From the NCBI GenBank assembly GCA_905182095.1, contig CAJJAQ010000020.1, positions 1 through 64,000 of the forward strand: a DNA stretch of 64,000 nucleotides. Direction: 5' to 3'. How positions within the stretch are numbered: the stretch's first letter is position 1; each line of letters opens with the position of its first letter. Below, one piece after another: positions 1-64,000 of the stretch. The notes under the pieces were generated by a model that saw only the letters and a program-made list of their open reading frames with translations, did no database searches and had not been told where the DNA came from. The stretch is from an uncultured Pseudomonadales bacterium (GTDB taxonomy: Bacteria; Pseudomonadota; Gammaproteobacteria; Pseudomonadales; Azotimanducaceae). A program made the translations under genes and the position numbers.

Positions 1-150
1 CTTGGTGAAGGTTCCGGGATCCTGAAACAAATGAGCGCCACACTGGTTTGCATTTTTATCGCCCAGGAGTTTTTTCCACTTCCCAGCGCAGATACCGGCG
101 CTAAGTTACGCAAAAAAGTGGTATTAAGCCGCACCATTCCTATACCTTAG
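1..150 (+). CDS. C-terminal fragment of an unidentified protein truncated by the window edge
   Basis: Frame 1 is open from base 1 to TAG at 148-150 (LGEGSGILKQMSATLVCIFIAQEFFPLPSADTGAKLRKKVVLSRTIPIP*). The family is not clear. Confidence 0.25.
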   Translation, partial: LGEGSGILKQMSATLVCIFIAQEFFPLPSADTGAKLRKKVVLSRTIPIP

Positions 151-337
151 TACTAGGCGCCGGTAATATGGCTGCTCGGTAGTTTTGCGATTGGCGCCAT
201 CACTCTTGCTGTAATTTAGCCCGCCCATACCGTCTATATCAGTTTATAATCTCGGCCTGCGCACTTGCTGCACTGCTACTCACTAAAATGCATCGCAGTA
301 AAATTGATTAAAAGATCAAACAAAAGAAGAATTTTTT

Positions 338-940
338 ATGGATATAAAACAACGGATGCAGGCAGTACTTGCCGCTGAAGCAGCGGCAATTCAGGCCATT
401 AATGTCACCGAGGATTTCGTCACAGCGGTTGAAGTTATGCAAAACTCCAACGGCAAAATAATAGCCACGGGCATTGGCAAAGCTGGCCACATTGCAAAGA
501 AATTTGCAGCAACCCTTTGCTCGACAGCAACGCCTGCAGACTTTGTTCACCCTGCAGAAGCTGCCCACGGTGACTTAGGCATAGTTGGCAACGACGATGT
601 ACTGATCGCATTTTCTACAAGCGGCAAAAGTCGTGAAGTAATCGAAATTCTGGAGATGGCGCGACACCTGGGCGTATCCAATATTATCGGCATCACCTCC
701 CACCCAGACTCGGAATTGCGCAATCACTCAGACTTAGTCTTAGATATGGGTTTAATCGAAGAACCCTGTCCACTGGGCCTTACACCGAGTTCTTCAATGG
801 CAGTCATGCTGGCCATCAGCGATGCCATAGCCCTGGCATTAATGGAGCAGAAGGGTGTTACTAGGGAAGATTACGGCTTGCGTCATCACGGCGGGTATTT
901 AGGCCGAGCAGCTCGTACGGACAATAAATCTAGGAGCTAA
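338..940 (+). CDS. SIS-domain sugar-phosphate isomerase, KdsD-like but without CBS domains
   Basis: 200 aa; GIGKAGHIAKKFAATLCSTATPADFVHPAEAAHGDLG and STSGKSREV match the arabinose-5-phosphate isomerase SIS domain; no CBS region follows before the stop. Confidence 0.85.
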   Translation: MDIKQRMQAVLAAEAAAIQAINVTEDFVTAVEVMQNSNGKIIATGIGKAGHIAKKFAATLCSTATPADFVHPAEAAHGDLGIVGNDDVLIAFSTSGKSREVIEILEMARHLGVSNIIGITSHPDSELRNHSDLVLDMGLIEEPCPLGLTPSSSMAVMLAISDAIALALMEQKGVTREDYGLRHHGGYLGRAARTDNKSRS

Positions 941-984
941 AATTTAGTCTCTACTTGCAACGGCGCCTGCAAATCTACAGGCGC

Positions 985-1404
985 TTACTCCTGAATCATC
1001 TGAAAACGAAACCCACCTATTGCAGCATCTGCGGTAAATCCTAGGATTAGAAAAAAATCCGGGTGAGCTGTATACGGCACAGTTAGACCTCTGCCACCCT
1101 TGGACTCCGCCACACCAATGGCATGGCCCATTAACCAACGCCCAACATTTTGTCGCCGGTATTGCGCCTGCACCGCAACCATTTGCAGCACAAAATCAGT
1201 GCTAGGCTGACTATTTGCACCAACTGGGCCATGCATTGCATAACCTGCAATAATCACGTCGTTAAGTTTGGCTACCCGCAAAAATTGCGCGCTGCCTGCC
1301 GCCACGGTTTGTGCATAAATAGCCCTTAAGTCTGCAGGCAAATCTTTAGGATCTGCGCTAAAAACTTCTATATCTCGAAACCCTAGCGCCATAGTTTTTT
1401 CCAC
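985..1404 (-). CDS. GNAT-family N-acetyltransferase
   Basis: VQAQYRRQNVGRWLMGHAIGVAESKGGRGLTVPY resembles the GNAT acetyl-CoA-binding region. Confidence 0.7.
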   Translation of the reverse strand: MEKTMALGFRDIEVFSADPKDLPADLRAIYAQTVAAGSAQFLRVAKLNDVIIAGYAMHGPVGANSQPSTDFVLQMVAVQAQYRRQNVGRWLMGHAIGVAESKGGRGLTVPYTAHPDFFLILGFTADAAIGGFRFQMIQE

Positions 1405-1865
1405 CTAGATTTAATGCTTTGAACAATTGGTTTGGTTATCTGTCTACTAGCGAGCAGACTACGTGCTTTGGGTGCGCCCAAATGAGCGCGCACCAACACC
1501 TTGGCGAACAGTTGATAGTTGTCCCAAGAGTCTTCTATACCGTAGCAATCCTCGCCAAAGGTCGCTTCATAGTCAGCAGTTAGCTTTGGCAGGTAGCTGT
1601 GCAAAAAAACTAGACCACCCTCAGTTAGATCTTGCTTATTCAGTACTGCGCCATTGGCAGCAAACAACTCACTAACCTGGCCTTCTTGATAACGTACTCG
1701 CGCCAGAGTAGATTCATGTTGTTGTAAAAACTGCCTACTCAATAATTGGTGATGAAAACAGAAGGCCGTAACAAAGCCCATGGGCAACATAGCCTTATGC
1801 AGCGAACCTGCCGCTGCCATATGCTCATCTACATTGGCGTATTGCAGTGCCGAGACATCACTCAT
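1383..1865 (-). CDS. Conserved hypothetical protein, probably co-transcribed with the GNAT gene
   Basis: 160-aa ORF overlapping the GNAT start by 22 bp on the same strand. Confidence 0.6.
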   Translation of the reverse strand: MSDVSALQYANVDEHMAAAGSLHKAMLPMGFVTAFCFHHQLLSRQFLQQHESTLARVRYQEGQVSELFAANGAVLNKQDLTEGGLVFLHSYLPKLTADYEATFGEDCYGIEDSWDNYQLFAKVLVRAHLGAPKARSLLASRQITKPIVQSIKSRWKKLWR

Positions 1866-1888
1866 TTGTAATCGCTCGTCTTACAGCC

Positions 1889-2392
1889 TTACGGTGCAAA
1901 GCTTGAGCGACCGCGAATACCCCAACCTTGATCTGTCTTTTGCAAAACATACAAAGAATTGAATGATACATAGGCTTCGCCTGCTGGGTTAAAGCGCGTA
2001 AACCGAACCTTAAAATGCACTTTTTCAGAATCTGCTTGAATAGTTTCAATGCTATTCCACTCGCTGTGGTGCCAATTATTGATTCGCGCAAATTCTTCTA
2101 AATCTGTTTCAGCTACAAAGCCACTTTTCGTGGGGTTAACAGTAACGCCGCCGCTGGCTACACGAATATGCGGAAACAATAGCGTGTCCGCCCAGCGCGC
2201 AACATCTCTTGAGTTAAAAGATGCCATAAATTCATACATCACTTTCAGCGCCGCTTGCTCGGCTTCTGTTTGCCCAACAATTTGCGTAAAGGTTGGTTTA
2301 GTCTCGGCTTCTTTATGATGGCCTGCATGAACTGTGCTGACGACAAGCGTTAGTAAAGCAACGGACAATGCACTGAAAAATTTGTTCATCAT
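1889..2392 (-). CDS. Secreted SnoaL/NTF2-like protein
   Basis: Signal peptide MMNKFFSALSVALLTLVVSTVHA, then an NTF2-like pattern (MYEFMASFNSRDVARWADTLLFPHIRV). Confidence 0.6.
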   Translation of the reverse strand: MMNKFFSALSVALLTLVVSTVHAGHHKEAETKPTFTQIVGQTEAEQAALKVMYEFMASFNSRDVARWADTLLFPHIRVASGGVTVNPTKSGFVAETDLEEFARINNWHHSEWNSIETIQADSEKVHFKVRFTRFNPAGEAYVSFNSLYVLQKTDQGWGIRGRSSFAP

Positions 2393-2486
2393 ATTCTATC
2401 TCTTCTTATGTTTCTTTTTGTCTGGCTTGGTCCAAATATTAATGTCGGGACTTGGTTAGGAATTTGGCGGTGTATGCGAAACGCCG

Positions 2487-3398
2487 CTAGCGAGGCCTAT
2501 CGCCCTTAATAGTGACACGGTGCATCAGTCTATGTTGGGGCAAAAAATCATTAATCGGCTTATGTTGGGTAGAACGGTTATCCCAAATGGCCACGGTGCC
2601 GGGCTGCCAATTTAGTCGCACAGTATATTCCTCGGTGACGATATGCCGATACAAAAAGTTCAATAATTGTTCACTCTCCCGGGGCTTGAGATCTTTGATA
2701 TGACTAGTGAACAAAGCATTCACATAAATACCCTTGCGTCCGCTTTCCGGATGCGTGCGGATTAACGGGTGTTCGACAGGCGGGTTGGCGGCAATGGCAT
2801 CTGCCAAGCGCTCAGAGCCGCCGGGCTCGGCCAAACTTTCACGAAAGCCCTGACGAAAATCGTGTACCGCAACAAGGCCATCTAAAAAGCCGCGCATCTT
2901 CGCTGACAAACCATCGTAGGCAGCCGTTGCACTGGCCCACAGCGTATCGCCGCCGTGGGCTGGAATTATTTGCCCCTGCAACAAGGTGAAACTGGGAGGC
3001 ATGGGCATAAAGGTCATATCTGAATGCCACACTTCAATTTTTGACGGGTTTTCTGGGGTGCTCTCTAAAATTTGCACATCGTCAGCACCGGCAACGGTGA
3101 CATAGGCCGGGTGACCTAAGACCTCACCAAAGCGTTTGGCGAAAGATGCAAAAACCTGTGGCGTTCTGTCTTGGTCGCGAAAAAACAAAACCTCATGCTC
3201 AACAATTGCCTGACGTACCTGAGCGTAAACTGCATCAGAGTCCGCGATTTCTGACAGTGCTACACCAGATACATGAGCACCTAGCGCGCCTGCCGCTTTC
3301 AGTGTGTTTATTTGCTTTGCCACTTTACCCTCTGCTTTGATCCGCACCGACTCAGATTGTAACCAAGCCAAGGTGTAATGAGCAGTAATAATCGCCAA
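2487..3398 (-). CDS. TauD/TfdA-family Fe(II)/2-oxoglutarate dioxygenase
   Basis: EVWHSDMTFMPMPPSFTLLQG (HxD) and AIWDNRSTQHKPINDF motifs. The true start may be internal. Confidence 0.88.
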   Translation of the reverse strand: MAIITAHYTLAWLQSESVRIKAEGKVAKQINTLKAAGALGAHVSGVALSEIADSDAVYAQVRQAIVEHEVLFFRDQDRTPQVFASFAKRFGEVLGHPAYVTVAGADDVQILESTPENPSKIEVWHSDMTFMPMPPSFTLLQGQIIPAHGGDTLWASATAAYDGLSAKMRGFLDGLVAVHDFRQGFRESLAEPGGSERLADAIAANPPVEHPLIRTHPESGRKGIYVNALFTSHIKDLKPRESEQLLNFLYRHIVTEEYTVRLNWQPGTVAIWDNRSTQHKPINDFLPQHRLMHRVTIKGDRPR

Positions 3399-3486
3399 GT
3401 GGAAGGGTGGCGGGAGGTTATCCGGGGGTGACTAAAATAGCCTTTCACCTATGATGGGTACTTATAACTAAACCGAGTCAGTCTGC

Positions 3487-4026
3487 ATGGGTAGATATCG
3501 CCCCCCAGAAGCGCCTAAAACAGCGGTAATCACACCTGCGGGATTCGCCCTGCTCCAAGAGGAAATGAATTTTCTTTGGAAAGTGAAGAGGCCCGAGGTC
3601 ACACGCAAAGTCTCGGAAGCAGCAGCCCAAGGCGATCGCTCGGAAAACGCAGACTACATTTACGGCAAACGACAGTTGGCGGAAATTGACCGTCGAATTC
3701 GCTACCTAGATAAACGCATGGCGGAATTACAAATAGTAGACCGGCCACCCAGCCGCACCGACAGGGTGTATTTCGGGGCTTGGGTAACACTTGAGGGCGA
3801 TTCCCCAATAACGGTCAAATATCGGCTGGTGGGACCGGACGAAATAGATACAAAAAAAGAGTACATCAGCGTAGATGCGCCCATGGCCAAGTTACTACTA
3901 GGCAAGGGAGTTGGCGACGAGGTGACCATTGCACAATCTACCGGCACCACGCGCATTCTCAGCTTTGCCGATCAGCAGGTACTCAATCGTTATGAAATTA
4001 TTGCCATAGACTATGAGCAAAGCTAA
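3487..4026 (+). CDS. greB: Transcription elongation factor GreB
   Basis: LLQEEMNFLWKVKRPEVTRKVSEAAAQGDRSENADYIYGKRQLAEIDRRIRYL is a Gre coiled coil; C-terminal FKBP-like Gre domain. Confidence 0.93.
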   Translation: MGRYRPPEAPKTAVITPAGFALLQEEMNFLWKVKRPEVTRKVSEAAAQGDRSENADYIYGKRQLAEIDRRIRYLDKRMAELQIVDRPPSRTDRVYFGAWVTLEGDSPITVKYRLVGPDEIDTKKEYISVDAPMAKLLLGKGVGDEVTIAQSTGTTRILSFADQQVLNRYEIIAIDYEQS

Positions 4027-4114
4027 TTAGATTATATTGGTTCGACCATTTAACTCGACCACAAATACTTTGACCTGCGTATAGCTTATGAATGTTTAAT
4101 ATTGAGTCTTAGTT

Positions 4115-4795
4115 ATGAATAAAATCACTTCAAGATCTTCTTTTAAAATCATAGGTTTTACTGCAATTGGCCTTATCGTTATTAGCACCGGTTTACTGGC
4201 CAATCACCACGGTGGCAAACACCAGCGCGGACCGTTAGTCATAGACGAGGTTGTTGAACGCATGAAATCCCATGGTTCGAAGCAATTCCTTGCGGCAGAC
4301 ATAAATCAAGACGGCCTAATCTCCTTAGCTGAATTTGAACAACACAAACCCCGACAGGGCTTGAAGGGCCGAAATCACTCCGCAAGCACAAATGAGGGCG
4401 CCGCAAGCCAAGAAAACCAACACCCTCGCCAAGGCGGAAAAATGCGCGGGCACCGCGGAGCAATGGGTCGTTTTATGTTTGCCGGCGTTGACCGCAAAGA
4501 CATGCGTGCGCAGGTAGAATTAGAAATGTTTGCCCTACTAGATGCCGACAAAGATGGCACCATCAGCGATGCAGAGTACAAGGCGGCGAATAAGAGAGAA
4601 AACAAACACCTTGCGCGTAAGCGCGTGATGTTCAAGCTACTGGATACAAATGCAGACGGCCGGTTGGCACAAGAAGAAATGCCGAATTCTGAAAAAATAC
4701 TCCGCGCCTTAGACACCAATAGTGATGGTGTTGTAGATCGTGCGGAAATGTCCAAATTGCGAGAGCAGCGGAAAGCCGCACAGCGCGCGAGTTAA
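4115..4795 (+). CDS. Secreted EF-hand calcium-binding protein
   Basis: Signal/TM N-terminus and several EF loops: DINQDGLISLAEF, DADKDGTISDAEY, DTNADGRLAQEEM, DTNSDGVVDRAEM. Confidence 0.88.
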   Translation: MNKITSRSSFKIIGFTAIGLIVISTGLLANHHGGKHQRGPLVIDEVVERMKSHGSKQFLAADINQDGLISLAEFEQHKPRQGLKGRNHSASTNEGAASQENQHPRQGGKMRGHRGAMGRFMFAGVDRKDMRAQVELEMFALLDADKDGTISDAEYKAANKRENKHLARKRVMFKLLDTNADGRLAQEEMPNSEKILRALDTNSDGVVDRAEMSKLREQRKAAQRAS

Positions 4796-4837
4796 TAAAA
4801 TCAGCTCGCTAAGCAAAATTCAGGAACCCTGTCGTAG

Positions 4838-5407
4838 GTGACGCATTTGTCCGACGATCAACTCATGCTAAAAGTGGCCAGCCATTGTGCTGGCTCTTTT
4901 ACTGAATTAGTCAGACGTCACATTGACGCCCTGCACGCTTACGCCTACAGGCTCAGCGGCAACCCGAGTTTAGCTGACGACTTAGTACAAGAAACCTGGG
5001 TCAAAGTTTGGACTCACGCAAGCAGCTACAAAGCGGGCAAGGTTAAACTCAGCACTTGGCTGCACAGGATTTTGCATAACAAATTTATCGACCATGTGCG
5101 CAAGCAGCGCAAGTTTTCCAAGTCCGAAGACTATGCAAATCAACAATTACAAGCACCAGCGAGCTTTGAGCCTGAACAGCAAAATGAATGGCGAGAAAGC
5201 GCCGATGAATTTACTCAGCTCCTTGCCCAGATACCCCAGGCTCAACGCGGGGCATTGTTATTGGTCCACCGCCAAGGCTTTTCCATTGCCGAGACCGCAG
5301 AAATACTCAATATCAGTAGTAGCGCAGCACAATCGCTTTTGGCACGTGGTCGCAGGGCAGTACGCAATGTCGAAATACATACGAGAAGACGAAACCATGA
5401 ACATTGA
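4838..5407 (+). CDS. ECF-type RNA polymerase sigma factor
   Basis: Region 2 (LADDLVQETWVKVW) and region 4 (GFSIAETAEILNISSSAAQSLLARGRRAV). Confidence 0.92.
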   Translation: MTHLSDDQLMLKVASHCAGSFTELVRRHIDALHAYAYRLSGNPSLADDLVQETWVKVWTHASSYKAGKVKLSTWLHRILHNKFIDHVRKQRKFSKSEDYANQQLQAPASFEPEQQNEWRESADEFTQLLAQIPQAQRGALLLVHRQGFSIAETAEILNISSSAAQSLLARGRRAVRNVEIHTRRRNHEH

Positions 5408-5897
5408 TCAGTTTTTGCACAAGCTAGACAGCCTTGGAGGGGATCTGGATCAATGGCCAGATGCCGAAGAAAAAACACAGGCCAATGAGCTGATGCGCTC
5501 GTCAGACGAGGCGCGGCAAGCATTTGTATCAGCACAAAGAATGGAGACCCTATTTGCGCAAGATATGCATAAGGCGCCCGCGCACTTGCTCAATGCCATC
5601 TATGAGATTACCCAGCAAACTAACCCGGTATTTGTCAGCGATAAAGGTTCCCGCCAGTTCAGCTTGTGGATGCCTCGAGACCTGTGGCCTACGGCTATTG
5701 CAGCGGTTATTCCATTGATCATTAGCTTTGCGGTGGGCTTAGGTTTTGGCTTGCAGCCCACCGCAACAAATTCTAACTCGCCTGAATATGCGGATATCAA
5801 TTCGTGGGTTTACGCTGACTCACTGGCCCAAAGCTCAATTGAGATTTCAGCCTTTTTTCCAGCAGCTGAAGAAGGATTAGATAATGATGCGACATAA
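5397..5897 (+). CDS. Putative membrane anti-sigma factor
   Basis: ATG at 5397 overlaps the sigma-factor stop (5405-5407). MNIDQFLHKLDSLGGDLDQWP..., single TM (LWPTAIAAVIPLIISFAVGLGFGL). The 5094 start of the ORF track is an artefact inside the sigma gene. Confidence 0.7.
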   Translation: MNIDQFLHKLDSLGGDLDQWPDAEEKTQANELMRSSDEARQAFVSAQRMETLFAQDMHKAPAHLLNAIYEITQQTNPVFVSDKGSRQFSLWMPRDLWPTAIAAVIPLIISFAVGLGFGLQPTATNSNSPEYADINSWVYADSLAQSSIEISAFFPAAEEGLDNDAT

Positions 5898-6348
5898 AAT
5901 TTTGCTCGGTGCGTTGGTTATTTCCATGGCGATAAATCTTGCGGTGCTGGGTTTTGCTGTTGCACGAATGATTCATGAACCACCCCAGCTGGGCAGTCAA
6001 ATTCATATTTCACCGCGCTGGGCACATCATTTGCCCGACGAACGCAGAAAGGAATTGCGACCACTGCTCAAAGAACAGTTTCAGCGCTCAAGAGCCCAGC
6101 GACCAATGCTCAGAGACAAACACAAGGCGGTGAAAAGTGCCTTAGCTGCAGATAACTTCAGCGACAAAGCGCTAACCCAGGCACTCCTAGAACTGCGTAT
6201 TGCGCTGCAAGCCAGTCAGAGTCAAAGTCATGCGGACTTTAGCCTATTCGTTCAGGAACTAAGCACTGGCGAGCGCAAAGACCTAGCGGAACAACTGACC
6301 CAAAGAGGACGTCGCGGCGATCATTCTGCGCCTCGACATGATCGATAA
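5884..6348 (+). CDS. Membrane-anchored periplasmic heavy-metal sensor-like protein (Spy/CpxP/CnrX-like helical)
   Basis: N-terminal TM then LPDERRKELRPLLKEQFQRSRAQRPMLRDKHKAVKSALAADNFSDKALTQAL; overlaps the previous ORF. Confidence 0.72.
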   Translation: MMRHKILLGALVISMAINLAVLGFAVARMIHEPPQLGSQIHISPRWAHHLPDERRKELRPLLKEQFQRSRAQRPMLRDKHKAVKSALAADNFSDKALTQALLELRIALQASQSQSHADFSLFVQELSTGERKDLAEQLTQRGRRGDHSAPRHDR

Positions 6349-6523
6349 TTCAGCCCACTAACCCGCAGAAAACCCGCCCAACGAATATTTAGGCGTCGCC
6401 ATTGCTCGCCTCAAAGACATCTGCCACATATGCATGAATACACAAAGCCCTAGCCGGTTCTTGCCTGCAATATGTGCTAAATTATCGCCGCTTTTTAATC
6501 CATAATCCTAACGAGAGAATTTA

Positions 6524-7141
6524 ATGTCTGATTACACTACTGACGGGCAACGCGTCAGCTATGGCCTAGGTCATCAAATGGGCCAGCAGATGATGGAGAA
6601 CCCGTTTGACGGACTCGAAGTTTCAGCAGTTATTACTGGTCTGCAAGATGCAATAAATAGCATTGACTGTCCGATCAAGGACGAAGATATGCGTGCTGCA
6701 TTTGCTGCCATCAACGAACAAATGCAAGCCAAGCAGGCAGAAGAAGCCAAATCCAAATCTGCTGAAGGTGACAAATTCCTAACCGACAACGCCGCGCGTG
6801 ATGAAGTGACCACTACTGAATCAGGACTGCAATACGAAGTGCTAACCACCGGTGAAGGCGAGATTCCAACCGCAGCTGCGACAGTGCGTACTCATTATCA
6901 CGGCACCTTGATAGACGGCACCGTATTTGACAGTTCTTATGATCGTGGCGAGCCAACTGAATTTCCAGTAGGTGGCGTAATTGCCGGTTGGACTGAAGCA
7001 CTACAAATGATGACGGTAGGTTCTAAGTGGCGTTTGACTGTGCCTTACGCATTGGCTTACGGAGAGCAAGGTGCAGGTGGTGTAATTGGACCGTTCGCAA
7101 CATTGATCTTTGATATTGAATTGCTGGATATAGTGAGCTAG
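6524..7141 (+). CDS. FKBP-type peptidyl-prolyl cis-trans isomerase (FklB/Mip-like)
   Basis: N-terminal dimerisation region (VSYGLGHQMGQQM), FKBP domain (VRTHYHGTLIDGTVFDSSYDRGEPTEFPVGGVIAGWTEALQMM). Confidence 0.92.
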   Translation: MSDYTTDGQRVSYGLGHQMGQQMMENPFDGLEVSAVITGLQDAINSIDCPIKDEDMRAAFAAINEQMQAKQAEEAKSKSAEGDKFLTDNAARDEVTTTESGLQYEVLTTGEGEIPTAAATVRTHYHGTLIDGTVFDSSYDRGEPTEFPVGGVIAGWTEALQMMTVGSKWRLTVPYALAYGEQGAGGVIGPFATLIFDIELLDIVS

Positions 7142-7163
7142 CTGCAAAAGCACAACGAAAGCT

Positions 7164-7194
7164 GCTGCTGAAGTAGGCCACCTACTTCAGTAGC
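7164..7194. terminator. Stem-loop 3' of the FKBP gene
   Basis: GCTGCTGAAGTAGG-cca-CCTACTTCAGTAGC, 13/14 bp paired; no strong U-tract. Confidence 0.5.
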
Positions 7195-7377
7195 TCTTGC
7201 CTTGCAGTTCTCTAAAGTACTTTCCTGCCCTTTGTTCCTTCTCGCTTCTCGCTTCACAACTTCTCTTTGCAGCTCTTTGCAGTTCTAGGTGGCGCCAAAT
7301 AACCCGGCCGCAAAAACCCCTAGTTCCTCAAACGAGAGTAAATGCCTGAGCATCAAACCTGAACGTCAAAGCACGCG

Positions 7378-8004
7378 CTAAGCGCTCGTTTGTTTGCTGT
7401 ACCGATGTTGTGCTTGCAAGGTATACCTAGGCTTTTTAGTAAGTGTGCGCTCACTCATATTTTTTGTAATGGCAGCAAGTTGATCTACCTCTGACAACTG
7501 CGGCAACCCTAAAGCCATTAATCCCTGCACCAGTGATGCCCAGTCATAGCTATTAAGGCGCGTGTTAAACTGGCGCTGCCCCAGCAAGGCGCGAAGTACA
7601 ATTAGCCCCGCCTCTTGCAAATTTTGCTGAGCATTAGTCGCGCTTTCGCGACTAACGTGGACCCCACGTTCTTTGCTGAGTGCTTTTCCCGCGACGTTAT
7701 CTACCTCTTTCGTTATCGTTGTTTGTCTACTCTTTTGATCCGCAGACAAAGCAAAGTGATCAACCAAAAACGCTTTTGCGCCAACAGAAAGTATGTCTGC
7801 GCAATCTACCAAAAGGCAAACCTGGGTGTGTAATACCCCTCGATACAAGCCCTCTTTATTGTCGAAGTAATGGTAGATCATGCGCTTATTAACGCCAGCA
7901 ACGGCAGCAACTTCATCCACACGCAAACCTTCCGCGCCTTTGCTCAGCAATAATTGCGTCGCTGTAGCCACAAGTTTGAGGCGGGTTTGTTCTGGGTTAC
8001 GCAT
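7378..8004 (-). CDS. TetR-family transcriptional regulator
   Basis: N-terminal HTH: LLLSKGAEGLRVDEVAAVAGVNKRMIYHYFDNKEGLYRGVL. Confidence 0.9.
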   Translation of the reverse strand: MRNPEQTRLKLVATATQLLLSKGAEGLRVDEVAAVAGVNKRMIYHYFDNKEGLYRGVLHTQVCLLVDCADILSVGAKAFLVDHFALSADQKSRQTTITKEVDNVAGKALSKERGVHVSRESATNAQQNLQEAGLIVLRALLGQRQFNTRLNSYDWASLVQGLMALGLPQLSEVDQLAAITKNMSERTLTKKPRYTLQAQHRYSKQTSA

Positions 8005-8126
8005 AGTTTCTACTCAGACACTTAAGTATCTATTTAGTTACTTACAGTAATAACAGTTTGGGCAAAAAATTACATCCTTCGCGTAAAAATGTGCCGCAGC
8101 AGTAAAAATAGCCAGAACGACGCATT

Positions 8127-8148
8127 AAAGTAACCATGCAGTTACTTT
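8127..8148. promoter_or_regulatory. 22-bp palindrome upstream of the tetR-type gene, candidate operator
   Basis: AAAGTAAC-CATGCA-GTTACTTT perfect inverted repeat. Confidence 0.4.
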
Positions 8149-8200
8149 TAGAAGGCCATGAAGGGTACAGGCCCTAGTACAGGCTTAGTACAGTCGCAAT

Positions 8201-8692
8201 TTAAGTAGCAAATAGCCCAGTTTGATCTTTTTCTAACGCCAGCAAATGCCGTTTTGCATCTAGACCGCCACCAAACCCCGTTAAAGCGCCATTGCTACCA
8301 ATAACCCGATGGCAGGGAATAATGATTGCGATTGGATTACTGCCATTTGCAGTACCCACAGCCCTTACCGCTTTCGGGTTACCTATTTGCTCGGCAATGT
8401 CTTTGTAACTGCAAACCTCACCGTAAGGAATGGTTTGCAGGGCCTGCAACACCTGACTCTGGAAAGGCGTGGACTGAGGCTTTAGCTCTAAATCGAAATC
8501 GCGGCGGGTACCCGCAAAATACTCTTCCAACTGTTTGCTTGCTTCGGCAAAGCACGCGGCGTTTTCGACCCAGGATGGATCTGCACCACGCGCCTTACTG
8601 CCGGTAGAAAAGTACAGGCCCGTTAATACTTGACCGTCACCGCACAGGGTCAATTGGCCAATAGGGCTTGGCACCTGAGTGTAATAAATCAT
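8201..8692 (-). CDS. ogt: Methylated-DNA--protein-cysteine methyltransferase
   Basis: Active-site motif IIIPCHRVIGSNGALTGFGGGLDAKRHLLALE. Confidence 0.95.
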   Translation of the reverse strand: MIYYTQVPSPIGQLTLCGDGQVLTGLYFSTGSKARGADPSWVENAACFAEASKQLEEYFAGTRRDFDLELKPQSTPFQSQVLQALQTIPYGEVCSYKDIAEQIGNPKAVRAVGTANGSNPIAIIIPCHRVIGSNGALTGFGGGLDAKRHLLALEKDQTGLFAT

Positions 8693-8837
8693 TTCATGAC
8701 CTCCGTTTGGATACGCAACTAATTAGGGTGGGCACTAGGCCCCATTCTTACGACGCTAAACCGCTCACTTGAACTGACTAAAAACTTTCTTTGAATTGAG
8801 GGCTGGTCTTTATCGCCCCGTCTTTATCGCTTGGCCT

Positions 8838-10469
8838 TTATCGCTTGGCCTTTGGCTGCGACCGTTTTTTCGATGGCTTTGTCACTGTCTCTACGGCTGT
8901 CTTTACTGCTGCCTTGGCTGCTGCCTTGGCTGCCGCAGACTCTGCGCGGCGAACTGACGCTGCATACCACAAATACATTAGCCCATAGGCCCGCCAGGGT
9001 TGCCACGGCTCGGCTTGCAACTTTGCTTTCGCTGGCGTGGTCTCCAACTGCTTCAGCACCACCCAGTCATTATGCGGAAAGGCGTCAGGATCTTTCAGCA
9101 CCCGCAGGCGAATATAGTTAACTGTCCACGGACCAATACCCTTTATTTGCGTTAGCGCCTCAACAAAAGCCTCGGCTTTCAGCCCTTCGTCGAAGGTCAC
9201 GCCTTGATCTATTACTTGTTGTGCCACGGTACTGATGGCCCGGCCCCGATTACCGGGCATGCCCAGCTCGGCTATCTGTTTATCGACCAGCTGCTCGGGA
9301 CTAGGGAAATCGCCACCGCCGTAGCGCGCAATCATGGCATTGGCTAACTCTGTACCGCGAGCCACGCTGACCTGCTGACCGAGAATAGCCCGCACACAGG
9401 TTTCAAAGCCGTCCCAAGCTCCGGGCACACGTAGTCCAGGGGCAGCGTTCACCCAAGGCGCCAAAAAACTGTCCGCAGACAAATGTTTGTGCAGCGTTGC
9501 GCCGTCTGTGGGTAAATCAAATACACGCCCGAGCCGACGCAACAATTGATAAATCGGTTCACCACCTAACGGTAAGTAGGCGATCAATTGATTATCTCGA
9601 CGCTCGACCCTCAACCAAGATTCAACTTCCCCGGCTTTACTTAAGCGGCGGCGAAAAACCTGCCCATGCTCACCATCGAATACTTCCTCAACACCTTCCA
9701 ATGCCCGCCCGTGAAGATAATTGAATACCCAAGCAAAGTCGTAAGGCATACGCACCGGCAACACCACCCGCAGACTGAGACCTTGTTCACCCTCATTGGA
9801 TTGCTGTGCGGTGTCGTTTTGCGCTGATTTTTCCGAGCCCTTTTTTGCTGCATTGTGCTGGGCGGGTTTGCGCTTACGCAGTGCGCTAGGAGAACTGTCA
9901 AACAACAAGCGCAGCTCCTTATTAAACTGGCTGACACTACCGTAGCCAGCATGCTCCGCCAGTTCAGACAATTTCAACTGACTTTGTTGTAGCAATTTTT
10001 TGGCCGTTTGGCCGCGCTTAATACGCGCAATGGCAACAGGACTGGCGCCCAAGGTTTCGGCGAACAGACGGTCCAAATGCCGCGGACTGAGTTGCAGAGT
10101 TAGCGCTAGATCGGTAACGCTATGATCGTTCAAAAACCCCGCTTCGATCATAGCCAAGCCTTTAGCCACATGCCGATTGCCTATGGCCCAGTCAGGCACA
10201 GGCAAGCTCTGATCTGGCACGCAACGCAGGCACGCGCGGTAGCCAGCTTCCTGAGCACCAGCGCCGCAAACAAAGTAGCGGACGTTTTCTTCTTTAGGAA
10301 TACGCGCAGGGCAACTAGGCCGGCAATAAACGCCAGTGGTCACCACCGCAACAATGAAACGCCCATCAAAGCGCTGATCTCTACTCAGACGGGCTTGCTG
10401 CCGCGCAGCTAAGGTAGGCGCAGCAGAGCCAACTGGAAGATTTTCACCAACAGGTATTTTCCCCTTCAT
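8838..10469 (-). CDS. Ada N-terminal (metal-binding + AraC HTH) fused to AlkA 3-methyladenine DNA glycosylase
   Basis: GVYCRPSCPARIPKEENVRYF...ACLRCVPDQ (Ada Cys4), AraC-type HTH, ILGQQVSVARGTELA and TQIKGIGPWTVNYIRLRVLKDPDAFPHNDWVV (HhH-GPD); Ala/Lys-rich tail. Confidence 0.92.
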   Translation of the reverse strand: MKGKIPVGENLPVGSAAPTLAARQQARLSRDQRFDGRFIVAVVTTGVYCRPSCPARIPKEENVRYFVCGAGAQEAGYRACLRCVPDQSLPVPDWAIGNRHVAKGLAMIEAGFLNDHSVTDLALTLQLSPRHLDRLFAETLGASPVAIARIKRGQTAKKLLQQSQLKLSELAEHAGYGSVSQFNKELRLLFDSSPSALRKRKPAQHNAAKKGSEKSAQNDTAQQSNEGEQGLSLRVVLPVRMPYDFAWVFNYLHGRALEGVEEVFDGEHGQVFRRRLSKAGEVESWLRVERRDNQLIAYLPLGGEPIYQLLRRLGRVFDLPTDGATLHKHLSADSFLAPWVNAAPGLRVPGAWDGFETCVRAILGQQVSVARGTELANAMIARYGGGDFPSPEQLVDKQIAELGMPGNRGRAISTVAQQVIDQGVTFDEGLKAEAFVEALTQIKGIGPWTVNYIRLRVLKDPDAFPHNDWVVLKQLETTPAKAKLQAEPWQPWRAYGLMYLWYAASVRRAESAAAKAAAKAAVKTAVETVTKPSKKRSQPKAKR

Positions 10470-10650
10470 AGCGCCACTATAATCAAAGATAGTGAGAAAA
10501 ACTGCTCATATTCGGACATTAGAAAAAATCCTTTTGCGGCTGTTTTTGCGCCAAAAAGTGCTGTGTGCAACATCAAGTTGGGCAAAATATCAAATGTGCG
10601 GATGATCAATGTTTCAGCTAATGTAGTGTTTTTATAAGAATGAGACTGCA

Positions 10651-11349
10651 ATGGCTGAACCCGCATGGAACGAACCTTCAGACCTGATTATTGAGCAAAT
10701 CGAAATTGGGCCGATGCAAAACTTCACTTATATCATCGGTTGCAGGACAACTAGAGAAGTTGTCATTGTTGACCCAGCCTGGGATATCGACAGCATGGTC
10801 AAGCACATCAACGAAAAGGGTTACAAGCTCACAGCCGCACTGGCTACCCACTACCACCCTGATCACATTGGCGGTTCATTCAGCGGCAACAATGTAGAAG
10901 GCATCGCCAAACTGCTTGAAGTAAACCCGGTCAAACTTTATGCCCATAAACTTGAAGCCCAAGGCATTAAGAAAGTCACCGAAATTTCGGACTCAGATAT
11001 TGAGAAAGTAGAATCTGGCGACCGACTAAAAGTTGGCGACATAGAAATTGAGTTTTTACACACCCCGGGACACACACCCGGCAGCCAATGCTTTAAAGTC
11101 AAAAATACGCTGATCAGCGGCGACACCTTATTCATTAACGGCTGCGGCCGAGTTGACTTGCCCGGCGCAAACTCAGAAGACATGTATCACAGCATGCAAA
11201 AACTTTGCTGCCTACCAGACGACACCTTGTTATTACCCGGCCATAACTACGGCCATATCCCAAATGCCAGCATGGGCGAAACGAAAAAATCTAATACCTA
11301 TTTGCGTATAAACGATATCGATACGTGGACATCACTTATGGGCCACTAG
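10651..11349 (+). CDS. Metallo-beta-lactamase-fold hydrolase (glyoxalase II-like/YcbL-like)
   Basis: THYHPDHIGG, HTPGHTPGSQCF, SGDTLFINGCGRVD, LPGHNYG. Confidence 0.9.
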   Translation: MAEPAWNEPSDLIIEQIEIGPMQNFTYIIGCRTTREVVIVDPAWDIDSMVKHINEKGYKLTAALATHYHPDHIGGSFSGNNVEGIAKLLEVNPVKLYAHKLEAQGIKKVTEISDSDIEKVESGDRLKVGDIEIEFLHTPGHTPGSQCFKVKNTLISGDTLFINGCGRVDLPGANSEDMYHSMQKLCCLPDDTLLLPGHNYGHIPNASMGETKKSNTYLRINDIDTWTSLMGH

Positions 11350-11437
11350 TACTACCCATTAGTCCGTACAACCAGTGGTGAGCCCAGCTTCACCGCTGTT
11401 AGCGGGACTTGGGCAAAAGACAGAAGAGAGGGAAAAG

Positions 11438-12295
11438 ATGAAGACAGGAACTTTTACTGGCTTTGAGGTTAGCCTTCGGAACAACGGCGTTGCTTGGTTT
11501 GAGCTGAATACGCCCGAGCGCATGAACGGCATGACCACCGCCATAAAACGCGACCTCATTGAGGCCATTACCCAAGCTCAAATGGATAACACAGTGCGGG
11601 TACTGGTATTCACCGGCCAAGGCAGAGCCTTTTGCGCTGGTGATGATTTAAAAGGTTACAAAGGCGGCGACATGCCCGGTAACCCATTAGTCGACCCCAT
11701 ACCCGGCGGTCATGATAACGCACTGGGCACCTACAACGGTTTGCGCAGCATCTCCCAACAACTCAACACCACCATTCGCAATCTCGACAAACTGACTATT
11801 TGCGCCATCAACGGCATAGCCATCCAAACTGGCTTCTCACTGGCATTGTCTTGTGACTTCCGCATTGCGGCAAAATCTGCTCGCATGGGTAGTGCAACCC
11901 TGCGCTTTGGCCTGCTCCCCGACGAAGGCGGGCAATATCTTTTGGTGCGCACACTAGGGTTACCAAAGGCCTTAGATTTTTTAATGCGCAAAAAGATCGT
12001 TAGCGCTGATGAAGCCCTAACCTTAGATCTGGTTCACGAGGTTGTCGCTGACGATGCGTTGCCTGCAGCCGCCATGGCAATGGCGGAAGAATTTGCTCAA
12101 GGGCCACAAGTTGCCATGCGTCTACTCAAGCGCTCGCTCTACAATGCAGCGGAGCAAGATTGGACCCACGCCTTGGATGAAATTGCATCTAAAACAGCCA
12201 TTGCGGATCATCATCCAGACGCAGAAGAAGGCATTAAGGCCTTTATCGAAAAACGCGACCCACAATTTAACGCTTGGCTTGAGGAGCAATCATGA
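11438..12295 (+). CDS. Enoyl-CoA hydratase/isomerase family protein
   Basis: Crotonase motifs RAFCAGDDLKGYK, CAINGIAIQTGFSLALSCDFRIA. ATG 11438 preferred over the track start 11375. Confidence 0.88.
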   Translation: MKTGTFTGFEVSLRNNGVAWFELNTPERMNGMTTAIKRDLIEAITQAQMDNTVRVLVFTGQGRAFCAGDDLKGYKGGDMPGNPLVDPIPGGHDNALGTYNGLRSISQQLNTTIRNLDKLTICAINGIAIQTGFSLALSCDFRIAAKSARMGSATLRFGLLPDEGGQYLLVRTLGLPKALDFLMRKKIVSADEALTLDLVHEVVADDALPAAAMAMAEEFAQGPQVAMRLLKRSLYNAAEQDWTHALDEIASKTAIADHHPDAEEGIKAFIEKRDPQFNAWLEEQS

Positions 12296-13032
12296 ACGAA
12301 TTTGTTACTTACACCTCTGCGGCAAACATTGCCACCATCACCATTAATCGCCCCGACCGAATGAACGCGTTAAACGAAACCGTAATACTTGGCTTACAAG
12401 CAGCTTGGCACCGGTTTGATGAAAGCGAAGACAGAGTAGCCATCCTTCACGCCGCCGGAGATCGCGCTTTTTCCGTAGGTGCTGATGTAAAAGATGCGCC
12501 CAAAGAAATGTGGCAAGGTGTCCCTAGCATTGGCGTTGGCACGCGCAAACCCATCATCGCCGCAGTACACGGTTGGTGCATTGGCGGCGCCTACGTCATT
12601 GTGCAAATGTGCGACTTAGTAGTGGCCTCAGAAAATACAGTTTTCAAATACCCAGAAGCACAGCTAGGTTTTACCGGCGGATTGATTAGCAGTGCTGTTG
12701 CACGTATTCCCCACAAAGTGGCTATGGAATTCATGCTGCTAGGCGAAGACTTTGACGCGCAAAGAGCACTAAGCGCAGGCATGGTGAATAAGGTCGTAGC
12801 CAAAGGCGAGGAACTTGAGGCAGCGCACAAATGGGCAACCATCTTGGCCAACTCAGCACCATTAGTTGTAGAGACTTTAAAGGAGTTCAGCTTGGCCACG
12901 ATGAATCAAAGCCCTGCGGAAATAGGCGCCATTGCTAGAGACACCTTGCTAACCATTCGCACCAGTGAAGACGGCGCAGAAGGGCGCAAGGCATTTGGAG
13001 AAAAGCGCACCCCTGAATTTAAGGGCCAATAA
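12292..13032 (+). CDS. Enoyl-CoA hydratase/isomerase family protein
   Basis: RAFSVGADVKDAP, AAVHGWCIGGAYVIVQMCDLVVAS; ATGA overlap with the preceding gene. Confidence 0.88.
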   Translation: MNEFVTYTSAANIATITINRPDRMNALNETVILGLQAAWHRFDESEDRVAILHAAGDRAFSVGADVKDAPKEMWQGVPSIGVGTRKPIIAAVHGWCIGGAYVIVQMCDLVVASENTVFKYPEAQLGFTGGLISSAVARIPHKVAMEFMLLGEDFDAQRALSAGMVNKVVAKGEELEAAHKWATILANSAPLVVETLKEFSLATMNQSPAEIGAIARDTLLTIRTSEDGAEGRKAFGEKRTPEFKGQ

Positions 13033-13140
13033 ACACCTTACCCAGAGGAGGGCGGCCCAAGTGTCGTTCTAGGGTTCGTTCTAGATGCAGTTCTAAATAT
13101 CGATCCAGGTACCGGGCATGCCGGCTTAGAAACTTTAGCG

Positions 13141-15420
13141 CTAAGCCAGCGCTTTCTTCACTGCGTCAGCGCTAATAGGCAAGTGCCTTACCCGCGCGCC
13201 AGAAGCGGCAAAGATTGCGTTACCAATAGCCGGCCCAACGACTGTGGTGGCTGGCTCACCCAACCCTACAGATTGCAGCTCGCTATCGACAAACTCAATA
13301 TCAAGTTCAGGCACATCGGCCATGCGCAAAGGTTGATAACTGTTCAAGTTCACATCCTTAACCTGGCCGTTAACAAACTCCGTCCCTTCATGTAGCGCCA
13401 TACTTACGCCCCACAAAGCAGCACCTTCGGTCTGCGCCAGTGCGCCATCTGGATGCACAATTGAACCCGCATCAATAACGATTGTGAGCTTCTGCAAAGT
13501 CACGCTACCAGATGCTTTATTCACTGCGACTTGAGCCACGCAAGCAGACCACGTTGGCATATCGCGCTCTTGGCCAAATGTTGTGGCAATACCCATGCCT
13601 ACACCTTCCGGCAACACTTTACCCCAACCGGCTTTGTCAGCGGCACGCTGTAACACGTTAGCCATTCGCGAGGCACCGCCTACAGAGTTCGGAGCATGGC
13701 CCGCGTTCTTACCACGACCTGTCAGCAACTGCTTGCGTAAAGCGACGGGATCAATACCTTTGCTGTGGGCTACTTCATCCACAAAACTCTCAAGTGCCCA
13801 GTTAGTCCAACCCGGACCCACAGACCGCAGCCAACCCGGTCTAAACGTGGCATTAGCTAAATCGTTTTTAATTGCGCGGACTCTATGCGCGCCTACGTCA
13901 TACCAATGTTGGGCGCCATTAATTGAAAATGGATCAAACTTTTCGCCATTAGTGCCTGTACCCAAAAAGCTTGGCACCATGGCCGAAGTAGGCCAACCAG
14001 CAGTGGCGTGATGCTGCATACCAACAATCTTCTCGGCACTGTCAAAAGCCATACTGACCTTCTGTACTGAAGCTGATCGAGGCGAGTCAAAGCGTGAGTC
14101 GTCTTCTCTAGAGAACACAACTTTTACTGGCTTACCCAATGCTTTTGCCGCCAGCAAAGCCGGCACACCATAGTCACCATTCAAGCGCCGGCCAAAACCG
14201 CCGCCCAATAAATAGGTGCGCATAACCACTTTTTCTACCGGCACTTCCAATGCCTCGGCGAGCGTAGGTAAGATCAGTGACTGCCACTGGTTACCCGTAT
14301 GCAATTCCCAGCGGCCATCTTTCTGCAAACCGATGGCGTTCACCGGCTCTAACTGAAAGTGCAAAACCGTACTGGTGGTATAGGTTTGGCTTAAGACAGA
14401 GTCTGCGGCGACAAATGTTGCGTCTACTTCACCGTCTTCAACGACTAACGAGCCGCTCGAGCCCTCAATTAGCTCAGCGCCTCGATTGAGAATATCTTGC
14501 TCTGTCACTCGGGCGGTGGCACCAGCGTCCCACTCAACTGTAATCAAACGCTCGGCACGCTGCGCCGCATGGAACGAATCAGCAATCACCAACGCCCATC
14601 CGGGCACTGTATTAGATGGGTCTTTCAGCACCAAAGTTTGCTGATAGCCCTTAACATTTTTCGCCCGGCTGTCATCCACCGATTTAACCCAAGAGCCATA
14701 ACGCGTTGGTGGCACAATAGGCTTGGCATAAACCATGCCTTCATAGGTGGCATCAATGCCGTAAATGGCAGCGCCATTAGTCTTGCTCGGAATGTCTAAG
14801 GCTTGTGTTTCACTGCCTATCAACTTGCGATCTTTGGCGGCTTTAATAGGCAAGCTCGCCAATTGCGCATCGGTATAACTGCGGCTGAGATTACCTTGGC
14901 TAACAATATCGCCATAACTAATGCTTTTGCCGCGACAATTCACCTGGCTGTTGGCGGCGCTACAATCGCCCACTGCAACACCTAACAAACGTGCGCCTTC
15001 TTCTATCAATGCAGTACGACCAGCTGCACCCGCTCGGCTCATAAGGTCGAAGTTTTGCCAAACAGACCAACTGCCGCCAGTAACATATAGACCGTACTTG
15101 GCTTCTGTATCTACATGGTTAACTTGTACGTCTGCCCAATCAGCCTCTAACTCTTCGGCAACAATCCGCGCAAAAGCTGTACCAATATGCTGTCCCATTT
15201 CCGCCTTGGTCACATTTACAGTGATTTGTCCTGACGGCGCAATGGAATACCAAATGGTCGGTTCAAATTTATTCGCAGACAAAGCTTGGGCTGGGTCGCT
15301 GGCCAGTAATGCCGCCGGCATAAAAGCCAAAGTCACACCCACACTGGTGGCGCCGATCATAAATCCACGACGTGAAAGCTTTGTTGATAAAGGTTGGTCT
15401 GGAGAATTAATCTTATGCAT
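13141..15420 (-). CDS. Xanthine-dehydrogenase-family molybdopterin-binding subunit (isoquinoline 1-oxidoreductase beta-like), Tat-exported
   Basis: Twin-arginine signal LSRRGFMIGATSVGVTLAFMPAALLA; LGGGFGRRLNGDYGVPALLAAKALGKPVKVVFSREDD. Confidence 0.9.
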   Translation of the reverse strand: MHKINSPDQPLSTKLSRRGFMIGATSVGVTLAFMPAALLASDPAQALSANKFEPTIWYSIAPSGQITVNVTKAEMGQHIGTAFARIVAEELEADWADVQVNHVDTEAKYGLYVTGGSWSVWQNFDLMSRAGAAGRTALIEEGARLLGVAVGDCSAANSQVNCRGKSISYGDIVSQGNLSRSYTDAQLASLPIKAAKDRKLIGSETQALDIPSKTNGAAIYGIDATYEGMVYAKPIVPPTRYGSWVKSVDDSRAKNVKGYQQTLVLKDPSNTVPGWALVIADSFHAAQRAERLITVEWDAGATARVTEQDILNRGAELIEGSSGSLVVEDGEVDATFVAADSVLSQTYTTSTVLHFQLEPVNAIGLQKDGRWELHTGNQWQSLILPTLAEALEVPVEKVVMRTYLLGGGFGRRLNGDYGVPALLAAKALGKPVKVVFSREDDSRFDSPRSASVQKVSMAFDSAEKIVGMQHHATAGWPTSAMVPSFLGTGTNGEKFDPFSINGAQHWYDVGAHRVRAIKNDLANATFRPGWLRSVGPGWTNWALESFVDEVAHSKGIDPVALRKQLLTGRGKNAGHAPNSVGGASRMANVLQRAADKAGWGKVLPEGVGMGIATTFGQERDMPTWSACVAQVAVNKASGSVTLQKLTIVIDAGSIVHPDGALAQTEGAALWGVSMALHEGTEFVNGQVKDVNLNSYQPLRMADVPELDIEFVDSELQSVGLGEPATTVVGPAIGNAIFAASGARVRHLPISADAVKKALA

Positions 15421-15895
15421 TTTGCGTCTCCTGCTGAGCAGCGGCATTGATTACAGCCAACTTAATGGCTTTCTTAATGCGCACATACGCCATGCAACGA
15501 CATAAATTGCCGTTCATAGCTGTTTCAATTTCAGCGTCGCTTGGATCTGCGTTGTAAGCCAAAAGACTAGCGGCCTGCATAATTTGACCAGACTGGCAGT
15601 AACCACATTGCGGGGTTTGCGCCTCTACCCAGGCCCGCTGCAACGGGTGATCGCCGTTTTCAGATAAACCTTCAATGGTAGTGATATTGCTACCGGCAAC
15701 ATTGGCAAGTGGGGTGATACAAGAGCGTTGGGCAACGCCATCTACATGCACAGTACAAGCCCCACAAAGACCAATACCACAGCCAAACTTGGTGCCCTTA
15801 AGATTTAGCTCATCGCGTACCGCCCACAAAAGCGGCGTATCGTCTGGCACATCCAGCTCAACACTAAGACCGTTAATCTCGAACTTAATAGACAT
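15413..15895 (-). CDS. (2Fe-2S)-binding subunit, isoquinoline 1-oxidoreductase alpha-like
   Basis: GTKFGCGIGLCGACTVHVDG and QCGYCQSGQIMQA...NGNLCRCMAYVRI. ATG 15895 chosen. Confidence 0.93.
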   Translation of the reverse strand: MSIKFEINGLSVELDVPDDTPLLWAVRDELNLKGTKFGCGIGLCGACTVHVDGVAQRSCITPLANVAGSNITTIEGLSENGDHPLQRAWVEAQTPQCGYCQSGQIMQAASLLAYNADPSDAEIETAMNGNLCRCMAYVRIKKAIKLAVINAAAQQETQNA

Positions 15896-15997
15896 GTTTT
15901 GGCTCCCCAAATAAAACCTCACAATAGCGAAAGGTAGGAAGATCAAGCAAGCCAAAGTGTAGACAATTAGTTCACAAGCTAGCGGTTGAAATACACT

Positions 15998-17161
15998 CTA
16001 TAGCTTCATCTCCCCAAAGCACTTGCGCACCTCGCTAATATATAGCTCAGGCTGCTCAAAGGCCGCAAAGTGCCCGCCCTTGTCCAGCTCATTCCAATAG
16101 ACAATATTGGTATAAAGCTTTTCCGCCCAGCTGCGTGGCGATGGCACAATCTCTTTGGGAAAAATGCTACAGCCAGTAGGCACTTCAACGGTTGCACCGG
16201 CGCCAGAAAACGCCGTACCAAAGCTCTCCCAATACAAACGAGCAGAGGACGCACCATTGCCACCCAGCCAATAAAACATGACGTTGTCTAGTAACTCCTG
16301 ACGCGTTAGCACATTTTCCGGATCGCCCTGACAATCTGTCCACTCATAAAACTTTTCAATCACCCAAGCAGCCTGTCCCATGGGCGAGTCCACAAGCCCA
16401 TAACCCAAAGTTTGCGGACGCGTCGCCTGCTGCTTGGAATATCCCGCACCCCACTGGGCATAATAACCAGCGGCTTTCAGGGCAATAGTGTCCTTTTCAG
16501 TGGGGTTTTTAAGGGCTTCTTTGGTGGCGCCAACCGTGGGCATATTGACGTGAATGCCCGCGCAATGACCAAAGTTCTGACGACCAATACCGGTAGTCAC
16601 AGCCGATCCCCAATCGCCACCTTGAGCAAAATAACGCTCATAGCCCAAGCGGCACATCAACGTGTCCCAAGCCGAACAAATTTTTTCCACACCCCAACCC
16701 GTAGCCGTAGGTTTAGCCGAAAAGCCATAGCCCGGTAACGAAGGACACACCACATGAAACGCATCTTCCGCACGACCACCATGGGCAACAGGATCGGTTA
16801 AAGGACCAATGACTTTATGAAACTCCACCACCGAACCGGGCCAGCCGTGGGTGATTAGCAAAGGCCGGGCACCGGGCACTTTGCTCGGTTGATGAATAAA
16901 GTGAATGTCTAGACCATCGATCTCAGTGAGATATTGATCGAACTCATTAAAGTAAGCTTCGCGCTCACGCCAATCGTAGTCATTGAGCCAGTAGTCACGC
17001 AGTGACATGGCATACACTAAGGGCAAGCCCTGACTCCAGTCATCTGGCGTTTCAGCGTCCGCCCAACGGGTATTAGCAAGCCGATGCTTGAGATCACTAA
17101 TGTCATCATCACTGATGTTGATATTAAAAGACCTGACCAACTCTGCGTCATTAGATGACAT
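15998..17161 (-). CDS. Epoxide hydrolase (alpha/beta hydrolase with N-terminal EHN domain)
   Basis: FNINISDDDISDLKHRLANTRW, LLITHGWPGSVVEFHKVI, QGGDWGSAVTT, DKGGHFAAFEQPELY. Confidence 0.92.
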   Translation of the reverse strand: MSSNDAELVRSFNINISDDDISDLKHRLANTRWADAETPDDWSQGLPLVYAMSLRDYWLNDYDWREREAYFNEFDQYLTEIDGLDIHFIHQPSKVPGARPLLITHGWPGSVVEFHKVIGPLTDPVAHGGRAEDAFHVVCPSLPGYGFSAKPTATGWGVEKICSAWDTLMCRLGYERYFAQGGDWGSAVTTGIGRQNFGHCAGIHVNMPTVGATKEALKNPTEKDTIALKAAGYYAQWGAGYSKQQATRPQTLGYGLVDSPMGQAAWVIEKFYEWTDCQGDPENVLTRQELLDNVMFYWLGGNGASSARLYWESFGTAFSGAGATVEVPTGCSIFPKEIVPSPRSWAEKLYTNIVYWNELDKGGHFAAFEQPELYISEVRKCFGEMKL

Positions 17162-17482
17162 CTACACTCTCCCAAATAGAAAACAACACTGCCGCCCTTT
17201 TTACTACAAATGGGATTTGAAGGATAAGACTAATGCACAAAGCCGCAAATCTCCCAGCTAGCCAAGAAGGCGCCAGAGTCACCTAAGTTGCAACAGCCGC
17301 AAGGCACTCAAATCACAGACCAAGGTCGCGAGATTTACAACAACATCTGCAAACACCGCCACAGCTTTCTCCCTCTCGGCGGAGCAATACTGGTGAAAAT
17401 AGGCTTTTGCATTCATAATGAAATGAAAAGGGACAGCATGGCACCCCCTCTCCAACTTAACTTTTAGACTGGCAGGACCTCG

Positions 17483-17971
17483 ATGACCAAAACACTTTTG
17501 CTCCTCATTTTACTAACACTCTCGCAACTCTCATTTGCAGAAGAAATCAGTGCAGAAAAAAAGCTGGTTATAGATGAGTTTCTGCAGGTCTCTGGGGAGC
17601 TAGATATAGAGCAAACAGCAAGGGCAATGACTGAAAGTTTTATAGGGATATTAGCTGAAAATCAAAGTCTTGATCCAAGAATGGCACCCATTGCTGCGGA
17701 AGAAATCGGTGCAATTATGCGGGAAGAATTTGTCGATAGCGGTTTTATCAACCGACTTGGTTACCAGACATACGGCAAGTACTTTTCGCTGTCTGAATTA
17801 AAGGATTTGGTGGCATTCTATAAGACCCCAACCGGACGAAAAATGGCTGCACGCTTACCACGGATAACTGCAGAGAAATTTACGGCTGGAGATCAACATG
17901 CACTGTCACTTGGCCCCATTATCGAAAAGCGCCTTATGGCACGATTTCGTGAGGTAGGCATTATCTTTTAG
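17483..17971 (+). CDS. Secreted DUF2059-like protein
   Basis: Signal peptide; FSLSELKDLVAFYKTPTGRKMAARLP is typical of DUF2059. Confidence 0.75.
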   Translation: MTKTLLLLILLTLSQLSFAEEISAEKKLVIDEFLQVSGELDIEQTARAMTESFIGILAENQSLDPRMAPIAAEEIGAIMREEFVDSGFINRLGYQTYGKYFSLSELKDLVAFYKTPTGRKMAARLPRITAEKFTAGDQHALSLGPIIEKRLMARFREVGIIF

Positions 17972-18563
17972 CACTAACCTAGGTCGCGGATTCCAGCCCA
18001 AGCCGCTGGCCTAAGAGCTGCCTTTGCGCAAATCGACTTTCATCACCCAAGCAACACTCTTAGATAGCTAGATAGATAGATAAATAGGATCTTTTCCACG
18101 CTGAAACTTTAGCGTTCCTTTTCCTCCGGCAACCGTACACAGTCGACCATTGCTGTGCATAAGCAACTCTGACCTCAGTAACCGGTTAATCAATCACGTT
18201 AAAGTAAGTTCCCAAATACGCAAATCCTAGTGGTCAAACCAAAGGTACGCCCTAACTTCAATTATCTGGCGCAGCAGCGTCCGCCGAATGAGTTCTCGGA
18301 ACCCACGCAGAAACCCCAAAACATGTTGAGCACATTTCATCTACAAATGGGGTTTGGGCGATATAGCTGGTTCAGGAGGCGCAAACAGCCGCGCATCTGG
18401 TCACTGCTAGCAGACGCCATGTCTCCGTGATATATCGCATGATGAAACAGCCTACCGAACGACAATGTGTGTTCGGGCTGCGCAACTCATCAGACCGCAA
18501 AAGCTACTCGGGCAAAAAAGCACCCTATTGCTAACAAGAAGTTCAAATATTGAAGGTATATTT

Positions 18564-19022
18564 ATGTTTGAAAAAATTTCATCCCTAGGGCTAACCGTTA
18601 CCTTTTTAGCTCTACTTACAAGTTGTTCTTCGACCCCGCCACCCATCTATATTGATCCGCTTTTGAACTCAGAGAATTCTGCTTCTCTGCATTTTTATCG
18701 GCCCGGTTTATCCGCTTGGATGGGCATGGCAATAGATTACAGAGTTGTGGTCGAAGACATCTAGGTCGGCTCTCTCAAAGGGCGAAAGCACATCAAAACA
18801 TTTGTTCAACCGGGCAAGAGAAGAATCGCAATCCATGAATATTTCGCGGGAGAGGGGGCTGAAGATATGGCTTTGAATATGCAACTAGAGGCAGGAAAAT
18901 CCTACTACTTTCGATTCTCTCAGCATGTTGATCAGTTGTACGTTGGTCCGTTTTTCGATCGAATATCTGGACACGGTGAACTTAGAGTAGTCCCAAAAGA
19001 GGCGTGGGATAGCAAAAAGTAG
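18564..19022 (+). pseudogene. DUF2846-like lipoprotein interrupted by one in-frame TAG at 18762-18764
   Basis: Lipobox FLALLTSC; frame continues after TAG as VGSLKGRKHIKTFVQPGKRRIAIHEYFAGEGAEDMALNMQLEAGKSYYFRFSQHVDQLYVGPFFDRISGHGELRVVPKEAWDSKK*. Confidence 0.7.
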
Positions 19023-19098
19023 GTTAAAGGGATGGCCTGCGAATCTAAATTACTAATCAACACACATCGTTAGTAGTGCGCCGCTGACCATTCGATTA

Positions 19099-19123
19099 AA
19101 GGGCTTTCATTGCGAAAGCCCTT
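19099..19123. terminator. Stem-loop 3' of mdh
   Basis: AAGGGCTTTC-attgc-GAAAGCCCTT perfect 10-bp stem. Confidence 0.65.
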
Positions 19124-19158
19124 AGCTGCGTAGTTACTGGCCGAGACCAGCAAGCACT

Positions 19159-20133
19159 CTATGGCAGTAAGTGTGCTACCGCGTCGCGCTCTTCGGTCAA
19201 CTCTTGTTCAGTGGCGTCCATTTTGCCTTGGCTGAATTCGCTGATTTCAATGCCCTGAACAATTTCCCAATCTCCGCCTTTGCAACGTACTGGGAAGGAA
19301 TAGATCAAACCTTCAGCTACACCGTAACTGCCATCTGAATAAACGGCCATGCTTAAGATCGCATCACTACCTAATGCCCAATCGCGCATATGGTCGATGG
19401 CTGCGTTTGCCGCTGAAGCTGCGCTAGATGCGCCTCTTGCGTCAATAATAGCTGCGCCGCGCTGCTGTACTTGTGGGATAAAGTCCCCTGTGTACCAATC
19501 CATGTCTACTAACGACATTGCGTGCGCACCTGCAACAGATGCTCTGTGAATATCTGGGTACTGAGTGGCTGAGTGGTTACCCCAAATGCATAGGCCTTCC
19601 ACGTCTGACACGTGCTTGCCTGCTTTTTGCGACAACTGTGCCATTGCGCGGTTGTGGTCTAGGCGTGTCATTGCGGTGAAGTTACGTGGGTCTAAATCTG
19701 GTGCATTACGCTGAGCGATTAAGCTGTTGGTGTTTGCAGGGTTGCCTACAACCAACACTTTCACGTTCTTGGAAGCATTGTCGTTCAATGCTTTGCCTTG
19801 GGCTGAGAAAATAGCAGCGTTGGCCTCCAAAAGATCTTTGCGTTCCATGCCTGGTCCACGTGGTCTTGACCCTACTAGCAATGCGTAGTCTGCATCTTTA
19901 AACGCAACATTTGCGTCGTCGGTATAAACAATATCTTGAACGAGTGGGAATGCGCAGTCGTCTAGTTCCATCACCACACCTTTAACTGCCCCTAGGGCTG
20001 GTGTGATTTCTAATAGTTGTAAAATTACGGGTTGGTCGTTACCCAACATCGCGCCGGAAGCTACACGAAAAAGTAATGCATAGCCGATTTGGCCTGCGGC
20101 TCCGGTAATGGTAACGCGAACTGGATCTTTCAT
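19159..20133 (-). CDS. mdh: Malate dehydrogenase
   Basis: [65 protein letters not shown]. Confidence 0.95.
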
Positions 20134-20245
20134 GGTTTCTCTCTTGAAGTGTTATCTATTTTGAAGTTGTTGCCACACAGTCTAATTTGTCTCAAATAAA
20201 AATGCCGCAAAGAAATGCTTGTTATGACCAGATTTCAGCATTGTT

Positions 20246-20342
20246 AGCCACCAATTTGTGGCTTTGCGACGTTATAGGCCCGGCGTTGGGCCGTCTGCAG
20301 AGATTTTACCTCTCTGTGTAGGCACGCTCTGCGAACGCAGAC
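20246..20342 (-). ncRNA. Candidate structured RNA / 5' leader upstream of mdh
   Basis: Four stems in 97 nt: AGCCAC/GTGGCT, GGCCC/GGGCC, GTCTGC/GCAGAC enclosing AGAGA/TCTCT. No family recognised. Confidence 0.3.
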
Positions 20343-21338
20343 TCCCAGTTAGATGGAATGACAATCCCATAAGCAGGATTAGCTTCCAACTAGAACGGCG
20401 TAGTGCTGAAAAGGTGAATTTGGCGGTTAGATAAGTTGGTGATTTTTAGTGGCTATAACTAGACGCTCGGCTTGGCGTTTTTCGTTATTGAGATCTTAGA
20501 CTTGGAATAGGCGCATTACTTAGGCAACTTTAATTTAAATCGCATTTAAATCGCATCGATATCGCGCCCAAATCGCGGCCACTGCCCTGTCTATTTCGAC
20601 AATTTGAAGATTAGTCGCGATTCGGAAAACACCGCCTTTCTGGCGATCCATTTAAAGGCTCTGTTACTCAGACATAATTGAGACCACAGAGCTGTCCGCT
20701 AGGCGTATACCAATGTACAGAAAAATACGCCAAAGGTGCCGGACAAACAGGCGCAAAAACTTAACCAAACAGTGGCTAATCAACACTATAAAAACTGTAC
20801 CCGGGAGTTATATTGCGACTTTACGGCGACTTGAATGGCGGAAAAATCCCTATACAGCGGCGCTTATCTGGCAAAAGCGTCAACAAGACGAAAACTTTCT
20901 GCACTTTAACTCCGCACCTAAATGACTAAGATTGTTACTTCATAACGACACTTTATGGAGAATTTATGGTGGTGTTGCGCAGCACAAAAAGGGCCGAAAT
21001 ATGCCAAACTTGAGTCATTTAGACTAGCCAATAAATCCCCCTGAGACTTGCTTCATAGCGCTATTTTTGAGATCTTTCGTAATTGGTTTGACCGGCACGC
21101 CACAGTGCTCAAAAACAGACCACAAATGGCTTCCTTTTTGGGCCAAAAACTAGGCCCAATATAGCCGCTTTGAAGGACCTTGAATGAACCCTTCGCGGAG
21201 CTACTTGCTAGCAAACTAATCAAGAATACTTGTCGACTCACTACCTGAGTAGACGGGGTTCCTTGCCCTCGACAAAAGCAAATTTGAGTCGGCAAAATTA
21301 ATGGTAAGGACCATCGTGCTTACGACGGCGCGAATTAA

Positions 21339-24300
21339 ATGAGAGAGAATATGACTGTAACATTTGACGGCAACTTCCCCGCCAAACACGGGCTTTACGA
21401 CCCAGCCAATGAAAAAGATGGCTGTGGCGTGGGCTTTGTATGTGACATTAAGGGCAGGCCTAGTCACCAGATTGTTACAGATGCCAGCCTTATGAACTGC
21501 TGTATGGAACACAGGGGTGGCGTAGGCTACGAGAAAAATTCTGGCGACGGCGCGGGCATTTTAACTGGCCTACCACACGCACTGCTTGAGCAAATTTCTA
21601 CACAAGAATTTGGCGCCAGCCTGCCTGCCAACGGTCAATATGGCGTAGGTAATGTTTTCCTACCCACAGACCCAGAGCAACGGGCTCATTGTCTGACAGT
21701 CATCGCTGAAGAAGTTGCAGCAAACGGCCAAAAGCTGATCGGCTGGAGAGACCTTCCTACAGACCCAGACGCAGCAGACCTTGGCAATGCCTCACGGGCT
21801 GCCATGCCTTATTTCGCGCAGCTTTTTATCGGCTCTAGCGATGCAGCGCAAAGCACAGAAGAATTTGAACGAAAGCTCTATCTGATTCGTAAGCACAGTA
21901 CCCACCGCCTTCGTGGCGATGCGGCGCTGAGCCAAAACTATCTATTTTACGTTTGCTCGCTGTCGACTAGCGTCATTATTTATAAAGGCATGCTCACGCC
22001 AGCTCAGCTATTCCCGTTTTATCCAGATTTGCTCAACGAAGACTATGAAAGTCATTTGGCGATGGTGCACTCACGCTTCAGCACCAATACCTTCCCCTCT
22101 TGGGATCGTGCGCAGCCAAACAGATTTATGAGCCACAACGGCGAGATCAATACGCTTCTAGGTAACGTCAATGCCATGAACGCCCGTGAAGGCGTTGCAG
22201 CGTCTACGCACTTTGGCGAGGACATTAATAAGCTGTTCCCTATTGTAGAAGCCAACTGCTCAGATTCTGGCAACTTCGACAACGTCTTAGAATTTTTAAT
22301 TATGTCCGGTAGAACCCTACCTGAAGCATTGTTAATGATGATTCCCGAGGCATGGCAACAGCACACCAATATGTCCGCTGAAAAGCGCGCCTTCTATGAG
22401 TACAACTCTTGCCTAATAGAACCATGGGATGGCCCAGCGTCCATTGCCTTTACTGACGGCACCTGCATTGGCGCGGTGTTAGACCGTAACGGTCTGCGCC
22501 CTTCGCGCTACTACATTACTGACGACGACAAATGCATTATGGCCTCTGAAGTTGGGGTAGTGCCGGTCGACCCTGCACGAGTTATAGAAAAAGGTCGTTT
22601 GCAGCCAGGGCGCATATTCCTCATCGACTTTGAACAAGGTCGCATGATTCCTGACGAAGAACTGAAATCCGATTTGGCAGCACGCAGACCCTACGCTGCT
22701 TGGGTTGAAGAGCAGCGCATAGAACTGACTGACCTTGAGCAACAAAGTGGTCTAGGCCTAAATACAGACACGCTAATTTCTCGCATGCAGGCTTTTGGCT
22801 ATACCCAAGAAACCATGCAGTTCATGTTGCAGCCAATGATCAAAGAACTCAGAGACCCATTGGGCTCTATGGGTAATGACGCTGCCCTTGCGGTTATGTC
22901 TGAAAAGCCGCGTATGCTTTACGACTACTTTAAGCAGCGCTTTGCACAGGTAACCAACCCGCCCATCGATTCCATTCGCGAAGAAGTCATCATGGCATTG
23001 GATTGCTATGTGGGCCCTGAGCAAAACCTGCTGCAGTCCGAGCCTGAAAACGCTCACCGACTGCGCGTACCTCACCCTATTTTAAGTAATGGCGAGCTGG
23101 CCTCCATTCAAAAGATGGATCACCGGAGCTGGAAGACCTGCACTATAGACATTACCTATGCCGCAGGTTCAGGCGAGCAAGGTCTTAAAGACGCATTAGA
23201 GCGCATCAACAATGCAGCCCTGCAAGCAATTGCTGACGGCTTTAGTTTGGTTATTCTCAGTGACCGTGGCATCAGCGATAAACAGGTGCCCATGAGCGCG
23301 TTGCTTGCTGTGGGCAGCGTGCACCAGTTCTTGGTAGCCCAGGCTAAGCGCAGCCAAATTGGTCTTATCTTGGAGACCGGCGAAGCCAGAGAAGTTCACC
23401 ATCACTGCTTGCTAGTAGGTTACGGCGCAGACGCCATTAACCCATACCTGGCATTTGAAGCACTTTGGGATGCCCAGGTACAAGGCGAGTTTGATAGCGT
23501 AGCTAACGTAGAAACGCCAGAGGACGTGGTTTACAACTATCGTAAAGCGGTGGCCAAAGGCATTCTTAAGGTCATGGCAAAAATGGGTATCTCTACCCTA
23601 CAGTCTTATAAAGGCGCGCAAATTTTTGAGGCCGTTGGCCTGGCCAGTGACATCATTGCACAAGCATTTACCGGCACAGCTAGCCGCGTTGAAGGTATTT
23701 CACTAAGCGTACTCGCTGAAGAAATGCAGCGCAGACACGGCCTGGGTTATCCCAGTAGAGATGCAACGCCCATAGCGATTTTACCTAACCCTGGTGACTT
23801 CCACTGGCGTCGCAACGGCGACACCCACATGTGGGATCCAATTGCTGTCACCAATCTTCAGTCTGCCGTAAGACAAAACAATGAAGATGCATATTGGGCC
23901 TTTGCCAAACAGATCAACGAAGAAAATACCCGTAAGGCCACCTTGCGCGGTTTATTAGATTTTCAAGAAGGCCAGCAGCCTGTACCGCTAGAAGAAGTTG
24001 AAGCGGCCAGCGAAATTGTAAAACGCTTTGCAACCGGCGCCATGAGCTTTGGCTCTATCAGCGCAGAAGCACACGAGTCATTGGCCATTGCCATGAATCG
24101 TTTAGGTGGCAAGTCTAATACCGGTGAAGGTGGCGAAGACGCCAAGCGTTTCACACCTATGGACAATGGCGACTCCAAGCGCTCGGCCATTAAGCAGGTA
24201 GCCAGCGGGCGTTTTGGGGTAACCATTAATTACCTCAGCAACGCTGACGAACTGCAAATCAAAATTATTCAAGGCGCTAAGCCTGGTGAAGGTGGTGAGT

Positions 24301-25910
24301 TACCCGGCGGCAAAGTAGATGATTACATCGCCAGCCTGCGTCACTCTACCCCAGGTGTTGGACTCATCAGTCCGCCACCACACCACGACATTTACTCTAT
24401 TGAGGACATGGCGCAGTTAATTCACGACTTAAAGAACGCCAACCCGAAAGCACGTATCAGTGTGAAGTTGGGTGCCGAAGTCGGCGTGGGCACAGTAGCC
24501 GCAGGCGTGGTTAAAGCCCGCGCAGATCACGTTGTGATTGCCGGTGACTCAGGTGGTACTGGCGCATCGCCACTGACCTCCATTAAGCACGCGGGTGTGC
24601 CATGGGAGCTAGGCATTGCCGAAACCCACCAAACACTGGTTATGAACAATTTGCGTTCAAGAGTGATATTGCAAACAGACGGTCAAATTAAGACCGGGCG
24701 CGATGTAGCAATAGCGGCCATATTGGGCGCAGAAGAATTTGGTTTTGCCACCGCGCCGCTGATTGCGCTAGGTTGCATCATGATGCGTAAGTGTCACTTG
24801 AACACTTGCCCAGTAGGCATAGCGACCCAAGACCCAGAGCTGCGTAAGAAGTTTACTGGATCGCCTGAGCATGTGGTCAACTACCTATTTATGGTGGCTA
24901 AAGAACTGCGCATGATTATGGCCGAACTGGGCATACGCACACTCAACGAAATGGTTGGTCGAGTAGACTTGCTGAAAACTGACGAAGCCATCAATCACTG
25001 GAAAGCAGACGGTGTGGATTTATCTACTATTTTGGCACCAGCACAGATACCCAACGAATTCCTAGGTGCTTTTGCCATACACGACCAAGATCACGAGTTA
25101 GATAAAGCATTGGATAATCAGCTTATTCCGTTGGCAGAACCTGCGCTAAAAACAGGCGCCAAGGTTTATGCAGAATTACCAATCATCAATACCAACCGCG
25201 TAGTGGGCGCCATGCTTTCCAATCAGGTTATAGACCAAGTTGGGCCGCAAATGCTGCCAGACGACACCATTCACTTCAAATTTAACGGCAGCGCCGGTCA
25301 AAGTTTGGGCTGTTGGTTGGCTAAAGGTATTACCCTAGAAGTTGAAGGTGATGCCAACGACTTTGTCGGCAAAGGCTTATCTGGTGGACGCGTCATAGTC
25401 TACCCACCCAAGGTCAGCACCTTTGCCGCAGAAGACAATATTCTTCTGGGCAACGTAGCCCTGTATGGCGCAACTTCGGGCGAAGCATTCTTCCGCGGTG
25501 TAGCCGCAGAGCGTTTCTGTGTTCGAAACAGTGGCGCATCAGCAGTGGTAGAAGGCGTTGGTGATCATGGTTGTGAATACATGACCGGCGGTCGAGTGGT
25601 TATTCTAGGTGCCACCGGGCGCAACTTTGCCGCAGGCATGAGTGGCGGCATAGCGTACATTTGGGACCCCAAATCTGAGTTCAGCATTAACTGTAACCCA
25701 GAGATGGTAGACCTAGACCCAATGGATGAAGCTGGCGACATCGCAGAGCTACAAGACTTAATCCAGAAGCATGCAGATTTGACCGGCTCAGTAGTCGCGC
25801 AAAAAATTCTCGCAAACTGGGAAAACAGTCTTGGCGAGTTTGTAAAAGTTATGCCAAAAGACTTCAAGCGCGTGTTAGAACAGCGCCGGCAACAAGTGAG
25901 CGCGGGTTAA
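21339..25910 (+). CDS. gltB: Glutamate synthase (NADPH) large subunit
   Basis: GCGVGFVCDIKGRPSHQIV (Ntn amidotransferase), GEGGELPGGKVDDYIASLRHSTPGVGLISPPPHHDIYSIEDMAQLI, GXGXG repeats. Start may be 21351. Confidence 0.97.
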   Translation: MRENMTVTFDGNFPAKHGLYDPANEKDGCGVGFVCDIKGRPSHQIVTDASLMNCCMEHRGGVGYEKNSGDGAGILTGLPHALLEQISTQEFGASLPANGQYGVGNVFLPTDPEQRAHCLTVIAEEVAANGQKLIGWRDLPTDPDAADLGNASRAAMPYFAQLFIGSSDAAQSTEEFERKLYLIRKHSTHRLRGDAALSQNYLFYVCSLSTSVIIYKGMLTPAQLFPFYPDLLNEDYESHLAMVHSRFSTNTFPSWDRAQPNRFMSHNGEINTLLGNVNAMNAREGVAASTHFGEDINKLFPIVEANCSDSGNFDNVLEFLIMSGRTLPEALLMMIPEAWQQHTNMSAEKRAFYEYNSCLIEPWDGPASIAFTDGTCIGAVLDRNGLRPSRYYITDDDKCIMASEVGVVPVDPARVIEKGRLQPGRIFLIDFEQGRMIPDEELKSDLAARRPYAAWVEEQRIELTDLEQQSGLGLNTDTLISRMQAFGYTQETMQFMLQPMIKELRDPLGSMGNDAALAVMSEKPRMLYDYFKQRFAQVTNPPIDSIREEVIMALDCYVGPEQNLLQSEPENAHRLRVPHPILSNGELASIQKMDHRSWKTCTIDITYAAGSGEQGLKDALERINNAALQAIADGFSLVILSDRGISDKQVPMSALLAVGSVHQFLVAQAKRSQIGLILETGEAREVHHHCLLVGYGADAINPYLAFEALWDAQVQGEFDSVANVETPEDVVYNYRKAVAKGILKVMAKMGISTLQSYKGAQIFEAVGLASDIIAQAFTGTASRVEGISLSVLAEEMQRRHGLGYPSRDATPIAILPNPGDFHWRRNGDTHMWDPIAVTNLQSAVRQNNEDAYWAFAKQINEENTRKATLRGLLDFQEGQQPVPLEEVEAASEIVKRFATGAMSFGSISAEAHESLAIAMNRLGGKSNTGEGGEDAKRFTPMDNGDSKRSAIKQVASGRFGVTINYLSNADELQIKIIQGAKPGEGGELPGGKVDDYIASLRHSTPGVGLISPPPHHDIYSIEDMAQLIHDLKNANPKARISVKLGAEVGVGTVAAGVVKARADHVVIAGDSGGTGASPLTSIKHAGVPWELGIAETHQTLVMNNLRSRVILQTDGQIKTGRDVAIAAILGAEEFGFATAPLIALGCIMMRKCHLNTCPVGIATQDPELRKKFTGSPEHVVNYLFMVAKELRMIMAELGIRTLNEMVGRVDLLKTDEAINHWKADGVDLSTILAPAQIPNEFLGAFAIHDQDHELDKALDNQLIPLAEPALKTGAKVYAELPIINTNRVVGAMLSNQVIDQVGPQMLPDDTIHFKFNGSAGQSLGCWLAKGITLEVEGDANDFVGKGLSGGRVIVYPPKVSTFAAEDNILLGNVALYGATSGEAFFRGVAAERFCVRNSGASAVVEGVGDHGCEYMTGGRVVILGATGRNFAAGMSGGIAYIWDPKSEFSINCNPEMVDLDPMDEAGDIAELQDLIQKHADLTGSVVAQKILANWENSLGEFVKVMPKDFKRVLEQRRQQVSAG

Positions 25911-25948
25911 TAACCGCCTTAGTTATAGAAAAGGTTTGAGAAAAGACA

Positions 25949-27412
25949 ATGGGTAAACCCACAGGATTTATAGAGTTTCCACGCAGCGCAGCGCCCTATC
26001 GAGCGCCCGCAGACCGGTTATTAGATTTCAAAGAAATTTATACCGACCATGACGTGCAACGATTAAGCACCCAAAGTGCTCGCTGCATGGATTGCGGCGT
26101 GCCGTTTTGTCAATCCGAAGAAGGTTGCCCAATTCACAACCTCATTCCAGAGTGGAACGATCTGGTATTTAGAGACCAGTGGAAAGAAGCACTGGACCGC
26201 CTGCACCAAACCAACAACTTCCCAGAGTTTACTGGCCGCGTTTGCCCTGCACCTTGCGAGGGCGCCTGTGTACTTGGCATTACCGACCCAGCAGTGACCA
26301 TTAAAAATATCGAAATGGCGATTATCGACCGCGGCTATGAAGAAGGCTGGGTACTACCCAACATTCCCGCACTACGCTCAGGCAAAACTGTAGCCGTCAT
26401 TGGTTCAGGCCCAGCAGGTTTAGCCGCAGCAGATCAACTCAACAAAGCAGGTCACAGCGTTACAGTTTACGAGCGTGCAGACAGAATTGGCGGACTACTC
26501 ATGTACGGTATTCCGAACATGAAACTCGCCAAAGACGAAGTAGTAGAGCGCAGAGTTCAATTACTACGAGAAGGCGGTGTGCAGTTCATCACCAACACCA
26601 ACGTCGGTGACGGCAAAGATGGTTCAGTAGATATCGCAGCACTAAAGTCATCTAACGACGCTGTGTTGTTTACAACAGGCGCCACCGTACCAAGAGATCT
26701 GCCAATAGAAGGTAGAGAGTTCACCGGCGTACATTTCGCCATGGACTTCTTGTCGGCAAACACCAAAAGCCTCTTAGACTCTAAGCACGACGACGACGCC
26801 TACATATCCGCCAGGGGTAAAGACGTCATAGTCATCGGCGGCGGCGACACAGGCACAGATTGCATCGGCACCTCGCTACGCCACGGCTGCAAGAGCATCA
26901 CCAACTTCGAGCTATTCGCCCAGCCACCAGAAGGCAGAGCAGATAACAATCCATGGCCCACATGGCCAAAGATCTTTCGCGTGGACTATGGACACGAAGA
27001 AGCAGCGCATACCCAAGGCGCAGACCCCAGAGTTTATTCAATATCCTCGGTATGTTTCATAGGCGATGACGCAGGCAAGTTAACCGGCGTGCGTACCGTA
27101 CAAGTAGAAATGAAAGACGGTAAGTTTGAAAACGTACCGGGTTCTGAAAAAGATTGGCCAGCAGATTTAGTCTTCTTAGCAATGGGCTTCTTAGGACCAG
27201 AACACGTAGCCACAGACACGCTAGGCGTAGACTACGACCAACGCTCTAACTACCAAGCCGTCTACGGCAAGTACAAAACCAATGTAGATAATGTATTTGC
27301 AGCAGGCGATTGCCGCCGCGGACAATCATTGGTGGTACGAGCAATCAACGAAGGCAGAGAAGCCGCCCGAGAAATCGACCGGCATCTAATGGGCAGCACC
27401 GAGCTACCATAG
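25949..27412 (+). CDS. gltD: Glutamate synthase small subunit
   Basis: [58 protein letters not shown]. Confidence 0.97.
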
Positions 27413-27422
27413 CCAGCCAAAG

Positions 27423-27480
27423 ACGTGCCAGCACACATCCCTCAGTGATAGTGCTGGCGAGTTGATTCGAACTGGCACGT
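27423..27480. terminator. Two mutually exclusive hairpins 3' of gltD
   Basis: ACGTGCCAG (27423-27431) pairs with CTGGCACGT (27472-27480); overlapping GCCAGCAC (27427-27434) pairs with GTGCTGGC (27451-27458). Confidence 0.45.
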
Positions 27481-27613
27481 ATAACTGCTCTGAAGTAGCG
27501 GCGAGCCAGACCACTTAGGTGAGAGTATTGCCCCACCATCGCAGAGCTAAGCAATGGGTACCCTATCCGATGCACAACCCTAAAACTTTCATTCCTCACG
27601 CAAAAAACAAAAG

Positions 27614-27745
27614 ATGAAAGGCGTAAAGAAAGCCAACCTCCCCACAAAAATATGCCCCGCCTGTAATCTACCGTTCACTTGGAGAAAAAAGTGGGAGAGA
27701 GATTGGGAGCAGGTTATTTATTGCAGTAAGCGCTGTAAGAAGTAA
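27614..27745 (+). CDS. DUF2256-like 43-aa zinc-ribbon protein, absent from the supplied ORF track
   Basis: [43 protein letters not shown]; CPxC...FxWRKKW...W..V.YCSxxC pattern. Confidence 0.85.
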
Positions 27746-28281
27746 GAGACTAAGCGCCCCAGAAATTAACGATAGTTGCAGGCATAGTTTGCTAACGGCC
27801 CCAACTCAGCTCACTAGCCGCCACGTCTCATGCACAATCAGACATAAAAATAACAACGCCGAAGAATAAAACGTAAGCGCGAACCCAGCAGCGCGAGATG
27901 CAGCACCACTCTTGTAGCCTTTGAAGAATAAGATACGCCTAATAGCAAAGAGCAAGGAACACAACGGCACTGCTAATAACATAGAAACTGGCATTAAGAA
28001 GCACCATGCCGCATTTACCGCTACAGCAAGAACAAGCTGCTTACGGGATTTTACAGCAGGCTTTGCAGTACTAAGGAACCTGCCCAGCCTTTAGTTAAGC
28101 CACTACCGTCAATCTCATCAGGGCTAAAAAATCGAAAACGCGCCATTCGACCAATAGACACTAACGGTAGTTATTGTCAGATCAGAGGTTGCGCAAATTT
28201 CAATGGCTTTCACTTTAATAGAATTCGGGGATTACCCCCTAACGCTCCCTCAGGCAGATGATAAATCACCCTTAAAGATCT

Positions 28282-28752
28282 CTAATATTGCAACGTCGTC
28301 CGAATGGACTTTTGGATAGGCATCAACTCTCTAACCCAAAGCGTGGGTGTTGCGTTAAAGCCTTGCAGCTTTTCTATAAGCAATTGACTGCCTGCTTCTG
28401 CGGCTTCTGATGTGGCGTATACGCCATAGGTGAGTACGTAGCGTAGTTGGTTATTTGACTTGTAGCGAAACCGCGCGAATCCGCTTAGAGATTGCGCGTT
28501 TACTAAGTCTTGTATTTGTTGAGCGCTGGAAAGGGTGACTATCTGAATTGCGTAGTTTTGTGGGTTTTGCTTAAGCAGCCACTCGGCGTCGTTAATGGTT
28601 TGCTGTTTATTGCCGTCGCCATTTAGGATTTCACCTGACGTTGCGGCCAAAGCGTTTGCTCCGTGTAGTGACAACAGTACTACTACAGCACCTAGAACAT
28701 TACGTGTGTAGCGAGTAAACCTGTTTTTTTGCGGCCGCTTTAGGATTAACAA
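28282..28752 (-). CDS. SPOR-domain (DamX-like) exported protein
   Basis: N-terminal membrane segment; NYAIQIVTLSSAQQIQDLVNAQ...YVLTYGVYATSEAAEAGSQLL; follows aroB. Confidence 0.72.
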   Translation of the reverse strand: MLILKRPQKNRFTRYTRNVLGAVVVLLSLHGANALAATSGEILNGDGNKQQTINDAEWLLKQNPQNYAIQIVTLSSAQQIQDLVNAQSLSGFARFRYKSNNQLRYVLTYGVYATSEAAEAGSQLLIEKLQGFNATPTLWVRELMPIQKSIRTTLQY

Positions 28753-29870
28753 AATTCTGCCAACGTTTTTTCTAGGGCTACAATGCTCACATCTGCGGCG
28801 ACTCGTACTGTGCCCATTTGATCCGCAACGACAAATCTTAATTCGCCATCGACTACTTTTTTGTCCATGCCCATGGCTTCGATCATATCTTCTGATTTTA
28901 GTTCTAAGCCTTCTAAGGTCACCGGCAGGTTGAGTTGCTGTAGGAGATTTTCAATGCGCTGACAGTCGACTAACGGAAAGTCACTAAACTCTACTGACAA
29001 CCGGGCCGCCATGACCATGCCTATAGATACGGCTTCGCCATGTAACAACCTGCCATAGCCAAGTAGCTTTTCAATTGCATGACCGAATGTGTGTCCGTAA
29101 TTAAGAATAGCTCGGCGCCCGCCTTCGCGTTCGTCTTCGCTTACAACGGCTGCTTTTACTTCGCAGGATCGGGTGATGATATGAGTGAGCGCTGACTTAT
29201 CGCGTTGCACTAACGCTTGGACGTTATCTTCCATCCAGATGAAGAAATCTGCGTCGTAGATAATGCCGTACTTCACTACTTCGGCCAGACCTGCTGCGTA
29301 CTCTCTATCCGGCAAAGTGCTGAGTACGGAAATATCGGCGAACACGGCTAGCGGCTGATAGAACGCACCGATCATGTTTTTACCAGCGGGATGGTTCACC
29401 GCTGTTTTGCCGCCCACGGAGGAATCTACTTGCGAGAGCAGTGTGGTGGGTATTTGAATAAAATCTACGCCGCGCTGAAAAGTCGCCGCGACAAAGCCGC
29501 ACAAATCACCTACAACACCCCCACCTAAAGCGATTAAACATGTGCTGCGGTTGTGCTTCTTCGCTAAAAGAAAATCCATCACTTGAGTATAGGTGTCTAA
29601 GCTCTTATGGCTTTCACCGTCTTGCATTTGAAAGACGTCTACTTGTCTGTTGCCCAAAGCCGCAAGTACTTGCTGAAGATAGAGTGGCGCAATGGTTTCG
29701 TTGGTGATCACGGCCACTTGATTGCCCTTGATAAACGGCGCTATGCCATTTGCTAGCTTGGCTGGGTCTGAAAAACCAACGTCGCCGACAAAAATGGGGT
29801 AGCTGCGCTCGCCTAAAGACACCATGAGCTTTTGATCGGCTGAAGTTGTTGTGTTTGCTGTATTACTCAT
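28746..29870 (-). CDS. aroB: 3-dehydroquinate synthase
   Basis: LIALGGGVVGDLCGFVAATFQRGVDFIQIPTTLLSQVDSSVGGKTAVNHPAGKNMIGAFYQP. Confidence 0.98.
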   Translation of the reverse strand: MSNTANTTTSADQKLMVSLGERSYPIFVGDVGFSDPAKLANGIAPFIKGNQVAVITNETIAPLYLQQVLAALGNRQVDVFQMQDGESHKSLDTYTQVMDFLLAKKHNRSTCLIALGGGVVGDLCGFVAATFQRGVDFIQIPTTLLSQVDSSVGGKTAVNHPAGKNMIGAFYQPLAVFADISVLSTLPDREYAAGLAEVVKYGIIYDADFFIWMEDNVQALVQRDKSALTHIITRSCEVKAAVVSEDEREGGRRAILNYGHTFGHAIEKLLGYGRLLHGEAVSIGMVMAARLSVEFSDFPLVDCQRIENLLQQLNLPVTLEGLELKSEDMIEAMGMDKKVVDGELRFVVADQMGTVRVAADVSIVALEKTLAEFC

Positions 29871-29914
29871 TAATTCTTTAAGGACCTTTTATATTGCCAA
29901 GTGCGAGGCTTTGT

Positions 29915-30433
29915 CTATTTTCGCTTTTTGATCTGACGCATAATTTGACGCACCACCGCTGTCGCATTCTGGCGATCTGTAGAAATGCGATAGTCCTCAA
30001 TCTCTTGATACAGAGGTGCGCGTTTTTCCTTGAGATCTTTCAGCACCTTGCGGGGATCTGCTGATTGCAGCAATGGGCGCTTCTTGTCTTTGTGCGTGCG
30101 TGCGTAGAGTTTTTCTAAGGAACTGTCTAAGTGAAAAACCAAACCGCGACCGGCTAAGTTTTGGCGGTTGATTCCACGCAACACTGCGCCACCACCTGTG
30201 GCCATGACAATGCCCTGCATCTGAGACAGATCATCTATGACTTGCTCTTCGCGGTCACGAAAGCCTATTTCTCCTTCCACATCGAAGATCCAGGCAATTT
30301 CTGCGCCCGCGCGCTTTTCTATCTCATGATCTGAGTCATAAAACGGACGGTTTAAGGCCTCCGCCAATTGCCGGCCAACTGTGCTTTTACCCACAGCCAT
30401 CAACCCGACTAAAAATATGTTTTGCTCACTCAT
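29915..30433 (-). CDS. aroK: Shikimate kinase
   Basis: LVGLMAVGKSTVGRQLAEALNRPFYDSDHEIEKRAGAEIAWIFDVEGEIGFRDRE. Confidence 0.97.
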   Translation of the reverse strand: MSEQNIFLVGLMAVGKSTVGRQLAEALNRPFYDSDHEIEKRAGAEIAWIFDVEGEIGFRDREEQVIDDLSQMQGIVMATGGGAVLRGINRQNLAGRGLVFHLDSSLEKLYARTHKDKKRPLLQSADPRKVLKDLKEKRAPLYQEIEDYRISTDRQNATAVVRQIMRQIKKRK

Positions 30434-30709
30434 AGACTATTAGCGCTTATGTGACCGCCCAAAGGCCCTAATTATTCTTCCAATATTAGCTGCAAAGAAA
30501 GGCATGGCGTTACGCAAAGATCCACCCTCACAGTAAAGATAGGTAAATCAGAAACTGCCCCGAGCCATTGCTTCAACTGAATGAATTGTAATCTAAAAAG
30601 ATGGTCGAGGTACGCATATCCGCCTGGGCAAATTCTTCCTCGACGGTTATTGCCTAAGACTAGGTAAATCGCTTTGGGATTAGTGAGCCTTGATGCTCAC
30701 TGACCGACG

Positions 30710-32263
30710 TTATGGCAACAGATTGGCGCCGCTCTGAGCGCTGGCACCCATGAGTGGCGCAAAGGCTCCCGCGGAGGGAGCACCCGTGGACGCAGTAGCC
30801 GCATCTAGAATGTTCGGAGTGATAAATATGAGTAACTCTTGCTTGTCCTCACGCCGCACTGTTCTTCGAAAGAGCCGGCCTAAGATGGGAATCTTAGCCA
30901 ACAAGGGAGTTTTCGTTTGCGCGTTATTCCTGTCTTCCTGAAAAATTCCGCCTAATACTAAGGTTTGCCCATTATTCACCAACACCTGGGTCTGAATGGC
31001 ATTGGTATTGATAGAAGGAATACCGTCATAGATTTGCCCTACGGTATCTTGCTTCACATTGAGCTGCATAATGATGCGCTGATCTGGGGTTATCTGGGGT
31101 ACTACCCGCAAGCTCAATACTGCATCTTTGAACGAGGTGGAGGTTGCACCACTGCTACTGGCCTCTTGAAATGGAATTTCAACACCCGACTCGATAAGGG
31201 CTGGCGACTTATCCGTTGTCACAATACGCGGACGCGCTAAAACCTCGGCGTGGCCTTCGGCGGCCAAAGCTGACAACTCCACGTCGATGGCATAATTGGC
31301 CCGGGACAACCCTAAAGAAAAGGTTGTGCTGCCGGCCTGAACAACCGGCAAAGATAAACCCGCTGCAACGGCAATGTTCGATGGAATTATAGGCAACTGT
31401 GCGGTGTTGGCGTTACTAGCGGGTTCCGACGCCTGTTTGTAAGCACCCCAACTAATACCCAGCTGTTCGCTAAATGTCTTATTCGCTATCACAATACGCG
31501 CTTCAATTGCCACCTGCTGCAGCGGAATATCTAGCTTCTCAATGACCTCCGAAATGGCCTCCAACCTAGGGGCAATGTCCACAACAATGAGTGAGTTCGT
31601 ACGTTCATCTACCACCCCATGGCCACGCTTAGAAAGTATGCTGTTTTTGCCGAGATTAATCAGCGCCAGCATTCCTTTTGCGTCGCCATAGCGAACTCTG
31701 AATAATTGAGTTTCAAGGGGCGCTAGAGTTTCTACACCGCGAGCATTGGCCAGATCAGATTTTTCTTGAGCCACCACCTCGCTCTTAGGCGCTACGATCA
31801 TTACGTTGTTGTAGCGACGTTGTGCCAAATTTTTGACCCTTAAGATGGTTTCTAATGCATCATCCCAAGAAATATTTTTCAGCCGTAACGACAGGTTACC
31901 GGTAACGCTTTCGCTCACCACAAGATTAATGTCGCGCAGATCTGCTAACAGCTGTAGAACACGGCGCACCTCAATATCTTGAAAATCTAAAGTCAGCGGC
32001 TGGGCACTTTGAACAGTATGTTCGGTTTCGCTAAGCCCCAACACTGAAACGCGTTGGTTTGAAGCAGGAGAATTTTGCTGAATTAGCCTACGGGCATTTC
32101 GCTCGGAGGCCCCCGTCACATTAGCCAACTCACGCGCACCACTAGACACCTGAGTCCAAGAATTGTTAGGTGTCAGGACTAGCACTATGAAGAACAACCA
32201 GAAAAGGGCCTTGCCGAGAAGTTCTTCAGGCAGCAAAGGCGTAATGTGCTGAGCTGTCTTCAT
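30710..32263 (-). CDS. pilQ: Type IV pilus secretin PilQ
   Basis: AMIN-less N-terminus with signal peptide, STN/secretin domains (VVAQEK..RVRYGDAKGMLALINLG, GGIFQEDRNNAQTKTPLLAKIPILGRLFR). ATG 32263 has an AAAGAGCGG RBS; the longer track ORF runs back through pilP. Confidence 0.93.
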   Translation of the reverse strand: MKTAQHITPLLPEELLGKALFWLFFIVLVLTPNNSWTQVSSGARELANVTGASERNARRLIQQNSPASNQRVSVLGLSETEHTVQSAQPLTLDFQDIEVRRVLQLLADLRDINLVVSESVTGNLSLRLKNISWDDALETILRVKNLAQRRYNNVMIVAPKSEVVAQEKSDLANARGVETLAPLETQLFRVRYGDAKGMLALINLGKNSILSKRGHGVVDERTNSLIVVDIAPRLEAISEVIEKLDIPLQQVAIEARIVIANKTFSEQLGISWGAYKQASEPASNANTAQLPIIPSNIAVAAGLSLPVVQAGSTTFSLGLSRANYAIDVELSALAAEGHAEVLARPRIVTTDKSPALIESGVEIPFQEASSSGATSTSFKDAVLSLRVVPQITPDQRIIMQLNVKQDTVGQIYDGIPSINTNAIQTQVLVNNGQTLVLGGIFQEDRNNAQTKTPLLAKIPILGRLFRRTVRREDKQELLIFITPNILDAATASTGAPSAGAFAPLMGASAQSGANLLP

Positions 32264-32282
32264 AAGCCGCTCTTTAGTTTCA

Positions 32283-32903
32283 TCATTTAGTTGCTCTGTC
32301 ATTGGCGTTTTTGCGCGCCCTTGTATGCCCCTTTGTATTAGCCTTTGTATTCGCCTTTGTATGCAGCTTTGTAATTGCCCTTGGGTAATCAGCCGTAGGC
32401 CGCAATTGCAGGCGGACCAAACCAGTATCGTCTTTCCCAAATTGAGATTTTGAGATTTGAACTTTGGCAACGGACGAGGCCCTGCCCAAGGATAAATCTC
32501 TGGGTTTAGAGACAGAATTTTCTGCGGTCAATGCAAGTGTGCCGGCTTCCACCTTAAGCACTCTAAGCCTTGCAGGTGTGACGACGTCACCAACTTTTAG
32601 CATATGAATTTTATTGTCTGGGGCTTTCACTAGTGCGAGAGCGGCACCTACTTGAGCAATGGTGCCAACAAGTACTAAGTCGGTAATTTGCCAATGTGAT
32701 AGTCGAGCGCGTGGCAATTGAGCTGTCCACTCTCCTTGGCCCCCAGTGAGCCGAAGGGGTTCTTCTAGTGCGGCATAGGCAAAAGGGTTGCGCAGGCCTG
32801 GATCTGCCAAAACTGGGGGGACTTCAGCCTGTGCAGAAACGCTCAAAGAACTGAAAGCAAAAACATTCGCTAAAACCGTCTTATTTCCTCGAAAAGTCAG
32901 CAC
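32283..32903 (-). CDS. pilP: Type IV pilus assembly protein PilP with a repetitive C-terminal tail
   Basis: DPGLRNPFAYAALEEPLR...ADLVLVGTIAQ-type region, GDVVTPARLRVLKVEAGTLALTAE; tail KLHTKANTKANTKGHTRARKNANDRATK. Confidence 0.85.
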   Translation of the reverse strand: MLTFRGNKTVLANVFAFSSLSVSAQAEVPPVLADPGLRNPFAYAALEEPLRLTGGQGEWTAQLPRARLSHWQITDLVLVGTIAQVGAALALVKAPDNKIHMLKVGDVVTPARLRVLKVEAGTLALTAENSVSKPRDLSLGRASSVAKVQISKSQFGKDDTGLVRLQLRPTADYPRAITKLHTKANTKANTKGHTRARKNANDRATK

Positions 32904-33610
32904 TAATGTTGGCCAATTGCCTGATCGTTTACTTCGCTCTGGGATTTAGCCAGCATTTCGCCGGCAACTTCACCGTGGAAAAAGTGCAACTTCAGCCGCA
33001 AACGAGCATTAAGCAGAGGGCTTTTTTCATCTCCGGTAATTGCAATTTCTTCTATTACAGCAACATAGGATGATTGCGCAATGCGCAGCAAAAATTCCAA
33101 AAGTTGGTAGTACTCAGCGTATAGAACCAAGTCAAACTTTTGTGTCAAAAACTGGTTTGATGTAGAAGCAGTCTCTTCTGCGTCACTCGCGTCAAATTTT
33201 GACAGTCTGGACGCTTGGGTTGCTATAGGTTTGATGCTCTTAATCTGCAGGGCCAAGGCGTCGGACAAAACACCCAAGTACGTCAATGTTAGGGCAACCT
33301 CATTCTGACGCGGAAATTGAGCAAGATTATTTTCGTAAACCACCACTTCGCTGGCAAGCTGCACCGCCCTTCTCTGAGCGGCATTTACACTATTGGCTAA
33401 TTGCTGCTCTAACCGTTGTAACTCAGATATAGGTGCCCGCTCGGCAGCTTGTGTAACGGCTTTATGCAGCAATACCGGATAGGCGGAAAGACAGGCGAGC
33501 AGAATAGACAAAAACCAGATGAGTACTCTTGTTCGAATTGATAACAGAGCAATGCGATTGGGAAAGTCCGTTAGGTAATGGGGGGCATTAGCATACTCAC
33601 CGATATTCAT
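32903..33610 (-). CDS. pilO: Type IV pilus assembly protein PilO
   Basis: One TM near the N-terminus, coiled coil, YYQLLEFLLRIAQSSYVAVIEEIAI; position in pilMNOPQ. Confidence 0.85.
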   Translation of the reverse strand: MNIGEYANAPHYLTDFPNRIALLSIRTRVLIWFLSILLACLSAYPVLLHKAVTQAAERAPISELQRLEQQLANSVNAAQRRAVQLASEVVVYENNLAQFPRQNEVALTLTYLGVLSDALALQIKSIKPIATQASRLSKFDASDAEETASTSNQFLTQKFDLVLYAEYYQLLEFLLRIAQSSYVAVIEEIAITGDEKSPLLNARLRLKLHFFHGEVAGEMLAKSQSEVNDQAIGQH

Positions 33611-34203
33611 ATGGAACCCAAACCCGATGCGCCTAAGTCTTCGCCATAGATACGAAATCGCACTGGATTTGCCTGCGTTGGTGATAATGGCCTAATTTTC
33701 GCAGAACCCTTTTTTTCATCGCGACGCTCAGTACTGAGCAACTGCAGGGGGAATTTTCCGCCCGCAGCGTAAACATTACTCATCAGCTGGGCCACCACTT
33801 GATGGGAATCTGCTATGCCAGTTACGATTAATCCATCAGTACTGAAATTGACCTCTATATAGCGAGCTCTAGCGGGCATTGCCTGAGCCAGTGTGAGCAA
33901 AACCTCATAGCCTCCTTTCCGGGAATCTAACAAAGTTTGCAACGTGCCAACACCAGCTAAAATCTTAATGTTAGCTTGCGCACTGTCAGTGAACCCTTGC
34001 AGGGAGAATTGGTAATTCGCTATATTTTCTTTTAGGCCTAAGCGTTGAACCGATTGTTGGTTAACGCTTTGCTGCATACGCACACCAGCGACAGCGAACA
34101 GAATCCAGATCATTACCCACCCCATAACGAGCCAAACTAGAAACAGCCGACTAGCCCGTTGCCGTTGATGTTTACGCCCGGGTGCTAGATTGATTTCAAG
34201 CAC
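33607..34203 (-). CDS. pilN: Type IV pilus assembly protein PilN
   Basis: EINLAPGRKHQRQRASRLFLVWLVMGWVMIWI; GTG start (about 34203) overlaps the pilM stop; the longer track ORF lies inside pilM. Confidence 0.82.
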   Translation of the reverse strand: MLEINLAPGRKHQRQRASRLFLVWLVMGWVMIWILFAVAGVRMQQSVNQQSVQRLGLKENIANYQFSLQGFTDSAQANIKILAGVGTLQTLLDSRKGGYEVLLTLAQAMPARARYIEVNFSTDGLIVTGIADSHQVVAQLMSNVYAAGGKFPLQLLSTERRDEKKGSAKIRPLSPTQANPVRFRIYGEDLGASGLGSI

Positions 34204-35503
34204 TGGCACAATCACTCTGGGCGAGGTTCGCTGCCAGTTCAGCCCGCGTAGCGAAAGCAAAGTACTCCGGAAGATCTTCAGCCAAACCCAAAGCCAAACC
34301 CAACGCAACCAACCAGTCCACATGGTTAGACTGACCTGATATCACCCCAGCGGCACCACGGGACAACATTGGAAGCTGGGATAACAACTGAGGGGTAAAG
34401 GCGTGTAGGCCAATATCTAAGGAGCCAATCACTTCTTTGACAGTAGTGCTCAGCAACTCACCATGACCAGATACAACAATGTCCTGCAGGTCGGCTCCGG
34501 CCCAGCCAATGCAGGCGTTTAAATAAGATTGCAGGGCATCGCTGGTTAAATCAGTGTGGCCTTCTAACCTTTGCTGATGCTCTATCAACAGTACTGAAGC
34601 AAGGTCATTTTCCAGACTTATCCAGATCCATATTCGTCGCACCAGGCGTCTTGCTAATATTTGATCTATATAGCCAATGGCCCTGAGTGCGGCATTGATA
34701 CTCGGCTCTAGCACCTGCAAACGCAGATGCAAATTCTTCAGCAACTGTTCGCGCGAATTAATGTCACCACGACGACAGGCCACCATTACCAATTCTTCTT
34801 TCAGTTCATCTTTCAGTTCATCTTTCAGTTCAGGCTGGCCCTGACTGCCACCGACTGGGCTATCGGCGGGAGTAATGCCCGGATCAATCAGATACATCAA
34901 GAAAGCCTGATTTATGGGTATTGGTAAGGTTAGATCTTGTTCGCTTATCAATTGCTGAGTCAACACAAGTGCCTGATGGTCTTGCAGCACCATGGTTTGT
35001 TGGTTTTGAGGAAGAGGGTCAAACTGATCCTGCCAATTAGCCCCAAAGTAAGTGGCCACTGGGCCCAGTGGCAATTGAAAGACTAAATGTGGCTCTATCG
35101 ATAAGGACACTTCTTTCAGCCCACCGTTTGCTTTCTGAATAGCCACGGCAAGAGCCTTAGCCAACTCTTCTTGCTGGCGAATTTCACCATTGAGCGCACC
35201 CCTGGAGGCATGGGATCTATGCACTAAGGACTCGATGCGCCAAAACCCAGCTGAGCTGACCTTTGTTCTGGGCAAATGCTTCAGGCGGAGCGGATGATGC
35301 CCCAGCAACTTTAAGTAACCGTTATTCAGACCATTTCTACATGTCCAAGCGCTTCGGTACAGAGCGTATAAAACCGTCCAGTAGAGGAATGGCGAATTGC
35401 GTCGCCAAACTAACTCCACGAGCTTTATGCCTTGGGACGTAACATCAATACTCACTCTTGCCCGAGGCGACATAAGCTTACGTAACCTGAACAAGGGATT
35501 CAC
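34196..35503 (-). CDS. pilM: Type IV pilus assembly ATPase-like protein PilM (divergent)
   Basis: VSIDVTSQGIKLVEL N-terminus, VLEPSINAALRAIGYI, DIVVSGHGELL; first gene of pilMNOPQ. Confidence 0.82.
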   Translation of the reverse strand: MNPLFRLRKLMSPRARVSIDVTSQGIKLVELVWRRNSPFLYWTVLYALYRSAWTCRNGLNNGYLKLLGHHPLRLKHLPRTKVSSAGFWRIESLVHRSHASRGALNGEIRQQEELAKALAVAIQKANGGLKEVSLSIEPHLVFQLPLGPVATYFGANWQDQFDPLPQNQQTMVLQDHQALVLTQQLISEQDLTLPIPINQAFLMYLIDPGITPADSPVGGSQGQPELKDELKDELKEELVMVACRRGDINSREQLLKNLHLRLQVLEPSINAALRAIGYIDQILARRLVRRIWIWISLENDLASVLLIEHQQRLEGHTDLTSDALQSYLNACIGWAGADLQDIVVSGHGELLSTTVKEVIGSLDIGLHAFTPQLLSQLPMLSRGAAGVISGQSNHVDWLVALGLALGLAEDLPEYFAFATRAELAANLAQSDCASA

Positions 35504-35575
35504 AAAACTGATCTATTGGAACTGGGCATTGCTATTTAACTCCGCTACTTTTAGCGACACTATTTTTGACTCCAC

Positions 35576-35763
35576 TACTCTTTTAAATTATCGGCTCCTT
35601 TTAATTAGCAGCTCTTTTTAGTTAACGGCTCTTTTGCTTAACTAGTCTTTTACTTAACTGTTCTTCTGCTTAACTACTCCTTTAGCTATTAGAAGATTTT
35701 AAGGCGTTTATTAGCTACTCCTTTAAATAGCTACTCCTTTCAATAACTACTCTTCTGATTAAC
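35576..35763. repeat. Degenerate 16-bp tandem repeats in the pilM-mrcA intergenic region
   Basis: Units such as GCTCTTTTTAGTTAAC, GGCTCTTTTGCTTAAC, TAGTCTTTTACTTAAC, TGTTCTTCTGCTTAAC, TACTCCTTTAGCTATT, TACTCCTTTAAATAGC, TACTCCTTTCAATAAC, TACTCTTCTGATTAAC. Confidence 0.85.
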
Positions 35764-35835
35764 TAAAAGTGGTCCGCCACTAATAGTCCACTGCCAATCG
35801 ACGGCCAATCGACGGCCAGTAGCTCAGGGTTTTTA

Positions 35836-35870
35836 TTCTCGATGATCGAGTGCAAAACTCACATCGAGAA
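35836..35870. other. Two-step hairpin in the pilM-mrcA intergenic region
   Basis: TTCTCGATG...CATCGAGAA (9 bp) enclosing GAGT-gcaaa-ACTC. Confidence 0.55.
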
Positions 35871-36175
35871 GGCTCACAGTTCTGTGCGCCTTAGCCTGTA
35901 TGCAATTGAGTTTCAGGCCGTAGATGTGTCGGCATTACGCCGCTTCTACCAAACACCTTAAACACAAACGCTGAGTACACACTTTAGATACACAACTCAG
36001 GCACCCTTTTTGACTGAAACCTTAGGGTATAACCTGCTCATAAAGGGCATTTGCATTGCTTAGGGTCTGCCTTAATCACCTACCATTTAGACAAAGAATA
36101 GTTCGCCACTGTTGCTACCTGCCTAGGGTTGGTTATGATTGATCAGCTCTGCGAAAAACCTTATCGAATATCATC

Positions 36176-38809
36176 ATGGCAACGTCTCCTCGGCCCAGCC
36201 GAAAGCGCAAATTTCTTTTATTTCTCATCAATTTGGGTGTGAGTTCGCTGTGCGCGGTAGGTATTGGCTTGGCCGGTATTTATATTTATTTGGACCCGCA
36301 AATCCCCAAAGCGGAAACCTTCCGCAATGTAGAATTCCAAACCCCGTTACGGATTTACGCTAATGGTGGCGAGCTAATTGGCGAATTTGGCGAGCGTAGG
36401 CTAATACCTATTTCTATAGAAGATGTGCCTAAGCACTTTATCAACGCTATTTTGGACACTGAAGACAAGCGCTTCTATGAGCATAACGGCATAGACTATA
36501 TTTCGTTGACTAACGATATTTTCCAGCTTATTGGCGGCATCATCGCACCCTCAGGCGCTAAGGCTGGCGGTGCTAGCACCATTACCATGCAGCTTGCGCG
36601 CAACGTGTCTTTTACTCTTGAACGCAAATTTCTAAGAAAGTTCAAAGAAATGCTTTTGGCTCTTAAAATTGAGCAAGAATTGAGCAAGGACGAAATTCTG
36701 GAGCTGTACATCAACATTGTGCCCTTCGGCAAAAGAGCCTATGGCGCAGAAGCCGCTGCACTGACCTACTATGGCCAATCGCTCAAAGACCTGAAGTTGG
36801 AACAACTGGCTATGCTTGCCGGTATTCCGCAACGACCCGAAGCGGGCAACCCCATTAACGGTCCCACCTGGGCACTACGCCGACGCAACCAGGTACTGGG
36901 GCGAATGCTCAATCAAAACTCGATCACTCGAGCCGAATACGACCAAGCGACAGCAACGCCACTGAGTGCCCAGGTTTATGCGCGGACCTTGGACCTAGCC
37001 AGCCCCTACGCCGCAGAGTGGGCACGTCAGCAAGTAACTGGGAAATTCCCGGACCTATATACCGGCGGCTACGAAATTTATACGACACTAGATGTCGGCA
37101 TGCAGTCAGCAGCGGTTGCAGCAATGCGCAACGGATTAGAAAAATACGACCGTGGTCATGGCTATCGTGGCGCGGAAGCCGTTGCTTCCCAAGAGGTGAT
37201 GAATTTGATCGCAGCGGAATTTCCGCCAGAGCAAGAACTGGCTCAAGCGCCAGTAACCGGTGATATTCCAGGCGAGCTTAACCAACCCATTAAGCAAGAA
37301 ATTAGCGAAGAAATTTTGGCTCCGCTTGGCGACCTACAAATTTTCGCCGACATGGTGCCAGCAATTGTCACCAAAGTAGGCGCCCAAGAAGCCATAGCTT
37401 ATACGTTGGATGGACAAGCTCATGCCATTACGCGACTGAATACGTTATGGGCCAGGGCCTATGTGGACGTCGACCGCCGAGGGCCACCACTGACTTCCAT
37501 AGGTGAAGTTGTTGCCGTGGGCGATATTATCCGTTTACAGAAGCGCGTTTTAGACACAAACCTTGAGGAGTCTTGGCAACTGGCGCAGCTGCCAGAAATA
37601 CAGGGTGCGTTGGTATCACTAGATCCGGAAAGCGGCTATGTGAAAGCCATGGTTGGTGGTTACGACTTTTACCGCAATCAATACAACTACGCATTGCAGT
37701 CAAGCCGCCAGCCGGGTTCTGGCTTCAAGCCATTCTTGTATTCAACGGCAATCGCCAACGGCGTAACCCCAGCCGACATATTTCTTGATGCACCACTGGT
37801 TTTTGACGACAAAAATTTAGAATCTCAATATCGACCGGACAACGACAACAACCGTTACAACGGCCCAACACGTTTGCGCGAGGCGCTGTACCGGTCCATT
37901 AACTTGGTCTCCATGCGGGTACTCTTGCGCGTGGGCGCGAGCAAAGTGATTAATCATGTAAAGCGTTTTGGCTTCGATACCAGCACCTTCCCGCGCAACA
38001 CCCAGCTTGCAATAGGCGGTGGCACAATGACTGTAGCGCCCTTAGATATGGCCAAAGCATACGCTGTGCTGGCCAACGGCGGCTATCTGGTGGAAGCGCA
38101 AATTATTGATCGTATTGTGAATCAAAATGGCCAGGTGGTATTCGTCAATCAATCACCAAAGGTTTGCCGTAACTGTGCAGTAGATGAAGAACCCGTAGCC
38201 AACACCGCCGCAACAAGGCGCCGATCTCTTGCTGCTGACCCAACCGACTGGCTGATGAATAACAACTCTATTGAAGACCTTGTACAGGCCATCAGCCAGA
38301 CCTCAACCAAGCCAAAATATGCGCCGCGTGTATTAGACGAGCGTAACGCTTTTATCATGCAGTCCATGCTTAGAGATGTCGTGAAAAGAGGTACTGGGCG
38401 CCGGGCCCTTGTACTCGAACGCGGCGACCTTGCCGGCAAAACTGGCACCACCAACGACGCCGCTGACACTTGGTTTAATGGTTTTAACAGCAGCCTAGTA
38501 GCCAGCGTATGGGTCGGTTTTAGCGATCAAAATCCGTTAGGCAGCAATGCCTACGGTTCAAATGTGCCGCTGCCCATCTGGATAGACTTTATGCGCGAAG
38601 CATTGGTGGATATACCCGAGCTTTTACCCAGCCAACCTGCTGGCATAGTGACGCTAAAGGTTGATCCCAAAACAGGCGAGGCCGTGTCGCCATCGAACCC
38701 TCAAGGCATTTCCGAGATATTTCTCGCCGAGACCGCGCCCACTGTAGAAGAAGGCAACAACCAAGGCAGCGGCGAGCAAGAAAGCATTCGGGCAGTAGAT
38801 TTGTTCTAG
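36176..38809 (+). CDS. mrcA: Penicillin-binding protein 1A
   Basis: Transglycosylase motifs (AILDTEDKRFYEHNGID, GGASTITMQLARN), transpeptidase (SSRQPGSGFKPFLYSTA, KTGTTNDAADTWFNGF). Confidence 0.97.
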   Translation: MATSPRPSRKRKFLLFLINLGVSSLCAVGIGLAGIYIYLDPQIPKAETFRNVEFQTPLRIYANGGELIGEFGERRLIPISIEDVPKHFINAILDTEDKRFYEHNGIDYISLTNDIFQLIGGIIAPSGAKAGGASTITMQLARNVSFTLERKFLRKFKEMLLALKIEQELSKDEILELYINIVPFGKRAYGAEAAALTYYGQSLKDLKLEQLAMLAGIPQRPEAGNPINGPTWALRRRNQVLGRMLNQNSITRAEYDQATATPLSAQVYARTLDLASPYAAEWARQQVTGKFPDLYTGGYEIYTTLDVGMQSAAVAAMRNGLEKYDRGHGYRGAEAVASQEVMNLIAAEFPPEQELAQAPVTGDIPGELNQPIKQEISEEILAPLGDLQIFADMVPAIVTKVGAQEAIAYTLDGQAHAITRLNTLWARAYVDVDRRGPPLTSIGEVVAVGDIIRLQKRVLDTNLEESWQLAQLPEIQGALVSLDPESGYVKAMVGGYDFYRNQYNYALQSSRQPGSGFKPFLYSTAIANGVTPADIFLDAPLVFDDKNLESQYRPDNDNNRYNGPTRLREALYRSINLVSMRVLLRVGASKVINHVKRFGFDTSTFPRNTQLAIGGGTMTVAPLDMAKAYAVLANGGYLVEAQIIDRIVNQNGQVVFVNQSPKVCRNCAVDEEPVANTAATRRRSLAADPTDWLMNNNSIEDLVQAISQTSTKPKYAPRVLDERNAFIMQSMLRDVVKRGTGRRALVLERGDLAGKTGTTNDAADTWFNGFNSSLVASVWVGFSDQNPLGSNAYGSNVPLPIWIDFMREALVDIPELLPSQPAGIVTLKVDPKTGEAVSPSNPQGISEIFLAETAPTVEEGNNQGSGEQESIRAVDLF

Positions 38810-38848
38810 GTAAGTTGGGTCGGATTAGTGCGCGATGGCACGCTCCAA

Positions 38849-40276
38849 TTACTGAATAACCTTAATAAGGTCTCCGGCTCTTGGCTCACCTCTGGGGTGG
38901 TGACCATTAATCACTCGCAAAGTTTCCTCCCCATCTACTTTGATAGACATTTTGGCAGCAAGCTTTGCATAGGTGTCGCCGGGACGGGCTTCTACTAAAG
39001 CAATACTCTGCTTATTAATCAGACGCAGATCATCTGCGGACATAGCACGAAACGACATCACCATATCTTTAAAGAGTTTTTCAAAGGCAACAGGATCGCC
39101 CTTGTCCTTAAGTTCTCCATTAAATACGTAAACCCCATTTTCCTTATACAACACCGCAATCTTGCGCAGCTTCGGCGTCTCACCCGGCACTTTTATAGAG
39201 GCCAAATAACCAGCATAGGGACCCGCCTGAATTTCTTCGCCATTCTCTAAATCATCACGGCGCAGAGTTTTGGTCAAATATTCTTCAGGGGTTTGAGGTT
39301 CAGCAGGCAGCGCGGTTCGCCTAGCGGACATGTTGCCCTCGCCATTTGGCTCGTTGCCAAAGACTTCCGAGGACGTAGCCTGAACATTCCAGCCTTCTGG
39401 AAAAGCAATTTTAAGCCTCAGTGCGCCGTGGTAATAAACACCTTCGTGAACAACACCTGTGGCAGATTCATCACCAAAGCGCAGCCCCGCCAACATTGCA
39501 TAGTATTCACGTTCAGGTTCCGGCAAATCTACCAGCTGCAAATGCTGAGACTGCTCAACCAATTCATTGAGGCGTTTATTGTGGGCCGGGTGACTACCCA
39601 GCAAACCATGGTAAATGGTGGGTGCGTTTTTTACCGAGCGCTGAAAATCGTCGTGATCGCGCAACTGTTGAATACTTGCCAATAACGCCCGAGGGTCATA
39701 TCCAGCGCGCAAAATAAGGTCGGTGCCTATCTCATCGGCCTCTAACTCGTGCTCACGACGATAACCCGCCAACGCCGTTGCGCTAATGGTATTGGCCAAA
39801 CCATAAGTTGCGCTAGAACCTGTAGCAAAGGTACCCAAGAAACCTAGGATTTTGCCCAAGCGACCTCTGTTTACAGTGCGCTTAGTATGAGCACCAACCA
39901 CGTGACCAATTTCATGACCAAGCACCGCAGCCAACTCATCTTCATTATTAAAGAAAGCCAAAATACCGCGAGTGACAAAAATGTATCCGTCTGCTGTAGC
40001 CCACGCATTAACAATAGGCTGATCCACCACCACAAAGGTATAAGTCCGTCCTGCATGGGGCGAAACCGAAAGTAAACGCTCACCAATCTCGGTGACATAT
40101 GCCTGCCACTCATCATCTGGATAAATAACCCCCTTCTCGACAAACTCGTTATATATCTCAGCGCCGACGCCAGCATGGACGGGCGCGGGGAAGGCAGCAA
40201 AAGACAATAACGCCAGAGTTACAAGGCAACTTAAAACGCGATTTGCATAACTAGAGGCAGAAAGATGTTTGATCAT
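38849..40276 (-). CDS. M48-family metalloprotease with a C-terminal LysM-like segment
   Basis: LAAVLGHEIGHVVGAHTKR; EHELEADEIGTDLILRAGYDPRA; C-term ARPGDTYAKLAAKMSIKVDGEETLRVINGHHPRGEPRAGDLIKVIQ. Confidence 0.92.
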   Translation of the reverse strand: MIKHLSASSYANRVLSCLVTLALLSFAAFPAPVHAGVGAEIYNEFVEKGVIYPDDEWQAYVTEIGERLLSVSPHAGRTYTFVVVDQPIVNAWATADGYIFVTRGILAFFNNEDELAAVLGHEIGHVVGAHTKRTVNRGRLGKILGFLGTFATGSSATYGLANTISATALAGYRREHELEADEIGTDLILRAGYDPRALLASIQQLRDHDDFQRSVKNAPTIYHGLLGSHPAHNKRLNELVEQSQHLQLVDLPEPEREYYAMLAGLRFGDESATGVVHEGVYYHGALRLKIAFPEGWNVQATSSEVFGNEPNGEGNMSARRTALPAEPQTPEEYLTKTLRRDDLENGEEIQAGPYAGYLASIKVPGETPKLRKIAVLYKENGVYVFNGELKDKGDPVAFEKLFKDMVMSFRAMSADDLRLINKQSIALVEARPGDTYAKLAAKMSIKVDGEETLRVINGHHPRGEPRAGDLIKVIQ

Positions 40277-40652
40277 TTAACAGTGCTCAAAATTAGACAG
40301 CAAAGTAGGCAAAACTCAAAAACGCACAGACCGTAAGGATATACAGACTAAATCAGGAAAGGGAGGCGCAAAGGCATCAATTACCATTTTCGGCGACAGG
40401 AGGTTTTAAACAGTGGAGCAAAACGTATAGAAGCCATAGGTATTGCAGTAGCGCGCACCAAAAATGAACAAAAAAAGTTGGCGCAACATGGCATCATTGA
40501 TGATCGACAAAATCTAACTAATGCAGGAGGAATCCGCATTGGTAGCAGCATTCAGGTGAAACTCTTTGCAGTAAGGGTTCAAAAGAGCTGTGCACGCTGA
40601 GGAAGACTAAAAAATATTAGCGGTGAATTTATTGTTCCAAACCAGCCACCTA

Positions 40653-40694
40653 ATTCTAGCCATTTAGATCTAGCCATTTAAATCTAGCCATCTA
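40653..40694. repeat. 14-bp tandem repeat, 3 copies, just upstream of the VOC gene
   Basis: ATTCTAGCCATTTA / GATCTAGCCATTTA / AATCTAGCCATCTA. Confidence 0.8.
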
Positions 40695-40705
40695 ACTCTA
40701 GATTG

Positions 40706-41140
40706 ATGATGCAATATTTGGAAAATCACAAATCAAAGACAGTGCCGATACTTAGATACCAAGATGCAAAAAAATCTATTGTATGGCTGTGTAAAACATT
40801 TGGTTTTGAGGTATTTTTAGAGGTGGCTGGCAAAAATGAAGCGGTAGAACATGCTCGTTTAGTTCTAGGTGACAGCATGGTAATGATTGCTTCTTTTGGT
40901 CGTGATGGCGATTTTGAAAATAGCTTTGTATCACCAGTAGAAGTTGGCGGTGTTACGCAGTGCACTTCGATCTATGTCGAGGATCCAGAGAACATCTATA
41001 AAATGGTCATTGAGGCTGGTGCCGAAATAATTGATAAGCTCGCTGAGTTTCAGTTTGGTGGTAGGACATTCAGCTGCAAAGACATTGAATCTAACGTATG
41101 GATCTTTACTAGCCATAATCCATGGGGGAAATTTTGGTAA
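40706..41140 (+). CDS. VOC-family (glyoxalase/bleomycin-resistance-like) protein
   Basis: VPILRYQDAKKSIVWLCKTFGFEVFLEV...ARLVLGDSMVMI...CTSIYVEDPENIYKMVIEAGAEIIDKLAEFQFGGRTFSCKDIESNVWIF. Confidence 0.85.
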   Translation: MMQYLENHKSKTVPILRYQDAKKSIVWLCKTFGFEVFLEVAGKNEAVEHARLVLGDSMVMIASFGRDGDFENSFVSPVEVGGVTQCTSIYVEDPENIYKMVIEAGAEIIDKLAEFQFGGRTFSCKDIESNVWIFTSHNPWGKFW

Positions 41141-41144
41141 GCGT

Positions 41145-41264
41145 ACCTAACAAACTGCTCGATCTGACTTCCACTGCGTTGCTCGTCTTGTACGCCTCGC
41201 CACCCTCGCCACCCTCGCACAAAAACAATCAAACGCGTTCCGCCAGCATAGCTGGGGGTTAGGC
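41145..41264 (+). mobile_element. attC-like recombination site 1 (R'' ACCTAAC ... R' GTTAGGC)
   Basis: RYYYAAC 5 bp after the VOC stop; GTTRRRY 5 bp before the GNAT GTG; inner L-box-like pairing (GCT..CTG / CAG..AGC); 120 bp. Confidence 0.6.
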
Positions 41265-41268
41265 ATCC

Positions 41269-41784
41269 GTGGTGCGAATTGAGATACGAGATGAACGTCC
41301 CGCTGACTACTCCAAGGTTGATGATCTTATTCGGGCCGCATTTAATGGCGATGCCCAGGCGCAAATAGTAACTGCGCTACGCGAATCTGATGAGCGTTAT
41401 ATTTCGCTAGTAGCTGAACAAGATGGCTTGCTCGTTGGACATATATTCTTCTCGCCGATTGAATTCGAAGAAGGCTTTAACCACCAAAGTTGCCAATTGT
41501 CACCGATTTCTGTTTCACCTACCGAGCAAGGAAAGGGAATAGGTGGCGAGTTGATAAGCGCTGGCCTAGAGCGATGCAAAATTAATGGTTGGAACTCAGT
41601 TTTTCTGTTAGGTAATCCTGCCTATTATTCTCGTTTCGGTTTCATGTTCGCTAGTGAAATCGGACTACACTGCAATGGTTCGCTCGATCCATATTTACAA
41701 TACGTCGAACTAGAATCAGGAGTACTGAATGACTGTCACGGTCTTATATCATTTCATTCTGCATTTAATCCGCCAGATACCTAA
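41269..41784 (+). CDS. GNAT-family N-acetyltransferase, cassette-like
   Basis: VGHIFFSPIEF..., LSPISVSPTEQGKGIGGELISAGLERCKINGWNSVFLLGNPAYYSRFGF; GTG start. Confidence 0.9.
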   Translation: MVRIEIRDERPADYSKVDDLIRAAFNGDAQAQIVTALRESDERYISLVAEQDGLLVGHIFFSPIEFEEGFNHQSCQLSPISVSPTEQGKGIGGELISAGLERCKINGWNSVFLLGNPAYYSRFGFMFASEIGLHCNGSLDPYLQYVELESGVLNDCHGLISFHSAFNPPDT

Positions 41785-41930
41785 CACTCAGCTGAAGTCT
41801 CTTCGATTCATCGCTGGACGCGCTAACACAGCGTATGCCCCACTGATGGACTGCCTCGACTAAATGGCCTTTCGAGCTTTATTAAAATCGAACGGTTCTG
41901 CCATAGTCTATTCGCCACACAGCGTTAGAC
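41779..41930 (+). mobile_element. attC-like recombination site 2 (R'' ACCTAAC ... R' GTTAGAC)
   Basis: Core boxes match RYYYAAC/GTTRRRY; the GNAT stop TAA lies within R''. 152 bp and weaker inner pairing than site 1. Confidence 0.4.
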
Positions 41931-42038
41931 TGCAAATCGGAGAATTGCTACAGAATTTCTAAAGGTCGGAAAAAACAGAGTATTACTAGGTGCCCCACCA
42001 GAACGGTGAGGCGAACAGACTATCTGGCACAAATCAGA

Positions 42039-42057
42039 AGGCCCAGATAATGGGCCT
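42039..42057 (-). terminator. Stem-loop 3' of rpmE
   Basis: AGGCCCA-gataa-TGGGCCT. Confidence 0.6.
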
Positions 42058-42068
42058 AGAAAAGTGGT

Positions 42069-42287
42069 CTAGCTACCGCCGCTGCTTCTTTTAGCGAATC
42101 GCTGACGGTACTTCTCTACACGACCACCAGTGTCTAAGATCTTCTGCTTACCGGTGTAGAAAGGGTGGCAGCTTGAGCAAACATCCAAGTGGAGGTCTTC
42201 TTTAAGCGTAGTGCCAATTTGGAGTTCAGCGCCGCAACTACAAGTTGCCTTCACGATGTTGTACTCAGGATGTATTTCAGGCTTCAT
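42069..42287 (-). CDS. rpmE: 50S ribosomal protein L31 (zinc-type)
   Basis: [27 protein letters not shown]...[30 protein letters not shown]. Confidence 0.98.
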
Positions 42288-42490
42288 AGCGGCTAACCGT
42301 CATCAAAATTTTAAGGTCGCAGAGTTTAACAGAAGCCGACTCATTGGCAACCTCGCGTTGGGATAATATAAATACTAAGTAGCCGCGCCCCTCCCAAACT
42401 TTACCTTCTTTTCCTCACCCAATAACCCCCAATCTCGCAATCTTTCTTCCCCGGGCTTCGCACTTGGCTCAACTCTCCGTAGAATGCCCT

Positions 42491-44662
42491 ATGAATCAGG
42501 CAAATCGAATTATCCAAGTAGCTGTTCCGCGCCCATTGCACGCGGTCTATGACTACAGTGTGCCTGAGGATATGCCCATTCCTAACGTAGGTGCTCGCCT
42601 GAGCGTGCCTTTTGGTCGCACTCAGACCATTGGTGTTTGCGTTAATGTTGACGTCACCAGTCCACATAAAAGCCCTAAGCCGATTACCGCAATAATCGAC
42701 GATGACGCAGCTATTACCGGTGAGCTACTGGACTTGGCCCATTGGATGAGTACCTATTATCACCACCCTCTGGGTGAGGTGTTGGCAACCATTTTGCCCA
42801 ACGCTGCGCGCAAAGGTCTGCCCTTCGTTTTGGAGGAAGAGGACTTTTGGCACTTGCTTCAAGCTCAATACACCAATGCTCGCGCACCAAAGCAAACTGC
42901 TCTTGTTGAATATATGAACCAGCAATTGCTGGAATACCCGGTAATTTCGGGTAAGGCGTTGGTTGAGGCTGGTTTTAGTCGCGCCATGATCAACAAGCTG
43001 GCGGAGTTAGAAGTTATAAGCCGTGTTTCTGCGGCGACCCGGCGCGAACTTGCCGCGAAAGCACCGGCCTTGGACGCCAGTGCTGAGCAAATTGCTGCCA
43101 TCGACGCCATTGAGGCAGCGGCTGGGCGCTTTGAGGTTTTACTTTTAGAAGGTGTTACCGGCAGCGGTAAAACGGAAGTGTACTTACAAAGTATGGCGCC
43201 GGTGTTGGCTCGGGGCGGTCAGGTGATGGTGCTTGTGCCTGAGATTGCGCTTACGCCGCAAACCTTGGCGCGTTTTGAGAAACGCTTTGGCCAAGTGGGT
43301 ATGCTGCATTCGGCGTTAACCGACAAGCAGCGCTTGCAGACTTGGCTGCGTTGCCGGGATGGCGAGCTGAATATTTTGATCGGTACGCGCTCTGCCGTGT
43401 TCACGCCCTTTAAACAATTGGACCTTATTATTGTTGATGAGGAACACGACAGCTCTTATAAGCAGCAAGAGGGTTTACGTTACTCGGCTAGGGATCTTAC
43501 CGCCAAGCGCGCCCATAGCCTTGGCATTCCCCTGGTGCTGGGCTCTGCCACGCCATCGCTAGAATCTCTATATAACGTAGCACGCAAGCGTTACACCTTG
43601 CTCAAGTTACCCCACCGAGCCGGCGGCGCCAGCATGCCTTCCTATCATTTGATCGACTTGCGCGGCCAAAAACTCCAGGACGGTTTTTCTAGAACTTTAA
43701 TCGATGTGATTCGTCATCACTTGACCGCGAAAGGTCAGGTGCTGATTTATCTGAATCGTCGCGGCTTTGCGCCCACCCTGCTGTGCCAGTCCTGTGGCTG
43801 GCAATGTCATTGCTCAGATTGCGATGCCAAGCTCACTCTGCACCGCTCGCCTGCGCAAATGATTTGCCATCACTGCATGCTTAAGTTCCAAATTCCTGAA
43901 CTCTGCGAACACTGCGGGCAGCCGGGTCTTTTACCTGTGGGTCTTGGCACCCAGCGCGCAGAAGATGCCGTGGAGGCATTGTTTCCGGAAGTGCCCATTT
44001 ATCGGGTCGACCGCGATACCACTCGTACCAATCGGCAATTGGGGGAGCAGTTGGACAAAATCAACGAGGGTTCTTCCTGCATTATGGTGGGCACGCAAAT
44101 GCTTGCCAAAGGCCACCACTTTCCGTCGGTGACTCTAGTAGTGGTGCTGAATGCCGACAGTGGTTTTTTAAGCCCAGATTTTCGCGCGCCGGAGCGCACC
44201 GCTCAGTTGGTTGTTCAGGTCGCTGGCCGAGCTGGAAGGGCCGAACGTCCGGGTGAGGTTTGGATTCAGTCCTATCAGCCAGACAACCCAATGCTCACTA
44301 GACTAATTGAGGAAGGCTACGACGGTTTCGCTCAGGAAGAGCTGAAAACCCGAGAGGGCGCGGGCCTACCGCCCATTTTACCCATGGCCATGCTTCGGGC
44401 GGAAGCAGAAGATGGTCGTATTGCCCTAGATTTTCTGCAAACCTGCAAAAACACCTTCACTGGCATGGGGCAAAAACAGGTGGAAGTTATGGGCCCAATA
44501 CCTGCGCCCATGGCACGTATTGCCAACAGATTTCGCTACCAATTAATGCTCATTGCGCCCAGCCGTAGCCAACTGCACCAACTATTACATGGTCTTGGCA
44601 GACCCAAGGTGCCGGCTCAGTTGCGGTGGTCTATTGACGTTGATCCCTACGACGCGTTGTAA
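42491..44662 (+). CDS. priA: Primosomal protein N' (replication restart helicase)
   Basis: LLLEGVTGSGKTEVYLQ, IIVDEEHDSSYKQQEG, Zn motifs CQSCGWQCHCSDC...CHHC...CEHCG. ATG 42491 preferred. Confidence 0.97.
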   Translation: MNQANRIIQVAVPRPLHAVYDYSVPEDMPIPNVGARLSVPFGRTQTIGVCVNVDVTSPHKSPKPITAIIDDDAAITGELLDLAHWMSTYYHHPLGEVLATILPNAARKGLPFVLEEEDFWHLLQAQYTNARAPKQTALVEYMNQQLLEYPVISGKALVEAGFSRAMINKLAELEVISRVSAATRRELAAKAPALDASAEQIAAIDAIEAAAGRFEVLLLEGVTGSGKTEVYLQSMAPVLARGGQVMVLVPEIALTPQTLARFEKRFGQVGMLHSALTDKQRLQTWLRCRDGELNILIGTRSAVFTPFKQLDLIIVDEEHDSSYKQQEGLRYSARDLTAKRAHSLGIPLVLGSATPSLESLYNVARKRYTLLKLPHRAGGASMPSYHLIDLRGQKLQDGFSRTLIDVIRHHLTAKGQVLIYLNRRGFAPTLLCQSCGWQCHCSDCDAKLTLHRSPAQMICHHCMLKFQIPELCEHCGQPGLLPVGLGTQRAEDAVEALFPEVPIYRVDRDTTRTNRQLGEQLDKINEGSSCIMVGTQMLAKGHHFPSVTLVVVLNADSGFLSPDFRAPERTAQLVVQVAGRAGRAERPGEVWIQSYQPDNPMLTRLIEEGYDGFAQEELKTREGAGLPPILPMAMLRAEAEDGRIALDFLQTCKNTFTGMGQKQVEVMGPIPAPMARIANRFRYQLMLIAPSRSQLHQLLHGLGRPKVPAQLRWSIDVDPYDAL

Positions 44663-44800
44663 GCCAGCTTGCTCAATTTCATTCGTCACTTTCAGTTATC
44701 CCTGTTCGCCTCTGGGTGCCGCGGCCTGTATCATTATTGGTTACAGCTGCATCCCTAACTTGTACCTTACAAATACCTAACTACTACCTAGCTAATACCA

Positions 44801-45352
44801 ATGACAAAAGATTTCGCCGAACGCAACAATCCACGCAAACGCAAACCCGCGGCTCGCAAACCGGCGAAACGGCGCACGCCTACAAAAAGCAAATTGACTT
44901 TTCACGCGCCGAGCTTTTCTTCTGGCGCCTTGGTGGGTGCGGTTGTCGTATTAGTTGCAGCATATGCCCCGGAAATGATCGGTACGTCGACACCTACGCC
45001 CAACAATGCGGTAGCGACAAAAGAAACAGCGACAATTAGCTTTGAATTTCCTCACATATTGAAAAACAACGAAGTGGCGGCTAATCCTGACACCTACTCG
45101 GCGCCACCGGTAAGTACGGATAAGGCAAAGGTTTATAGAATTCAGGTGGCATCATTTAGAAAGGAAGATGACGCTAATATGTTAAGAGCAAAGTTATTGC
45201 TCACGGACCTGCCGAGTACAATTGAAGCATCGGAAATATCTGGCGAAACCTGGTACCGGGTGGTGGTTGGTCCGTTCACTAAAGAGGTCGATGCTGACCG
45301 CGCAATGACCCGCCTACGACAACAAAATTTTTCCGCAATACGGCTTAACTAA
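44801..45352 (+). CDS. SPOR-domain cell-division protein, FtsN-like
   Basis: Basic N-terminus, one TM, C-terminal SPOR (YRIQVASFRKEDDANMLRAKLLLTDL...WYRVVVGPFTKEVDADRAMTRLRQ); between priA and hslV. Confidence 0.85.
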   Translation: MTKDFAERNNPRKRKPAARKPAKRRTPTKSKLTFHAPSFSSGALVGAVVVLVAAYAPEMIGTSTPTPNNAVATKETATISFEFPHILKNNEVAANPDTYSAPPVSTDKAKVYRIQVASFRKEDDANMLRAKLLLTDLPSTIEASEISGETWYRVVVGPFTKEVDADRAMTRLRQQNFSAIRLN

Positions 45353-45472
45353 TTTTGCCTTTAGACATAATACTTTGCAGCCGGGCAGCCGGGCAGCCTT
45401 GGCAATTGAATTGTCCGTCCTGCAACCCCACTATTATATAGCTCCTAACTTGATCTAATCTGAGAACCATCA

Positions 45473-46027
45473 ATGCAAGAATTTCATGGTACGACCATTT
45501 TAAGCGTACGTAACGACAACCAAGTCTGCGTTGGCGGCGACGGCCAAGTGTCATTGGGCGATACCGTGATGAAAGGCAACGCCATTAAAGTGCGTAAACT
45601 CTATCAAGAACGCGTCATTGCTGGTTTTGCCGGCAGTACCGCTGACGCCTTTACGCTGTTTGAGCGCTTTGAAGCAGCGCTAGAAAAATATCACGGACAG
45701 CTTGCTCGAGCTGCCGTTGAATTAGCTAAAGAATGGCGCACAGATCGTGCTCTGCGCAAACTTGAAGCCATGCTCATTGTGGCTGACACCACAGCGACCT
45801 TGTTAATCAGTGGTAACGGCGACGTAATCGAACCCGAAGCTGGCATTTTGGCCATTGGTTCTGGCGGCAACTTCGCGCGGGCAGCGGCCATTGCCTTGGC
45901 TGAAAATACCCAACTGCCTCCAGCAGAGGTTGTAGAAAAAGCGTTGGGCATCGCTGGCGATATTTGTATTTATACCAACCACTCTTTCACCATCGAGACG
46001 CTTAGCATTAGCCAAGCTGCCGATTAA
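45473..46027 (+). CDS. hslV: ATP-dependent protease HslV
   Basis: [32 protein letters not shown]. Confidence 0.98.
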
Positions 46028-46038
46028 GGCCTGTAACT

Positions 46039-47376
46039 ATGAACAACCTGCAACAACTGACACCGGCCGAGATTGTCGATGAGCTTGATCGCCATATTAT
46101 TGGCCAAAGTGAGGCCAAGCGTGCTGTAGCCATTGCTCTACGCAATCGCTGGCGACGACTACAACTGACAGCAGACCTGCGCGATGAGGTCAGCCCGAAG
46201 AACATTTTGATGATTGGCCCCACCGGCGTGGGCAAAACCGAAATAGCTCGCCGTTTGGCCAAACTGGCCAATGCACCCTTTATTAAGATAGAGGCTACCA
46301 AGTTCACGGAAGTGGGCTATGTCGGGCGCGACGTGGAATCTATCATTCGCGACCTTATGGAAACTTCCATTAACATGTTGCGCGAGGAGCAGATGCAGGC
46401 GGTACAAACCTCTGCGGAGGATCGTGCCGAAGATCGCATTTTAGATATTTTGCTACCAGAGCCACGCAGTGAAGGCGAGGACAAGCCCGCCAGTGGTGAA
46501 TCTAGCACTAGGCAAATGTTCCGTAAAAAACTCCGTCAAGGCGAGTTGGACGACAAAGAAATTGATATAGATCTTGAGCAGGTGAACATTGGTGTAGAAA
46601 TCATGACCCCACCGGGCATGGAAGAAATGACCAGCCAATTGCAAAACATGTTCAGCAACATGGGTCAGGGCAAAAAAAGTAGCCAGCGCCTGACTATAAA
46701 GGAGGCTTTGAAGAAGGTCCGCGAGGAAGAAGCCGCCAAGCTGGTCAACGAAGACGAGATAAAGAGTCAGGCAGTAACTGCTGTGGAACAAACGGGCATC
46801 GTCTTTATTGATGAGCTAGATAAAGTGGCAAAACGCTCGGAGACCCCCGGGGCAGATGTGTCTAGAGAAGGCGTGCAAAGAGATCTACTGCCGTTGATTG
46901 AGGGCTGTACTGTCTCCACCAAATACGGCGTCATCAAAACCGACCATATTTTGTTTATTGCCTCTGGAGCATTTCATCTGGCCAAGCCTTCTGATCTGAT
47001 TCCAGAGTTACAAGGCAGATTGCCTATCAGGGTAGAGCTGAGCGCTTTAACCCCGGAAGATTTTGAACGCATACTGACTGAACCTAAGGCTAGCCTCACT
47101 GAGCAATACCAAGCGTTAATGGCCATAGAGGGCGTGGAGCTTGAGTTTGCTAAAGAAGGCATAGCGCGCATTGCCCAGCTCGCTTGGCAGGTTAACGAAG
47201 GCACCGAAAACATTGGCGCTCGCCGCCTGCACACGGTTTTGGAACGACTGCTGGAAGAACTTTCTTTTTCTGCCAACAACCTAGCGGATACTAAAATCAA
47301 CATTGACGAAGCTTATGTAAATGAGCATTTGGCTAATTTGGTCAGTAACACCGACCTATCCCGGTTTATTCTTTAG
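46039..47376 (+). CDS. hslU: HslU ATPase subunit
   Basis: [56 protein letters not shown]. Confidence 0.98.
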
Positions 47377-47381
47377 AGGCT

Positions 47382-47768
47382 GTGATGCAAGCACCAACAC
47401 ATATCACTTATCATAAAATTGCTCACGTACTAGAAATTCGCTGGGAGGATGTAACCTTTAATCTGCCCGCAGAGTTGTTGCGCGTTTACTCGCCCTCTGC
47501 TGAAGTGCGCGGGCACTCTAGTGAAGAACGAAAGTTACAAACTGGCAAAAAGAATGTCGGCATTAAGCAAATTGAAGCCGTCGGTAATTATGCGATTCGT
47601 ATTACCTTTGACGATGGTCACGACACCGGCATATTTGCTTGGTCTTATCTGCAAGAGATCGGCACCAACCAAGATACCTTTTGGCAAGATTACTTAACCG
47701 ACCTAAAGCAGGCCAATGCATCAAGATTACCAAATATACCGGTCAATCAATGGTCGCCAAAAAGCTGA
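47382..47768 (+). CDS. DUF971 (gamma-butyrobetaine hydroxylase-like N-terminal) protein
   Basis: LEIRWEDVTFNLPAELLRVYSPSAEVRGH...VGIKQIEAVGNYAIRITFDDGHDTGIFAWSYL. Confidence 0.9.
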   Translation: MMQAPTHITYHKIAHVLEIRWEDVTFNLPAELLRVYSPSAEVRGHSSEERKLQTGKKNVGIKQIEAVGNYAIRITFDDGHDTGIFAWSYLQEIGTNQDTFWQDYLTDLKQANASRLPNIPVNQWSPKS

Positions 47769-47876
47769 CCGTTACGTATGGTCTGCTGACCCTAGTGATG
47801 ATACGGGCTAACTGGTTCTGAAAAAGTCCTTAAACAGAATCGAAAAGTGTTAAACAAACAAAGATAAAGCCAGCAT

Positions 47877-48662
47877 ATGTCTGATGTAAAAGAGAGCCCA
47901 GAAGTAACAAACCACGCTGAAGAAGTTAACTTCGGTTATCAAAAGGTTTCTCCCGCAGAGAAAACCAAGCGCGTGGGCGAGGTGTTTAAAGCCGTCGCAG
48001 ACCGTTACGACGTTATGAACGATCTTATGTCCTTTGGCACCCACCGCATTTTCAAGCGCATGGTGCTACAAATGTCAGGCGCTCGAGCAGGCCATAACAT
48101 ATTGGACTTGGCCGGCGGCACCGGTGACATGGCGGCTTTGTTTGCACCAGTTGTCGGTGAAACTGGGCGGGTGATATTAACCGACCTCAACGAGCCGATG
48201 ATGCGCGTGGGTCGTAACAGGCTTATTGATGAAGGCCTCTCTCAAGTGCAATTTTGTCGCGCCCCTGCAGAAGCATTGCCCTTTGCAGACAACACCTTCA
48301 ATTGTGCTTGTATCAGCTTTGGTATTAGAAACTTCACTGACAAAGACCAAGCGTTGAGCGAATTACTACGCGTACTCAAACCGGGCGCGCCGCTATTGGT
48401 ATTAGAGTTTTCCAAACCAGAAGGTCCGCTATTAGAATCTGCTTACAAAGTTTTTCAAACTCTTTGGCCGCCGGTTGGCAAATTTTTTGTCGGCGATGCC
48501 CAGCCCTATCAATACTTAGTAGATTCAATTCGCGTACACCCAGACCAAAAAGCATTGAAGCAAATGTTTGAAGATGCCGGGTTTGAAGAAGCCCAATACC
48601 ACAACTTAGTAGGCGGCGTGGCGGCAATCCACCGCGGCGTTAAACCTTTGGCTGCTGACTAA
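47877..48662 (+). CDS. ubiE: Ubiquinone/menaquinone biosynthesis C-methyltransferase
   Basis: FKAVADRYDVMNDLMSFGTHRIFKR, ILDLAGGTGDMAALF, SFGIRNFTD. Confidence 0.97.
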   Translation: MSDVKESPEVTNHAEEVNFGYQKVSPAEKTKRVGEVFKAVADRYDVMNDLMSFGTHRIFKRMVLQMSGARAGHNILDLAGGTGDMAALFAPVVGETGRVILTDLNEPMMRVGRNRLIDEGLSQVQFCRAPAEALPFADNTFNCACISFGIRNFTDKDQALSELLRVLKPGAPLLVLEFSKPEGPLLESAYKVFQTLWPPVGKFFVGDAQPYQYLVDSIRVHPDQKALKQMFEDAGFEEAQYHNLVGGVAAIHRGVKPLAAD

Positions 48663-48671
48663 ATTATTAAC

Positions 48672-49298
48672 ATGGCTTTTCCAAGCAGCGACATCCTCGA
48701 CAAATTTTTGGCAGATTTTGTCAATGCTATCTGCCGCCAAGCGGCTGATTTAGACCCCGGTCTGCAAAGAAAGATGGCGCCCATCGCAGGGCAAGTCATT
48801 GAGATTAGATGCACAAACCCAGAAAAAATTTGGCACCTAACCTTGGGTGAAAAAAGCATTGAACTGCATAACGGCCCGGCGACTAGTCCAAACGTAGCCA
48901 TCCAAGGCAGCGCGCCAGCTTTGTTCAAAGCTATGGGCGGCAGCTCTTCCGAAATTCAGATTGATGGCGACGAAACGCTGCTGTTAGAAGTGAGCGAGCT
49001 GGTAAAAAACTTCTACCCGGATTTGGTCACGCCGTTGGCAGCGGTGCTAGGAGACAAACCAGCAAACAAAGTGGCCGCGGCTTTTGAGATGGGCTTTGCA
49101 GCCCTCTCTAGCTTTGCCTCGGGCCTGGGTGAAGATATTGCACATAATGCCAGCGCCAAAATAGTTGAGCGGTTCACCACCACGGAAGCGTTCGCTCACC
49201 ACCTTGCAGAACTAGACGCGCTGCGCTTACGTGTAGATCGATTAAGTGCAAAAATTTCTCAGCAAGAACGCAGTGCAACGGACAACTCCAACCAATGA
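48672..49298 (+). CDS. ubiJ: Ubiquinone biosynthesis accessory factor UbiJ (SCP2 domain)
   Basis: SCP2-like N-terminal domain, between ubiE and ubiB. Confidence 0.88.
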   Translation: MAFPSSDILDKFLADFVNAICRQAADLDPGLQRKMAPIAGQVIEIRCTNPEKIWHLTLGEKSIELHNGPATSPNVAIQGSAPALFKAMGGSSSEIQIDGDETLLLEVSELVKNFYPDLVTPLAAVLGDKPANKVAAAFEMGFAALSSFASGLGEDIAHNASAKIVERFTTTEAFAHHLAELDALRLRVDRLSAKISQQERSATDNSNQ

Positions 49299-50914
49299 CC
49301 CGTGAGGATTGGCTACAACTGCTAAAACTTGTCGGCACTTGCTTGGGCAACCGACTGCACCATTTTATACCGGCCAAAGCTATTCCTAGCCGACCTCTAC
49401 GTTGGGCAGTCATCTGTCTGCAAACCATTCTGCCCCTCGGCAAAAAGCCACTGGGTTTGCGCCTACTGCATACCCTGGAACAGATGGGTCCGGTATATAT
49501 CAAGATCGGCCAATTGCTTTCTACCCGGCCAGACATTCTTGGACTGGAAGTTTGCCAAGCGCTGGCTAAGCTCCAAGACAAAGTAGACCCCATAAAGAAT
49601 CTTGATATTCAGGCCGAGGTAGAAAAATCTATTGGTCAAACTGATGCTTTCCACTCTATTGACCCTCGGCCCATTGCTAGCGCCTCAATCGCCCAAGTTC
49701 ACCAAGCAAAACTGCAAGACGGCAGTGCCGTAGTCATAAAAATTGTGCGGCCTGGTATTGAAGCGACGATCAATGCAGATATGTCGTTACTCATCCACAT
49801 AGCCAAACATTTAGACAGTCGTTTCGCAATGGTTCGGCGCATACACTTGCCGCGCATCATGCAAGATCACCTAGAAACTTTGTTGCTTGAACTTAATATG
49901 TTCAGCGAAGCGCGCAACCAAATTCAGCTGCGACGCAACTTTGCAGGTTCGCCGCTGCTTTATGTGCCTCGGCTTTACGCTCAGTTCACCAGGCACAACA
50001 TGTTAGTAATGGAGCAAATATTTGCACCCTCCATTGGCAACATGACCGCGCTGAAAGACGCCAACATAGACATGCGAGTGCTCGCCCACAAAGGTGTGGA
50101 AACTTTTTTCACTCAGGTTTTTGAGCACAACTTTTTTCATGCTGACATGCATCCGGGCAATGTTCTAATCGACATATCCGATCCCAGCGACCCTATGTAT
50201 GTGGCCCTGGACTGCGCAATTATTGGCACGCTAACTAACGAGGATAAGTTTTATCTGGCGCAAAATATCCTGGCCTTTTTCCACCGCGACTATCGCAAGG
50301 TAGTAGACCTGCATATTCGCTCTGGCTGGGTACCTATCACCACAGACCCCGATGCTTTTGAAGCAGTCATAGAAGCCGTTTGTGAACCCATTTTTGCCAA
50401 GCCGCTAAGCGAAATATCTTTTGGTCCGTTTATGGGCGAGCTTTTAGAAACCGCAGGCCAGTTTGAAATGGAGATACAACCTCAACTGGTGTTGCTACAA
50501 AAAACCCTCCTCTATATAGAAGGTGTAGGTAGGCAACTCTATCCAGAGCTGGATCTTTGGGAAACCGCCGCGCCCTTTATGCAGCGCTGGGCGCAACGCA
50601 ACCTGGGTCCATTGGCCGTAATCACAGAGCTGGCGGAACAAGGACCAAGACTGCTTTCTGAGTTACACCGCTTACCGCAACTACTCAAGGATGACGGGCA
50701 GATGGCACTGCGCCTAGAACTTGCCAAGCAGCACAGTGAAATACGTCAGTTACAAGAGCAACTAGAGCAGATGCAACGCAAAAGACGGCGTCTGTTTTGG
50801 CTTGTGGGAATAATCCTCACGGGCACCTTAATATTGGTATTGAACCTAGACCACTCAACGACAGGCGCGTCTGGCCTAGGGTCCCTACTACCACTTACCT
50901 TTGGCACTGAATAA
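49295..50914 (+). CDS. ubiB: Ubiquinone biosynthesis kinase UbiB
   Basis: LLHTLEQMGPVYIKIGQLLSTRPDILG (KxGQ), ASIAQVHQAKL, FFHADMHPGNVLID. Confidence 0.96.
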   Translation: MTREDWLQLLKLVGTCLGNRLHHFIPAKAIPSRPLRWAVICLQTILPLGKKPLGLRLLHTLEQMGPVYIKIGQLLSTRPDILGLEVCQALAKLQDKVDPIKNLDIQAEVEKSIGQTDAFHSIDPRPIASASIAQVHQAKLQDGSAVVIKIVRPGIEATINADMSLLIHIAKHLDSRFAMVRRIHLPRIMQDHLETLLLELNMFSEARNQIQLRRNFAGSPLLYVPRLYAQFTRHNMLVMEQIFAPSIGNMTALKDANIDMRVLAHKGVETFFTQVFEHNFFHADMHPGNVLIDISDPSDPMYVALDCAIIGTLTNEDKFYLAQNILAFFHRDYRKVVDLHIRSGWVPITTDPDAFEAVIEAVCEPIFAKPLSEISFGPFMGELLETAGQFEMEIQPQLVLLQKTLLYIEGVGRQLYPELDLWETAAPFMQRWAQRNLGPLAVITELAEQGPRLLSELHRLPQLLKDDGQMALRLELAKQHSEIRQLQEQLEQMQRKRRRLFWLVGIILTGTLILVLNLDHSTTGASGLGSLLPLTFGTE

Positions 50915-51022
50915 TTTCGAGTTGTACCTGCGTATGCTTGCGGCAGCAGGATCAATGGTAATTAAAAGCCCTATCCTTCGACACACGCCCGAGTAATAAT
51001 GCCCCGTCAATGAGGGAATCAG

Positions 51023-51349
51023 ATGCACATACTAAATGACTTAACTGAAGTTCTTGCGGACCGAAAAAACCAGAACGCCGATGAATCTTATGTTGCGTCG
51101 CTACACCAAGCTGGACTCAACAAGATATTAGAGAAGATTGGCGAAGAAGCCACTGAAGTCATTATTGCGGCGAAAGATGCTGAAGCGAATCCCGGGCAGA
51201 AAGACGAAGTAATCAAAGAAGTAGCAGACCTGTGGTTTCACTCAATGGTGATGCTCAGTAATTTGGATCTCACCGCTCAAGATGTGCTCAACGAGTTAGC
51301 CGAAAGATTTGGTATTGGCGGTATTGAAGAGAAAGCAGGCCGCGAATAG
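51023..51349 (+). CDS. hisE: Phosphoribosyl-ATP pyrophosphatase
   Basis: [23 protein letters not shown]...[16 protein letters not shown]. Confidence 0.95.
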
Positions 51350-51439
51350 TCTCGATTTACTGAGAGCATTTGCAAAAAATCTCATTATAGAAAGCATCGA
51401 CTTTTACAATTTACAGAATTTAGCGAACGGAGTAAGAAA

Positions 51440-51676
51440 ATGTTTGGATTAGGAATGACTGAACTGCTGGTGATCTTGGCTATCGTTCTATTGGTATTTG
51501 GACCTAAGCGCCTAAAGAGCATTGGTTCTGATTTAGGCAGCGCCATTAAGGGCTTTAGAAGCGCCGTGTCTGAGGAAGATAAAGCCGAGGACAAAGATCC
51601 CCAAGCTAAGGTTATCGACGGTGAGCCTCAAACCACCCAGACCGCCGCTGCCAAAGAAGAACACAAAACTCAGTAA
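51440..51676 (+). CDS. tatA: Sec-independent translocase TatA
   Basis: [40 protein letters not shown]. Confidence 0.95.
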
Positions 51677-51729
51677 GCTGGGTTAGAGCATGTACCTCTT
51701 GCGGCCCTTTCTAATGGCGTCATTGCAAA

Positions 51730-52242
51730 ATGTTTGATGGCATAAGCACTATTGAAACTATGGTCATCATTGTGGTGATCTTATTGGTCATTGGGCCAGA
51801 GCGCCTGCCTGAAACATTGCGCACATTAGGCTTGTGGGTGGGACGACTGCAACGGTCTTTTACCAGTGTAAAAACGGAAATAGAAAAAGAAATTGATATG
51901 GACGGTATCCGTCGCCAACTGCATAACGAAGCGGTGATGGAAGAGATGCGAAGAATAGAGGAAGAAGTTAAATCTGGTACCGACGTGCTCAGCCAACAGA
52001 CCGCAGTGGATGCTAATAGCATCATGTCTGATAGCACTGGCAGCGCAGAAGAAGACGCCACAGGTTCGAACAACGCCGAACAGTCCGTCGACTCATCAGT
52101 GGTATCACAGCCAGATGTAACAGCAACTAATCCGACCGAAGATCAAGCAGAGCACGCAAGCACACCACCACGCACCGATGCCGAAGTTGAAGCTGCCTAC
52201 CTACGTAAGCAAGCCTCGCTGAACGAAGACAAGACTAACTAG
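51730..52242 (+). CDS. tatB: Sec-independent translocase TatB
   Basis: MFDGISTIETMVIIVVILLVIGPERLPETLRTLGLWVGRLQR. Confidence 0.94.
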   Translation: MFDGISTIETMVIIVVILLVIGPERLPETLRTLGLWVGRLQRSFTSVKTEIEKEIDMDGIRRQLHNEAVMEEMRRIEEEVKSGTDVLSQQTAVDANSIMSDSTGSAEEDATGSNNAEQSVDSSVVSQPDVTATNPTEDQAEHASTPPRTDAEVEAAYLRKQASLNEDKTN

Positions 52243-52243
52243 C

Positions 52244-53029
52244 GTGAGCGAAGACAAACAAATTAACCCTGACGCAGCGGTGGACGACCACGAGCAGCCA
52301 TTCCTAGATCATTTAATAGAACTGCGCACCCGCATTCTGCGCAGTTTTGCCTTAGTGGCTCTGCTATTCATACCCATTTATTACTACAGTACGCCGCTGT
52401 TTGAATGGATTGCGGCGCCACTTATTGCCGTACTGCCTGAAGGTACCAAGATGGTTGCTATTCAGGTTGCATCGCCCTTTATTGTGCCGTTTAAACTTTC
52501 TGCCTACTGCGCCTTATTTATTGGCATTCCTTTTCTACTGCATCAGCTATGGGGCTTTATTGCACCCGGACTGTATAGCCACGAAAAGAAATTTGCCTAC
52601 CCACTGCTGTTCTCAAGCATTCTGCTGTTTTATTGCGGTATTTCTTTTGCCTACTACTTAGTGTTTCCGTTGGTGTTTGAATTCTTCTTCAACATCGCGC
52701 CTAACGTGGCTGAAGTGATGCCAGATATTACCTATTACCTAGACTTCATAATGAAGATGTTCCTAGCATTTGGCCTAGCTTTTGAGATTCCGGTAGCGAC
52801 ATTTTTGTTGGCTTGGACGGGTATTTCTACAGCCGACAAAATGGCTCGCAAAAGACCCTATGTGATTATTGGCTGCTTTATTGTGGGCATGCTTATGACA
52901 CCACCGGACGTGGTGTCCCAGTTGTTACTGGCAATACCCTCTTGGCTGTTGTTTGAGTTTGGCGTAATTATGGCAAGGTTTGTAGAAAAGAAAGACACTG
53001 AGGAAGAACCGGACAAGCCAAGCCTCTAA
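52244..53029 (+). CDS. tatC: Sec-independent translocase TatC
   Basis: PFLDHLIELRTRILRSF, six TM segments. Confidence 0.97.
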   Translation: MSEDKQINPDAAVDDHEQPFLDHLIELRTRILRSFALVALLFIPIYYYSTPLFEWIAAPLIAVLPEGTKMVAIQVASPFIVPFKLSAYCALFIGIPFLLHQLWGFIAPGLYSHEKKFAYPLLFSSILLFYCGISFAYYLVFPLVFEFFFNIAPNVAEVMPDITYYLDFIMKMFLAFGLAFEIPVATFLLAWTGISTADKMARKRPYVIIGCFIVGMLMTPPDVVSQLLLAIPSWLLFEFGVIMARFVEKKDTEEEPDKPSL

Positions 53030-53100
53030 CCTCAAATAAGCGCATAAATCTTAAACACGCCACAAGACCGACGGCTGAATTTGTTTCTGTCGTTACGCTT

Positions 53101-53580
53101 TTATCTTTCCAGAATCAACGTCATTGGCCCTTCATTGGTTGAGCTCACCTGCATATCTGCCCCAAAGCGCCCTGTTTGAACATGTACCCTAGCCGCCAGT
53201 TTGGCCACAAAGTATTGGTACAATTCATTAGCCAGTATTGGCTCAGCAGCACCTGAAAAGGAAGGTCGTCGACCCTTGGCGACATCGGCAAAAAGCGTAA
53301 ATTGCGAAACCACCAATGCCTCACCATTACATTCTTCTAGGCCGCGTTGCATAGTTGTAGGAGAGATAGTTGTAGGAGAAATAGCTGTAGGGGAAATAGT
53401 GTCTTCAGGGTTTGGAAATATCCGCAGGGCGAGAATTTTTTCCACCAGCCAGTCGGCTTTAGCCCTATCATCATCCGGGGCGACACCCAGCAGCAGTAAT
53501 ACGCCAGTTTTGATTTCGCCGACTACACTGCCATCAATCTGCACTTCAGCAGAGCTCACTCGCTGCAACACTACTTTCAT
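53101..53580 (-). CDS. dtd: D-aminoacyl-tRNA deacylase with a short repeat insertion
   Basis: MKVVLQRVSSAEVQIDGSVVGEIKTGVLLLLGV, ALVVSQFTLFADVAKGRRPSF, STNEGPMTLILE. Confidence 0.96.
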   Translation of the reverse strand: MKVVLQRVSSAEVQIDGSVVGEIKTGVLLLLGVAPDDDRAKADWLVEKILALRIFPNPEDTISPTAISPTTISPTTMQRGLEECNGEALVVSQFTLFADVAKGRRPSFSGAAEPILANELYQYFVAKLAARVHVQTGRFGADMQVSSTNEGPMTLILER

Positions 53581-53635
53581 GGGCTACCACACACTTACTG
53601 TTATAGCGCTCGGGCCAACTGCTGCCTATTCTAGA

Positions 53636-53668
53636 ATAAGCCAAGAAACCTAACGTCTCTTGGCTTAT
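53636..53668. terminator. Stem-loop 3' of typA
   Basis: ATAAGCCAAGA...TCTTGGCTTAT perfect 11-bp stem. Confidence 0.65.
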
Positions 53669-53674
53669 ATTTCT

Positions 53675-55474
53675 CTAGGCGCGCTTACGCTCGTTTTCTT
53701 TCAGCAAAGTTTTGCGCACGCGAATATTCTCCGGCGTTACTTCTACCAACTCATCGTCATCGATAAATTCTAGCGCTTGCTCTAGGGTGAAATCTAACGC
53801 TGTGGTCAAAACAATATTCTCATCGGTTCCTGAAGCTCGCACGTTAGTTTGCTTCTTTTCCTTCAGAGGATTTACTGTTAAGTCGTTTGCACGTACGTGA
53901 ATACCTACAACCATACCTTCGTAGACCATTTGATTTGGTCGAACCATCATGCGGCCACGGTTTTGCAAGTTAAACAAAGCAAAGCCAACTGCCTTGCCCT
54001 GAGCGTTTGCAATCAATACACCGTTCTTACGTGAACCTACGTCGTCGGCAGTCCGCGGACCGAAGCCATCCGAGGCAAAGGACATAATGCCTGTACCTGA
54101 TGTTTGCGATAAGAATATTGGGCGATAACCCATAATACCTCTGCTTGGGATGCGGAACTGCAAGCGTACTCGACCCTTGCCGTCTGGCTGCATTTCTTGC
54201 AACTCGCCACGACGATCACCCAAAGATTCCATCACTTTACCCTGATGCGTATCTTCGATATCGATGGTCAAAGTTTCATAAGGCTCATGAATAACACCGT
54301 CTATCTCGCGATAGATAACCTGAGGCCTAGATACAGCCAATTCAAAGCCTTCACGGCGCATGGTTTCAATAAGTACAGAAAGGTGTAATTCACCACGACC
54401 AGAAACCATAAATCTATCTGGATCTGCGGTGTCTTCAATCACTAGAGCCACGTTATGCGAAGACTCTGTATACAAGCGTTCGCGGATCTGGCGACTGGTA
54501 ACATACTTACCTTCCTTACCAGAAAGAGGCGAATTGTTTACGCAGAACATCATAGATAGCGTTGGCTCATCAACGGTAAGAGGCTCCATCGCGTCTACTT
54601 GATCAGGTGAGCACAACGTATCCGAGATATTAATCTTGTCTACGCCGGTCAAACAGATAATGTCCCCTGCCGTAGCAGTAGGCGAATCAATACGCTCTAG
54701 ACCATGGTGACGATAAATATTCACCACCTTGCCTTTACGCTCTTTGCCGTCTCGATCAACCGCAATGATTTGTTGGTTGCGCGCTAGTTGGCCGCGCGAG
54801 ATTTTGCCAATACCGATTACGCCCTCATAGGTGGAATAGTCCAAAGAGCTGATTTGCATTTGAAATGGGCCGGTTTCATCCACTTCTGGTGGCGGCACTT
54901 GGTCGACCAACATGTCCAACAACGGGGTCATATCATCGGCTACTGAATCTAACTCTAAGCCAGCTACACCGTTGATCGCAGAAGCATAGATAATGGAGAA
55001 ATCTAGCTGTTCGTCGGTACCGCCCAAATTATCGAACAGTTCAAAAACTTCATCGATTACTCGGTAAGGTTCGCTGCCTGGACGGTCAATCTTATTTACC
55101 ACAACAATTGGCTTAAGGCCGTATGCAAAAGCTTTTTGTGTGACAAAACGCGTTTGCGGCATTGGGCCATCGACGGCGTCGACAAGCAGTAGTACTGCGT
55201 CAACCATAGACAGGATGCGCTCTACCTCACCACCGAAGTCGGCGTGTCCTGGGGTATCAACAATATTAATTTGGGTGTCGCGATATTGAATCGCTGTGTT
55301 CTTGGCCAGAATAGTGATGCCACGTTCTTTCTCAAGATCGTTGCTGTCCATTACACGTTCCGCCGAGTTAGCGGAGATCATACCGGTCTGTTGAAGCAGG
55401 CAATCAACCAGGGTTGTTTTACCATGGTCGACGTGGGCAATTATGGCGACGTTGCGTACGTTAGGATTTGGCAC
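53675..55474 (-). CDS. typA: Ribosome-associated GTPase TypA/BipA
   Basis: [55 protein letters not shown]. Confidence 0.98.
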
Positions 55475-55776
55475 GGGACGAGAGTTCCTCTTTAAATTTG
55501 GGCAATGCAGATCAATTCAACCGCAATCAACCACCTTCCCCAAACTGCAAAAGTATGGAGTCAGCCAACATGCGACGATGCGCACGTTAAGCATAAGCCA
55601 TACTTAAAAGTAATAGAAAATCGTTGTGGGACAACAGAAGGCGGCGATTATGGAGGAACATCGCACAGCTGTCTCCCTAATATCACATCTTCTTTATACC
55701 CTTTGAGCGTTTAGTACGTACTTTTGGCGTTTAGGTGCACAATAGACGCGGTATTGCCTTGGGCAAAGCGCAAATT

Positions 55777-55812
55777 ATCGTGCATGCGATCGTGCATGCG
55801 ATCGTGCATACA
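55777..55812. repeat. 12-bp tandem repeat, 3 copies
   Basis: ATCGTGCATGCG ATCGTGCATGCG ATCGTGCATACA. Confidence 0.9.
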
Positions 55813-55899
55813 AGAGTCCGCTGCGGAATTTGTGGCGACTAAAAGCAAAAGCTCAATGAAATTTGTCAGCCCTATTGGTCAAAAGCAGGGGTGGCAGGC

Positions 55900-55938
55900 A
55901 GTGATGGCAAGTAGTGGTGGCAAGTAGTGGTGGTAAAC
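55900..55938. repeat. 13-bp tandem repeat, 3 copies
   Basis: AGTGATGGCAAGT AGTGGTGGCAAGT AGTGGTGGTAAAC. Confidence 0.85.
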
Positions 55939-56212
55939 AAATGGATAAGCTCGTTTATCTTCGCTGTGGGGTCGGGCTTTAAATCTGCCTATATGCAGCG
56001 CAAAACTAGAACACTAGGACAGTCACTAGCAAAAATACCCAAAACTTCTGCAAATCACATAATTTGGCCGGCCAATCAGGCAACCTAAGCCTATGTGTAG
56101 TAAGGTCTCGACGACACACTTGGGGTTTTGGAGAAAACAATCTTCACTTTAGAATTGTTTCTCTCTGACGTATGCACCAGAATAGCGCGAAGGATTTGCA
56201 ACCTGTAGTTAA

Positions 56213-56229
56213 TGCACCGTTATGGTGCA
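56213..56229. promoter_or_regulatory. NtrC enhancer site upstream of glutamine synthetase
   Basis: TGCACC-GTTAT-GGTGCA perfect palindrome; a degenerate partner TGCACCAGAATAGCGC begins at 56173. Confidence 0.8.
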
Positions 56230-56288
56230 AGCGCTGACAGACCTCAGATATAAGCGCCTACACACGGTGACCTTGATGCATGCAAGGA

Positions 56289-56304
56289 TGGCACATATAT
56301 TGCT
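56289..56304 (+). promoter_or_regulatory. Sigma54 -24/-12 promoter of the glutamine synthetase gene
   Basis: TGGCAC-ATATA-TTGCT, exact spacing of the -24/-12 consensus. Confidence 0.85.
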
Positions 56305-56430
56305 TTCTTTACTGAGAGATAATGAGCAAATCAGCGGGATCAGCCTCGATGAGTTTTGCCAGTCGAATTGCATTGGCAATCGGCAATCCTTAACTAGCGC
56401 TGATACATATATAAAAGGAGATCTTAAAAT

Positions 56431-57441
56431 ATGAAATCTAAACTTGAGTACATTTGGCTCGATGGTTATCAACCTACTCAAAGCCTACGCAGCAAGACAC
56501 AGGTACGTGACAACTTTGGCGGCACCTTAGAAGAGTGCCCTATGTGGTCTTTCGACGGCAGCTCAACAGAACAAGCCGAAGGCGGCGACTCTGATTGCCT
56601 ACTTAAGCCAGTAGCGATCTATCCAGACCCCGATCGCCAAAACGCGTTCTTAGTAATGACTGAAGTGCTCAATGCCGATGGTACACCTCACGTATCTAAT
56701 GGCCGAGCCACCATCGACGACGATGATGAAGATTTTTGGTTTGGTTTTGAACAAGAATATTTCTTGTGGGATCCCGATACTAACTTGCCTCCCGGTTTCC
56801 CACATGGCGGATTCCCTGCAGCTCAAGGCCCATATTACTGCTCAGTAGGCGCTGCAAACACTTTTGGGCGTGACTGTGTAGAAGAGCATTTTGATATTTG
56901 CTTAGAAGCTGGCCTAAACGTAGAAGGCATCAATGCCGAAGTAGCAGCAGGACAGTGGGAATTCCAAATTTTCGCCAAAAGCGCTAAAAGAGCCGGCGAC
57001 GAAACATGGATTGCACGTTATCTACTAGAACGTACTGGCGAAAAGTTCGGTTACGTTATCAACTGGCATCCAAAGCCTCTTGGCGATACAGACTGGAATG
57101 GATCTGGTATGCACGCGAACTTCTCGAACGAAGCTATGCGTACATCAGGTAAAGAAGAAACCTTTACCAAGATTTGTGAAAGCTTTGGCCGCAATATTCA
57201 GAGACACATCAGTGTTTACGGCGCAGAGAACGATCAGCGATTAACCGGTAAGCATGAAACTCAGTCTATTGACCAGTTCAGCTACGGCATCTCAGATAGA
57301 GGCGCGTCTATCCGTATTCCAATCACTACTCATACAGATGGCTGGATAGGACGATTAGAAGACAGAAGAACTGCTTCTAACGCAGACCCATACAAAGTGG
57401 CTGCGGCAATCGTGAAAACCACGAAGGAAGGATTGGCATAA
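56431..57441 (+). CDS. Class II (eukaryotic-type, GlnII-like) glutamine synthetase
   Basis: 336 aa; LEYIWLDGYQ...RSKTQ, MWSFDGSSTEQAEGGDSDCLLKPVAIYPDP, GPYYCSVGAANTFGRDCVEEHFDICLEAGLNVEGINAEVAAGQWEFQ, NGSGMHANFS, RLTGKHETQSIDQFSYGISDRGASIRIP. Confidence 0.96.
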   Translation: MKSKLEYIWLDGYQPTQSLRSKTQVRDNFGGTLEECPMWSFDGSSTEQAEGGDSDCLLKPVAIYPDPDRQNAFLVMTEVLNADGTPHVSNGRATIDDDDEDFWFGFEQEYFLWDPDTNLPPGFPHGGFPAAQGPYYCSVGAANTFGRDCVEEHFDICLEAGLNVEGINAEVAAGQWEFQIFAKSAKRAGDETWIARYLLERTGEKFGYVINWHPKPLGDTDWNGSGMHANFSNEAMRTSGKEETFTKICESFGRNIQRHISVYGAENDQRLTGKHETQSIDQFSYGISDRGASIRIPITTHTDGWIGRLEDRRTASNADPYKVAAAIVKTTKEGLA

Positions 57442-57470
57442 CCTATTAGGTAACAGCCGATCATCCAGCG

Positions 57471-57503
57471 ACTTGCACCCTCAGGTAATCTGAGGGTGCA
57501 AGT
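57471..57503 (+). terminator. Rho-independent terminator of the glutamine synthetase gene
   Basis: ACTTGCACCCTCAG-gtaat-CTGAGGGTGCAAGT perfect 14-bp stem then TTCTT. Confidence 0.9.
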
Positions 57504-57803
57504 TTCTTACCACACCCCTGCCAATTTCCAAGCGCCTCACCTTCTCAGACAAACAAAGTCTTACGTCTAAATAGCATTAACGCTTAGCAAACCTTAAGAC
57601 ATTGCCCTACCTCAAGAATACCCACTGAGTCACTATTAAGTCTCTAAAACGCCTTCAAAAAAGAGCCCTCAATAAAACGCCTTCAATAAAGAGCAAGCCG
57701 TCTATTACAACCTGCCTCTTTAAACCTATCTTTCTGATCTAATTTTTTTCAACCTGCCTTTTTAAACCGTTTTTTTACCATAAGCATAAGGAGTAGAAAC
57801 ATT

Positions 57804-58742
57804 TTGCCGCTGCGAACATTCGCTTTGCTGATATGCCAATTTATGCCGCTTTTTGTGTTGAATCAAAGCAGAGCAACTGAGATTGAACCGCCAAACGTCA
57901 CAAAAGAAGTCAGCCTACAAACTCGACTAGAAAACGAGAACAGCGATGACAAAGGAAATGAGCAAGGAAAAAAAGAATACCGGGACAAGGCGGGAAATGG
58001 TAAAAATGAAAAAGAGGAAGGAAAAGGAAAAGGAAAAGGAAAAGGAAAAGAAGAAGCCTTCGTGACTGAGGGTCGCAACCACTCTTGCGCAAGGAACAAA
58101 AGTCGGAACAAGTGCGTGGTAGTGGACTGTGCCTGCGCAACAACTTGGCTAACTGCGCAACCCAGCTTTGCAAACGGCAACCGGCCTGATCACTCTCATA
58201 GTCATTTTTCTACCCCTCGCCTGCAGCAACCCCAGCGCCATGAACAGCAACCTTTGCGCCAACTCACAGATCAATTACCTAGTCCAGATCAGCGCTTATT
58301 AGGCAGTCTTGTGCCTTGGGTCCAGACCAATGTAATGGATGCACAAGTACCACGAGAAACTGGCACAGCACCTGTTACACCGCCACCAGCAAGTGACACC
58401 GGCGCTCCGATGCTGGAAACAACATCAACGCCTTTGGCAGCCACCATTGCAATCGTCCACCCAACAGTTGGTGAAGTACTGCGAAGCAATTCCGGCATGC
58501 TGAATATTGTAATTGCTGTGCATACTGAACCTGCATCTAGCCAAACACTTCAGGAACCGCTGAACAAAATCTTCTTGGACGGTAAGTTAGTTGCCTCAGG
58601 CACCGGTACAACATTCCAAGTATTCGAAATCGATCGAGGTACTCACACTTTAGTGGCAACTGCGAACAATGGTGACCAACGGATACAACAAAGCCAATCC
58701 ATAACTTTTACCCTACTGCGTCATTCCACCCCTCAGCACTAA
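57804..58742 (+). CDS. Exported protein with low-complexity KG/KE segment and C-terminal Ig-like region resembling DUF4124-family tails
   Basis: Signal-like N-terminus; KGKGKGKGKEE; C-term IAIVHPTVGEVLRSNSGMLNIVIAV...FLDGKLVASGTGTTFQVFEIDRGTHTLVATANNGDQRIQQSQSITFTLLRHS. Confidence 0.6.
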   Translation: MPLRTFALLICQFMPLFVLNQSRATEIEPPNVTKEVSLQTRLENENSDDKGNEQGKKEYRDKAGNGKNEKEEGKGKGKGKGKEEAFVTEGRNHSCARNKSRNKCVVVDCACATTWLTAQPSFANGNRPDHSHSHFSTPRLQQPQRHEQQPLRQLTDQLPSPDQRLLGSLVPWVQTNVMDAQVPRETGTAPVTPPPASDTGAPMLETTSTPLAATIAIVHPTVGEVLRSNSGMLNIVIAVHTEPASSQTLQEPLNKIFLDGKLVASGTGTTFQVFEIDRGTHTLVATANNGDQRIQQSQSITFTLLRHSTPQH

Positions 58743-59130
58743 TGCCCTCTGCGTAAGGCCGGCTAACTCAAGATTGATTTGAACGCAAAAAATAAGAATG
58801 GCTTGAACTCAAAGTAATAGAGAAACGATTCTTAAGATACAACTTGACCTTTTTTAGAGCACGCCCTATTTTGGTGCAGTAAACGAATTTTTGCGCTAAA
58901 AAATGCCTCGGCGGTTTGCCTCCTATTAATGGTTCTTAGCAAATTTGCTCAGCCTTACCCAGAAATACTCCTTATCCGAGGTTTATCTGGAGCAAAACCG
59001 CGCAGAGAACGAAAAAATACGAGGCTAATAGGCAATAAGTCGCTGCACATAGGTCTAATGACGTTAATTTTTCTTAACTAGTGGTGTCGGCCTAATTATT
59101 GCTAGTTAAATTAGGTCAACTGGGCGAAAC

Positions 59131-60249
59131 ATGAATCAAGCAAAACAGACATACAAAGATCATCTAAAAAATCCGGCATTAAGCGGACTTTTAGACAGCT
59201 TAGTCACCGCCGTTATCCTTCTCGATGAAGATTTGCGCGTGCGCCTAGTGAATGCATCCGCCGAAAGCCTATTACACATCTCAGCCTCGCAGATTAATGG
59301 CGATTCTTTAGACCAAATCATTATCAAATCTGATGACCTAATCAAATCTTTGCAAGGCGCTTTAGACAACGGCCAACCCTTCACCGCCAGGGATATTCGT
59401 CTGCAGCTACCTGAAAGTGTGGTGGAACAAATTGATCTGACAGTGACAAATTTCGAGCGCCCACGGGGCCTGCTATTAGAGATGCACCCAACCAGTCGAC
59501 TCAATGCAATTAGTCAAAACAGTTCTTTAGAGTCGCAACAAGAAACGACCCGCAGCCTTATTCGCGGTCTTGCCCATGAAGTAAAAAACCCTTTGGGAGG
59601 CATTAGAGGCGCAGCGCAACTTCTAGACAGAGCACTGCCCAGTGAGGAACTGCAAGAATATACCCAGATTATTATTGCCGAAGCTGACCGTCTTCGCGAT
59701 TTAGTCGATCGCATGTTGGGACCTTGGCAGCCGTTAACACTGAAGCCCGTTATCATTGCCGAAATTGCTGACAGAGTGATCAATATTCTGAATGTGGAAT
59801 TTGGACCAAATATAAATTGGCTTAGAGACTACGACCCTAGTCTGCCGACGGTAGAAGGCGACCAAGATCAATTGATCCAGTCGGTGCTCAACATTGCACG
59901 CAACGCCTGCGAGGCAATGGTCAATACAAACAACCCAAAAATAACGATTAAAACCAGGGTCAGCCGTCAGTTTACCATTGGCAACAAGCGCCATAAGTCA
60001 GTGCTGCAACTAGACGTATCTAATAATGGCCCAAGCATTGAGCCAAACTTTATTGAACAAATTTTTTTTCCCATGATCAGTACCCGGGCTAATGGCTCTG
60101 GGTTGGGGTTGTCTATTACGCAAAACATAATTAGTCGGCATGAAGGCGCGGTACAGGTGAACAGTAAAACTGGCATCACCACCTTTTCAATATTTCTCCC
60201 GTTCTCCCCGGCAGTGAATGAAGTACAACAAATAGGAACTAACAAATGA
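59131..60249 (+). CDS. glnL: Nitrogen regulation sensor histidine kinase NtrB
   Basis: PAS domain, RGLAHEVKNPLGGIRGAAQLLDRAL (H-box), GSGLGLSITQNIISRHEG. Confidence 0.95.
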   Translation: MNQAKQTYKDHLKNPALSGLLDSLVTAVILLDEDLRVRLVNASAESLLHISASQINGDSLDQIIIKSDDLIKSLQGALDNGQPFTARDIRLQLPESVVEQIDLTVTNFERPRGLLLEMHPTSRLNAISQNSSLESQQETTRSLIRGLAHEVKNPLGGIRGAAQLLDRALPSEELQEYTQIIIAEADRLRDLVDRMLGPWQPLTLKPVIIAEIADRVINILNVEFGPNINWLRDYDPSLPTVEGDQDQLIQSVLNIARNACEAMVNTNNPKITIKTRVSRQFTIGNKRHKSVLQLDVSNNGPSIEPNFIEQIFFPMISTRANGSGLGLSITQNIISRHEGAVQVNSKTGITTFSIFLPFSPAVNEVQQIGTNK

Positions 60250-61634
60250 ATGGACACGTATGGGTTATCGATGATGACAGCGCCATTCGCTGGGTCTTAG
60301 ATAGAGCCTTGAGTCAGGCGAGCATTCCAATTACCGCCTTTAATACGGCTGATCAAGCCCTCCACCACCTCAACGACGAGTCGCCGTTAGCCATCATCAC
60401 CGACATTAGAATGCCGGGCACATCGGGCTTGGAATTTTTAGAACAAGTGCAAATCACTCACCCTGACGTGCCCATCATCATCATGACCGCTCACTCAGAT
60501 TTGCAAAGTGCTGTGCACAGCTTTGAACGTGGCGCTTTCGAATATTTACCTAAGCCTTTTGATGTAGACGATGCAGTAGCTGTAGTACAGCGCGCCATTG
60601 CACACACAAAAGAAGTAGAACCCCTTGCCAGTGTGAAGCCTGAAGTACCCACGGAAATTATCGGTAAAGCGCCGGCAATGCAGGAAGTGTTTAGAGCCAT
60701 TGGGCGTTTGTCGTCATCCAACGTCAGTGTGCTCATTAACGGGCCATCCGGGTCAGGTAAAGAACTCGTTGCCAGGGCATTGCACCGCCACTCACCCAGA
60801 CAAAGCGGCCCCTTTGTGGCGCTGAATGTAGCTGCAATACCCAATGAGCTGATTGAAAGCGAACTATTTGGCCATGAAAAAGGCGCTTTCACTGGTGCTA
60901 CGCAACGGCGTATGGGGCGTTTTGAACAAGCCGATCACGGCACACTATTTTTAGACGAGATTGGTGACATGCCCTCGTCAGCGCAAACCCGATTGCTACG
61001 GGTACTTGCAGAGAATGAGTTCTATCGAGTTGGTGGGCACCAGTCAGTGCAAGTAGATGTAAGGATAATTGCAGCCACCCATCAAAACCTCGAAATCTTG
61101 GTAGAAAGAGGCTCCTTCCGTGAAGACCTTTTCCACCGCCTAAATGTTATCCGCGTGCATGTGCCAGCGCTCGCTGAGCGCCGTGAAGATATTCCATTGT
61201 TAGCACAACACTTTCTCGACAATGCGGCCATTGAGCTGGGTGACGAGTCTAAGCGTTTGGATCCTGCCACCTCGGAGTATTTGTCTTTATTGCCATGGCC
61301 TGGAAATGTTCGCCAGTTAGAAAACACCTGCCGATGGCTACAGGTAATGGCCAGCTCACGAGTTATTCTGATAGAAGATTTACCTCCAGAGCTACAGCAA
61401 AATATTGAGGGCAAAAGCGATGCCGACTGGGAGGTTGGGTTGGAGCTTTGGGTTAGCCAATTGCTAGATGACGCCAACGGTAAACCTGTTCTTGAAATCG
61501 CCATGCCACGCTTCGAGCGAGTTATTATCAACGCAGCGCTAAGAAAAAGTAGCGGGCGTAAAAAAGATGCAGCAGAGCTATTGGGCTGGGGACGCAACAC
61601 ACTGACCCGAAAAATGCAGGAATTAGACTACTAG
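60246..61634 (+). CDS. glnG: Nitrogen regulation response regulator NtrC (sigma54 activator)
   Basis: VWVIDDDSAIRWVLDRAL, GPSGSGKELVARALHRHSPR, ESELFGHEKGAFTGA, Fis-type HTH RKKDAAELLGWGRNTLTRKMQEL. Confidence 0.97.
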   Translation: MNGHVWVIDDDSAIRWVLDRALSQASIPITAFNTADQALHHLNDESPLAIITDIRMPGTSGLEFLEQVQITHPDVPIIIMTAHSDLQSAVHSFERGAFEYLPKPFDVDDAVAVVQRAIAHTKEVEPLASVKPEVPTEIIGKAPAMQEVFRAIGRLSSSNVSVLINGPSGSGKELVARALHRHSPRQSGPFVALNVAAIPNELIESELFGHEKGAFTGATQRRMGRFEQADHGTLFLDEIGDMPSSAQTRLLRVLAENEFYRVGGHQSVQVDVRIIAATHQNLEILVERGSFREDLFHRLNVIRVHVPALAERREDIPLLAQHFLDNAAIELGDESKRLDPATSEYLSLLPWPGNVRQLENTCRWLQVMASSRVILIEDLPPELQQNIEGKSDADWEVGLELWVSQLLDDANGKPVLEIAMPRFERVIINAALRKSSGRKKDAAELLGWGRNTLTRKMQELDY

Positions 61635-61789
61635 CCGTATGCTAGTTGCCGGAATAGCTAAGGCATAAGCCAAGGGTTTATGCCCCAACGCCGGCTTGGC
61701 AAGAAGCATGATGAATACGCGACACGGCAACTGCATAAAGGGGCAAATACACAAGAGACCCTAAGGCTATTAGCGCGCTACAATGCGCT

Positions 61790-62251
61790 ATGAATGTCGT
61801 CCTCTATCAACCTGAAATCCCACAAAATACCGGCAATATTATTCGCATTTGCGCCAATACCGGGGCCAAATTGCACCTGGTAAAACCGTTTGGATTTGAG
61901 TGGGATGACAAGCGTCTTCGAAGAGCAGGCTTGGACTATCACGAATTGGCTTTGGTATCTCTTTACGACAGTTTCGAAGAATGCCAAGAGGCCTTAGCGG
62001 ACACACGTTGGTTTGCATTAACTACAAAAGCAAAGAGAAGCTATGCAGAAGTTAGCTTTCTTGCGAACGATACAGTTTTGTTTGGACAAGAGACCAAGGG
62101 GCTGCCGACGAGTATTGCGCAAAGCCTAACTGAAGAACAAAAGTTACGCATTCCAATGCAAGCAACATCGCGCAGCATTAACCTGGCCAACTCGGTTGCT
62201 ATCACTTTGTACGAAGGTTGGCGCCAACAAAATTTCGACGGACTACTTTAA
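61790..62251 (+). CDS. trmL: tRNA (cytidine(34)-2'-O)-methyltransferase
   Basis: MNVVLYQPEIPQNTGNIIRICANTGAKLHLVKPFGFEWDDKRLRRAGLDYHE. Confidence 0.97.
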   Translation: MNVVLYQPEIPQNTGNIIRICANTGAKLHLVKPFGFEWDDKRLRRAGLDYHELALVSLYDSFEECQEALADTRWFALTTKAKRSYAEVSFLANDTVLFGQETKGLPTSIAQSLTEEQKLRIPMQATSRSINLANSVAITLYEGWRQQNFDGLL

Positions 62252-62351
62252 ACCAGTTGCAATCGACTGTTATTTTAAGCGATAGCGGTTCTAAATAGGT
62301 TTGCAAGCCAGTCCATCCTGTTGCTGCAGCATCAGTACTCGCGAATCGCCC

Positions 62352-62894
62352 TCAATGAGTGGTGATTTCAGTTCCGTCCTGCTGATCTTCCCCACCCGCT
62401 TGACTTGCCTGTTCGCGCTGCTCACGCTCTTGCATGGCCTGCACATACAACGACTCAAAATTTACTTGAGCTAATTGCAAAGCCGGAAAACCGCCTTTAA
62501 CAACCAAATTGTCTATTGTTTCGCGCAAATAAGGGAACAGTGTATTTGGACAAGCAATGCCAATTATCTGGCTCAACTGAGGCGCGTCAGCACCCTGAAT
62601 TAAGAAAATACCGCCCTGTTGAACTTCAACAATAAAGGCCACCATCTCTTCTTCCAAGGTAGCCGTTACGGTGGCAGTTAAAACCACTTCTTGTAAATCG
62701 TCACCCAAAGGGTTGGCGCGGGTATTAATGTCTACCTTAATCTCTGGTCGCCACTGCTTTATAAACACTTCCGGAGAATTCGGCGACTCAAAGGATGAAT
62801 CTTTTAGAAACAGACGCTCAATACGAAACTGCACTTGGGTTTTTTCGCCGCTGTTAGCCTCAACCTTATCGCCGCTATCTTGACTTTCACTCAT
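62352..62894 (-). CDS. secB: Protein-export chaperone SecB
   Basis: VQFRIERLFLKDSSFESPNSPEVF, IACPNTLFPYLRETIDNLVVKGGFPALQLAQVNFESLY. Confidence 0.96.
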   Translation of the reverse strand: MSESQDSGDKVEANSGEKTQVQFRIERLFLKDSSFESPNSPEVFIKQWRPEIKVDINTRANPLGDDLQEVVLTATVTATLEEEMVAFIVEVQQGGIFLIQGADAPQLSQIIGIACPNTLFPYLRETIDNLVVKGGFPALQLAQVNFESLYVQAMQEREQREQASQAGGEDQQDGTEITTH

Positions 62895-62898
62895 TCTG

Positions 62899-63315
62899 TT
62901 AACTCTTTACTACTGGTAAATTTTGTCCGCGCCACTCTGAATAACCACCCATTAAGCGCGATACATTTGTGAAGCCATTCTTCTTCAGTAAAGTACCCGC
63001 GGTGCCAGAATGCTGACCCATTTTGCAGGCCACAATGATAGGTCGCTCTTTATGCTTGGAAAGCTCGCTCAACTTTTCTTCCAAACTTGCGTAAGGAATA
63101 TTCACTGCGTCAACAATGTGCCCATCGGCAAATTCAGCTTTGTCGCGCACGTCTAAGATCAATGCATTTTGAGCATTGACCATGCGGACCAGTTCTTGTG
63201 TTCCGATTGTTGCTCCCCCACGACCCGCTTCGTTGCGGATAAAGAGCCCCAAAAGTATTATGAAAGCACCCACTAGAAGCGGATGCGCACCGATAAATGT
63301 AAAAAACGATTCCAT
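62899..63315 (-). CDS. Membrane-anchored rhodanese-domain protein
   Basis: ALILDVRDKAEFADGHIVDAVNIPYASLEEKL...ACKMGQHSGTAGTLLKKNGFTNVSRLMGGYSEWR. Confidence 0.92.
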   Translation of the reverse strand: MESFFTFIGAHPLLVGAFIILLGLFIRNEAGRGGATIGTQELVRMVNAQNALILDVRDKAEFADGHIVDAVNIPYASLEEKLSELSKHKERPIIVACKMGQHSGTAGTLLKKNGFTNVSRLMGGYSEWRGQNLPVVKS

Positions 63316-63719
63316 TGTTCTCGCCTAAATATTGCGCGGCCGAGTATACACTTGTGGCTGCCTTAACGGGATCACTGATATAGAGAATTTTTCCTTCGCA
63401 GCTCGCCAACTTAATGCCGGGGCAAAATTGCAAATTGAAGCCCACAGCGTTACCTAGCAGCGACTTTCTAGGCAGTATTTGCAATCAAAGTTTTCATCTC
63501 CTCGGGGTGTGATTTATTGTTAAACTGCCTCTTCCAGTTTTGCACACAAAAGACTTCTCTGACCAATCAGCGATTAGTAAATGGGCCTGTTTTGAAAAAG
63601 AATATGCCTGGTTATTTTCGCTGGGCTCTTCTTCTCACAGCAAAGAGCAAGGCAAAGATTTAGCTGAAGGTAAGAAGCTAGCAAACCACCAATAAGAGTA
63701 CCCTAGGAGTTACCAAGCC

Positions 63720-64000
63720 ATGTCCGCAACCAGCCTACTTGTCATACTCGACGGCTTTGGCCACAGCACAAATTCTGCCAATAACGCTATCGCCTTGGCA
63801 AACATGCCCACCTGGGACGACTTATGGGCTAATCATCCGCACACGTTGATTTCTGGCTCGGGCACAGATGTTGGCCTACCAGATGGACAAATGGGCAACT
63901 CAGAAGTGGGCCACATGAACCTAGGCTCGGGGCGGGTGGTCTATCAGGATTTTACCCGTATCAACAAGTCCATAGAAGACGGCGACTTCGCCGACAACCC
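63720..64000 (+). CDS. gpmI: 2,3-bisphosphoglycerate-independent phosphoglycerate mutase, truncated by window end
   Basis: [81 protein letters not shown]... Confidence 0.95.

Follow-up and report, generated by a model that had tools for sequence, protein, structure and literature searches.

Do two genes lying between an M48 peptidase gene and rpmE in an uncultured Pseudomonadales bacterium (Azotimanducaceae) represent integron cassettes that reside away from any integron? The window analysed is a stretch of 64,000 nucleotides from contig CAJJAQ010000020.1. The first-pass annotation of this window described a VOC and a GNAT gene, each ending in an attC-like site, and labelled them an integrase-less, CALIN-like cassette pair. 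The default of IntegronFinder 2.0 defines a CALIN by at least two attC sites (PMC9024848). CALIN-type loci have been proposed to be degraded integrons, and single-attC cases can be true and go unreported by default (PMC9024848). The locus is composed of the following features, given in window coordinates:

38849–40276, minus strand: M48 peptidase gene, a flank conserved in the genus (gene calls and synteny)
40420–41991, no strand: insert that separates the M48 peptidase gene from rpmE, with approximate edges (left 40404–40480, right 41924–41991)
40706–41140, plus strand: VOC-fold gene of the glyoxalase/bleomycin-resistance superfamily (Pfam PF00903; alignment with G005)
41145–41264, plus strand: site 1, a putative eroded attC (R/L log-odds 24.1; no recognition by covariance models R1 and R2)
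41145–41151, plus strand: site 1 R'' box ACCTAAC, motif present in the sequence
41157–41168, plus strand: site 1 predicted L'' box GCTCGATCTGAC (R/L log-odds)
41243–41252, plus strand: site 1 predicted L' box CCAGCATAGC (R/L log-odds)
41258–41264, plus strand: site 1 R' box GTTAGGC, 120 bp from R'' to R'
41272–41784, plus strand: GNAT acetyltransferase gene (Pfam PF13527/PF00583)
41779–41930, plus strand: site 2, an R''/R' pair 3' of the GNAT gene with L boxes that are not recognisable
41779–41785, plus strand: site 2 R'' box ACCTAAC, motif present in the sequence
41924–41930, plus strand: site 2 R' box GTTAGAC, 152 bp from R'' to R'
42069–42287, minus strand: rpmE (ribosomal protein L31), a flank conserved in the genus (gene calls and synteny)

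Judged by synteny, the VOC–GNAT island reads as a true insertion. The gene order PBP1A–M48–rpmE–priA is kept across the genus. The M48–rpmE gap is 1.79 kb in the window versus ~325 bp in two related genomes, G017 and G016, whose M48 proteins are 90% and 86% identical to that of the window, and homology to these genomes ends at position 40403 or earlier and picks up again at 41992. Absence of both genes between M48 and rpmE in relatives had been proposed as a check, and it was found: the insert DNA is present in 2 of 40 genus genomes, the window genome and G005 (MAG contig CAJXUL010000073.1). The G005 record is also the sole match to the insert in a collection of 84,980 species genomes, and plasmid searches with the VOC and GNAT proteins returned no relative above 39% identity. 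Alignment to the empty sites of G017 and G016 is marginal (left p 0.002 against G017, right ~0.05) and does not resolve a G/TT crossover at the insertion edges. The left end of the insert features a tandem repeat at 40644–40701 with 3.6 copies of a 14-base unit, TAAATCTAGCCATT, and the extra units are absent from the G005 copy. An Rfam search of the region gave chance matches only, far under gathering scores.

The two gene families named by the first-pass annotation are confirmed by Pfam, the VOC protein matching Glyoxalase (PF00903) with 26.6 bits (cut-off 20.6) and the GNAT protein matching Acetyltransf_9 (PF13527) with 39.6 bits (cut-off 25) as well as PF00583. The R-box motifs, their coordinates and the compact spacings are likewise all present as described. 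The VOC stop codon occupies 41138–41140 with 4 bp between its end and the R'' box of site 1, and the GNAT stop codon, TAA at 41782–41784, falls within the R'' box of site 2. There is indeed a GTG 4 bp past the R' box of site 1, at 41269, but as the GNAT start codon 41272 is likelier, since the G005 ortholog has an ATG at that position. With this start, the GNAT gene has the anatomy of a cassette, being a single compact ORF in the attC orientation that starts 8 nt past R' and ends in R''. A GNAT protein from the same order, in G207, is 40% identical to that of the window; its gene ends in a textbook attC (GATTAAC...GTTAAAT) with the stop codon within the R'' box of this intact site, and its contig has another attC. 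None of the VOC relatives within the order has an adjacent attC.

The strongest attC signal is found at site 1. Reference attC sites were taken from same-genus integrons (the G008 array, G006 and G005) and from other gammaproteobacteria, and a separate log-odds score combines R boxes, spacers and L boxes. The R boxes of site 1, ACCTAAC and GTTAGGC, agree with the RYYYAAC/GTTRRRY consensus and are complementary at 6 of 7 positions, and its L'' and L' boxes have the canonical 5-nt spacing to the R boxes. The joint R/L score is 24.1, while the runner-up R''/R' pair in the window reaches 3.4, and when the window was dinucleotide-shuffled 40 times the score was never attained (maximum 18.0). One equal score was found in 437 kb of other DNA, and this match is taken to be a copy of site 1 itself because its boxes, length and score are identical. 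The L'' half scores 10.2, where real attC sites range from 2.4 to 19.5, and is unmatched by any other of the 132 R''-like words in the window. The L' half scores 2.5, which is at the low end of real sites, and the L-box score of 1.5 is the best in the window. The structure of the site is another matter, as the bottom-strand fold of site 1 does not surpass that of shuffles (z 0.21) and its arms form neither a canonical stem nor a stable R–L hairpin. The R/L box scores and the values of the L halves therefore point to a site whose sequence and spacing are those of an attC but whose stem is eroded.

Two covariance models were built from the arms of attC sites: R1 from 28 sites, none of them from the genus of the window, and R2 from same-genus sites. 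R1 recovered most of the held-out G008 array at 13–36 bits and the native sites of G005 at ~16 bits, and R2 scored held-out sites of other lineages at 12–41 bits. Neither model matched site 1 or site 2 over its full length, so the proposed covariance-model check came out negative with these two models. A scan of the window genome with R1 found no attC at E ≤ 0.5 among the 150 of 269 candidates that were scored. Loose ACCTAAC...GTTAG pairs are not enriched across this genome, with 11 found versus 11 for a reversed-pattern control, and the plain R-box pattern is uninformative alone because it is equally frequent as its reversed control. In the G008 integron (L057; G008:C24:400500-420400), a same-genus array of more than 20 cassettes, the attC sites fall into two length classes of ~115 and 134 nt, the longer of which features an extra CCCGCCGAAGGCGGG-type hairpin. 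R1 also missed real sites of ~134 nt, which makes it an unfair test of site 2; at 152 nt, this site is too long for a fair covariance-model search.

By the other measures site 2 as a whole is not above chance. Its joint score is −12.4, and its L-box score of −26, a background-level value, is equalled or bettered by 42% of background pairs. The R boxes share a common core of just 5 bp. The left half is borderline (p 0.10; 0.03 in G005) and the right half is background (p 0.79). A relaxed search for alternative R''/R' partners found nothing better, and the single-strand fold is no better than that of shuffles (z −1.2). Site 2 would thus be no more than an attC that has been truncated or has badly decayed, and of the two sites the first alone has recognisable L boxes.

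These results bear on the main rival to a cassette origin, according to which the segment is a small island that was acquired horizontally but not through an integron, brought in by illegitimate or homologous recombination or left by a decayed element, with R-box pairs that arose by chance. Both covariance models score neither site, loose R-box pairs are no commoner in the genome than their control, and site 2 is without L boxes, all as this explanation would have it. It leaves unexplained, however, the boxes and spacing of site 1, which are unmatched in the shuffles or in other DNA apart from the copy of site 1. It would also have to treat as coincidence the cassette-like spacing at both genes, the GNAT cassette of G207 and, in G005, one more degenerate site, the third; this explanation is considered unlikely. 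What speaks against cassettes is the null result of R1 and R2, the site 1 fold, sites of the GTTAGRC type versus GTTATRM beside the intI of G005, edges without a G/TT crossover and VOC relatives without attC. The segment is nevertheless probably a decayed remnant of integron cassettes that lies outside an integron and entered the M48–rpmE region through an integrase acting in trans.

The G005 copy of the island adds to this picture. Along the G005 locus (L044), the identity of window positions 40650–42400 is 89–96% over the insert and right edge, 73–92% leftward of the insert, and down to ~85% further right, a profile that suggests a recombination tract. The G005 island has an extra gene 5' of the VOC gene (L044 836–1513) without a Pfam match, whose product appears by eye to be membrane-protein-like. 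Between this gene and the VOC gene lies the third degenerate pair, from GCCTAGC (1508) to GCTAGGT (1655), which scores 9.7, and the stop codon of the extra gene falls within its R'' box. Site 1 in G005 reads ACCTAGC...GTTAGGC and has a joint R/L score of 22.3 and an L-box score of 7.2, so its L boxes are better than those of the window. The G005 VOC gene is broken by an internal deletion and a frameshift, and the 5' end of the window VOC gene is changed by a deletion relative to its G005 ortholog; the alignment suggests that deletion has removed from the window both the extra gene and the 5' end that the VOC gene first had. The identity of the window to G005 is 91% over the insert and 82% over PBP1A–M48 and drops gradually rightward. 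For the GNAT gene, comparison of the window with its G005 ortholog gave a dN of 0.036 and a dS of 0.133, values that, for this one sequence pair, are consistent with purifying selection.

Integron integrases were found in the sister genomes. The locus itself is without a nearby integrase gene, and intI was also sought elsewhere in the genome, as had been proposed: no match to TIGR02249 above the cut-off is present in the assembly, and the partial matches are at the level expected for XerC/XerD. In G005 and G017, the neighbour of intI is an acylase gene, beyond which lies a hydrolase gene. The hydrolase counterpart of the window genome lies at C100:212-1105, 211 bp from a contig end, and the contig ends within the intergenic sequence adjoining this gene; the acylase gene was not found in the assembly. 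The lack of intI is uninformative because the assembly breaks beside the integron position of the sister species, and the term integrase-less therefore stands for the locus and cannot be judged for the genome. The intI of G005 is intact and accompanied by cassettes, and that of G017 is broken by two stop codons. Between the broken G017 gene and its cassette side are two transposase-like ORFs (G017:C192, L064 662–1746 and 2036–2941), which we take to be IS3-like. The attC sites next to intI in G005 are of the GTTATRM type versus the GTTAGRC type in the window. Apart from these, G005 has a cluster of four attC sites that all point the same way (L140, G005:C4, 1508–5057), two at 24.6 and 25.7 bits and two weaker; this group is a better CALIN candidate than the window locus.

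An intact intI in a sister genome, G005, would be compatible with a functional CALIN, in which both attC sites are intact and an integrase, from a sister lineage or missing from the assembly, is able to mobilise the cassettes in trans. The intact R boxes of window site 1 and the end of contig C100 beside the counterpart of a gene located next to the G005 intI fit such a locus. It is very improbable, however, given that the covariance models found no match, the arms form no stable R–L hairpin and L boxes are missing at site 2.

Under the favoured reading of a decayed remnant, a short run of cassettes comprising at least the VOC and GNAT genes, and in G005 also the membrane-protein-like gene, would have entered the M48–rpmE intergenic region in an ancestor or in a donor lineage. 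Their insertion into a non-attI site, possibly of the attG type, was probably the work of an integron integrase that acted in trans. The VOC cassette would have site 1 as its attC, and site 2 would be the leftover of the attC of the GNAT cassette. Both sites would since have mutated, so that neither is expected to fold or recombine well, and recombination activity would have been lost. The cargo would now be inherited, or exchanged as part of the locus on the chromosome, and the GNAT gene, if not the VOC gene, still appears to be under purifying selection. Insertion of cassettes at attG sites has reportedly been described by Loot et al. (2024, Nat Microbiol; cited in PMC12444791). Such insertion would account for cassette entry into an ordinary intergenic region, although the crossover in the window is unmapped and the mechanism is inferred. 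The fuller scenario, in which cassettes were caught at an attG-type chromosomal site and then exchanged between species with the locus while the attC sites eroded and selection kept the GNAT gene, is a tentative one and somewhat doubtful as a whole.

The locus resembles CALINs in having cassette-type genes and attC-like sites far from any intI (PMC9024848). It differs in that it has one credible, eroded attC and one R-box pair, and R1 and R2, built in this analysis, match neither site; for these reasons it would not be called under the two-site default (PMC9024848). With recognisable L boxes at one of its two sites, the formal CALIN label is not supported, while a cassette origin is supported by the insertion, site 1, the GNAT anatomy and the intI and attC arrays of relatives. 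In Xanthomonas, CALINs have been reported at non-canonical loci, including a two-cassette case without intI (PMC12444791). They share with the window cassettes at conserved chromosomal positions off the intI locus that are common to related species, but they were found with the standard attC model, whereas the window sites are decayed past the models built here (PMC12444791).

The locus is a further case of a known kind of cassette relic and a fairly ordinary one in genomic terms. It illustrates how cassettes turn into fixed chromosomal genes, through capture off the integron, decay of attC and retention of the cargo. It also suggests that such relics can escape both attC covariance models and a CALIN rule that asks for two sites, so that the number of former cassettes counted in genomes is probably an underestimate.
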